Part shown: in pieces, positions 1 to 35,485 of the stretch
Position numbering within the stretch: the first letter of the stretch is position 1
Layout of the letters: the number at the start of each line of letters is the position of its first letter
Notes under the pieces: generated by a model
The model's input: the letters and a program-made list of their open reading frames with translations, nothing else
What the model was told of the DNA's origin: nothing
Databases searched by the model: none
Assembly: GCA_026397965.1 (NCBI GenBank)
Contig: JAPLTU010000068.1
Span: 1 to 35,485, forward strand
DNA from: Verrucomicrobiota bacterium
GTDB taxonomy: Bacteria; Verrucomicrobiota; Verrucomicrobiia; Opitutales; UBA953
Direction of reading: 5' to 3'
Length of the DNA: 35,485 nucleotides
Position numbers and translations under genes: made by a program

Positions 1-26
1 CATCGCATCCGCTGCCTCTCAGTTAG

Positions 27-47
27 GGACAGCACCACGTGCTGTCC
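27..47. repeat. Short perfect hairpin, 9-bp stem
   Basis: A 9-bp perfect stem (27-35 with 39-47) closes on a CAC loop and is followed by a pyrimidine-rich run (48-57). It resembles the GTAG-footed hairpins further on but is preceded by GTTAGG instead of GTAG. It could be a terminator of a gene to the left of the window or a decayed REP-like unit. Confidence 0.5.
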
Positions 48-57
48 TTTTCCTTTT

Positions 58-83
58 GTAGGGGCGCGACGGCGTCGCGTCCG
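58..83 (+). repeat. REP-like hairpin with GTAG foot
   Basis: GTAG at 58-61 is followed by a 6-bp stem (65-70 with 74-79, loop GGC) and ends in TCCG. The same layout recurs at 147-170, 4465-4490, 5910-5934, 15954-15980 and 16140-16164, and inverted at several sites. A GTAG tetranucleotide at the foot of a small hairpin is the known hallmark of REP sequences moved by RAYT transposases. No RAYT gene lies in this window. Confidence 0.65.
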
Positions 84-92
84 CTGTATCTC

Positions 93-143
93 CCCTTGTC
101 ACCTTGCCCACATGCCCACTTGCCCCCTCGCGGCTAAGCCGCG
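93..143 (+). repeat. Octamer array A (4 units) plus hairpin
   Basis: Four degenerate 8-bp units (93-100, 101-108, 109-116, 117-124) of the form CCCTTGTC / ACCTTGCC / CACATGCC / CACTTGCC are followed by CCCT (125-128) and then a 6-bp palindrome with a TAA loop (129-143). The TG dinucleotide repeats exactly every 8 bases. This is the short form of the array family found at seven other places up to 16.3 kb. Confidence 0.75.
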
Positions 144-144
144 C

Positions 145-226
145 GGGTAGGGTCGGGACCGCGTCACGACATAACCAGTCTTTGCCCTTCATAGGCATTT
201 CCCCTCAGCCAACGGGGTCAGGCCGC
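145..226 (+). repeat. Left inverted repeat of the cassette
   Basis: Outer block 145-173 contains GTAG (147-150) and an imperfect 8-bp stem with CGC loop (GTCGGGAC / GTCACGAC). Inner block 204-226 carries the motif GGGGTCAGGCCGC. Both blocks are perfectly repeated in inverse orientation at 1175-1245. The spacer between the blocks is about 30 bases here and 19 on the right, with only a short CATAGG match inside it. Confidence 0.75.
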
Positions 227-287
227 TCCTCGTTCAGTCTAGACGCGTGAGCGTTAATTGAATAAAAAGATACCTTCTCCTCCACTC

Positions 288-1055
288 ATGTTCCGCTCAA
301 GCCGTATCCGAAACCTGCTGACCCTAACCGCGATAGCCGCGAGTCTATGTTTGCCCTCGCAAGGGGCGTCGCTGCCGTCAGAAAAAAATCGACGCATTAG
401 CAATCCCCCCGCAGCCCTAAAAAGCATTGGATGGCCGCGGCTATACAAGTACAGCAAGTACTATAACACAAAAACGTACGACGTCCATATTCTTGGCACG
501 ACTGAGGTCAGTGACGAGAAGATGCTGCTAGTGGCCGAGTTTATCGACAATATGATATCCGCCCTCAAGAGCCCGCAAGACCGCGCGAAATTCGCCGGTC
601 ACCATATCTGCCTTATCGGAAGCAAAGACCCGGATCTGGGTGAATTGGGGAGCATTCCTAACCAACGGAATGCAGGGGGGAAGAATGTCACACTACTGAC
701 CGCGGACGCGATCAACCATATAGCGCGCGACGATCAAGGGAATGAGTTTTTCAGGGGATGGAACATCCCTGCCCATGAGTTCGGGCACACAATAGAGCTT
801 AAGCTCGAATTACAGAAGAGGTCAGACCAAGTCTTCTCCAGCAACGAAGGGAACTACAACCTGAAGATGAAGCGGGAGTACTTCGCGTGGGCCTCGGAAA
901 CATGGTTCAACAGCAGCAGAAGCAAGGTGACCAGGGACAAGATGCCCAAGTGGCAGTACGACTACCTCGCCACCATCTTCGACGCCGCTAATAAATGGGT
1001 GCCATCCTCGGTCAGCCAACAGGGTCAGGCCGTACTCCCAATCAAGCGTAACTAA
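288..1055 (+). CDS. Secreted HEFGH zinc metallopeptidase-like protein
   Basis: The 255-residue product (ATG at 288; a TTG at 258 in the same frame would add 10 residues but leave the signal peptide internal) starts with a basic segment and a hydrophobic signal peptide ending near Ser-Gln-Gly-Ala. The zinc-binding and catalytic motif HEFGH lies at residues 163-167, and a downstream EYFAWASETWF segment (about 197-207) offers the third ligand Glu, as in gluzincins of the anthrax-lethal-factor type. The middle of the protein has no motif I recognise. The gene stands alone inside the REP-bounded cassette. Its codon use differs from its neighbours, suggesting recent acquisition. The last 14 codons overlap a degenerate copy of the inner repeat motif (1011-1032), so the C-terminus may have been created by the repeat. 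Protease activity is inferred from the motif; the substrate is unknown. Confidence 0.75.
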   Translation: MFRSSRIRNLLTLTAIAASLCLPSQGASLPSEKNRRISNPPAALKSIGWPRLYKYSKYYNTKTYDVHILGTTEVSDEKMLLVAEFIDNMISALKSPQDRAKFAGHHICLIGSKDPDLGELGSIPNQRNAGGKNVTLLTADAINHIARDDQGNEFFRGWNIPAHEFGHTIELKLELQKRSDQVFSSNEGNYNLKMKREYFAWASETWFNSSRSKVTRDKMPKWQYDYLATIFDAANKWVPSSVSQQGQAVLPIKRN

Positions 1056-1090
1056 ATTCGCATCTTTTCCGCTTATTTAGTTACAGGCCA

Positions 1091-1190
1091 AACACGGGGT
1101 CAGGCCGCACCTTTTGGCGAGCGCACCTAAAAGTATGGGAAAAGCTTAGTTTTAGGTGCGCCTGGTTCGAGGGTGCGGCCTGACCCCGTT
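1091..1190. repeat. Large imperfect inverted repeat
   Basis: Bases 1091-1132 and 1150-1190 form a long imperfect palindrome. A perfect 12-bp inner stem (1121-1132 with 1150-1161) is followed, after mismatched bases, by a 15-bp outer match built from the motif GGGGTCAGGCCGCAC (1096-1110 with the reverse complement at about 1173-1187). The loop is 17 bases. It lies directly downstream of the metallopeptidase stop and could act as a terminator or as the structured end of the cassette. Nothing else is seen between 1056 and 1360 except the right repeat and unstructured sequence. Confidence 0.7.
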
Positions 1191-1245
1191 GGCTGAGAGG
1201 AAGAACCTATGCCTCCTATGTCGTGACGCGGTCCCGACCCTACCC
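1175..1245 (-). repeat. Right inverted repeat of the cassette
   Basis: Inner block 1175-1197 and outer block 1217-1245 are exact reverse complements of 204-226 and 145-173. The outer block recurs a third time, in the same orientation, at 2856-2883 (28 bases identical), without the inner block. Confidence 0.75.
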
Positions 1246-1255
1246 ATTAAAGGTA

Positions 1256-1273
1256 TTGGCGGTTAGCGGCTGG
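1256..1273 (+). repeat. 18-bp inverted repeat, copy 1
   Basis: This 18-mer (TTGGCGGTTAGCGGCTGG) is the exact reverse complement of 2769-2786. The two copies flank the NagX-like gene, and each sits close to a copy of the cassette's outer repeat (1217-1245 and 2856-2883). Confidence 0.65.
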
Positions 1274-1360
1274 CGGTTGGGAACTCAGGCGGAGTGCTTT
1301 GCATCAACCCATTCAGTCCTCGATTCAGCCATCAATGCAGGCCTCAACTCAGTCATCTAC

Positions 1361-2542
1361 TCAGATCCGAATAAACACCTTACGCTTCCAGAGCCAGTAA
1401 CAGAAGGTCCAGAGGGCGGCCAGGACGAGGAGGCTCTGCATGAGGGGGCCGTAAGTGCCTTCGAAGAGGCCGCTGCCGAGCCAGGTGCGGCCGATGGCGA
1501 TGATCCAGCCTTTGGTGAGCTGATACGCGAGGTAGATGGCGATGGAGTTCATGCCGACGACGACGAGAGGGAAGGTCCACGCTTTGTAGCCCTTGATGTC
1601 GATGAACCAGTAGAAGAGCGCGAAGACCCAGAGGACGACGGCGCCGCTGTAAAACGCCCACGAAGGGGTCCAGAGCTTTTTGATGACGGGGCAGAGGGTG
1701 GTGCCAGTGAGGAGCGCGAGAACCAGGCAGATGCCGCCGACCTTGAGCAGCCAGCCGAGCTTCTCGCCGGAGGTCTTCACGGAGCGCAGGTTCTCGCCCG
1801 CCATGAGCCCGAGGATCATGGTGATGAGCGCAGGGACGAAGTTGAGGGTCTGGTAGCCGCCCTTATCGAAGACGAAAGGGGTCTCGCGCGGGAAGAGGTT
1901 CAGGAACCATTGGTCGCAGGCCGCCGCGAAGTTGGCGTTCATGTTCCAGTGCCCCCAGAAGCCGCCGAGGACCTGGCCGGGGTCGGTCACGCCGAGGGCT
2001 TTATAATCCGTAGCCGGCCCGGCGATGGGCGTGAGCGCGAACGCGGACCAAGTTGCGATGGCGATGACGCCGATGGCGCCGAGCTGGACCTTCCAGCCGC
2101 GCCCGACGAGCAGGGTGAGGAAGGCGTACCCGAGTCCAATCTGGGCGAGGACGTTGTGGAAGCCGAAGACGGGCTGCTTGCCGGTGCCGGTGGTCAGGAA
2201 GACGCCGAGGGCGACGAGCACGAACGCCCGCCAAAGGGTGTGCAGGAAAAGCTTCCGCTGCTCCTGGCCTTCGGCGTTGCGACGCGACGACGAGAACGCG
2301 AGCGCCATGCCGACCATGAACATGAACGAGGGTTGGATCATGTCCCACGCCCCGCCGCCGATCCACGCGGCGTGCGAGGTGTTGTAATGCAGGAGTTCCC
2401 AGAAACTGGAATCGGGATGCGCCTTCGCGATCTGCGCGATGCCGAAACCCGACGACGCCATGAACAGCATCGTGAGGCCGCGATAGGCATCGAGGGAGAC
2501 CAAGCGTTCAGGTAGGGTCGTGGAGCCAGAGGGGGTGCTCAT
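1361..2542 (-). CDS. NagX-like membrane acyltransferase (DUF5009/HGSNAT family)
   Basis: The 393-residue product is a polytopic membrane protein of the COG4299 family, related to heparan-alpha-glucosaminide N-acetyltransferase. It opens with the family signature RLVSLDAYRGLTM just before the first membrane segment, and about ten hydrophobic segments follow. Family members are thought to pass an acetyl group from cytoplasmic acetyl-CoA to an amino sugar on the outer side of the membrane; that role is inferred here. The start is placed at the ATG at 2542 because the longer reading frame back to 2653 runs through an octamer array and a hairpin, giving a non-conserved Pro/Cys-rich leader. It has no operon partner: the neighbour on the same strand is separated by 431 bases of repeats. 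Flanking inverted 18-mers may mark a past rearrangement. Confidence 0.8.
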   Translation of the reverse strand: MSTPSGSTTLPERLVSLDAYRGLTMLFMASSGFGIAQIAKAHPDSSFWELLHYNTSHAAWIGGGAWDMIQPSFMFMVGMALAFSSSRRNAEGQEQRKLFLHTLWRAFVLVALGVFLTTGTGKQPVFGFHNVLAQIGLGYAFLTLLVGRGWKVQLGAIGVIAIATWSAFALTPIAGPATDYKALGVTDPGQVLGGFWGHWNMNANFAAACDQWFLNLFPRETPFVFDKGGYQTLNFVPALITMILGLMAGENLRSVKTSGEKLGWLLKVGGICLVLALLTGTTLCPVIKKLWTPSWAFYSGAVVLWVFALFYWFIDIKGYKAWTFPLVVVGMNSIAIYLAYQLTKGWIIAIGRTWLGSGLFEGTYGPLMQSLLVLAALWTFCYWLWKRKVFIRI

Positions 2543-2543
2543 G

Positions 2544-2597
2544 GCGGCGAGAATCGCCGCTAGGGGGCAAGTTGGCAAGGGGACACGGTGACAAGGG
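2544..2597 (-). repeat. Octamer array B (4 units) plus hairpin
   Basis: Read on the minus strand: four octamers (2590-2597, 2582-2589, 2574-2581, 2566-2573: CCCTTGTC, ACCGTGTC, CCCTTGCC, AACTTGCC), then CCCT (2562-2565), then a perfect 7-bp stem with a 3-base loop (2544-2560). The hairpin ends one base before the start codon of the NagX-like gene, so the array and hairpin would lie in its 5' leader if transcription starts upstream. Confidence 0.75.
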
Positions 2598-2608
2598 GAG
2601 AAAGAGCC

Positions 2609-2654
2609 GTGCAAAGGTGCAAATCGGAGCGGTGCTCCTGTGCAAAGGTGCAAA
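2609..2654. repeat. Direct 15-mer repeat around a small hairpin
   Basis: GTGCAAAGGTGCAAA occurs at 2609-2623 and again at 2640-2654, separated by a 5-bp hairpin (2626-2630 with 2634-2638). A related stretch, GTGCAAATGTGAGAACTGAA, lies at about 4369-4388 in the leader of the photolyase gene. The rest of 2655-2800 shows only a purine/pyrimidine-patterned tract (2703-2760) rich in ACCTGA/ACCCGA words. Confidence 0.5.
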
Positions 2655-2768
2655 AGTGAGAGACTGATTTCAGGTGGCAGGTGGCGGGTCTACCCGGCTC
2701 CAGTGCCTGAACCTGAAGACCCGAACCTGATACCCGATGGCCGAGACCTGAGACCCGAGAGTGTATTC

Positions 2769-2786
2769 CCAGCCGCTAACCGCCAA
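2769..2786 (-). repeat. 18-bp inverted repeat, copy 2
   Basis: Exact reverse complement of 1256-1273, on the other side of the NagX-like gene. Confidence 0.65.
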
Positions 2787-2801
2787 AACCTGATGCGGAT
2801 T

Positions 2802-2823
2802 GCACGATGAATCGTGCCCCTAC
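2802..2823 (-). repeat. REP-like hairpin, inverted
   Basis: On the minus strand GTAGGGG leads into a 7-bp stem (2802-2808 with 2811-2817). A second perfect hairpin without a clear GTAG foot follows at 2828-2844. Confidence 0.55.
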
Positions 2824-2855
2824 CATGGTTCGCCCTGCGGCGAACTCGATACAGC

Positions 2856-2883
2856 TATGTCGTGACGCGGTCCCGACCCTACC
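2856..2883 (-). repeat. Solo copy of the cassette outer repeat (REP-like)
   Basis: These 28 bases are identical to 1217-1244 in the same orientation and reverse-complementary to 146-173. The inner GGGGTCAGGCC block is absent, so this is a solitary REP unit and not a second cassette end. Confidence 0.7.
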
Positions 2884-2896
2884 TTTCGCCTCTTCT

Positions 2897-2994
2897 GGTC
2901 AACCGAGCCTCTGGCCTCCGGGCCTCTATGTGCGTCCCCTTGTCAACGTGTCAACTTGCCAGCGTGTCCCCTCTCAAGGCCTTAAGGCCTTGAG
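2897..2994 (+). repeat. Octamer array C (9 units) plus palindrome
   Basis: Nine octamers run without phase break from 2897 to 2968: GGTCAACC, GAGCCTCT, GGCCTCCG, GGCCTCTA, TGTGCGTC, CCCTTGTC, AACGTGTC, AACTTGCC, AGCGTGTC. Then come CCCT (2969-2972) and a perfect 22-bp palindrome (2973-2994) that overlaps the 3' end of the photolyase reading frame. The palindrome encodes its last residues and may act as a terminator. Confidence 0.8.
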
Positions 2995-4339
2995 CGCCGC
3001 TAACGCCCGATCTCTTCCTTCCGTGAGTCCAATCAGCGGCACGGGATAATCCTTACCGAGTTTGATTCCGGCTTCGGCGAGAACGTGCATAGGTGCTTCC
3101 CAAGGCTGGTGGATCCATTCAGCAGGGAGTTTGGCGAGCTCGGGCACCCAGCGGCGCACGTAATCGCCGTCGGGGTCGAACTTCTCGCCCTGGAGGACGG
3201 GATTGAAGACGCGGAAATACGGAGCGGCGTCGGCACCACAGCCACCCGCCCACTGCCAGCCCATGGTGTTCGCGCCGAGGTCGGCATCGACGAGGGTGTC
3301 CCAATACCACTTGGCGCCTGCATTCCAGGGTTGGAGGAGGTGCTTCACGAGCACGGAGGCGGCGATCATGCGCACGCGGTTGTGCTGCCAGCCGGTCTGC
3401 CAGAGCTGACGCATGCCGGCGTCGACGATCGGGTAACCAGTGCGGCCGATCTGCCACGCACGCAGAAGCTTCTTATCCGGCGCCCACGGGAATTTTTCAA
3501 ACTCCCTCCGCAGTGGACGATCCGGGGTCTCGGGAAAGTGATGGATGAGGTGCTGGGAGAATTCGCGCCAGCCGACCTCGGCCACGTATTTGTCGCCACC
3601 CTTGACGCCGAGGTGTCCGGCGGTGCGCACGGCGTCGACGATCTCCAGCGGCGAGATCTGGCCGAAGTGCAGGTAGGGCGAAAGGCGCGAGGTGCCGTCG
3701 AGCTTGGGGATATCGCGATTCGTCGGGTAATGCTTCACCGGGGCGGCCACGAAGTCTTTCAGGCGCTTCTCGGCGCCTTTACGCGTCGGATCCCATGCCA
3801 CCGGGAACTCGCTGTCCCACTTGATCTTCGGGAGGAGGCCGAGCTTCGCGACTGCAACTGACTTCAAAGGCTTCTCAAAAGGCATCAGCTTCTTCGGGGC
3901 CTTGAGGGGGATGCCGAACTTGAGGTTCGCGAGGCAGTTCTTCCAGAACGGCGTGAAGACCTGGAAGGGATTACCGGCGAGGGTTTTTACGGTGTGCGGC
4001 TCGTGGAGGAGATTACCGTTGAACGACTCGGCCTTGAGGCCGGCGTTGCGCAGCGAGGTCTTCACCTGGGTGTCGCGCTCGATGATTAAGGGCTCGTGGC
4101 GACGATTCCAGGTGACAAGTTCCGCGCCGGTCTCCTTCACGAGCTGCTTGAGTTCGGCAAGCGAGTCGCCAGTTCGGATGACGAGCGGCGAGCCGACTTT
4201 TTCGAACTGTGCGGCGAGGTCTTCCAGCGCTTGGGAAGACTGGGATGACGGGACCGCCATGCTTCACCGCCGCCTCAAGCGACGGATTGTCGGCGAGGCG
4301 AAGGTCGAGGCGAAGCCAGACGATGGCAGGGGAAGGCAT
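2974..4339 (-). pseudogene. Deoxyribodipyrimidine photolyase, frame broken near the N-terminus
   Basis: The C-terminal 428 residues in one frame (2974-4260) are a clear class I photolyase. FAD-binding and DNA-binding signatures are intact: GTSRLSPYLHFGQISP (189-204), WREFSQHLIHHFP (231-243), GRTGYPIVDAGMRQL, TGWQHNRVRMI and MGWQWAGGCGADAAPYFRVFNP (333-354). The true N-terminus, MPSPAIVWLRLDLRLADNPSL and on to GGPVIPVF, lies in another frame starting at ATG 4339. The two frames join at about 4231-4240, and the stretch that usually follows PVF (Trp-x-Pro-Glu-Glu...Trp-Trp-Leu, about 24 residues) is missing. This indicates an out-of-frame deletion of roughly 70 bases, or an assembly collapse. 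Starting at 4260 would yield a protein without the first strand and helix of the antenna domain. Light-driven repair of pyrimidine dimers is the ancestral role; function here is doubtful. Confidence 0.75.
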
Positions 4340-4386
4340 GACGTGAACCTAACAGCCGAAAGGCAGAGTGCAAATGTGAGAACTGA

Positions 4387-4415
4387 ATAGGGGTAGGGGT
4401 GGGGGTAGGGGTAGG
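4387..4415. repeat. (GGGGTA)n tract in the photolyase leader
   Basis: A run of GGGGTA-type hexamers, C-rich on the coding strand of the photolyase gene, sits about 50 bases before its ATG. Similar tracts precede the NHL gene (21629-21665) and the DUF1080 gene (21747-21775). The tract has potential for a G-quadruplex on the plus strand. Confidence 0.5.
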
Positions 4416-4464
4416 CCCGAAGGTTAGTTCAAAGGGAGACCGGATAGGATGCTGGGGTTCATAG

Positions 4465-4490
4465 GTAGGGGCGCCACTGCGTGGCGTCCG
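4465..4490 (+). repeat. REP-like hairpin with GTAG foot
   Basis: GTAG at 4465-4468, 6-bp stem CGCCAC / GTGGCG with TGC loop, ending in TCCG. Forms an inverted pair with 4554-4578. Confidence 0.65.
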
Positions 4491-4553
4491 TGGGCGGACG
4501 GATATCGGAAGGTCCAAGAATGCTACCCGGCTTACTTGTCATACGCTGCGAAC

Positions 4554-4578
4554 GGACGCGACGCAGTCGCGCCCCTAC
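4554..4578 (-). repeat. REP-like hairpin, inverted partner
   Basis: On the minus strand GTAGGGG then a 6-bp stem CGCGAC / GTCGCG with a TGC loop, ending in GTCC. Nearly the same sequence returns at 16052-16076. Together with 4465-4490 it makes a BIME-like pair with a 63-base spacer in which I see no gene. Confidence 0.65.
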
Positions 4579-4601
4579 CACGATGCAGTGCTGCGTTTTC
4601 T

Positions 4602-4690
4602 GAGCCTCCGAGCCTCTGGTCAACTGAGCCTCTTGGATTCCCCCTTGTCCCCGTGTCACCGTGCCCACGTGCCCCCTGGCGCTACGCGCC
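4602..4690 (+). repeat. Octamer array D (9 units) plus hairpin
   Basis: Nine in-phase octamers (4602-4673): GAGCCTCC, GAGCCTCT, GGTCAACT, GAGCCTCT, TGGATTCC, CCCTTGTC, CCCGTGTC, ACCGTGCC, CACGTGCC. Then CCCT (4674-4677) and a 5-bp hairpin with TAC loop (4678-4690), which ends one base before the stop codon of the M42 gene. Confidence 0.8.
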
Positions 4691-4691
4691 C

Positions 4692-5771
4692 TTACCACGC
4701 GTAAGACTGCTTCTTCTTCACGCGACAGGCGAATTCAACGAGGAGTTGGACGGTTTGCTCGACGACAGCGAGGTCGACGACTTCGCCCGGGGTATGCATG
4801 TAGCGGAGAGGGATGGAGAGCAGGCCGCAGGCGACGCCGCCGTTAGCCATCTGGATGGCGCGGGCATCGGTACCGGTGGGCCGAGATTCGGCACCGATCT
4901 GATAAGGGATGCCAAGCGATTCGGCCGCTTCGACGAGGTGATCAAAGACGACGGGGTTGATGTTCGGGCCACGGGCGATGATGGGACCGCCAGAAAGGGT
5001 GAAGCGGCCGAACTTGCGGTTGTCCGCGTCCGGATGATCAGTCGCATGGCCGACGTCGACGGCGATGGAGACATCTGGATTGATAGCTTGGGCGGCAACT
5101 TGCGCGCCGCGTGTACCGATTTCTTCCTGCGTCGTGGCGACGGAAACCACCCGCGCCGCGAGATTCTTTTCTTTCGAGAGACGACGAAAAGCTTCCATGC
5201 AGGCGTAAGCGCCAGCCTTGTCGTCGAACGCGCGGGCCACGCCGATGCTGCCGCGCAAGATTTCTGGGCCGTCGGTATAGATTGCCGGATCACCGATACG
5301 AACAATCGCAAGGGCTTCGGTGCGGTTGGTCACGCCGATGTCGATCCACATGTCGTGGCGCTCAGGCACGCGCTTGCGGTCCTCGGGCGAGAGCAGGTGG
5401 ACGGCACGCTTGCCGGTGATGCCGAGCACGGGGCCATTGCGGGTAAGGATGTGGAGGCGACGGCCGGAGGGGATGATCTGGTCGTGGCCGCCGAGAAATT
5501 CGAAGTACAAGAAGCCCTTGTCATCGACGTGCGAGATGATCAGACCGATTTCGTCGATGTGTCCGGCGAACATTAGCGTCGGTCCGCCGTTGCCCTTGAG
5601 TTCGGCGATACGATTACCGAGCGCGTCTTTGGAATATTTATCCGCAGATTTTTCAACGTAGCTATCGACGACTTTCTGGGCGGCGAACTCGTGACCCGTC
5701 GGGGACTTCGCCTCGAGCAGTTCTTTTAGGAAATCAGGAAATTGGGTGTGCTTGGCGGACTTTTTGGACAT
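4692..5771 (-). CDS. M42 family aminopeptidase
   Basis: The 359-residue product is full length for the M42 family (glutamyl aminopeptidase, deblocking aminopeptidase and 'endoglucanase' FrvX types), which form cytoplasmic dodecameric di-metal exopeptidases that trim peptides. Visible active-site residues are His71 and Asp73 in AGHIDEIG, the bridging Asp183/184 in RAFDDKAGA, the catalytic pair Glu216-Glu217 in TQEEIGTRGA, Asp239 in AVDVGHATDHP, and His326 in YMHTPGEV. No signal peptide is present. The start at ATG 5771 gives the usual N-terminus; an octamer array and hairpin lie 54 bases upstream. No operon partner is close. Exact substrate preference cannot be told from sequence. Confidence 0.9.
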   Translation of the reverse strand: MSKKSAKHTQFPDFLKELLEAKSPTGHEFAAQKVVDSYVEKSADKYSKDALGNRIAELKGNGGPTLMFAGHIDEIGLIISHVDDKGFLYFEFLGGHDQIIPSGRRLHILTRNGPVLGITGKRAVHLLSPEDRKRVPERHDMWIDIGVTNRTEALAIVRIGDPAIYTDGPEILRGSIGVARAFDDKAGAYACMEAFRRLSKEKNLAARVVSVATTQEEIGTRGAQVAAQAINPDVSIAVDVGHATDHPDADNRKFGRFTLSGGPIIARGPNINPVVFDHLVEAAESLGIPYQIGAESRPTGTDARAIQMANGGVACGLLSIPLRYMHTPGEVVDLAVVEQTVQLLVEFACRVKKKQSYAW

Positions 5772-5805
5772 GCACGAGTTCTACCCCTTCAGGAGTAAAA
5801 GTCGA

Positions 5806-5860
5806 GCGAAGGCAAAGCCTTCGCAGGGGGCACGGTGACAAGTGGACATGTGGGCACGGG
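5806..5860 (-). repeat. Octamer array E (4 units) plus hairpin
   Basis: Minus-strand order: CCCGTGCC (5853-5860), CACATGTC (5845-5852), CACTTGTC (5837-5844), ACCGTGCC (5829-5836), CCCT (5825-5828), then a perfect 8-bp stem with AAA loop (5806-5824). It points toward the start of the M42 gene. Confidence 0.75.
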
Positions 5861-5909
5861 GAAGGGCTCAAGGGGAGATCGGAAACCGGAATGTTAGTTT
5901 GGGCATCGG

Positions 5910-5934
5910 GTAGGGCGGGCTCTCCGAGCCCGCC
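5910..5934 (+). repeat. REP-like hairpin with GTAG foot
   Basis: GTAG at 5910-5913; 9-bp perfect stem 5914-5922 with 5926-5934, loop TCC. Pairs in inverted orientation with 5972-5996. Confidence 0.7.
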
Positions 5935-5971
5935 GTTGAACTGGATGAGGTTCGAATCACCCGCGGCGACC

Positions 5972-5996
5972 GGACGGCTCGGAGAGCTGTCCCTAC
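5972..5996 (-). repeat. REP-like hairpin, inverted partner
   Basis: Stem 5972-5980 with 5984-5992 (one G-T pair), loop GGA; GTAG on the minus strand at 5993-5996. The homologous unit at 16203-16227 has a perfect stem, so the base change here keeps the pairing by wobble. Confidence 0.7.
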
Positions 5997-6010
5997 CCAT
6001 TTGCATCCCT

Positions 6011-6086
6011 GGCCAACTGGCCAACTGGTCAACCGGTCAACTTGGTTTACCCCTTGTCCCCGTGTCACCTTGCCCACGTGCCCCCT
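6011..6086 (+). repeat. Octamer array F (9 units)
   Basis: Nine in-phase octamers (6011-6082): GGCCAACT twice, GGTCAACC, GGTCAACT, TGGTTTAC, CCCTTGTC, CCCGTGTC, ACCTTGCC, CACGTGCC, then CCCT (6083-6086). The array ends three bases before the stop codon of the rhodanese gene. No hairpin follows. Confidence 0.8.
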
Positions 6087-6089
6087 ACC

Positions 6090-6611
6090 TCACTTATTCC
6101 ACGGCGCCTTGGCGATCAGCAGCCCCATGCCGCACCAATCCGTGACGCCAGCGAAGATTAGTCCAGCGCCCACGAAGCCGCTCAGGCCGTAGAAGCCCGG
6201 GTGGGCAAAGGTGCCGAGTATGACACCGGTAAAGACCATCGAGCCCGCCGCAATGCGGACTTGGCGTTCGATGGAGATGACGCCTTTCGAAGATTTATCC
6301 AGAGCCACGCCGGCCTTCACGCAAGCGGCGGTACCACCCGAAACCACGAGGAGATGCAGGCCTTTCCCGGAGATTCGTTCCGCCGCGATCGTGGCACGTT
6401 TGCCAGCCGCGCAGAGGAGTACGACGTGTCGGGCGGCATCACCGCCTCGGAGTTCGGCGACTTTGGCGACAGTCACGAGTTCCAGCGGAAGATGGATGGC
6501 TGTGCGCACATGGCCTCCGCGAAATTCGGCGGCGGAACGCACGTCCAGAGGGAGAGAACCTCGCGTGCGTTCGGCTTCGATCTCGGTCGGGGCGATGGTT
6601 TCGATGGTCAT
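6090..6611 (-). CDS. Rhodanese with DUF2892 membrane tail (YgaP-like)
   Basis: The 173-residue product has an N-terminal rhodanese domain (residues about 1-100) with the persulfide-forming Cys67 in the loop CAAGKR. A C-terminal DUF2892-type region (about 112-170) holds two hydrophobic segments. This matches the layout of E. coli YgaP, an inner-membrane sulfurtransferase that handles sulfane sulfur. The start at ATG 6611 is chosen because it overlaps the leuA stop as ATGA (6608-6611); the reading frame is open further upstream but lies inside leuA. Coupled translation with leuA is therefore likely, though no metabolic link between them is obvious. Confidence 0.85.
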   Translation of the reverse strand: MTIETIAPTEIEAERTRGSLPLDVRSAAEFRGGHVRTAIHLPLELVTVAKVAELRGGDAARHVVLLCAAGKRATIAAERISGKGLHLLVVSGGTAACVKAGVALDKSSKGVISIERQVRIAAGSMVFTGVILGTFAHPGFYGLSGFVGAGLIFAGVTDWCGMGLLIAKAPWNK

Positions 6612-8272
6612 CGTTCGAGGCGGTTGGCCGCGCTGACGAGGGCCTTGAGGCCGGCGAGTTCGATATTCGCATCCACGCCGCAACCCCAGGCGGTGCGGCC
6701 ATCCTTGGACTGCAGTGACACATAGGCGGCGGCGGAAGATTCCGAGCCAGCGGTCAAAGCATGCGAACGGTAATCCTTGAGAGAGAAGTTTGCCCAACCC
6801 TTGGAGTCGAGGGCGTGCACGAGCGCGCTAATCGGGCCGTTGCCTTCACCGGTGAGGGTGAAGGTCTTGCCGGCGTGACGGACCTCGGCCTCACAGCGCA
6901 CGGTCTGCTTATTGACGGGCGTCGAGCTGAACGCGACGAGCTCGAGCGGGCTGGAGATATTGACGAAATCCAGGCGGAAGCGCTCATGGATTTCCGCCGG
7001 CGAGAGTTCTTTGCTGTGCTTATCGGCGTACTTGCCGATGAGGTTGCCGACTTCCGGGTGCATCAGCTTCGGGAGATCGAAACCGAATTCACGGTCGAGC
7101 ACGTAGGCGACGCCGCCCTTGCCGCTCTGCGAGTTGATGCGGATGATGGCCTCGTACGAACGTCCAATATCCATCGGGTCGATGGTGAGGTAGGGGACGT
7201 CCCAGAGGGCGCCATGGCCGATTTTGCCACGGCGATCCATGCCCTTCTTGATGGCGTCTTGGTGGGGGCCCGAGAAGGCCGTGAAGACGAGGTCGCCGCC
7301 ATACGGGTGGCGGTCATGCACGCTCATACGGGTCACGCGCTCGAAGACTTCGCGGATCGCGCCGAGGTTGCGGAAGTCCAAATGCGGATCGATGCCGTGC
7401 GAGAAAAGATTGAGCGCAACGGTGACGATATCCACGTTGCCCGTGCGCTCGCCGTTACCGAAAAGCGTGCCTTCGACGCGGTCCGCGCCCGCCATCAGGC
7501 CGAGTTCAGTCGCGGCGACGCCGGTGCCGCGGTCGTTGTGTGTGTGCAATGAGACGATGGCCAACGCGCGGTTGCTGAGATGGCGGCAGAACCACTCAAT
7601 CTGGTCGGCGTGCGTATTGGGCGTGCCGGCTTCGACGGTCAGTGGTAGGTTCAGGATGATCTTCTTTTGGGCCGAAGCACCCCAGGCCGCGGCCACAGCT
7701 TCGCAGACTTCGAGGGCGTAATCGGGCTCGGTGAGCACGAACGTCTCGGGGCTGAATTCCAATTGCCAATGCGTCTCGGGCTGCGCTTCGGTGAGTTCGC
7801 GGATGAGCTTGGTCCCGTTCACCGCCATCTCGAGCACTTGGGCTTTGGACAGGCCGAAGACAATGTCGCGCTGGGCGGGGTTGGTCGGCGTGTAGAGATG
7901 GACAATCGCGCGGTGGGCGCCTTTGAGTGATTCGAGCGTGCGCCGGATTAGATGTTCGCGCGCCTGGACGAGCACTTGGACGGAGACGTCCTCAGGAATC
8001 AGTTTCTTTTCGATTAATTCCCGGGTGAAAGCGAACTCGGTATCGGAAGCGGAAGGAAAGCCAATTTCGATTTCTTTGAAACCGATCCGGCAAAGCATCT
8101 GGAACATCTCGTGCTTCTCGGGCACGTTCATCGGGATCGCCAAGGCTTGGTTACCGTCGCGGAGGTCGACGGAGCACCAGCGCGGAGCTTGCTCGAGACG
8201 GGCGTCAGGCCAGCGCCGATCGGGGAGCTTGACGGTCTCGAAGGGGCGATATTTCTGCCGAGGGTTTTCCAT
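6608..8272 (-). CDS. leuA: 2-isopropylmalate synthase, LeuA2 type
   Basis: The 554-residue product condenses acetyl-CoA with 2-oxoisovalerate, the first committed step of leucine synthesis. The N-terminal TIM barrel carries the HMGL-like signature SVDLRDGNQAL (34-44), in which Asp36/Arg38 belong to the metal and substrate site. Further on are the metal ligands in SLHTHNDRG and the FGNGERTGNVD loop. The C-terminal part (last 120 residues) is the leucine-sensing allosteric domain, so feedback inhibition is expected. Length and motifs fit the long alpha-type (LeuA2) enzymes. ATG 8272 gives the usual MENPRQKYRPF-type start; the upstream extension crosses a terminator and is rejected. It overlaps the rhodanese gene by four bases. 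Confidence 0.93.
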   Translation of the reverse strand: MENPRQKYRPFETVKLPDRRWPDARLEQAPRWCSVDLRDGNQALAIPMNVPEKHEMFQMLCRIGFKEIEIGFPSASDTEFAFTRELIEKKLIPEDVSVQVLVQAREHLIRRTLESLKGAHRAIVHLYTPTNPAQRDIVFGLSKAQVLEMAVNGTKLIRELTEAQPETHWQLEFSPETFVLTEPDYALEVCEAVAAAWGASAQKKIILNLPLTVEAGTPNTHADQIEWFCRHLSNRALAIVSLHTHNDRGTGVAATELGLMAGADRVEGTLFGNGERTGNVDIVTVALNLFSHGIDPHLDFRNLGAIREVFERVTRMSVHDRHPYGGDLVFTAFSGPHQDAIKKGMDRRGKIGHGALWDVPYLTIDPMDIGRSYEAIIRINSQSGKGGVAYVLDREFGFDLPKLMHPEVGNLIGKYADKHSKELSPAEIHERFRLDFVNISSPLELVAFSSTPVNKQTVRCEAEVRHAGKTFTLTGEGNGPISALVHALDSKGWANFSLKDYRSHALTAGSESSAAAYVSLQSKDGRTAWGCGVDANIELAGLKALVSAANRLER

Positions 8273-8343
8273 AGCGGTCGAAAGTAAGAGGGTGGTGAGA
8301 AGGGGGGTGGACTGGCGAGCGTGGGTTTGGTCCTGTAAAAACA

Positions 8344-8375
8344 AAAAGCCCACCCGGTTGTCCGGGTGGGCTTTT
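8344..8375 (-). terminator. Terminator of the small basic protein gene
   Basis: A perfect 14-bp stem (8344-8357 with 8362-8375, loop TTGT), GC-rich in its inner 10 bp, is flanked by an A-run on the left that reads as U-rich on the minus transcript. It lies 23 bases after the stop of the small basic protein and separates it from leuA. Confidence 0.85.
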
Positions 8376-8397
8376 CGCAAAAGAACGAAACCCGGAC

Positions 8398-8556
8398 TTA
8401 GGCGTCAGGTTTGGTCTTTGGAAGCTTGGTCACGCGCTTGATGTCCTTAATGGTACCGCGCTTTTTGAGCAATTCCACGCGTTCGAAGCGCTTCAAGACG
8501 TTGCGCTTGGTGCCCGAAGAGGAACCGCCGGTTTTAAAACTATTGTGCTGGGTCAT
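8398..8556 (-). CDS. Small basic protein, Chlamydiae/Verrucomicrobia/Planctomycetes family
   Basis: The 52-residue, Lys/Arg-rich product (MTQHNSFKTGG... with the core KRNVLKRFERVELLKKRG and an ending of VTKLPKTKP) matches a small basic protein family I know from Chlamydiae, Verrucomicrobia and Planctomycetes (TIGR04137, by memory). Its charge and constancy suggest a ribosome-associated or RNA-binding role, which is not established. ATG 8556 is chosen because the conserved part starts there; the 26 upstream codons are unlike the family. It has its own strong terminator, so it is a single-gene transcript. Confidence 0.85.
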   Translation of the reverse strand: MTQHNSFKTGGSSSGTKRNVLKRFERVELLKKRGTIKDIKRVTKLPKTKPDA

Positions 8557-8623
8557 GGCCGTAAGGTGGGTGGAAGGTTGGAGAAAAGGGCAGGAGGGGT
8601 CGGGGGCAAGGGGAAAAGCGTTT

Positions 8624-8643
8624 AAAAAGGCCATCCCGGCCTT
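8624..8643 (-). terminator. Terminator of the DUF1553-DUF1501 operon
   Basis: On the minus strand a 6-bp stem AAGGCC / GGCCTT (8638-8643 with 8627-8632) is followed directly by a T-rich run (8621-8628). A weaker hairpin precedes it (around 8650-8664). It starts about 20 bases after the DUF1501 stop codon. Confidence 0.65.
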
Positions 8644-8665
8644 CTCGACCAGTCCGCAGGCTGGT

Positions 8666-10135
8666 TCAGGCCTGTTTTAGGATGCCCTTCACCACGTGAC
8701 CTTCGACGTCGGTCAGGCGGAATTGCCGGCCCTGGTAGCGGAAGAGGAGGCCCTCGTGGTTGATCCCGAAGAGGTGCATGAGGGTGGCCTGCATATCATG
8801 GATATGAACTCGGTCTTTGGTGATGTTCCAGCCGAACTCATCGGTGGCGCCGTGGACGTAGCCCGGCTTCACGCCGCCGCCAGCGAGCCACCAGGAGTAG
8901 GCGCGGCCAAAATGGTCGCGGCCCTTAAAGCCCTGGCCCTGCTGGTTCTGGCCGAACGGGGTGCGGCCGAACTCGCCGCCCCAGACCACTAAGGTGTCGT
9001 CGAGCAGGCCGCGCTGCTTGAGGTCCTTGACGAGCGCGGCGCTCGCCTGGTCGGTGTCGAGGCACTGCTGCGCGAGTTGGCCGGTGGTAAGATTATTATG
9101 CTGATCCCAACCGGAATGCATCAGCTGCGTGAAACGCACGCCGCGCTCGGCGAGGCGTCGGGCGATGAGGCAGTTATTAGCGAAGGTGCCAGGATTGAGG
9201 ACGTCGGGGCCGTACATCTCGAGCACGGATTTTGGCTCGTTCTTGAAGTCAAGCAAGTCGGGCACGGAGGCCTGCATGCGGAAGGCCATTTCATATTGCG
9301 AGATACGCGTATCAATCTCGGGGTCGCCGACCTGACCGAGATGCTCGCGGTTGAGCGCCTGCATGTCGTCGAGCATCGTGCGGCGCGCGTCGCGGCTGAC
9401 TCCCGCCGGGTTGCCGACGAACGGTACCGGATCGCCGACGCCCCGGAAGCGGACGCCTTGATGTTTCCCGGGCAGGAAACCGTTGGACCAATAGTGTTCG
9501 AAGAAGAGTTGCCCGCAGGTTTTAGCCGTATCCGAAGAGGTCATCACGACATATGACGGTAGATCTTCGTTCATCGTTCCAAGTCCGTAAGACAACCAAG
9601 CACCCATCGACGGGCGGCCGGGAATCTGCGAACCGGTCATGAAGAACGTTACGCCCGGCGCGTGGTTCACCGCCTCGGTGTTCATCGAGCGCACAATGCA
9701 GAGCTCGTCGGCAATCGCACCGGTGAAAGGCAGCATTTCGCTCATTTCGATGCCGCTGGAGCCCCACTTTTTGAACGGTTTGATGGCACCGACGCAGTTA
9801 TATTTCGCGTAGCCGCTCGACATCGAGGAGAGACGCGTGTCGCCGCGTACGCTCGCCGGGATTTCCTGTCCGGCCATTTTCTCGAGGAGCGGTTTGTGGT
9901 CGAAAAGGTCGACGTGCGAAGGTCCGCCGCCCTGCCAGAGGCAAATCATCCGCTTGGCCTTGGGGGCGAAGTGCGGCAGGCCGGGCAGGCCGCCGATGGG
10001 ATTGGCCGCGGCCTTGGCGTCGCGGGCGAGCAGGGAGCCGAGGGCGACGGCGCCGATGCCTTGGACGCCGGCACTAAGGAAACTGCGTCGCGTGAGTCGC
10101 GTCCGCCATTCAGAGGGAGAGAGTTCGAAGTCCAT
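8666..10135 (-). CDS. DUF1501 protein, Tat-exported
   Basis: The 489-residue product belongs to DUF1501, a family placed in the alkaline phosphatase/sulfatase fold clan and very common in Planctomycetes and Verrucomicrobia. A twin-arginine signal is visible at the N-terminus (TRRSFLS, residues 15-21, then a hydrophobic stretch ending in AKAA). The family core starts with AKRMICLWQGGGPSHVDLFD and ends with WGGEFGRTPFGQ and GRDHFGRAYSWWLAGGGVKPG. No catalytic activity has been proved for the family to my knowledge. The gene starts five bases after the DUF1549/DUF1553 gene and is probably translated with it; such pairs are standard. ATG 10135 is preferred over 10186, which would put the start inside the upstream gene. 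Confidence 0.9.
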   Translation of the reverse strand: MDFELSPSEWRTRLTRRSFLSAGVQGIGAVALGSLLARDAKAAANPIGGLPGLPHFAPKAKRMICLWQGGGPSHVDLFDHKPLLEKMAGQEIPASVRGDTRLSSMSSGYAKYNCVGAIKPFKKWGSSGIEMSEMLPFTGAIADELCIVRSMNTEAVNHAPGVTFFMTGSQIPGRPSMGAWLSYGLGTMNEDLPSYVVMTSSDTAKTCGQLFFEHYWSNGFLPGKHQGVRFRGVGDPVPFVGNPAGVSRDARRTMLDDMQALNREHLGQVGDPEIDTRISQYEMAFRMQASVPDLLDFKNEPKSVLEMYGPDVLNPGTFANNCLIARRLAERGVRFTQLMHSGWDQHNNLTTGQLAQQCLDTDQASAALVKDLKQRGLLDDTLVVWGGEFGRTPFGQNQQGQGFKGRDHFGRAYSWWLAGGGVKPGYVHGATDEFGWNITKDRVHIHDMQATLMHLFGINHEGLLFRYQGRQFRLTDVEGHVVKGILKQA

Positions 10136-10140
10136 GGGGT

Positions 10141-12669
10141 TCAGTCGCGGGTGACGGCAGCGTCGAGGTTGTAGAGGGCGAGGCAAGTGGCGGTGAGCGC
10201 GGCGTGTTCGGCGACGGGGAGCTTCGGGTCGCGTTTGCTTTCACCAATCACGAGTAGCGCGTCGGCGGCCTTCGCGTCGGCGGCGTAGACCGCTCGCTGG
10301 TTGGCGAGCAGCTTGGCAAGTAAGGCGGGTTCTTTGCCGGAGGGTTCACGGCCGAGCACGCGGGCGAAGGCGCGCGCGAGACGGGCTTCGTCGGTCGTCT
10401 GTTCCTTGGTCACGCTTTGGGCGAGCACGCGGGCGGCTTCGACCCAGGTCGGGTCGTTGAGCATCGTGAGTGCGTGCAGGGGCGAAGAGGTCGTGGCAGT
10501 TCGCACCCGGCAGGTCTGCCGCGCCGAGCTATCGAACATGTTCACCGGCGCGATGGTGCGGCGCCAGAAGGTGTAGAGCGAACGGCGATAGAGATCCGTC
10601 CCCTGTGAAGTCGGGTAGGTGAAATCCCGTTCCTTGGTAATGGCGAGGCTTTCCCAGGGGTTTTCTGGCAGGTAAGGATAGACGGGAACGCCGCCGATTT
10701 TTCCGTTAAGTAAACCGCTGGAAGCTAAGGCGACATCGCGCAGGACCATCGAAGGCAACCGGAGTCGAGGGGCGTGCGAGAGCAGTTTATTTTCCGGATC
10801 CTTTTGCAGCTGTTCCGGCGTGATGTGGCTGGACTGACGATAGGTTTTGCTCGTGAGGATGAGTTTCTGGAGCGCTTTCAACTTCCATCCCGATTCACGG
10901 AATTCGACGGCAAGCCAATCCAGCAGTTCTTGGTGCGTCGGCCGATCACTCTGGACACCGAGGTCTTCGGAGGTGCGCACGATGCCTTTGCCGAAGAGTT
11001 GTTGCCATTGCCGATTCACTTGCACGCGCGCCGCGAGCGGATGCTCTGGGCTGAAAAGCCATTGGGCCAGTCCGAGGCGATTCTTAGGTGCGTCCTTTGG
11101 TAGTGGTGGAAGAAAGCCGGGGGCATCAAAGGTGACCTTTTCCTTCTTCGAGAGATAAGCGCCGCGGTCGAGGATGTTGGTATCGCGAGGCATGTCGTCG
11201 CTCATCACCATGACTCGAGGCAGGACGTCGCCGCGGTAGCCGTCGAGCGCGGCTTTTGCCTTATCGATAGTCATAACGCCCGGGATTTTTTTACGCTCTT
11301 CGATGAAAACGACTTTATCGAAGTGGGCGCGGTGCTTCTTCGTCTCCGCCGCGGTACGCTTTTTGTCCGGCACGAGCAGGGCCTCGATTTCCTTAGGCAG
11401 CATGCCTTTATCTTTATTGGGTTTTGCGAGCCAGTTCGCAAAGGCTGTGTTTTGGAGAGTGAAGAAGGCTTTATTCTTGGTGTCAAAATTGGCTTGGAGC
11501 TTCATGAGTTCCGCGGCCTGTTCGGCGGAAGGGGCTTCGACGACGGTGGTGTCGAGGCGGAAGCGGCTACGGCCGCCGGTCTGCGTGGGGCCGCCACTCG
11601 GCGTGCCGCGTTCCTTCACATGATTAAAGGCATCCATCCACTGATAGTAATCTTTTTGCGTGATCGGGTCGTACTTATGGTCGTGGCACTGGGCACAGGC
11701 GACCGTGAGGCCAAGCCAAGTGGTCGTGGTGCTTTCGACGCGGTCGAAGAGGCTGACGTAGCGTTGTTCTTCGGCGATATTGCCGCCCTCGCCGTTGAGG
11801 ATGTGGTTGCGATTGAAAGCCGTCGCGATTTTTTGCTCGGGCGTGGCGTTGGGCAACAGATCGCCCGCGAGCATCTCGGTGCTGAGCTGGTCGAAGGGCT
11901 TGTCTTCGTTGAGGTTTTTCACCAACCAATCTCGCCAGAGCCATTGGAAGGTGTCCCCGTCTTGTTGGAAGCCGTTGCTGTCCGCGTAGCGCGAAGCATC
12001 CAGCCAAGGCAGGGCCATGCGTTCGCCGTAGTGGGGCGAGGCCATCAGGCGGTCGATTTGTTTCTCGTAAGCAACGGGGCTCGTATCCGCGATGAAGGCA
12101 GCGGTTTCTTCGGGCGAGGGGGGCAGGCCGGTAAGGTCCAGAGAAAGGCGGCGCAGTAACGTGGCCTTCGGGGCCTCGGGTGAAAGTGTCAGGCCAGCCT
12201 TGGCGAGCTTTTCGACCACAAACGCGTCTACCGGATTTTTTTCACCGTTCGCGGGAAGTGGAGAACGGACGGGCGCGATGAAGGTCCAGTGCGGCTTGTA
12301 GATGGCACCTTCCGCAATCCAGCGCTTCAAGATGGCTCGTTGGGCCTCCGTCACGCTGCGATGCGAGTCCGGCGGGGGCATGACTTCTTCCGAGTCTTTT
12401 GAATAGAGGCGTTTGACTAATTCGCTGGCATGGATGTCGCCGGGCACGAAAGCCTTTTTCTTGAGGGCTTCTTCCCTGATATCCAAGCGGAGTTTCGATT
12501 TGCGTTTGTTGGCGTCTGGCCCGTGACAATAAAAGCAATTTTCGGAGAGAATCGGCCGAATGTCGGTGTTGAAGTCGAGCGGCTTAGGTTCGACGGCGAA
12601 CGAAGCACCGGGCAGGCCGGTAATCAGGCCGGCAATCAGGATCGGCAGAGGGAGGGTCGTCCGCGGCAT
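10141..12669 (-). CDS. Planctomycete cytochrome c / DUF1549 / DUF1553 protein
   Basis: The 842-residue product has a signal peptide (1-25), a cytochrome c-like domain with the haem motif CFYCH (Cys45, Cys48, His49) and possible axial Met97 in EVMPPPDSHR. DUF1549 follows (about 147-350) and contains a second CxxCH, CAQCH at 325-329, then DUF1553 (about 520-800). This is the 'PSD1' protein type abundant in Planctomycetes and Verrucomicrobia. It is predicted to be periplasmic and to carry haem; a role in extracellular or periplasmic oxidation of polymers is often proposed but unproved. It is the first gene of a two-gene unit with DUF1501. Confidence 0.9.
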   Translation of the reverse strand: MPRTTLPLPILIAGLITGLPGASFAVEPKPLDFNTDIRPILSENCFYCHGPDANKRKSKLRLDIREEALKKKAFVPGDIHASELVKRLYSKDSEEVMPPPDSHRSVTEAQRAILKRWIAEGAIYKPHWTFIAPVRSPLPANGEKNPVDAFVVEKLAKAGLTLSPEAPKATLLRRLSLDLTGLPPSPEETAAFIADTSPVAYEKQIDRLMASPHYGERMALPWLDASRYADSNGFQQDGDTFQWLWRDWLVKNLNEDKPFDQLSTEMLAGDLLPNATPEQKIATAFNRNHILNGEGGNIAEEQRYVSLFDRVESTTTTWLGLTVACAQCHDHKYDPITQKDYYQWMDAFNHVKERGTPSGGPTQTGGRSRFRLDTTVVEAPSAEQAAELMKLQANFDTKNKAFFTLQNTAFANWLAKPNKDKGMLPKEIEALLVPDKKRTAAETKKHRAHFDKVVFIEERKKIPGVMTIDKAKAALDGYRGDVLPRVMVMSDDMPRDTNILDRGAYLSKKEKVTFDAPGFLPPLPKDAPKNRLGLAQWLFSPEHPLAARVQVNRQWQQLFGKGIVRTSEDLGVQSDRPTHQELLDWLAVEFRESGWKLKALQKLILTSKTYRQSSHITPEQLQKDPENKLLSHAPRLRLPSMVLRDVALASSGLLNGKIGGVPVYPYLPENPWESLAITKERDFTYPTSQGTDLYRRSLYTFWRRTIAPVNMFDSSARQTCRVRTATTSSPLHALTMLNDPTWVEAARVLAQSVTKEQTTDEARLARAFARVLGREPSGKEPALLAKLLANQRAVYAADAKAADALLVIGESKRDPKLPVAEHAALTATCLALYNLDAAVTRD

Positions 12670-12776
12670 GAACTTTTACAAATTTGGGTGGGGTAATGAA
12701 TCGGCTTGCCGGGTGAGTGGCCTGTACTGGGTTCAAGTCTTATGAATGATACAGGGAATACGGCCAAAGGTTTCAA

Positions 12777-12782
12777 TATAAT
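12777..12782 (+). promoter_or_regulatory. Possible -10 box for the lptG/F gene
   Basis: A perfect TATAAT lies in the 207-base divergent region between the DUF1553 gene and the LptG/F gene. No good -35 hexamer is visible 16-18 bases upstream, so the assignment rests on the -10 alone. Confidence 0.35.
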
Positions 12783-12876
12783 TAAGCCTAACCGCGGGCC
12801 GATTGGGCGGTAAACAAGGAACGGCCGCCACCCTTTGAGGTTGCTGGAAAGCCCGTCCGTGTTGTCATGCGTTCCA

Positions 12877-13998
12877 GTGCGCATCCTCGATCGCTATTTA
12901 CTGACGGAATGGGTCAAGGTATTCGCCTTGTGCCTCCTGAGCTTTGGCGGGTTGCTGATGCTCTCCGAGGCTTATAATTGGATACCGGAATTCCTTTCCT
13001 GGGGTTCTTCTTTCACGACCATCGCCACTTATCTCGGGCTTTCTTTGGTGACGTTCATGTCGATGCTCCTTCCGATTTCTTTGCTGATTTCGGTCATCTT
13101 TGTCTTGGCGACAATGAATCGAAACCAGGAACTAGCCGCCGCCCGTGCCGCTGGTATCGGCATGTGGCGCCTGACCGCCCCGCTTTGGGCGGTAGGGCTC
13201 TTTTTTGCCGGCTTTCTCGCCGCGTTGAATGCCTATTGGGTGCCCGATACGCTGGAGCAGCAAACCGCAATCCACGAACGCGAACAATTCGCTGCTCTCC
13301 GTAAGAAGGGTGGCGCGGTGCTGCCCTCGAATCAGAGCGAATTCATTTCCTTTGATAATACCAAGGCCCATCGTCTCTGGTTCATGACTCGCCTGGGACT
13401 GACGACCGGCCAGGCCTTCGAGGTCATCGTCCATTCTTTTGACGAAAAAGGTCGCGAACTCCGGACGGTCTCCGCTCGTTTCGCCGATTTCAAGAAAGTC
13501 GCCGGGCGCTGGCAATGGACTTTCCGCGAGGGGCGTGATTTACATTTCGATCCCGCGACCGGCTCGCTGTTATCGCAGCCTCGTTTCAAGGAACTGACTG
13601 TGCCCGATTACGACGACGACCCCGAGGTCATGCTCTTTGCGACGCGCGCACCGGACACATTGTTGCTGCGCGAGGTGAGTCGTTTCGTCGAGCAGACGGG
13701 CTCGAATCCGACCGGCCGTAACGCCGCTTACGCGATGCGTTATCATGCCATCATGTCCGCACCGATGATTTGCTTGGTCGTCATCGCCGTCGCCATTCCT
13801 TTTTCTGTTGCGGGCGGGCGCATCAGCCCGATGGTTGGGGTGGCCAAGACCTTCGGACTTTTCCTCGTCTACTTCTTTGTTTCGTCGCTCTGCTCCGCCT
13901 TCGGCGAGAGTGGGGCCCTGCCGCCCATCGTCGCGGCTTGGTTGCCCGTAGTCTTGACGGCTGCTTGGGTGGTGCCGAAGTTGAAGGCGGTTAATTAA
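12877..13998 (+). CDS. LptF/LptG-family lipopolysaccharide export permease
   Basis: The product (373 residues from GTG 12877) is a YjgP/YjgQ family permease. LptF and LptG form the membrane part of the Lpt ABC transporter, which extracts LPS from the inner membrane. The pattern is typical: RILDRYLLTEW start, first membrane helix, a second and third helix near FMSMLLPISLLISVIFVLATMN, the conserved ELAAARAAGIG coupling segment that contacts LptB, a periplasmic jellyroll domain (about 130-270), and three C-terminal helices. GTG 12877 fits the family start; an in-frame TTG at 12835 would add 14 residues with no membrane-protein character. It heads a tight cluster with the methyltransferase and ruvA. 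The family does not allow LptF and LptG to be told apart by eye. Confidence 0.85.
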   Translation: MRILDRYLLTEWVKVFALCLLSFGGLLMLSEAYNWIPEFLSWGSSFTTIATYLGLSLVTFMSMLLPISLLISVIFVLATMNRNQELAAARAAGIGMWRLTAPLWAVGLFFAGFLAALNAYWVPDTLEQQTAIHEREQFAALRKKGGAVLPSNQSEFISFDNTKAHRLWFMTRLGLTTGQAFEVIVHSFDEKGRELRTVSARFADFKKVAGRWQWTFREGRDLHFDPATGSLLSQPRFKELTVPDYDDDPEVMLFATRAPDTLLLREVSRFVEQTGSNPTGRNAAYAMRYHAIMSAPMICLVVIAVAIPFSVAGGRISPMVGVAKTFGLFLVYFFVSSLCSAFGESGALPPIVAAWLPVVLTAAWVVPKLKAVN

Positions 13999-14003
13999 TC
14001 ATC

Positions 14004-15158
14004 ATGCTAAGAGCTATTCGTATTCGCCCCGGACGTCCCGCGCGCGCCCTCCGTGGTCACCCATGGGCCTTTCTCGGGGAAGTCGACTTTGCCGGTCAGC
14101 CGCCGCAGGACGGCGAGTGCGTCGAATTGAGCGATGTGAAAGGTCGTTGCGTCGGCGCAGGTCTCTGGAACGGAAAATCACAAATCGCTTGGCGTCGTTA
14201 TTCGCGTCGGCCCATCTCGCTCGACGGGCCTTTGCTCGAAGAGCTGGTCACGGCCGCCGTACAACGTCGCGCCGGCCAGCCGGTCTGTCGCCTGATCTGG
14301 TCCGAGGCGGATAGTCTTCCGGGTTTGGTCGTCGATCGTTATAACGATCTACTCACCGTCCAGGCGCTGACGTTGGGTATCGATCAGCGACTCGGCGTGA
14401 TTCTCGATATTTTACAGCGTTTACTGAAGCCCCGCGAAATCGTCATCCGTAACGATGCACCTTCGCGAAAACTCGAAGGTATGGACGTCGAGATACGGAC
14501 GGCTTCAGGCAAAGTTCTGGAGCCTTCGTGGATGGAAGTCGGCGGCGTGCAGGTTAAGATTGATCTCGTCAGTGGCCAAAAAACCGGGATGTACCTCGAC
14601 CAGCTCGACCAGCATGCGAATGTGGCCAAACTCGCCAAGGGTCGGCGCGTGCTCGACGCTTTCTGTAATCAGGGTGGCTTCGGTCTGGCCTGCGCCAAGG
14701 CTGGCGCGACGAGTGTCTTGGGGCTCGACTCTTCGGAGGATGCTATCGCGGCTGCCCGCTCTGCGGCCGAACGTAACGGCTTAAACGCCTCTTTCGAAGT
14801 CGCCAATGTCTTCGATTGGTTCACCGAACACCGCGAAGCCTCGTTCGACCTCATCATCCTGGATCCGCCGCCGTTCGCTCGCAGCAAAGACTCGGTCGAC
14901 GGTGCCTTGCGGGGTTATAAGGAACTTAATTTGCGTGCGCTGCGCCTCCTGGCTCCCGGCGGTATCCTGGCTACTTATTCCTGTTCGCACCGCGTTTCGG
15001 AAGAGATGTACCTCGAGGTCATCGAGGCTGCTGCGTCGGACGCCCGCCGCGAGGCCGTGGTCCTGGAGCGCACGTCCCAGCCGGCGGACCACCCGGTGCT
15101 GCTGAACTTCCCTGAGAGCCGTTACCTCAAGGGCTTCATCATCGAGATTCGGGCTTAA
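14004..15158 (+). CDS. RlmI-like class I SAM-dependent rRNA methyltransferase
   Basis: The 384-residue product combines an N-terminal PUA-like domain (1-75) with a Rossmann methyltransferase domain. SAM motif I is VLDAFCNQGGFGLACAK (216-232), with acidic LGLDSS (239-244) as motif II. Motif IV is ILDPPPFARSK (285-295) and motif VI is TYSCSHRVS (324-332), with the Cys expected for m5C chemistry. E. coli RlmI methylates C1962 of 23S rRNA to m5C; the same target is likely but not certain. It begins five bases after the LptG/F stop and is probably cotranscribed with it. Confidence 0.85.
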   Translation: MLRAIRIRPGRPARALRGHPWAFLGEVDFAGQPPQDGECVELSDVKGRCVGAGLWNGKSQIAWRRYSRRPISLDGPLLEELVTAAVQRRAGQPVCRLIWSEADSLPGLVVDRYNDLLTVQALTLGIDQRLGVILDILQRLLKPREIVIRNDAPSRKLEGMDVEIRTASGKVLEPSWMEVGGVQVKIDLVSGQKTGMYLDQLDQHANVAKLAKGRRVLDAFCNQGGFGLACAKAGATSVLGLDSSEDAIAAARSAAERNGLNASFEVANVFDWFTEHREASFDLIILDPPPFARSKDSVDGALRGYKELNLRALRLLAPGGILATYSCSHRVSEEMYLEVIEAAASDARREAVVLERTSQPADHPVLLNFPESRYLKGFIIEIRA

Positions 15159-15188
15159 CTCCCGGCCCGCTTCCGCTTTCATCGCACC

Positions 15189-15794
15189 ATGATCGTCTCC
15201 CTCCGCGGCAAACTCATCGAAGCCGGCGTCCTGCGCGTCGTCATCGAGTCGTCGGGCGTGGGCTACGAGGTCAATGTGCCCGTCACCACCGCCGAGCGCC
15301 TGCCGAAGCTCGGTGCGGAAGTCTTTCTGCTCATTCACCACGTCTTTCGCGAAGATGGTCAGGCACTCTACGGCTTTGCCGTCGCCGAGGAACGCGAGTT
15401 CTTCAAACTACTCGTCGAGAAAGTTTCCGGAGTCGGCCCTAAGATGGCGCTTAATATTTTAAGCCGGATGGCTTTGCCCATTCTGCGTGATGCGATCCTG
15501 CGCGGCGACGTCGCCTTACTTTCCCAGTGCCCGGGCATCGGCAAGAAGACCGCTGAGCGCCTCGTTATGGAGCTTAAAGATAAGGTCGGCCTGGAAGGTC
15601 CGGGCGCAACGGTCGTCTCGACTTTGCCGGCGGCTTCGGCAGCTGCGCCGACCCCGGCCTCCGATGCCATGGCCGCGCTCATCGCGCTTGGATTCAAGCC
15701 GGCCGATGCCGATAAGGGCGTGCGGACCGCGCTGACGAAACTCGGTGCCGGTGCCAGTGCCGATCAGCTCGTGAAGGCTGCGCTCGGGCGCTGA
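15189..15794 (+). CDS. ruvA: Holliday junction branch migration protein RuvA
   Basis: The 201-residue product is full length. Domain I (OB fold) covers residues 1-63; domain II contains the two helix-hairpin-helix motifs VSGVGPKMALNIL (about 79-91) and CPGIGKKTAERLV (about 114-126). Domain III (about 155-201, AMAALIALGFKPADADKGV) is the RuvB-binding module, joined by an Ala/Pro-rich linker. RuvA holds Holliday junctions open for the RuvB motor during recombination. ruvB and ruvC are not in the window. The gene follows the methyltransferase by 30 bases. A 6-bp hairpin (15786-15791 with 15796-15801) spans its stop codon. Confidence 0.93.
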   Translation: MIVSLRGKLIEAGVLRVVIESSGVGYEVNVPVTTAERLPKLGAEVFLLIHHVFREDGQALYGFAVAEEREFFKLLVEKVSGVGPKMALNILSRMALPILRDAILRGDVALLSQCPGIGKKTAERLVMELKDKVGLEGPGATVVSTLPAASAAAPTPASDAMAALIALGFKPADADKGVRTALTKLGAGASADQLVKAALGR

Positions 15795-15810
15795 GGCGCC
15801 CTCGCGAGGG

Positions 15811-15882
15811 GACACGCTGGCAAGGGGACACGTGGGCATGGGGGAGGCTAAGTTGACCTGTTGATCGGTTGGCCGGTTGGCC
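15811..15882 (-). repeat. Octamer array G (9 units)
   Basis: Minus-strand order from 15882: GGCCAACC twice, GATCAACA, GGTCAACT, TAGCCTCC, CCCATGCC, CACGTGTC, CCCTTGCC, AGCGTGTC, then CCCT (15807-15810). All nine units are in phase. The array points to the 3' end of ruvA. Confidence 0.8.
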
Positions 15883-15899
15883 AGAAGAAAGACAACACG

Positions 15900-15931
15900 A
15901 CTTGACCCGTTGACCAGTGGGCCAGTTGGCC
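15900..15931 (-). repeat. Four extra GGCCAACT-type octamers
   Basis: Minus strand: GGCCAACT, GGCCCACT, GGTCAACG, GGTCAAGT. They lie 17 bases (two octamers plus one) upstream of array G, so the phase is lost between the two blocks. Confidence 0.65.
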
Positions 15932-15953
15932 AGGGAGACAAGGAATGTAATGG

Positions 15954-15980
15954 GTAGGGGCGTGATCACCATCACGTCCG
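15954..15980 (+). repeat. REP-like hairpin with GTAG foot
   Basis: GTAG at 15954-15957; 6-bp stem CGTGAT / ATCACG with a CACC loop, then TCCG. Inverted partner at 16052-16076. Confidence 0.6.
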
Positions 15981-16051
15981 TTCGCGACCGCAGATGGGGG
16001 CCTCATTCGCCCTTGGCTAAGACCCGATGACTTCTGGCTTCGGTCTCAAAC

Positions 16052-16076
16052 GGACGCGACGCAGTCGCGCCCCTGC
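16052..16076 (-). repeat. REP-like hairpin, inverted partner
   Basis: Same stem as 4554-4578, but the foot reads GCAG instead of GTAG on the minus strand, a likely decayed foot. Confidence 0.6.
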
Positions 16077-16100
16077 CCGATGCAACCGGTACATAATATA

Positions 16101-16281
16101 TTGGGAGACCGGGAACCGGAAAGTTAGCTGGGGAATTGGGTAGGGCGGGCTCTCCTAGCCCGCCGCTGAACTGGATATGATCCGTATGACCTTCAGGCGA
16201 ACGGACGGCTCGGAGAGCCGTCCCTACCCATTTGCATCCCTGGCCAACTGGCCAACTGGCCAACTGATCAACCGGTCAACT
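16101..16281. repeat. Long dispersed intergenic repeat, copy 2
   Basis: Homologous to 5872-6042, including both hairpins (16140-16164 and 16203-16227) and the GGCCAACT octamers. The second hairpin stem is perfect here. The 16077-16100 stretch before it shows nothing notable. Confidence 0.7.
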
Positions 16282-16293
16282 ATGTTGCCCCCT
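16250..16293 (+). repeat. Octamer array H (5 units)
   Basis: GGCCAACT (16250-16257), GGCCAACT, GATCAACC, GGTCAACT and ATGTTGCC (16282-16289), then CCCT (16290-16293). A sixth unit, TGGCCAAC-like, overlaps at 16242-16249. Relative to the nine-unit arrays the last group of octamers is shortened. It points toward the 3' end of dapB. Confidence 0.7.
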
Positions 16294-16298
16294 AACCC

Positions 16299-17042
16299 TT
16301 ACTTCAGTCCCAACACATCTTCCATGCCATACAGACCGGCAGGCTGGCTCGCAAGCCATCGGGCCGCGCGCACAGCGCCTCGCGCGAAGATCTCGCGATT
16401 GGAAGCCTTGTGCGTGAGTTCAAGGCGTTCGCCTTCGGCCGCAAAGAGTACGGTGTGGTCGCCCACGACGTCGCCGCCGCGAATGGCATGAACGCCGATC
16501 TCGTTGAGCGGGCGTTCGCCGACGAGTCCGTCGCGGCCATGCTTCAGGGTCTCGGTCGCAAGCTTACGTTCTTCGAGCAGAATCTTGAGGAGTGTCTCGG
16601 CGGTGCCGGAAGGAGCGTCCTTCTTTAGACGGTGGTGCATCTCGAGGACTTCGATATCCCAGCGTCCGGCATCGGCGAGCGACCGGGCCGCCTGGCGGAC
16701 CAGCGCGTTCAGCAGCGTGACGCCCACGGAGTAATTGCCGGCCCAGACGACCGGGAGTCCTTTGATAGCGGCTTGGATCGCGGCTTTTTCTTCGGCGGTG
16801 TGGCCGGTAGTGCCGATGACGAGCGGCTTCTTGTGTTGAGCGCAGAGCTGAGCGACGCCGAGCGTGACGGCGTGAAAAGAGAAATCGATGACGACGTCGA
16901 CGGCGCCAATGTGCGCAGCGAGGTTGTCGCCTTGGTCAACGGCCGCCGCGATGGCGCCCTGTTCGGACGGGGCGACGGAGAGGATGGCCTGGCCCATGCG
17001 ACCCTTGGCACCATTAAGAAGAATGCGGATAGGTTGGCTCAT
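16299..17042 (-). CDS. dapB: 4-hydroxy-tetrahydrodipicolinate reductase
   Basis: The 247-residue product reduces the DapA product on the way to diaminopimelate and lysine, using NAD(P)H. The nucleotide-binding motif NGAKGRMGQ (10-18) and the catalytic segment EMHHRLKKDAPSGTA (134-148), with His136/His137 and Lys140/141, are intact. The start codon overlaps the dapA stop as ATGA (17039-17042), so the two enzymes are probably made in a coupled manner. Array H and REP-like units lie directly downstream. Confidence 0.93.
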   Translation of the reverse strand: MSQPIRILLNGAKGRMGQAILSVAPSEQGAIAAAVDQGDNLAAHIGAVDVVIDFSFHAVTLGVAQLCAQHKKPLVIGTTGHTAEEKAAIQAAIKGLPVVWAGNYSVGVTLLNALVRQAARSLADAGRWDIEVLEMHHRLKKDAPSGTAETLLKILLEERKLATETLKHGRDGLVGERPLNEIGVHAIRGGDVVGDHTVLFAAEGERLELTHKASNREIFARGAVRAARWLASQPAGLYGMEDVLGLK

Positions 17043-17971
17043 CGGAAAGAGGCGAGGGTGGCGTCGGAGACCTTTTCGACTTGAAGACGATTGGCGTCAG
17101 ACATCTCGCAGAGCGGTAGGCGGACTTCAGCGGACTGGATGATCCCTTCGCGCTGCATGCAATGCTTCACGGGCACAGGATTAGGCTCGATGAATAGCGT
17201 CTTGAAAATCGCGGCGAGCTTTTCGTGCAAGACCCTGGCTTCAATGAATTGCTGGTGGCGCGCCAGGTTCGCCAATTTTGCGACGGGCCCGGGAATGAGA
17301 TTGGAAGCGACGGAGATGATGCCTTGGCCACCGACTTCAGCGAAGGGCAGGGTAAGGGAGTCGTCGCCGCTCAAGACGATGAACTCGGGGTCAGACTCGC
17401 GCACGAGGCGAGCGGCCTTGTCGACCTGACCGCCAGCTTCCTTGATGCCGATGATGTTCGGGTACTTCTGGCGCAGGCGCAGCGTGGTCTCGACCGTGAT
17501 CTCGACGCCGCAACGGCCTGGAATCGAATAAAGGATAATCGGCTTGGCGGTAGACTCGGCGAGGAGCGCGAAATGGCGGAAGAGGCCTTCTTGGCTAGGC
17601 TTGTTGTAATAAGGGGCGACCAGTAAAAAGGCATCGGCTCCCACTTCGTCCGCCCGCTTCGTCAGATCCAAGGCTTCGGTCGTGGCATTAGAACCCGTGC
17701 CAGCCATGACCGGGACGCGGCCCGCGGCAAACTCCACGGTGCGACGGATCACTTCGATATGTTCATCGTAATCAAGCGTGGGAGATTCGCCAGTCGTGCC
17801 TACCGCGACCAGCCCGTCGATGCCGTCATGAATTTGGAATTCGACCAACTTCTTCAAGTCATCCCAGGATACCGCTCCGTTGAGGAAGGGCGTGACCAAG
17901 GCCGTATGGGCTCCCACGAAGGCGCGGGGGCCAAAGGAGCGGCGAGAAGGGCTGGAACCAGGCGAAGACAT
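17039..17971 (-). CDS. dapA: 4-hydroxy-tetrahydrodipicolinate synthase
   Basis: The 310-residue TIM-barrel enzyme condenses pyruvate with aspartate semialdehyde. Visible residues are the GTTGES loop (58-63), Tyr148 in LYSIPGRCGVEI, Arg153, and the Schiff-base Lys177 in GIKEAGGQ. The position after PGR is Cys here where many homologues have Thr. The start at ATG 17971 is favoured; the open frame continues to 18166 but that part overlaps the next gene and is not conserved in type. It precedes dapB by a four-base overlap. Confidence 0.93.
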   Translation of the reverse strand: MSSPGSSPSRRSFGPRAFVGAHTALVTPFLNGAVSWDDLKKLVEFQIHDGIDGLVAVGTTGESPTLDYDEHIEVIRRTVEFAAGRVPVMAGTGSNATTEALDLTKRADEVGADAFLLVAPYYNKPSQEGLFRHFALLAESTAKPIILYSIPGRCGVEITVETTLRLRQKYPNIIGIKEAGGQVDKAARLVRESDPEFIVLSGDDSLTLPFAEVGGQGIISVASNLIPGPVAKLANLARHQQFIEARVLHEKLAAIFKTLFIEPNPVPVKHCMQREGIIQSAEVRLPLCEMSDANRLQVEKVSDATLASFR

Positions 17972-18035
17972 TGCGAAGTGATTTGACCTCAGAAACAACC
18001 GTCCCCTCCCAAAAGAGACAAACTCAAAACCCCGC

Positions 18036-18053
18036 CAGGCCTTTAGAAGCCTG
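18036..18053 (-). terminator. Possible weak terminator after the NHL gene
   Basis: A 7-bp stem with one G-T pair starts two bases after the stop codon of the NHL-repeat gene on the minus strand and is followed by GCGGGGTTTTGAG. The T-run is short. Confidence 0.4.
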
Positions 18054-18054
18054 A

Positions 18055-19107
18055 TTAAGGGGCCGGACCGATGAGGATTCGGTTGTTTTCCGTATCCGTC
18101 ACGTACAGGCGACCGTCTGGTCCGATGCGGGCGCCGTGGGGGCGATTGAGCTGCGTGCTGGCCCAACCCTGACCGACAGCCTGACCTTTTTTGCCGTTAC
18201 CAGCGATGGTGCGGATGGTCAGCTTCGCCGGATCAAAGAGGCGGAGGCAATGGTTCTCCGTGTCGAGGATGAGCACGTTACCCTTGGCGTCCATGGTCAC
18301 ATATTTCGGACCGCGCATCGTGGCCTCGGCGGCGGGGCCATCGGTCGCCGGACCAGCCTTGCCCGCCTTGTTCACGACGACGGTGACCTTGCCGTCCTTG
18401 ACGGCGGCAAGCGCGTTGCCTCCACGGAGCAGGACGTAGACCGTACCATCCGTAGCCGTGCAGGCCGCCCGGGCGTCGCCCATCGACGTATGCAGCGCGT
18501 CGTCGCCATCCTTCGGCAATCCCTTCTTACCATTGCCAGCGATGGTCGTGATTACTCTGGTCGCGAGGTCGATCTGGCGCACGCGGTGGTTACCGATGTC
18601 GGCGATGACCATGAATTTGCCGGTGGGGTCGATGACGCCGCACATCGGGATATTGAACTGCGCTTGGTCGGCGGGGCCGCCGTCGCCGGCGAAGCCAGAT
18701 TTACCTGTGCCGGCTAAGACCGTCGTACCGTGCGTCTTGGGGTCGAGGCGGATGATGCGATGTTGAAAACTATCGGAGGCGTAGATTGATCCGTCGGGCG
18801 CGATCGAGATATCGTGCATGCCGTTATAGACGGCCGGCGACAGGTCGAGGAGCTTAGCCGGGGCCGGCACTTTGGCACTCTTGGCCGTGCTGTTCCATTT
18901 TACGCCGGAGATGTACTCGATCTTGCCGTCGTGGAGATGAAAGATGCGATTCGCGGGCTGGAATTCGACCCCGTACGCGTCGCCTTTAGCGTCAAAGGCG
19001 ATGCTGAAAGGCTCGTGCAAGTCTTCGGCGCCTGGGAGTTTGACGACTTCGATGGCACCGCATGCCGTAGCGGTCAGGGCGAGGCTGGCGAGTAAACGGG
19101 GAAGCAT
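18055..19107 (-). CDS. Secreted NHL-repeat beta-propeller protein
   Basis: The 350-residue product has a signal peptide (about 1-18) and then repeated blades of the NHL type, for example ISIAPDGSIYASDSFQHRII, VIADIGNHRVRQIDL, NVLILDTENHCLRLFD and LYVTDTENNRILIG, with recurring TIAGNGKKG turns. Six blades can be counted roughly. NHL propellers bind proteins, RNA or ligands, and secreted bacterial ones are mostly of unknown role. It lies 83 bases upstream of dapA on the same strand, with a weak hairpin between them, and is not obviously related to lysine synthesis. Confidence 0.8.
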   Translation of the reverse strand: MLPRLLASLALTATACGAIEVVKLPGAEDLHEPFSIAFDAKGDAYGVEFQPANRIFHLHDGKIEYISGVKWNSTAKSAKVPAPAKLLDLSPAVYNGMHDISIAPDGSIYASDSFQHRIIRLDPKTHGTTVLAGTGKSGFAGDGGPADQAQFNIPMCGVIDPTGKFMVIADIGNHRVRQIDLATRVITTIAGNGKKGLPKDGDDALHTSMGDARAACTATDGTVYVLLRGGNALAAVKDGKVTVVVNKAGKAGPATDGPAAEATMRGPKYVTMDAKGNVLILDTENHCLRLFDPAKLTIRTIAGNGKKGQAVGQGWASTQLNRPHGARIGPDGRLYVTDTENNRILIGPAP

Positions 19108-19205
19108 GCACCACGCTTAGCCGTCCAGTTTCAGGATACAAGCCCAGCAGTCTGGAAAATGCATCGACCTCGAGGGTTTCTTATTCAACTTATCTTTTTA
19201 TCTCC

Positions 19206-19979
19206 GTGCCGAAAGCTCTCCCTCTCGTCGTCCGTGAACTTGGCGGCTCCGGCGCGCCACTCGTCGTCCTGCATGGCTTATTGGGTTCGTCGCGGAATTG
19301 GCAGTCGGCCGGCGTGGCGCTGGCGGAGCGGGGCCATCGCGTGCTGGCGCCGGATCTGCGTAATCACGGAGCTTCCCCTTGGGGCGAGGATTGTTCCTAT
19401 GCGGCCATGGCGGCGGATGTGATCGCACTTTTAGAGAAATCATCCTTCGGGCCCGTCCATCTGCTCGGGCATAGCATGGGCGGCAAGGTGGCGATGCGTC
19501 TGGTGATGGACCGGCCTGATTTGGTTGCTCGCCTCACCGTCGTCGATATCGCTCCCCGCGCTTACGCCGATCGCATCCGACAGGAATTCACGGCGATGAA
19601 CGCGTTGGACTTGTCCGAGATTAAATCGCGCAAGGATGCCGAAGAGAAACTTTCCACGGCGGTGCCGGAATGGGGGATGCGGCAATTTATCCTGACAAAC
19701 CTCGGCCAGGGTCCGGATGGGCGTTGGGCCTGGATGGTCAATCGGGAGGCGCTCACCCAGGCTTTACCGGAAATCCTTTCGAATCCGCTGGTGCCGGGGG
19801 AAAATTGGCCAGGGCCGACGCGTTTTATCCGCGGCGGCAAATCCCACTATATCAGCGATGCCGATGCGGTTCAGATCAAAGGCTATTTTCCGCAAGCTGA
19901 TGGGGTTACCTTGCCGGAAAGCGGACATAATCCGCATTTCGATGCTCGGGCTGGTTTTATCGATGCCGTGATGGCCTGA
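19206..19979 (+). CDS. Alpha/beta hydrolase, YbfF-like esterase
   Basis: The 257-residue cytoplasmic product starts at GTG 19206. The oxyanion-hole segment LHGLLGSSRNW (22-32), the nucleophile elbow GHSMGG with Ser90, and His241 in ESGHNPH are in place; Asp114 in VVDIAP is the likely acid, as in YbfF. LRNHGASPW (51-59) is also typical of this subfamily, which hydrolyses short acyl esters and acyl-CoA in vitro. It is divergent from the NHL gene at 19107, and its stop lies one base from the end of the convergent gene at 19981, so no terminator fits between them. Confidence 0.85.
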   Translation: MPKALPLVVRELGGSGAPLVVLHGLLGSSRNWQSAGVALAERGHRVLAPDLRNHGASPWGEDCSYAAMAADVIALLEKSSFGPVHLLGHSMGGKVAMRLVMDRPDLVARLTVVDIAPRAYADRIRQEFTAMNALDLSEIKSRKDAEEKLSTAVPEWGMRQFILTNLGQGPDGRWAWMVNREALTQALPEILSNPLVPGENWPGPTRFIRGGKSHYISDADAVQIKGYFPQADGVTLPESGHNPHFDARAGFIDAVMA

Positions 19980-19980
19980 C

Positions 19981-20628
19981 TTATCCGCGCGACCCCGAAA
20001 GTTGGCGATTCTTGTACCAGACAAAGACCGAGCCGAGCAGGGGAGTGCCGATTGTAAAAGCCACCAACGCGATCAGAAGCATATCCCAGCCGTCGCGCGG
20101 CGCCTCCGTGGACTTGGACAGTTCGATCAATGGCGACTCGTCTTCCGCAATCATCATTACCCAGCGCGGTTTTTGGGCGGGTACGCGCTCATCAACCAGC
20201 CAGAGGATGAACGTGTGCGGGCTCATCTCCGGGACGCGGAGGACAAACTTCGAAGTGTCAGGGACCCAGTTCCATTCCGCCATTTCGAGCCGATAGCTAT
20301 TGGCGAGTTCTTCGGGAGAATGTCCCAGCGGCGCCTCTGGATCGAGCTTTTGGGCGGTCGCATAAGTCGGCTCACCGGCGACTTTCGCAAGCGATCGTGT
20401 CTCCTTGCCACTGGAGAGCTCGAAGAAGCGCGGAGAGGCTTCCATCATTTGAGCACGATCTTGGATGTTGAAATTAGCTTCAGCATCAGCCGTGACCTTA
20501 AGCGTGCACGAGCCGTCGGGGTGGAGCTGAAGTTTTGCCAGCAGAAATTCGCCGTTATGGGCGCAAACAAACAAGGGGAGCAAAAGTGCTCCCCCGGTCA
20601 GGATGAATCTGCGGAGCGTGCGGATCAC
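19981..20628 (-). CDS. Exported single-pass membrane protein, unknown function
   Basis: The 215-residue product has an N-terminal signal peptide ending near VCAHNGE, an extracytoplasmic domain (23-180) without recognisable motifs, and one C-terminal membrane segment (about 180-203) followed by a short basic tail. It therefore looks anchored by its C-terminus. The HNGEFLLAKLQL start after the signal, His first, vaguely recalls metal-related exported proteins, but this is not enough for a call. GTG 20628 overlaps the stop of the preceding NHL gene as GTGA, which fixes the start and suggests that the two act together. Confidence 0.7.
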   Translation of the reverse strand: MIRTLRRFILTGGALLLPLFVCAHNGEFLLAKLQLHPDGSCTLKVTADAEANFNIQDRAQMMEASPRFFELSSGKETRSLAKVAGEPTYATAQKLDPEAPLGHSPEELANSYRLEMAEWNWVPDTSKFVLRVPEMSPHTFILWLVDERVPAQKPRWVMMIAEDESPLIELSKSTEAPRDGWDMLLIALVAFTIGTPLLGSVFVWYKNRQLSGSRG

Positions 20629-21626
20629 TTACGGTCCCAGCGTAGCACTCTGCCGAATTGATTCCACTCCGTTTCTAAGATATTTCCTTGGGCGTCGAAA
20701 GTGATGCCATGGGGCGAGGTCACCACGCCTTCGCGCCAGTCAGACGGGGGTACCTTGGGGGTATTGGTTTCCTTCTTGATGCCCTTGGCCTTGTCCTCGG
20801 CGATGCGGTCGTTATCGCCCATCGAGGCGACCATGGCGCCTTCCTTGTTCCAGACCGAGACGCGTCCGGCGATTTCGGCGACGCACATCAGGTCGCCGTT
20901 GAACGAGGCGGAGGAGGGGTTGCGTAGGCCGGTGTTGGCAATCATCTGCGGGTTGCCGCCGTCGAGGTCGAGGTGGAACATGCGGTTGTTGCCGCGGTCG
21001 AGGCAGAGCAGCCGGACCGGCGAGAAGCGCGGGTCGATAAAAATTTTATGGGTGTTAGCAAAGGCCTTGCCGTCCACCATCTGGGTGGGGCCGCCGAAGA
21101 TTTTCTTAAACTTACCCGTCTTATCGAAGACGAAGATCCAGCTCTTGCCGTAGCCGTCGACGATGTAGATGTCGCCATTTGGCGCTACGTCGCAGTTGGT
21201 GAGTTTCAGGGCGTTCTTGCCGTCCTTGGTCTTGCCTTGGGCTTCGGGAAAGGCGTCGGACTTGATTTCCATGACGATCGTGCCGTCGAGCTTCGCTTTG
21301 ATGAAGCGCTGTTCGCCGAGGACCGCCGCGAAGATGAACTCACCTTCTTCCGTCTTGCGGATGACGAAGCCGTGGAGCGACATCGGCAGGGCGAGGGTCT
21401 TGAGGTATTTACCGTTTTTTTCGTAAACTTGCAGGCCGGCGTCTTTATCTTGGACGCTGACGTAGAAGTTGCCCGCTGAGTCGACGGCGATTTCGCCGTG
21501 GCCGTTCCCGATCTGTTCCTTGCCGGGGGGCGTGCCGAAGAAATTAGGCACGAATTCATATTTTACATCGGCAGCTTGGGTGAGAGAGCACACGGCGAGG
21601 AGGGTTAGGATGCGGAGGGTGGACAT
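20625..21626 (-). CDS. Secreted NHL/SMP-30-like propeller protein
   Basis: The 333-residue product has a signal peptide (about 1-18, ending TQA-A) and a six-bladed propeller pattern with segments such as GEIAVDSAGNFYVSVQD, NCDVAPNGDIYIVDGYGKSWIFVFD and HGITFDAQGNILETEWNQFGRVLRWD. It resembles the peptidylglycine-lyase-like and NHL proteins common in Planctomycetes and Verrucomicrobia. ATG 21626 is chosen because upstream sequence in frame is low-complexity (Pro/Tyr/Phe) and derived from the C-rich tract. Translation appears coupled to the membrane protein downstream by a four-base overlap. Confidence 0.8.
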   Translation of the reverse strand: MSTLRILTLLAVCSLTQAADVKYEFVPNFFGTPPGKEQIGNGHGEIAVDSAGNFYVSVQDKDAGLQVYEKNGKYLKTLALPMSLHGFVIRKTEEGEFIFAAVLGEQRFIKAKLDGTIVMEIKSDAFPEAQGKTKDGKNALKLTNCDVAPNGDIYIVDGYGKSWIFVFDKTGKFKKIFGGPTQMVDGKAFANTHKIFIDPRFSPVRLLCLDRGNNRMFHLDLDGGNPQMIANTGLRNPSSASFNGDLMCVAEIAGRVSVWNKEGAMVASMGDNDRIAEDKAKGIKKETNTPKVPPSDWREGVVTSPHGITFDAQGNILETEWNQFGRVLRWDRK

Positions 21627-21628
21627 GG

Positions 21629-21665
21629 GGAAATAGGGCTGGGGGTAGGGAAAGGGGTAGGGGCT
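21629..21665. repeat. G-rich tract (GGGGTA/GGGAAA) before the NHL gene
   Basis: Six runs of three to five G, separated by 1-3 bases, lie in the plus strand directly upstream of the NHL start. The NHL transcript would carry the C-rich complement in its leader. A similar C-rich stretch in plus orientation is at 21747-21775, before the DUF1080 ATG, so the divergent region 21627-21781 is roughly symmetrical. Confidence 0.5.
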
Positions 21666-21781
21666 GGCGCGACAGCTTGCAAATGGATTACGGCAGGCGG
21701 AAACCCGTTTTCGGCATCGCTCTTTTATTGTATCTTTTGATTCGACCTCTATCCCTACCGCTACCCCTAAACCCAACGCAC

Positions 21782-22399
21782 ATGAAATCCCTCCGTTTCC
21801 TTGCGGCTCTCGCTGCTCTCATCGCCTCGGCCTCCGCCGCTGAGCCAAAGCTCGAGTCTGCCTTTAATGGTAAAGATCTCGCCGGCTGGAAGACTTCTGG
21901 CGACGACGCCTTCTGGACCGCCGCCGATGGAGTTCTCACGGGCGAGAACAAGGAAGCTTTCAAGGACTACAAAAAGGGCAATATGCTCTATACCGAGAAG
22001 TCCTACCAGGACGTCATCATCGAGTGCGAATGCCGTTTCAGCGGCGAAATCGACAGCGGCATCATGGTTCGCAAGGACGCCGCCGGTAAGAAGGACATCC
22101 AGATGCAGATCGGCGTTTCTCGTTCCCTTAAGAAGGACATGACCGGCGCTTTCTATATCGGTAAGTATCCTGAAGCTGGTTGGGCTCCGAAGGTCGCCGC
22201 GCTCTGGAAGAATAACGAATGGAACAAGATTCGCTTTCAGGCCAAAGGCGACACCTACACCGTCTGGATCAACGGCGAGCAGGTCGCCAACTACGTCGAC
22301 GTAGGTTACCCAAAGGCTGCTCCGATTGGCCTCCAGGTCCACGGCGGCGTGAAGATGAAGGTCGAGTATCGCAACATTGCGGTCGCCGAAATCAAGTAA
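21782..22399 (+). CDS. DUF1080 secreted protein (3-keto-disaccharide hydrolase-like domain)
   Basis: The 205-residue product has a signal peptide (1-20, ASASAA) followed by a DUF1080 domain. Its hallmarks are LESAFNGKDLAGWKTSG at the start, FWTAADGVLTGENK, and later ECRFSGEIDSGIMVRKD and WNKIRFQAKGDTYTVWINGEQVANYVD. The domain is a concanavalin-like beta sandwich and is named for 3-keto-disaccharide hydrolases; whether this copy is an enzyme or a glycan binder is not clear. Length is that of a single-domain member. ATG 21782 places the signal peptide correctly. It ends at a strong bidirectional terminator. Confidence 0.85.
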   Translation: MKSLRFLAALAALIASASAAEPKLESAFNGKDLAGWKTSGDDAFWTAADGVLTGENKEAFKDYKKGNMLYTEKSYQDVIIECECRFSGEIDSGIMVRKDAAGKKDIQMQIGVSRSLKKDMTGAFYIGKYPEAGWAPKVAALWKNNEWNKIRFQAKGDTYTVWINGEQVANYVDVGYPKAAPIGLQVHGGVKMKVEYRNIAVAEIK

Positions 22400-22412
22400 G
22401 CTTCGGCTCGAT

Positions 22413-22456
22413 TTAAACAAAGCAGGGCGGGAGCAATCCCGCCCTGCTTTGTTTAA
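22413..22456. terminator. Bidirectional terminator, perfect 20-bp stem
   Basis: Stem 22413-22432 pairs perfectly with 22437-22456 around the GNRA-type loop GCAA. A/T-rich outer ends give A-runs and T-runs on both sides. It serves both the DUF1080 gene (+) and the lipoprotein gene (-), which converge here. Confidence 0.9.
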
Positions 22457-22475
22457 GGGAAAAATGAAGCGGGCG

Positions 22476-23210
22476 TTATTTCTTTTCTGGCTGTTCCGCT
22501 ACTTTCTCGATCTCGCCCGTCTGTTCGTTGATCTTGAAGCGAGCAATCGCCCCGTGAATTTTCTGCTGTTGCTCGAGTCGGTTGCGGGCTTCGTCCGAAA
22601 GTTTTTCGACCTGTTTTTCACGCCACGCCTTATGGGCCTGTTCGTCCGAGATCCATTCGCTGAGACGAAAAGGCAAGGGGATACGCGGCTTGCTGCTCAC
22701 ATTGCCGCCGGCGCCGTTGATCGCCACTCCTTGGGCTGAGGCAGCGGTCGAAGGGGTTTTGATCTCGGATAACTTGATGATTGTTGAGTTGAACTTTTTC
22801 GAATCGTCCACCGTCACGGCCGTTTTGACTGCCACCGTGGTTTCAGGCTTAGGCTTGGTCTCCGTATTGGTTGGGGCGACGGGCTTGGGCTTGGTCTCCT
22901 CTTTGCTTGCCTCGCGGCTGCTGGGCTTTGCCTTGGGTTCATTCCAGGCCTCGGCGTTGGTATCCTTGGCGTCGGGGGGCGGGCTCTTGGCTGCCACGGC
23001 TTTGGGTTGAGGCTTGGCCTCTTCTCCGCCGAAGATCTTCCAGGAGGGCAAACTGAGCCAATCGGGTTTATACCAATGAGATTCTTTGACCGCTGTTGGG
23101 CTGGCATTGCTTGCGTCCGCCCCTTTGTCGGCGGAACCTGCGGCGCAGCCGGTGAGCAATCCCGCGCCGGCGGCGATGAGCCCGAGATTGAGGTGCGTGC
23201 GCAGGCTCAT
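22476..23210 (-). CDS. Lipoprotein with Pro/Lys-rich linker, unknown function
   Basis: The 244-residue product has a type II signal with lipobox LLTGC (Cys22). A low-complexity Lys/Pro/Glu/Thr linker follows (about 60-130). The C-terminal part (150-244, PRIPLPFRLSEWISDEQAHKAWREKQVEKL...) is charged and helical with a possible short coiled coil. The composition suggests a spacer-linked anchor in the periplasm. It starts five bases after the 863-residue membrane protein and is surely in the same operon, so a joint function is likely. I do not recognise the family. Confidence 0.7.
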   Translation of the reverse strand: MSLRTHLNLGLIAAGAGLLTGCAAGSADKGADASNASPTAVKESHWYKPDWLSLPSWKIFGGEEAKPQPKAVAAKSPPPDAKDTNAEAWNEPKAKPSSREASKEETKPKPVAPTNTETKPKPETTVAVKTAVTVDDSKKFNSTIIKLSEIKTPSTAASAQGVAINGAGGNVSSKPRIPLPFRLSEWISDEQAHKAWREKQVEKLSDEARNRLEQQQKIHGAIARFKINEQTGEIEKVAEQPEKK

Positions 23211-23214
23211 GGGC

Positions 23215-25806
23215 TTATTGCGAAAGGATTTGCAGGGCGGCCATGATTGGCGGTCCGGCCTTGGCGTCGAAGCGCGTATTAATTGTGAACTTCGCATCGC
23301 GTGGGGTGCTGCTGGATTTCTCCACCAGGACCTGCTGGGCACCGACGGCTTTTTCGTCGCTCAAGGCTCCGCGCATACGTTCGACCATCGATTCGTAGTC
23401 AAGCGTGTCGACGCAACGATTGATCATCTTCCAGCCCAAGTCCGGTGACTTCGGATTAATGCCAGAAGAGACGAGCTGCAGGGGGTCGCGGCTGGCCCCT
23501 TCGCGGAAGCGGTCGAATTGATAGACGTAGCGGCCGTTCAGCACCAAGCTGTCATTGCCGTTTGTGCGGACGGTCATCAGCAACTCGAAATCCAGCGCGG
23601 TCTGCATCTGTTCGTAGCGAACGCGGGTGACGTCGCTCATCGGCAGGCGACGAAAGAACCGATTGGAGTCGAGCCAGAAGGTCAAGGCGCCTGGGCTGCT
23701 TTTGGCATAAGAGGGGAGTTTATCGCGCAACTCTCCCGACTTAACATTTTTGGAGTCAAAGCGGGTGAGGCATTCGCGGATTTCTTGTTCCACGCAAGGC
23801 GTCGCGCTGTTACCTTCGAACTCAACTAAGATGATGGCGGTCCGGTTCGTCAGACCAAAGGTAAAAAACCCGCCTTCTGGGTCCATGTAACGGCCCTCCC
23901 CATATTTCACCATCGAACGGCTGCGGGTCAGTCTAGAGGCACCGCGGCCGGTTTCGCTGCGGATGGCTTCGTTCATCTGATCGGCGATACGCGAGAGCGC
24001 GACTTCGGCGACGACGGGATCGGTGACACGGATAATCGCACCGCAAATCATGACCGGGTTTTGGTGGGTGCCTTGGCCTAGCTTGTTGGTCGGAAATTTC
24101 GCGAAGCCATAAATTTCAGAATGGGGGTCGAGGCCGTTCTTCAACAGCTCGGCGATCGCCACCGTCATCCCTTTGCCGCCCGTGCGTTCGAGCCATTCCG
24201 GGAAAGCTTGGCTTCCTTTTTGGCGAAGTTCGTCGGGGCGAAAAGTCACGACGGCGAAACTGTCGCCCGGAATCAGGCTCGAGGTGCCGGCGTTGGAACG
24301 AGCGGATTGATTGGAGCGTTCCGTGGCCCAGAGCCAGGCGGCGAGGAGCGCGATGATGCTGGTCAGGACCACGACCACGGTGATTTCCCATGCGCTCCAG
24401 GCAGTGCGAGCCGCTTGGCCGGCGGCACCTTGGCTTTCGCGGGCTTCGCTGGTGCGGCGCTTGCGGCGGACTTGGACGGCCATGTTAAACGCGATGATCA
24501 GCGTCACGGCGAGCGGGTCAAACACGGCGACCAGCGCCAGCATGAGCCACTTGACAACATCGTCGGCTTCGGCGTCGAAGGCGCGGGCGACGAAGCGGTA
24601 TGAGCCGATGTCGGAAGCTGCAATCGTATCGCGCAGCTGGCGGATCTCGTCGTTGCGCGTGCGGATATTCTTATAAAGACCTTCGATCTCAGCATCGGTC
24701 ATGGTCGCCTTGCCTTGGGAATTTTCCTGCAGGGCTGCGAGTTGCTTTTCCAAGTCGGCGATGCCGTCCGAGCCGCTCTTGCGCAGGCTCTTTTCTTCAT
24801 TATCGATGCGGGTGAGTTCGATGTTGAAGAACTCGCGGAGCTGGGAAACTTCCTTGGTGGTCGCTTCGTTATTCTTCGATTGTTCGCCGCGAAGGCGCTC
24901 GATGCGGGCGTTAGCCTCGCTGCGCATCTTTTCGATGCGGTTGCTGGTTTCGGTGAGCTTGGCGAGAATCTGGTCGCGCTCGGGCTTCTGCTGTTCGCGG
25001 AGTTCCTGGCCGAGACGGATGTTATCTTTTTCGAAGAACAAGAGCTGATTCGTTACGCCTTGCTTGGTGTAACCTTCGACGGCTTGGTCGAGATTTTTGA
25101 TGCGGTCGTTAAGGCCGGCGAGGGTCGATTCTTCCGCTCCCACGGCCTTGGCACTGGCGGCTTCTTCCGCAGCGATGCTCTTGGTGATGACGCCCACTTG
25201 CTCCGCGGTGCGTTGCATCGGCGCGGCTAATTCCTGCGTCCGACGTTCGCTCAGGGCCTTGCGTTGCTCTTGGAGGCGGGCAAGCGATTGGTTGAGCGAT
25301 TCGGTCGCCTGCGTCAGGCGGGCCTGGGCCTTGGCGATATCTTCCCGGCCGGAGTTATTGATGCGGGAGTTTTTGCCGCGCGATTCTTCAATCTGGTGCT
25401 GCACCTCGGAGATTTGTTTGTCGAGGTCGGCGATTGCCGCTTCATTGCGCGCGTTATTGATGACGGTTTTCTCGTAGGCGCGGGCCAGGTAACCGTAATT
25501 ACCCAAGGAGGTGATGGCGATTAGGACCAGGACGGCGAGGGTAAGGTAAAAGCGCAGCGCACCATTGATTAATTCCCAATAACGATAGAGGAAAGAGGCG
25601 GCTACGAGTTTGCCGATCTCGAGGCTCGCAGCCATAATCATGACCTGCACATCGGATCCGATGAAGAGTAGGCCCAATCCCCGAACCGAGAAGAATGCCG
25701 AACATCCTGCGATGTATAAAGCCGAGGTGATTAAGATGAAGCGGAAGCCCCAACTTAAGCTTTTAGGCTCATCGCCGGAGGGGTCATCATGGGTAGGGGG
25801 GCTCAT
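23215..25806 (-). CDS. Membrane/coiled-coil protein, phage-like N-terminal half fused to an exported domain
   Basis: The 863-residue product has three N-terminal hydrophobic segments (22-50, 54-73, 86-106). The second contains MAASLEIGKLVAASFLYRYWE and the third ends in ITSLGNYGYLARAY. A long coiled-coil region (about 115-395) follows, then membrane segments at about 420-446 (containing FDPLAVTLIIAFNMA) and 474-494. A C-terminal domain of 370 residues (from about 512, PGDSFAVVTFRPDEL) probably lies outside the cytoplasm. The order LEIGKLV, ITS(L/M)G, coiled coil, FDPLAV...AAN-type motif matches, from memory, a hypothetical protein common in marine T4-like and pelagiphage genomes. The C-terminal domain is not part of that phage protein as I know it. 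No catalytic motif is visible. It is followed by a lipoprotein gene. Confidence 0.75.
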   Translation of the reverse strand: MSPPTHDDPSGDEPKSLSWGFRFILITSALYIAGCSAFFSVRGLGLLFIGSDVQVMIMAASLEIGKLVAASFLYRYWELINGALRFYLTLAVLVLIAITSLGNYGYLARAYEKTVINNARNEAAIADLDKQISEVQHQIEESRGKNSRINNSGREDIAKAQARLTQATESLNQSLARLQEQRKALSERRTQELAAPMQRTAEQVGVITKSIAAEEAASAKAVGAEESTLAGLNDRIKNLDQAVEGYTKQGVTNQLLFFEKDNIRLGQELREQQKPERDQILAKLTETSNRIEKMRSEANARIERLRGEQSKNNEATTKEVSQLREFFNIELTRIDNEEKSLRKSGSDGIADLEKQLAALQENSQGKATMTDAEIEGLYKNIRTRNDEIRQLRDTIAASDIGSYRFVARAFDAEADDVVKWLMLALVAVFDPLAVTLIIAFNMAVQVRRKRRTSEARESQGAAGQAARTAWSAWEITVVVVLTSIIALLAAWLWATERSNQSARSNAGTSSLIPGDSFAVVTFRPDELRQKGSQAFPEWLERTGGKGMTVAIAELLKNGLDPHSEIYGFAKFPTNKLGQGTHQNPVMICGAIIRVTDPVVAEVALSRIADQMNEAIRSETGRGASRLTRSRSMVKYGEGRYMDPEGGFFTFGLTNRTAIILVEFEGNSATPCVEQEIRECLTRFDSKNVKSGELRDKLPSYAKSSPGALTFWLDSNRFFRRLPMSDVTRVRYEQMQTALDFELLMTVRTNGNDSLVLNGRYVYQFDRFREGASRDPLQLVSSGINPKSPDLGWKMINRCVDTLDYESMVERMRGALSDEKAVGAQQVLVEKSSSTPRDAKFTINTRFDAKAGPPIMAALQILSQ

Positions 25807-26007
25807 TGGGGGTAGTGCGTGTATTTTTTAACTCGGACTTAGGGGAGGTGTCAAAAGGTCATTAAGGCACCGCTAACATATGTTCGAAAAAATATGAACT
25901 TTAAGATATATGATTATTAACCATCGTATCAAAGCCGCCTCATTTAGGTCTTATATTTGCAACCTGTTGGAAGTCCGTCTGTCTAAAACTCAAGCACCCC
26001 TATCCTC
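25807..26007. promoter_or_regulatory. AT-rich divergent promoter region
   Basis: This 201-base gap separates the start codons of the 863-residue membrane protein (-) and the DUF1501 operon (+). The stretch 25875-25925 is the most AT-rich in the window and contains two ATATG-TTC/AAC half sites around GAAAAA, plus TATATGATTATTAA. Promoters for both directions probably lie here; no hexamer pair is clear enough to name. The 80 bases before the DUF1501 ATG show no strong ribosome binding site. Confidence 0.45.
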
Positions 26008-27339
26008 ATGAAACTCCACAAGCATTGCCAGGGCAACCACCCCGACTCCCTATCGGGCTTAAGTCGGCGCGATTTTCTTCAGGTGGGCATGATTGGAACG
26101 ATGGGTTTCAGCCTCTCCCATATGTTGCGTTTGCAGGCGTCCGAAATGCCTAAGGTCGAAGCTTATGCAGCGATGGCGGACTCCGTCATCCACATCTATC
26201 TGCCGGGCGGCATGGCGCAGCACGAGTCGTGGGATCCGAAGCCTTTCGCCTCTCCCGATTACCGCGGGCCTTACACGCCGATCAAGACTTCCATCCCCGG
26301 CGAATACGTGGGTGAGAAGTTCGTCAACATTGCGAAGATCATGAACAAACTTACGGTCATCCGATCGATGACGCACGGCGAAGCGGCTCACGAGCGCGGC
26401 ACGCACAACATGTTCACGGGTTATCGCCCCAGTCCCGCCATTAAGTTCCCGAGCTACGGTTCGATCATCTCGCACGAGCAGGGCAGCCGCAATAACCTGC
26501 CGCCTTATGTCGTCGTGCCTAGCCAGACAATTCCTGATCAGGGCACGGGTTACATGAGCAGCGCCTTCGGTCCGTTCGCGCTCGGTAGCGATCCCGCTGA
26601 CAAGGCTTTTGCCGTGCGGGATCTCCAAGGTCCGAAAGATGTTACGTCGCAGCGTTTCGACCGTCGTCGCAGTATGTTGGCAGCCGTCGACGAACATTTC
26701 CGTTCCACCGAAAAGTCTGATGCCATCGGTGCGATGGATAGCTTCCAGCAAGCCGCTTATGGCTTGGTCAGCAGTGCCAAGGCCCGCGAGGCCTTCGATC
26801 TCTCCAAGGAATCCGACAAGCTGCGCGATGAATACGGCCGTAACACCGCCGGTCAGCGCTTCCTCCTCGCCCGTCGCCTCGTCGAGGCTGGCGTCCGCAT
26901 GGTCTCCGTCACCTTCGGCGGCTGGGATCACCACTCGAACATCAAGAGCGCCTTCGACGGTCAGGCCCCGAATTTCGACCAAGCTTTCGCCCGCCTCATC
27001 ACCGATCTCCAGGACCGCGGCATGCTCAAGCGCACGCTCGTGCTCGTGAGTTCCGAGTTCGGCCGCACGCCGAAAATCAACGGCACGAACGGCCGCGACC
27101 ACTGGCCGCGCGTCTTCTCCATCGCCATGGCCGGCGGCGGCACCAAGGAAGGTTACATCCATGGCGCCTCCGACGCCCTCGGTGGCGAGCCCGACCGCGA
27201 CGCCGTTGGCCCGGCCGACCTCGCCAAGACCATGTATCACCTCCTCGGTATCAACTCCGAGAAGCGCATTATGTCCGACGGCGGCCGTCCGATCGACATC
27301 GTCAACGGTGGTCGCATCATGACCGACTGGTTGGCCTGA
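26008..27339 (+). CDS. DUF1501 protein, Tat-exported (second copy)
   Basis: The 443-residue product carries a twin-arginine signal, SRRDFLQ (residues 19-25), with a short hydrophobic stretch. It keeps the DUF1501 landmarks: SVIHIYLPGGMAQHESWDPK, IRSMTHGEAAHERGTHNMFTGYRP, SVTFGGWDHHSN, and SSEFGRTPKINGTNGRDHWPRVFSIAMAGGGTKEG. His and Asp residues in these segments correspond to metal sites in the alkaline-phosphatase fold, but enzyme activity is unproved. It differs clearly from the copy at 8666-10135, so the two belong to separate lineages. It is the first gene of the four-gene operon that runs out of the window. Confidence 0.9.
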   Translation: MKLHKHCQGNHPDSLSGLSRRDFLQVGMIGTMGFSLSHMLRLQASEMPKVEAYAAMADSVIHIYLPGGMAQHESWDPKPFASPDYRGPYTPIKTSIPGEYVGEKFVNIAKIMNKLTVIRSMTHGEAAHERGTHNMFTGYRPSPAIKFPSYGSIISHEQGSRNNLPPYVVVPSQTIPDQGTGYMSSAFGPFALGSDPADKAFAVRDLQGPKDVTSQRFDRRRSMLAAVDEHFRSTEKSDAIGAMDSFQQAAYGLVSSAKAREAFDLSKESDKLRDEYGRNTAGQRFLLARRLVEAGVRMVSVTFGGWDHHSNIKSAFDGQAPNFDQAFARLITDLQDRGMLKRTLVLVSSEFGRTPKINGTNGRDHWPRVFSIAMAGGGTKEGYIHGASDALGGEPDRDAVGPADLAKTMYHLLGINSEKRIMSDGGRPIDIVNGGRIMTDWLA

Positions 27340-27407
27340 TCTCGCGCCCTGCCGTGTCGCTCGCCTCTAAGGTCACGCAGACGGGTTGGGCCCCGCTGAA
27401 ACGCTAT

Positions 27408-29840
27408 ATGTTCGCCCGCTTCCTTATCGCCCTGGTATTCACGTCGCTCCTCGCGCGGGCAGCTTATCCGGATTTCAATTCCACGAAACCGAACGGTGGC
27501 CAATTGGGTTCGGAACTAAAGCTTACGCTCAACGGTGCCCGTCTGGCCGACTTCGAAGATCTGTTATTTTTCTCGCCGGGCTTCAAGGTGAAGAGCGTGG
27601 AAACGCGCGCCAGTAATAAAGTTGAACTGACCCTGGCGATTGCGCCCAACGTGCCGCCGGGCAATCACCTCGTGCGCATCCGGACGAAGTCGGGCATCTC
27701 CCACGCCCGCCAGTTTTTTGTGAGCCCATTTCCTAACGTGGACGAGGTCGAGCCGAATTCGGAATTCGCGAACGCGCAGCCGATTCAGCTCAATCAGACC
27801 ATCGAAGGCGTCATCTTGCCCGAAGATGTCGATTACTTCAAACTAACGGTCAAGAAGGGCCAACGCATCAGCCTCGAAGTCGACGCCCTGCGTTTAGGCT
27901 ACGGCGTCTGCGATCCGTACATCGCGATCCTGGACAAGGGTAAGTTCGAGAAAGCCTTTTCCGATGACACGATCCTGCATCGCCAGGATGGCTTCTGCTC
28001 TTTCACCGCCGAGTACGATGGCGATTACTACGTGATGATTCGCGAATCTTCTTACCGTGGCTCAGCGAACTCTTTTTATCGGCTCCACGTCGGGAGCTTC
28101 CGCCGCCCCGACGCCATCTATCCCGCGGGTGGCAAATTAGGTTCCAAGCTCAAGGTGAACTTCGTCGATAATAAAGAATCATTTGCGGAAGAAGTGACGT
28201 TGCCGACCGAAGAGGATCCGGAGTTCATGCTTTACCCGAAGTCGCAGACGCCGGCGCCTTCAGGAAATACTTTCCGCCTTTCGGCCTTCGAGAATACGCT
28301 CGAAATCGAACCGAACAATACCCTGGAGCAAGCCACCGTTGCCAAGGAATCCGAGACTTACGCGCTCAACGGAATTATCGATAAGCCGGGGGACGTAGAC
28401 TTCTTCAAGGTAGCCCTAAAAAAAGGACAGGTCTTTGATTGTCGCTGTTTCGCCCAAGCGTTGGGCTCGCCGCTCGATCCGACCGTGACCTTACTCGGGC
28501 CTAAGGGAAATACGATGAGTTCCAATGATGACGGCGGCGGCATGCGGCGCCTTGATTCCAAGTTTAAATTTACCGTGGCAGCGGACGGCATCTATTCGGT
28601 ACGCATCACGGATCACCTCGAACGAGGCGGGCCGAATTTCGTCTATCGCGTCGAGATGATCGCATCGCAACCCAGCCTGACGTTCGCCTCGCCCGACTAT
28701 TCGGTCAACGATACCAATTACCGGCAATTTATGGCCATCCCGCGCGGCGGCCGCATGGTGTTGCTCGAAAACTTCACCCGTAACGGTGTCGGTGGCGATT
28801 ATCGTTTTGACGTGAAAGGTTTGCCTGCCGGAGTGAAGCTGCTCTCCGACTCTGCTCCCGGGGATTTGCCCGGCGTACCTCTCGTCCTGGAGGCCGCCGC
28901 CGACGCTCCGCTCGCCGGCGCCGTGGCTACCGTTCAGCTGCTGCCCATCGACCCTAAGAATAAGATCACTGGCCAGCAGCGTCAGATCTATGACATCGTC
29001 CGGCTCGGGAACACGATCTATTACCAAGGCATCGAAGATAAGATGGCGGTCGCCGTCGTGGAGGAAGCTCCCTATTCCCTTGAAATCGAGAAGCCTCTCG
29101 TGCCGTTGGTCCGCAACGGGGTGTTCAATCTTAAGGTCGTCGCGAATCGTAAGGCGGAATTCAAGGGCCCGATTCGCGTCTTCATGTCCTGGACGCCACC
29201 GGGGATCTCGTCGCTGGGCGAACAGACGATTGCGGCAGATTCGAACGAATGTTATTTCCAGTTGAACGCTAACGGCAATATCGACACCAAGGCTTGGAAG
29301 TTCGTGGTGATGGGCGAGGCCGATGCCGGCAATGGGCGTGTTTATAATGCCTCGCCTTTCGCCGAGCTGATCACCGAAGCTCCCTATGTCGCCGCCAACG
29401 CCATCCCGCTTACGGCGATGGAAATCGGTACGCCAGGCCTGATGGTGACTAATTTCGAAGTGCAACGCCCCTTCGAAGGCGAGGCCGTGGCCACGCTCGT
29501 CGGCGTCCCTGATACGATCTCGATTCCTTCAATCAAGGTGACTAAGGATACAAAAGAACTTCGTTTCACGGTGGTCACCAACGATAAGTCTCCCGTGGGC
29601 AAGAAGGAGAATCTTTTCGTGCAGGTAGATATTCCCGCCGGCAAGGGCACGACCACGCATCGGGTGGCGGTCGGTTCAATTCTGCGCTTGGATGCTCCGC
29701 GCAAGGCCGCCCCGGCTCCGGTGGCTAAGGCTGCCGGTGCGCCGGCCGCTAAGCCCGCGACGCCGGCACCCTCCGCCGCTCCCGTGGTGCTCTCGCGACT
29801 CGAGCAACTGCGCCAAAAGACGGAAACCCCGAAGAACTGA
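27408..29840 (+). CDS. Secreted protein with two PPC domains
   Basis: The product (810 residues from ATG 27408) begins with signal peptide MFARFLIALVFTSLLARA; the frame is open to a GTG at 27354 but that would bury the signal. An IPT/TIG-like beta domain (about 25-105) is followed by two pre-peptidase C-terminal (PPC) domains. Each is marked by EVEPNSEFANAQPI / EIEPNNTLEQATV, then DVDYFKL / DVDFFKV, and AEYDGDYYVMI / AADGIYSVRI. Further Ig-like strands follow, and the C-terminus ends in an Ala/Pro/Lys-rich tail. No protease domain is present, so PPC here probably serves binding or surface association. It lies between DUF1501 and the DUF1553 protein, a typical planctomycete/verrucomicrobial arrangement. 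Confidence 0.8.
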   Translation: MFARFLIALVFTSLLARAAYPDFNSTKPNGGQLGSELKLTLNGARLADFEDLLFFSPGFKVKSVETRASNKVELTLAIAPNVPPGNHLVRIRTKSGISHARQFFVSPFPNVDEVEPNSEFANAQPIQLNQTIEGVILPEDVDYFKLTVKKGQRISLEVDALRLGYGVCDPYIAILDKGKFEKAFSDDTILHRQDGFCSFTAEYDGDYYVMIRESSYRGSANSFYRLHVGSFRRPDAIYPAGGKLGSKLKVNFVDNKESFAEEVTLPTEEDPEFMLYPKSQTPAPSGNTFRLSAFENTLEIEPNNTLEQATVAKESETYALNGIIDKPGDVDFFKVALKKGQVFDCRCFAQALGSPLDPTVTLLGPKGNTMSSNDDGGGMRRLDSKFKFTVAADGIYSVRITDHLERGGPNFVYRVEMIASQPSLTFASPDYSVNDTNYRQFMAIPRGGRMVLLENFTRNGVGGDYRFDVKGLPAGVKLLSDSAPGDLPGVPLVLEAAADAPLAGAVATVQLLPIDPKNKITGQQRQIYDIVRLGNTIYYQGIEDKMAVAVVEEAPYSLEIEKPLVPLVRNGVFNLKVVANRKAEFKGPIRVFMSWTPPGISSLGEQTIAADSNECYFQLNANGNIDTKAWKFVVMGEADAGNGRVYNASPFAELITEAPYVAANAIPLTAMEIGTPGLMVTNFEVQRPFEGEAVATLVGVPDTISIPSIKVTKDTKELRFTVVTNDKSPVGKKENLFVQVDIPAGKGTTTHRVAVGSILRLDAPRKAAPAPVAKAAGAPAAKPATPAPSAAPVVLSRLEQLRQKTETPKN

Positions 29841-29846
29841 TTTCTC

Positions 29847-32660
<2,814 letters not shown>

Positions 32661-32671
32661 GCCGTTTTCGC

Positions 32672-35485
32672 ATGTCCTCCGCTTTGCCGCCCTTTCGTTG
32701 GTTGAGTCGCCGTTGTTTGACGTTGGCGGCGACCACGTTATCCGCGACCGCACTCTGGGCTCAAGAAGCGGAAAAACTAACCTACGACGATCACATCCGG
32801 CCTTTGCTGGAGAATAAATGTTTCTCCTGCCATAATCCGGATAAGAAGAAGGGCGGGCTCGAGCTGACGAGTTACGCTGGCCTCCTGAACGGGGGCAGCG
32901 GGGGCAGCGTCGTCGATGCTGGCAATCCGCAGGCGAGCCGCCTGTGGACCATGAGTGCGCACAAAGAAGAACCTTACATGCCGCCGGAAGGGGCCCCCCT
33001 TGAAGCGAAGGATCTCTCGCTGTTGTCGAAGTGGATCGCTGGCGGGGTGCTGCAGGCCAAAGGGAGTGTGGCCCGCAAATCAAACCGCCCCAAGGTCGAC
33101 CTGACGTTCAATGGCGATATTGGTAAGCCCAGCGGGCCCGCCGCTCGGCCGGAAAACGTCCTGCTCGAGCCCGTCATCGTCACGCCTCGCACGACCGCCG
33201 TGACCGCGATGGCCGCCAGCCCGTGGACATCTCTGCTCGCCGTCGCAGGACAGAAACAAATCCTGCTTTACGATACCGATACCAAAGAGCTCGCCGGCAT
33301 CCTGCCTTACCCCGAGGGCTACGCTCGCTCGCTTAAATTTAGTTCGAACGGGTCGCTGCTCGTCTTGGGTGGCGGGCGGACCGGTAAGTTCGGCCATGCC
33401 GTAGTTTGGGATGTCAAGACGGGGAAACGCGTGACGGAAGTCGGCAAGGAGTTCGACCAGATCATGTCGGCGGATATTTCGCCGGATCACAGCAAGGTCG
33501 TGCTAGCGACGAACACTAAGAAAGTGAAATGCTTCGATGTCGCCACCGGCGAACAGCTTTACCTGATCAGTAAGCACACCGAGTGGGTGACCGGCGCGGA
33601 TTTCAGCCCGGACGGCATCTTGCTCGCCACTTCCGACCGCAATGGAAATGTTTTCGTCTGGGAGGCCGATAATGGCGGCGAATTTTATAATCTGGGCCAA
33701 CATAAGGGCAGCGTCACCGACCTCTCTTGGCGGGCGGATTCCAATATCCTGGCGAGTTGCGCCGCTGATGGGACGATTTCTACATGGGAAATGAAGACGG
33801 GGAAATTAGTTGCGAATTGGTCCGCCCACGGAGGCAACGTGCAATCGGTATCATTTACGCCAGACGGACGGCTCCTTTCCGGCGGCGGCGACGGCACCAC
33901 CGCGATGTGGAGCATCGAGGGTAAGCGGCTTGAGCATCCTCAGGGTATCAAGCAAAACGATCAAGTCGCCCGCGTCGTCGGGCTCTACGACTCGAAGGCT
34001 TTCGTCTCGAGTAATTGGCTGGGAGAGATCCGTTTCTTCGAGACCGCGACCGGGCGCGAGATCACCCAAGTCTCCAGTAATCCGCCTAAGATTGCCGATC
34101 GCGTGACCATCGCCGAGAAGCGTCTGACCGAATTGGAACCAGCGCTCGCCCCCGCGGAGGCTAATGCGAAGGCCGCTGAAGCCGGCATCCCCGCCGCCGA
34201 GGCTGCGTTGGCTAAGGTGAAAGTCGACGGCGAACCTGCCGCCAAGAAGCTGGCTGAACATGAGGCCAAGAATGCCGAAGTCGCCAAGGGACTCGAATAT
34301 TGGCAGGGCATGTTGAAGAAGGCGGCCAACGCCTTGGACAAAGCCACGGCCACGAAGGGTATCTCCGATTGCCGAGGGGGCCTGACCTACCTAGGGCAGG
34401 AAATAACCAAGGTTAAACCAGCCGCCACCGCTTTCCGCACCGCCGAAGCCGAGCTTGCCAAGGCCCGGACCGAACTCGCCACCGCCCAGGCCAAGGCGCG
34501 CGACGTCGCCGCCGAGATCGCCGCGCACCGCGAACGCATCGTCACGCTTAAAGCGGCCCAATTCAATGTCGGGGTGCTCTCGGAGACCGATAAACTCGCC
34601 AAGCTTGAGACCGACATTGCTGATTTGATCACCGCCAAGGCGGATAATGAGGCCGCCAAGATCACGGGTGCGGCCCGCATCGAGTCATCCCGCAAGACCA
34701 TCGCCCAGAACCAAGATTTATTGCCCAAGCTCGAGGATGAACTGCTGAAGCTGAAAGCCGAATTCGTAAGTTTAGATAAAAATTTATCGCCGCTTCGACT
34801 CGTCGAATCAGAAGCGCAGGGGAAGATCGAAGGCCAGGGCAAGATGATCGAAGTCGAAAGTGAGGCCATGGTCCGGCTCGGTCAGGATCGCGATGCGGCG
34901 GTGACGGTGATCAAGGCCGCCGTCGAAGCTTATCGCGATAAATATACGAGCCCGCTTAAGGTCCGTCTTACCGAGTTGACGCTGAAAAGCGATGGGTTGA
35001 AGAAACAATCGGCAGCGCTGCATGAGACGATGAGCAAGGCCAAGGCCTCGGCAGCAGAAGCTTTGGCGAAATCTGAGGCCGCTCGACAGGCGGTCGCGCT
35101 GGCCGAGAAGGTTGCGAGCGCTGCGACGGGGGTGCAAGCATCCGCTGTGACGCAAGAAGCCAATGCCGCGCAATCCTTCGCGGTGGCGCGGCAATTCAAG
35201 GCGCTTTTTTCTTTCCACTACATCGCGAAGAAGCAGGAGACGGCGCAGCGCTTGCTGCTTGCGCAGCAAGCTTTGGCTGCCTCCCGGCAAGCTTTAGTTG
35301 TCGCCCAGGCTCAGCTGGTGACAACGGACAAGGCGCTGGCTGCGGCCAAGGTCATTGACCAATCTCAAAGAGCCAACGCCGCGGCGGCCCTCGCAGCCTT
35401 CGAAATGGCGGAGAAGACGGCCGCGCCGACCTATGCCGAATTAGCGGCAGTGACGAAAGAGCGCTCGATGCGTTTGGCCGAAAGG
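32672..35485 (+). CDS. Cytochrome c / WD40 / coiled-coil protein, 3' end outside the window
   Basis: ATG 32672 lies 11 bases after the previous stop and opens a frame that runs to the window end (938 codons seen, no stop). A signal peptide (1-30, ALWA-Q) is followed by a cytochrome c domain with CFSCH (Cys50, Cys53, His54) and PYMPPEG as possible Met ligand. WD40-type blades follow from about 150 to 470 (for example VVWDVKTGKRV, WVTGADFSPDGILLATSDRNGNVFVWE, STWEMKTGKLV and TAMWSIEGKRL). From about residue 480 on the chain is Ala/Lys/Glu-rich and strongly coiled-coil, with few breaks. The combination suggests a periplasmic scaffold carrying haem and a propeller. It is the last gene seen of the DUF1501 operon. 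Confidence 0.85.
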   Translation, partial: MSSALPPFRWLSRRCLTLAATTLSATALWAQEAEKLTYDDHIRPLLENKCFSCHNPDKKKGGLELTSYAGLLNGGSGGSVVDAGNPQASRLWTMSAHKEEPYMPPEGAPLEAKDLSLLSKWIAGGVLQAKGSVARKSNRPKVDLTFNGDIGKPSGPAARPENVLLEPVIVTPRTTAVTAMAASPWTSLLAVAGQKQILLYDTDTKELAGILPYPEGYARSLKFSSNGSLLVLGGGRTGKFGHAVVWDVKTGKRVTEVGKEFDQIMSADISPDHSKVVLATNTKKVKCFDVATGEQLYLISKHTEWVTGADFSPDGILLATSDRNGNVFVWEADNGGEFYNLGQHKGSVTDLSWRADSNILASCAADGTISTWEMKTGKLVANWSAHGGNVQSVSFTPDGRLLSGGGDGTTAMWSIEGKRLEHPQGIKQNDQVARVVGLYDSKAFVSSNWLGEIRFFETATGREITQVSSNPPKIADRVTIAEKRLTELEPALAPAEANAKAAEAGIPAAEAALAKVKVDGEPAAKKLAEHEAKNAEVAKGLEYWQGMLKKAANALDKATATKGISDCRGGLTYLGQEITKVKPAATAFRTAEAELAKARTELATAQAKARDVAAEIAAHRERIVTLKAAQFNVGVLSETDKLAKLETDIADLITAKADNEAAKITGAARIESSRKTIAQNQDLLPKLEDELLKLKAEFVSLDKNLSPLRLVESEAQGKIEGQGKMIEVESEAMVRLGQDRDAAVTVIKAAVEAYRDKYTSPLKVRLTELTLKSDGLKKQSAALHETMSKAKASAAEALAKSEAARQAVALAEKVASAATGVQASAVTQEANAAQSFAVARQFKALFSFHYIAKKQETAQRLLLAQQALAASRQALVVAQAQLVTTDKALAAAKVIDQSQRANAAAALAAFEMAEKTAAPTYAELAAVTKERSMRLAER

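Follow-up and report, generated by a model that had tools for sequence, protein, structure and literature searches.

Two intergenic regions of one bacterial contig carry the same repeat, made of a leader, an inverted pair of hairpins and an array of octamers. Do these parts travel as one composite unit, as an initial annotation had proposed, or are they separate elements that come and go independently at the same spots? We analyzed both copies in the window, by which we mean the whole stretch of 35,485 nucleotides (contig 44 of a draft genome of 2.18 Mb), together with the source genome, related genomes and other genomes of the phylum.

Results

Anatomy of the two copies

Copy 1 (5873-6041) is flanked by two minus-strand genes, by the start of one for an M42-type peptidase (4692-5771) and by the end of one for a rhodanese-like protein (6090-6797). 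Copy 2 (16103-16281) separates ruvA (15189-15794) from dapB (16299-17042), which are convergent; the genes were assigned with Pfam. In a genome search, 16103-16272 aligned to bases 14-182 of the copy-1 query with 86% identity (E = 2.7e-52), and the annotated sharing of a repeat of about 170 bases was thereby confirmed. The common order of parts also held, as leader, hairpin, centre, inverted hairpin, linker and octamers were seen in each copy. Identity was 83% between 5873-5961 and 16103-16191 and 94% between 5965-6041 and 16196-16272.

Copy 1 begins with a leader module on the plus strand (5873-5907, GGAGAYCGGRAACCGGA), consisting of two 7-base words and a tail, which is also repeated elsewhere without hairpins in matches spanning roughly query bases 3-47. 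It is followed by a REP hairpin (5909-5936, plus strand) with the stem GGCGGGCTC/GAGCCCGCC and the head GTAG at 5910, a plus-strand centre of 37 bases (5935-5971) whose sequence has diverged and whose length is constant, and the inverted partner hairpin (5970-5997, minus strand) with the stem GGACAGCTC. The linker CATTTGCATCCC (5998-6009, plus strand), as read from the sequence, includes TGCATC, the reverse complement of one form of the motif GA[TG][AG]CA. An array of octamer A then follows on the minus strand (6010-6041), with four units reading AGTTGACC GGTTGACC AGTTGGCC AGTTGGCC, one base shifted. Arrays of octamer B (AGGGGGCACGGTGACAAGTGGACATGTGGGCACGGGG) are present at 5824-5861 on the plus strand and, inverted, at 6048-6085 on the minus strand. 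These two inverted arrays bracket the copy-1 mosaic, and the same bracket was observed at the orthologous site of two relatives (L143 and L211).

The region of copy 2 is longer. From the left, it holds an octamer B array (15803-15843), two octamer A arrays (15851-15884 and 15900-15933) and a neighbouring REPIN of another class (15953-16077), all on the plus strand; this REPIN has a GCGTGAT left hairpin (15953-15981), a GCGCGAC right hairpin (16050-16077) and a centre that looks chimeric. Copy 2 itself comprises the leader module (16103-16137, plus strand), a REP hairpin with the stem GGCGGGCTC and one stem-loop base changed (16139-16166, plus strand), a centre of 38 bases (16165-16202, plus strand), a hairpin with the stem GGACGGCTC (16201-16228, minus strand) and an octamer A array of about five units (16241-16281, minus strand), which has one unit fewer in the closest relative. 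A third REPIN in the window, of class GCGCCAC/GCGCGAC, is located at 4464-4579 on the plus strand. The four hairpins of the two copies, in order of position, gave E-values of 3.7e-8, 1.8e-7, 5.4e-6 and 3.5e-9 with a covariance model, values that are partly so by construction because the model was trained on hairpins of the source genome, including one from the copy site itself. Five further REP hairpins are found in the first 3 kb of the window (22-49, 57-84, 146-173, 1217-1244 and 2856-2883), three of which are copies of one hairpin, identical over 28 bases.

GTAG hairpins and their pairing

The hairpins were characterized in 30 sequences that were chosen for holding matches and together make up 442,107 bases, or one fifth of the genome, with a stem defined as 9 bp of which at least 8 are paired. 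Of all 256 tetranucleotides, GTAG ranked first as the head of such hairpins (187 of 1755 occurrences; median of the tetranucleotides 2), followed by GGTA (65 of 2485, the same heads shifted), CCGC (45 of 8389) and GAAC (33 of 3377). In 20 genome stretches and the window, a hairpin followed GGTAGGG in 76 of 198 cases, compared with 0-3 hairpins for eight control words occurring 68-339 times. The 187 GTAG hairpins had 44 different arms and loops of 3 (140 hairpins), 4 (46) or 5 bases (1), and they fall within the definition of the GTAG REP superfamily, namely a stem of 5-13 bp with GTAG at its foot and a loop of 2-20 bp. An alignment of 29 different loop-3 stems, from which one further stem was dropped as a likely chance match and 15 loop-4 stems were left out, had 96.9% of cells paired compared with 65.3% after shuffling, and 78 double changes compared with 21.3. 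These results indicate that the stems vary by compensatory change beneath a constant GTAG head.

The covariance model detected at least 172 hairpins genome-wide at E up to 0.1, a lower bound for which 150 of 1313 first-pass candidates were scored, and more may exist. With strict filters and E up to 0.001, hairpins were detected in 39 of 145 genomes of the phylum (source included), representing 27 of 81 genera. Matches to the copy-1 repeat at E up to 0.001 were present in 22 of 25 genomes of the genus, the source again included.

REP clusters in the 442 kb were mixed in orientation and inverted pairs were common: among neighbouring REPs within 120 bases, 59 were head-to-head, 11 tail-to-tail and 41 in tandem. 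The spacing of the pairs was class-specific. GCGCCAC pairs with GCGCGAC at 59-66 bases (15 pairs), CTGACCA or CTGACCG with TTGAGCG at 2 bases (13 pairs), and ACGGCTC or its variants, the class of the window copies, with CGGGCTC or TGGGCTC, mostly 37-38 bases apart. The hairpin pair of each copy is therefore a REPIN: two palindromes, each beside the conserved tetranucleotide GTAG and with a 9-bp stem, inverted around a spacer of 37-38 bases.

The centre was annotated as diverged between the two copies, and this proved to be a property of the class. In 16 distinct REPINs from the source genome, relatives and two named records, the arms and loops were 93-100% identical and the centre 63.5%, with a centre length of 37 in 14 of the 16; the search pattern constrained parts of the arms, but neither the loops nor the 3' arm in hairpin 1, and in hairpin 2 it left most of the 3' arm free. 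As single-stranded DNA, both REPINs folded far above shuffled sequences (z = -5.3 and -5.1; 0 of 200 shuffles as good). A spacer that is less conserved than the REPs and keeps its length, within a pair that folds, is what has been reported for Pseudomonas REPINs (PMC3116915; Bertels and Rainey 2011). A diverged centre of fixed length is thus ordinary, being part of the published REPIN signature. The initial annotation had attributed the pattern to selection or gene conversion acting on the hairpins; their conservation relative to the centre was borne out, and gene conversion is not needed for it, since REPINs are described with this same pattern (PMC3116915).

Octamer and heptamer arrays

Self-matches at a lag of 8 bases occurred in intergenic DNA at 12.0 per 1000 windows, compared with 0.85 in a Markov-1 model and 1.44 in coding DNA, and a lag of 7 also stood out (4.89 compared with 1.13); genes were called in this analysis by a crude longest-frame rule. 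We grouped the words ourselves into octamer families A (AGTTGACC, AGTTGGCC, AGTGGGCC), B (AGGGGACA, AGGTGACA), C (AGAGGCTC) and D (AGGTGCAA), and 7-base words (GGGTGAC, GGAGACC, GGGTCTC, GCCGATG and GCGGTTA). The octamer A element, about four units followed by AGGGATGCAA, was found 56 times in the 442 kb (54 without overlaps); the reversed consensus gave 9, a control spoiled by the period, because the reversed pattern fits octamer variants. In the window, a two-octamer word with up to 3 mismatches occurred 9 times compared with 0.31 expected. The two arrays tested did not fold beyond shuffled sequences (z = -0.2 and -0.9), and the possibility that octamers are themselves hairpins mobilised by RAYTs thus found no support.

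The exact two-unit A pattern occurred 29 times in the source genome. Its backwards counterpart occurred 7 times, an unclean control for the reason given above, and the contrast between genomes was used instead. The pattern was present in 36 of 55 genomes of the genus and once each in 2 of 144 other genomes of the phylum, a set that includes one congener without the pattern. Octamer A is therefore nearly restricted to the genus, whereas the hairpins are spread over the phylum. Searches of the open-licence literature, aimed at such arrays or at verrucomicrobial REP-like repeats, gave no description of octamer or heptamer arrays.

Association and separability of hairpins and octamers

With the looser definition of the A element and overlaps merged, a REP-like head followed 21 of 54 elements, 15 of them at one spacing and with eight different arms, while 8.9% of random intergenic 40-mers hold such a head. 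Under the strict rule, a REP head followed 13 of 53 arrays, at 21 bases in ten and at 14 or 22 bases in three, with six arms or five classes, compared with 3.8% of random intergenic points; several of these cases are near-copies of one another, such as three CTGACCA cases with common flanks, so that the counts under either rule are not independent. On the opposite side of the arrays, no REP head was found under either rule (n = 54 and n = 53). Octamer A and REPs are thus truly associated, on one side only and across different REPINs, and some octamer elements may have moved together with REPs.

Joint movement is a poor description of the arrays as a whole. No REP adjoined 33 of 54 arrays under the looser rule and 40 of 53 under the strict rule, and the same array-REP junction carries five to seven different stem classes. 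A genome search with the copy-1 repeat gave 81 matches when E-values up to 1 were accepted. The repeat is dispersed as annotated, and the idea of only two copies is false; full-length copies are the exception, since two matches span everything from leader to octamers, a third consists of leader and hairpins, and the rest are shorter.

A linker motif at the joints between modules

The motif GA[TG][AG]CA, which was picked from these data, had a density of 14.5 per kb in the gaps between modules of the source genome, compared with 1.8 in all intergenic and 0.62 in coding DNA, and was present on either strand in 37 of 80 gaps, defined as up to 40 bases between modules and including short REPIN centres. 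In relatives, whose gaps were not used to pick the motif and share some junctions by descent, it was found at 10.6 per kb in gaps, 0.86 in intergenic and 0.58 in coding DNA, and in 21 of 72 gaps. There it ranked first among 360 letter permutations, the second of which, [AG]A[TG]GCA, overlaps it. Upstream of REP heads, a weak consensus TGC[AC][AT][CT] followed by G[AG] was seen at 42 of 209 heads. The linker is frequent at module joints and not universal.

Exchange of modules at orthologous sites

Orthologous intergenic sites with up to 1200 bases between the genes were compared among relatives. At the site of copy 1 (site 1), one or more REPs were present in 12 of 14 readable loci, and their stem classes formed 10 different sets. 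The remaining two (L208 and L210) are short (99 and 89 bases) and without REPs; they are diverged, and an insertion with a clean empty site was not caught at any locus. REPs were present in 16 of 22 loci at the site of copy 2 (site 2), or 15 of 21 without L250, where the genes are in another orientation, and in 8 of 20 loci at a third site.

Octamer A occurs at site 1 in 4 of 14 loci. Three different REPs directly adjoin it in L191, L196 and L197, and none is adjacent in L199. One and the same REPIN is accompanied by the octamer array in L197 and stands without it in L211, and in L143, L211 and L214 three different REPs are joined to nearly the same right flank. An extra module is present at site 1 in L193, L199, L212 and L214, in which direct octamer D words flank a GGAGC/GCTCC hairpin and 7-base GGTGGCG words follow.

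The named draft record L143 is 81-90% identical to the window in DNA. REPINs of neighbouring sites are permuted within 8 kb of this record, the window REPINs at 4439-4677 and 5869-5997 having their best L143 match at other junctions. Leader plus REPIN also occur on another contig of the source genome (L003) and at another gene junction of L143. At 2196-2848 of L143, two minus-strand frames lie between two REPINs; judged from translation alone, they read like a toxin-antitoxin pair, a putative AbrB-like protein of 81 aa followed by a PIN-like protein of 155 aa, and the window has neither at that intergenic site. L143 and L065 are labelled Akkermansia muciniphila HRS-HS9-bin-183 and share 75-90% DNA identity with the source genome over kilobases. 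This label looks doubtful, and other similar records are labelled Opitutae or Opitutia.

The closest pair of genomes, the source and G041, have 98.1% DNA identity in dapB. Between ruvA and dapB, the left block with its B and A arrays is identical at 192 of 195 positions. In the first REPIN (15953-16077) the centre matches at 44 of 64 and the right hairpin at 24 of 30 positions, with paired changes, and leader plus second REPIN (copy 2) match at 95 of 179; where the source has copy 2, G041 carries a single GCAGCAC REP and a leader in inverted orientation. Further right, through the A array and the flank, 53 of 54 aligned bases agree, and the G041 array is shorter by exactly one octamer. The conserved flanks and array on either side of swapped REPINs show that at site 2 the array stayed, changing by one unit, while the hairpins were replaced. 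The proposal that hairpins and octamers travel as one unit is contradicted by these sites, where octamers stay while hairpins change and a single REPIN is found both with and without octamers.

The right 47 bases of the REPIN at 15953-16077 are 100% identical to the site-2 REPIN of G015 (L235), and its left half resembles another class (L214, 85% over 75 bases). Its chimeric appearance points to recombination between REPINs in addition to transposition, and recombinational exchange does also seem to occur.

RAYT transposases and stem classes

Two genes of the source genome matched PF01797, and 32 places matched in 20 of 41 genomes of the genus. Among the 30 of these loci that were read, 14 had short frames (138-192 aa) and 16 long frames (246-333 aa). 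REP hairpins flanked 13 of the 14 short RAYTs on both sides within 300 bases, compared with none of the 16 long ones within 900 bases, two of which had a REP on one side. The long RAYT-like genes may be of the TIR-flanked type described in PMC3733652. The long gene of the source genome, a Y1 transposase gene with a frame of 325 aa at approximately 1075-1356 of L031 (source contig C64), has GGGTCAGACCGC palindromes on its flanks and no REP hairpins.

Stem class tracked RAYT clade. In a tree of 18 sequences (12 of the 14 short RAYTs, L255 and L265 being left out, and 6 from named loci), six stem classes required a minimum of 5 changes, compared with a mean of 11.4 after shuffling and 0 of 200 shuffles as low; one class is a single sequence and five are testable, bootstrap values fall below 90 for two of these five (83/86 and 87/74), and a warning was given that long branches come together in the tree. 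GGCTC-class stems, the class of the window copies, flank RAYTs in three records outside the genus sample (L067, L126 and L162); these records were fetched for holding such a hairpin, and some of the hairpins beside their RAYTs fall within the stop-to-stop frame. In the genus, none of the 30 RAYT loci that were read carried this stem class, and the short RAYT of the source genome (L032) is a remnant. The machinery for the class of the window copies may therefore be gone here.

Discussion

A probable mosaic of independent modules

Each copy is most probably a REPIN inside a mosaic of separate short intergenic modules, including leader words and octamer arrays A and B. RAYTs most likely made the REPIN families, recognising GTAG together with their own stem; a role of GTAG in recognition and in the choice of the cleavage site, with the palindrome also mattering, has been reported (PMC8266576). 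The hairpins would be kept because they serve as recognition ends for these transposases, and the centre would have to keep its length only. We infer that RAYTs also moved the REPINs of the window. The octamer A array would be a separate dispersed element of about four 8-base units and a short tail, often found beside REPINs because both probably attach through the same GA[TG][AG]CA-like linker. Between species, the modules of one intergenic spot appear to be exchanged fast, and hairpins and octamers independently of each other. The exchange probably uses both RAYT insertion beside the common linker and recombination between like modules, the latter then reshuffling the REPIN families. Target choice may be identical for all REPIN classes, as GTAG is their common guide, and such a common guide and target would explain how different REPINs reuse one spot.

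The strongest alternative, although we consider it less probable, gives the main part to homologous recombination or gene conversion between like modules at different sites or lineages, with RAYTs having made the families long ago and being inactive on the class of the window copies now. The chimeric look of the REPIN at 15953-16077, flanks that are nearly identical up to the REPIN, and genus loci that hold no cognate GGCTC-class RAYT among those read are consistent with it. However, the genus does contain RAYT genes of other classes that lie between matching REPs, and stem classes follow the RAYT clades; a mixture of both processes fits equally well.

In a further, rather unlikely reading, selection maintains the octamer arrays where they are, as binding sites or as functional RNA elements, and REPINs land beside them by a preference for the linker. 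The strong intergenic period of 8 and the site-2 array that outlasted its neighbouring REPIN would suit such sites, as would the tendency of the A element to four units in one order of variants, a tendency biased by a search consensus in that order. Against this, the arrays are present at some orthologous sites and absent at others, one unit was gained or lost between the closest genomes, no fold was detected in the two arrays tested, and Rfam gave no match in the window at the gathering score. Octamers could nevertheless have a function of their own.

More speculative still is the idea that the spacers of this genus are docking sites for interchangeable cassettes, in which the GA[TG][AG]CA joint takes REPINs of all RAYT classes, octamer tetrads and leaders, inserted and replaced via the common GTAG guide and target. 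A single composite mobile unit, in which leader, hairpins and octamers move jointly, is improbable: it would account for the two copies with all parts in common order and for the one-sided adjacency of REP heads to A elements, but arrays frequently lack a REP, their junction accepts many stem classes, L197 and L211 differ in the array and not in the REPIN, the source genome and G041 have the array and not the REPIN in common, and the complete set of parts is rare among the genome matches. We therefore rejected it as a general rule, given the arrays without REPs and the exchange at orthologous sites. Simple duplication of an intergenic region or gene block without mobility, suggested by two copies of 86% identity on one contig, was rejected as very improbable because of the copy number, the mostly partial matches, their presence in most genomes of the genus and the further leader plus REPIN in L003 and L143.

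Relation to known repeat systems

The bacterial interspersed mosaic element (BIME) of E. coli consists of intergenic REPs in alternating orientation and at regular spacing plus other short motifs. The window elements resemble it as an intergenic mosaic of REPs in which inverted pairs are common, in clusters of mixed orientation; unlike in BIMEs, the accessory motifs are tandem words of 8 and 7 bases, and the mosaic differs between close species. The layout of short intergenic repeat modules also recalls the Neisserial intergenic mosaic element (NIME; PMC9778887); here, inverted B arrays often enclose the modules. The window elements differ from NIMEs in having no dRS3 flanks beyond chance: the pattern ATTCCC(N)8GGGAAT had 4 matches with 2 mismatches in the window, compared with 1.89 expected, and none at the element. 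Membership in NIME was rejected for this reason.

The likeness to the REPINs of PMC3116915 extends to two inverted REPs, conserved ends, a spacer of kept length, folding of the whole pair and the association with RAYTs. In contrast to the REPINs portrayed in the available text of that source, many classes lie here side by side in one genome, embedded in octamer modules, and most pairs combine two different stems with class-specific spacing. With the GTAG REP families and REPtrons of PMC3733652 (Di Nocera 2013) the window elements have in common the GTAG head, the 9-bp stem, head-to-head dimers and RAYTs flanked by the same REPs. The same source reports Opitutus terrae as highly enriched in GTAG REPs and a few REP families as regularly associated with other DNA tracts; octamer arrays and module exchange at orthologous sites are not described in its available text. 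The hairpin part is thus already known, in a phylum already reported with such REPs (PMC3733652). The mosaic that includes octamer tetrads, its linker and the exchange of modules at fixed junctions are new; we found no description of them in the open-licence literature searched. Overall, REPINs and nearly genus-restricted octamer modules form a mosaic of BIME- or NIME-like type, with fast module exchange.

Meaning for the genus

The mobility of REPs and REPINs has so far largely been inferred. This genus, with 55 searchable genomes, offers different REPINs and modules at the same junction, even though the flanking DNA can be 98% identical, so that comparisons can test REPIN target choice, turnover rate and RAYT specificity. 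Its many stem classes, which match RAYT clades below an unchanging GTAG head, lend themselves to studying stem recognition by RAYTs. Arrays of octamer and heptamer words appear to form one more class of intergenic repeat. If the spacers of the genus were indeed docking sites, they would represent an integron-like exchange of intergenic cassettes driven by a REP transposase family, an exchange that would give almost every species a regulatory spacer of its own at a given gene pair.

Follow-up and report, generated by a model that had tools for sequence, protein, structure and literature searches.

A phage-related membrane coiled-coil protein with an exported domain and a partner lipoprotein in Verrucomicrobiota

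The window considered here, 35,485 nucleotides from a freshwater Verrucomicrobiota bacterium (GenBank assembly GCA_026397965.1, contig JAPLTU010000068.1), contains a gene for a protein of 863 aa and, beginning 5 bp downstream of it, a gene for a lipoprotein (Table 1). The genes around this pair are chromosomal (photolyase, M42 peptidase, LeuA, DUF1549/1553, LptF/G, RuvA, and DapA), in agreement with the initial annotation, which had assigned the locus to a cellular chromosome; further genes in the window encode DUF1501, 3-keto-disaccharide hydrolase, and planctomycete-type cytochrome proteins. The reading frame and the motifs reported earlier were also found in place, with LEIGKLVAASFL at residues 62-73, ITSLGNYGYL at residues 98-107, and FDPLAVTLIIAFN at residues 429-441. 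The gene was present in 28 of 55 genomes of the same genus, mostly at full length, with 53-98% identity and no internal stops, and is, thus, a genuine gene; as about half of the genus lacks it, it is not essential there. Among the 95 relatives examined, four genomes outside the genus carried it as well.

Table 1. Features of the 863-aa gene and its surroundings (positions in the window; residues refer to the 863-aa protein).
Feature	Positions	Strand	Basis or remarks
Whole gene, 863 aa	23215..25806	(-)	Start ATG at 25806, stop included; full-length orthologues
TM1-TM3 core, residues 19-107, motifs SxxG..LF, LExxKL, ITSxGxxGxL	25486..25752	(-)	AlphaFold2 model, invariant columns, phage/cell conservation
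Coiled-coil hairpin, residues 103-398	24613..25500	(-)	AlphaFold2 model; predicted periplasmic by inside-positive charge pattern
Hairpin tip, residues 232-279	24970..25113	(-)	Most conserved stretch of the coil
TM4 with VFDPLAV motif, residues 416-445, D430 mid-membrane	24472..24561	(-)	AlphaFold2 model, conservation
TM5, residues 470-497	24316..24399	(-)	AlphaFold2 model; cell/phage comparison
Exported C-terminal domain, residues 504-863, DUF4836-like, TP0453-like predicted fold	23218..24297	(-)	Sequence and structure matches
Partner lipoprotein, 244 aa, lipobox LLTGC, Ala at +2, P/A/S/K-rich linker, short C-terminal helix RLSEWISDEQAHKAWREKQ	22476..23210	(-)	
Imperfect inverted repeat, 44 bp, terminator-like	22413..22456	(.)	Self-match; the lipoprotein and 3-keto-disaccharide hydrolase genes converge on it

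The AlphaFold2 model of the protein (mean pLDDT 76) starts with three helices (residues 19-46, 52-75, and 82-100), followed by a coil that consists of one long helix (103-249), a turn at about 250-259, and two further helices (260-363 and 371-398). After the coil, TM4 and TM5 lie within residues 416-458 and 470-503, respectively, before the chain ends in an alpha/beta domain. Counts of lysine plus arginine (1.75-1.84 for the loop between TM2 and TM3, 2.8-3.5 after TM4, and 0.3-0.5 for the loop between TM1 and TM2) indicate that the TM2-TM3 loop and the segment following TM4 are cytoplasmic and that the hairpin is, therefore, periplasmic. In the model, its arms comprise about 147 and 139 residues, or ∼21 nm each if computed at 0.15 nm per residue, which is roughly the width of a periplasm; the version found in cells is, thus, predicted to have sufficient length to bridge the distance between inner and outer membrane. 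Mean information at the hairpin tip (residues 232-279) was 2.45 versus 1.68 bits (Mann-Whitney p 2e-7). The HlyD/EmrA adaptors, too, have a coiled-coil hairpin in the periplasm whose tip is conserved; however, the match to EmrA was weak and centred on the coil (E 0.0012), and no transporter gene neighbours the pair in the window.

When 50,697 phage records were searched with residues 1-470 (tblastn), 13 matched, with E values from 5e-11 to 3e-27, and all of these belonged to genomes of 141-735 kb: Xanthomonas phage XacN1, Stenotrophomonas phages RAS14 and CM1, Pelagibacter phage Mosig, Flavobacterium immuto phages, Microcystis phage Mel-JY01, Salicola phage SCTP-2, and huge uncultured phages, the latter with three records. 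The regions matching the hypothetical proteins of these phages were residues 15-150 and 390-457, that is, the TM1-TM3 and the TM4 block; in the case of LR756508, residues 15-149 matched at 44% identity (E 2e-30) and residues 394-447 at 41% (E 6e-10). Because two separated blocks match, the homology is not an artefact of the coiled coil. The phage kinship that had been proposed for residues 1-450 was, thus, confirmed, also by a scan of IMG/VR, which yielded at least 579 confirmed loci on viral contigs. The accompanying claim that the protein is widespread in marine T4-like and pelagic phages needed amendment: it is common in uncultured viral contigs alone, being rare among sequenced isolates, and is not confined to marine phages. 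The carriers of the core family are large phages, marine as well as non-marine, whose hosts are diderm (Xanthomonas, Stenotrophomonas, Flavobacterium, Microcystis, Pelagibacter, and Salicola); a phage-plasmid of Pseudoalteromonas has it as well.

The window protein shares the hallmarks of this family, a TM1-TM3 block with LExxK and TSxGxxGxL and, after the coiled coil, a TM4 with FDPLAV. The large-phage hypothetical proteins XacN1 ORF242, RAS14 WAX21716, Mosig_00157, immuto gp185, and SCTP-2 gp195 likewise consist of TM1-TM3, a coiled coil, and TM4, and S40, G43, F48, E63, K66, T99, S100, D430, and P431 are invariant between them and the window protein. When 15 copies from phages and cells were aligned, 16 columns proved invariant, including those of E63 and K66 in the middle of TM2 and D430 in TM4. 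These three intramembrane residues were also nearly invariant in a larger set (97 sequences from phages and 68 from cells), each being retained in at least 90% of them, and the LExxK, TSxGxxGxL, and VFDPLA motifs were more than 90% conserved in the same set. The phage copies differ from the window protein in having a shorter coil and a cytoplasmic tail after TM4, without TM5 or an exported domain. The median length of the hairpin region was 293 residues in cells versus 124 in phages, and TM5 was present in 64/64 complete cell copies versus 0/90 complete phage copies. Thus, as the initial annotation had proposed, the cellular version carries a C-terminal addition: by prediction, TM5 and the exported domain (residues 504-863) follow TM4 in cell copies only.

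No family in Pfam, NCBIfam, PADLOC, or PHROGs spans the core, irrespective of whether the whole protein or its halves were searched; only chance hits to the coil were obtained. Matches to TrlF, SMC, and AlgP in NCBIfam, all far below the cut-offs, were rejected as reflecting coil composition, and SMC/Rad50 coils dominated the matches when the full-length model was compared with the PDB by Foldseek. Literature searches for the core family, its motif, and DUF4836 returned no paper. Common as it is among uncultured large phages, the core family has no entry in Pfam, NCBIfam, or PHROGs, and no function is recorded for it. The cell copies provide a handle on it, being a stable chromosomal gene with a fixed partner and clear relatives in which the site is empty.

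The partner was found at nearly all cell loci, where a lipoprotein gene lies downstream on the same strand, mostly within about 14 bp. A strict lipobox rule was passed at 53 of the 67 testable loci, and a lipobox was visible by eye at most of the others, which bears out the suspicion that the neighbouring lipoprotein is conserved. The body of these lipoproteins is rich in proline, alanine, and serine and poorly conserved, and the C terminus is a short Trp/Leu helix; in marine lipoproteins (L100, L104, L108, and L123), a C-terminal helical motif resembling Y..v..WL.R occurs several times. In E. coli, a lipoprotein without Asp at position +2 goes to the outer membrane. As the residue following the lipobox cysteine was never Asp, the partner is predicted to reside in the outer membrane, provided that this rule, which may not be that of Verrucomicrobiota, applies. 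In three genomes of the same genus (G010, G033, and G042; L219, L220, and L221), both genes were missing, although the flanks were kept in the same order (56-91% identity), and a gene for a calcineurin-like phosphoesterase of about 305 aa filled the site equivalent to 22400-26008 of the window. The pair was, therefore, gained or lost as a unit.

The exported domain, when modelled alone, reached a pTM of 0.84, and its best structural match was TP0453 of Treponema pallidum (3k8j; VIA-align Z 12.2, 228/250 residues aligned), with the next fold at Z 6.5. Foldseek returned nothing significant for the domain, and comparison of its sequence with that of TP0453 gave no match, identity being as low as 6-8% despite the similar predicted fold. 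TP0453 is a lipoprotein of the inner leaflet of the outer membrane and has been proposed to be a lipid carrier (PMC5421087, PMC7521688). It is, however, a free lipoprotein, whereas the domain described here is tethered to the inner membrane by the hairpin protein. By sequence, 5 of 49 members of the exported-domain family matched DUF4836 (PF16120) at E ≤ 0.01 (best E 1.1e-6), and one orthologue (L110) scored 28.3 bits, compared with a gathering cut-off of 27; the domain of the window protein itself did not hit DUF4836. What distinguishes the proteins described here from DUF4836 is the fusion to a phage-type core. When relatives were searched for free-standing versions of the domain, only one weak extra match came up. 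Although sharing a fold is no proof of lipid binding, the model suggests that the exported domain may handle or sense a lipid or another component of the envelope. In a marine relative (L209, 2303-4741, minus strand), an exported protein contains many ankyrin repeats in addition to a DUF4836 domain.

A scan with one genome per species revealed ∼70 loci in Verrucomicrobiota-type genomes and a handful elsewhere; the former number includes a few genomes that are labelled otherwise, their labels being taken as provisional names of bins. Within a sample of 388 genomes drawn from the phylum Verrucomicrobiota, only five contained the gene. Seven apparently cellular hits outside Verrucomicrobiota (L116-L122) have many or most of their neighbours in common with viral contigs, and a 128-kb Pseudoalteromonas plasmid carries genes for a head protease and a major head protein; these are, therefore, phages or a phage-plasmid. 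Two further loci (L124 and L126) had no neighbours in common with viral loci and were left unclassified. Cell copies are, thus, essentially restricted to Verrucomicrobiota-type genomes. In a tree of 146 columns, these copies were compatible with a single clade (p-AU 0.595), which under midpoint rooting fell among phage sequences, nearest to the phages L148 and L127; the tree is unrooted, has many unresolved forks, and samples the phages by their best 80 matches. As the cell copies are essentially confined to Verrucomicrobiota-type genomes and compatible with one clade among phages, capture from a large phage appears likelier than transfer in the reverse direction, and a single capture is the simplest reading, although the root is not proven. 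Of the two origins considered by the initial annotation, a domesticated phage protein is, accordingly, favoured over a cellular source, with the tree being unrooted.

With moderate confidence, we regard the 863-aa protein as a captured phage inner-membrane protein that was rebuilt into a connector between inner and outer membrane and works together with the lipoprotein. The core (TM1-TM3, periplasmic coiled-coil hairpin, and TM4) would have entered Verrucomicrobiota from a large phage, most likely once; the hairpin region would have been lengthened after capture, from a median of 124 to one of 293 residues (arms of about 140 residues), and a fifth TM and the DUF4836/TP0453-like exported domain would have been added at the C terminus. 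The co-encoded lipoprotein, predicted to be directed to the outer membrane, would contribute a linker that is long and disordered and, at its C terminus, a short amphipathic helix. The two proteins would most likely form the connector, in which the conserved tip of the hairpin may meet the lipoprotein or else the wall or the outer membrane; the exported domain may handle or sense its lipid or other envelope component. The analysis itself establishes homology, predicted domain order, topology from the charge pattern, conservation of the partner, and the presence or absence of both genes as a unit; beyond these, we infer that the protein touches the lipoprotein and extends as far as the outer membrane, that lipids are handled, and which way the gene was transferred. 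Because phage hairpins are often too short for the periplasm, spanning it cannot have been the original function of the core. If the reading is true, a phage membrane protein became a component of the cell envelope, and it becomes possible to test what a widespread phage gene does. A bolder version, which we put forward tentatively and consider rather doubtful, is that Verrucomicrobiota captured a phage machine that carries a Glu-Lys-Asp triad within the membrane and rebuilt it as a new trans-envelope apparatus, comprising the long hairpin, a lipid-handling domain, and an outer-membrane lipoprotein, and unrelated to Tol-Pal, TonB, spanins, or adaptors.

Classical exclusion factors include small inner-membrane phage proteins, and the phage core could similarly block the entry of rival phage genomes from within the host inner membrane; Verrucomicrobiota would then have retained an anti-phage gene, extended by a domain and a lipoprotein. 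Superinfection exclusion would agree with the accessory status of the gene in the genus and its exchange for another gene at one locus, and also with the phage neighbourhood, which is largely non-structural and made up of DNA-metabolism and proteostasis genes: of the named families among the 142 proteins that adjoin 56 diverse phage copies, Hsp20, Clp proteases, PD-(D/E)XK nuclease, clamp loader, and RecA/UvsX were the most frequent, with a few loci each. However, the best E values against the PADLOC-DB profiles were 0.055 (lipoprotein) and 0.11 (coil), both at chance level, the window contains no defence-island neighbours, no toxin or nuclease domain is recognizable, and within the genus the gene keeps a stable position in one chromosomal block. 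We, thus, consider exclusion unlikely; of the roles initially suggested, one in the envelope fits best, and defence received no direct support. Ranking next, and also improbable, is an energy-coupled device in which E63, K66, and D430 would use the proton gradient to move the hairpin, as in TolQRA or ExbBD-TonB. The retention of these mid-membrane charges in phages and cells alike would suit such a device, as would a rod that extends away from the membrane to a conserved tip; however, a Pfam search of the window yielded no match to MotA, TolQ, or ExbB at E ≤ 1, and the charges may merely form an internal salt bridge.

Least probable is a spanin-like, lysis-linked function, in which the phage protein would help to break open or bridge the envelope during lysis as the inner-membrane coiled-coil partner of a lipoprotein, like Rz/Rz1: an inner-membrane coiled coil next to a lipoprotein gene recalls the i-spanin/o-spanin architecture, and there are weak PHROG matches to Rz-like spanins, but these are centred on the coil, with no homology outside it, and the window protein is multi-pass (four TMs in the core instead of one), anchored at both ends of its hairpin, and much larger. 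Further points in its favour, limited to some phage lineages, are peptidoglycan hydrolase genes (a glucosaminidase in Mosig and a cell-wall hydrolase in L120) and lipoprotein genes next to the homologue. Against it, the neighbours at the 56 phage loci are led by the Hsp20, Clp, clamp-loader, and nuclease genes and mostly unrelated to lysis, lipobox genes occupied positions −1/+1 in just 4 of 165 neighbours, and no lysis cassette with endolysin or holin surrounds the window copy, which lies among chromosomal genes. A lipoprotein partner in phages generally was rejected, as it is confined to one pelagic sublineage.

In this pelagic sublineage (L121, L139, L147, L153, and L187), the lipoprotein genes, one of them LPP20-like, lie just upstream of the homologue, and in some members a gene for a SleB-type cell-wall hydrolase is also located there. 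The homologue on the 128-kb Pseudoalteromonas plasmid (NZ_CP072685.1, L207, 10860-12065) is annotated as a chloride channel protein, without support from Pfam. In a 735-kb phage (L008, 4971-6494), the cytoplasmic tail of the homologue weakly matches the PcrA/UvrD tudor domain (E 8e-4).
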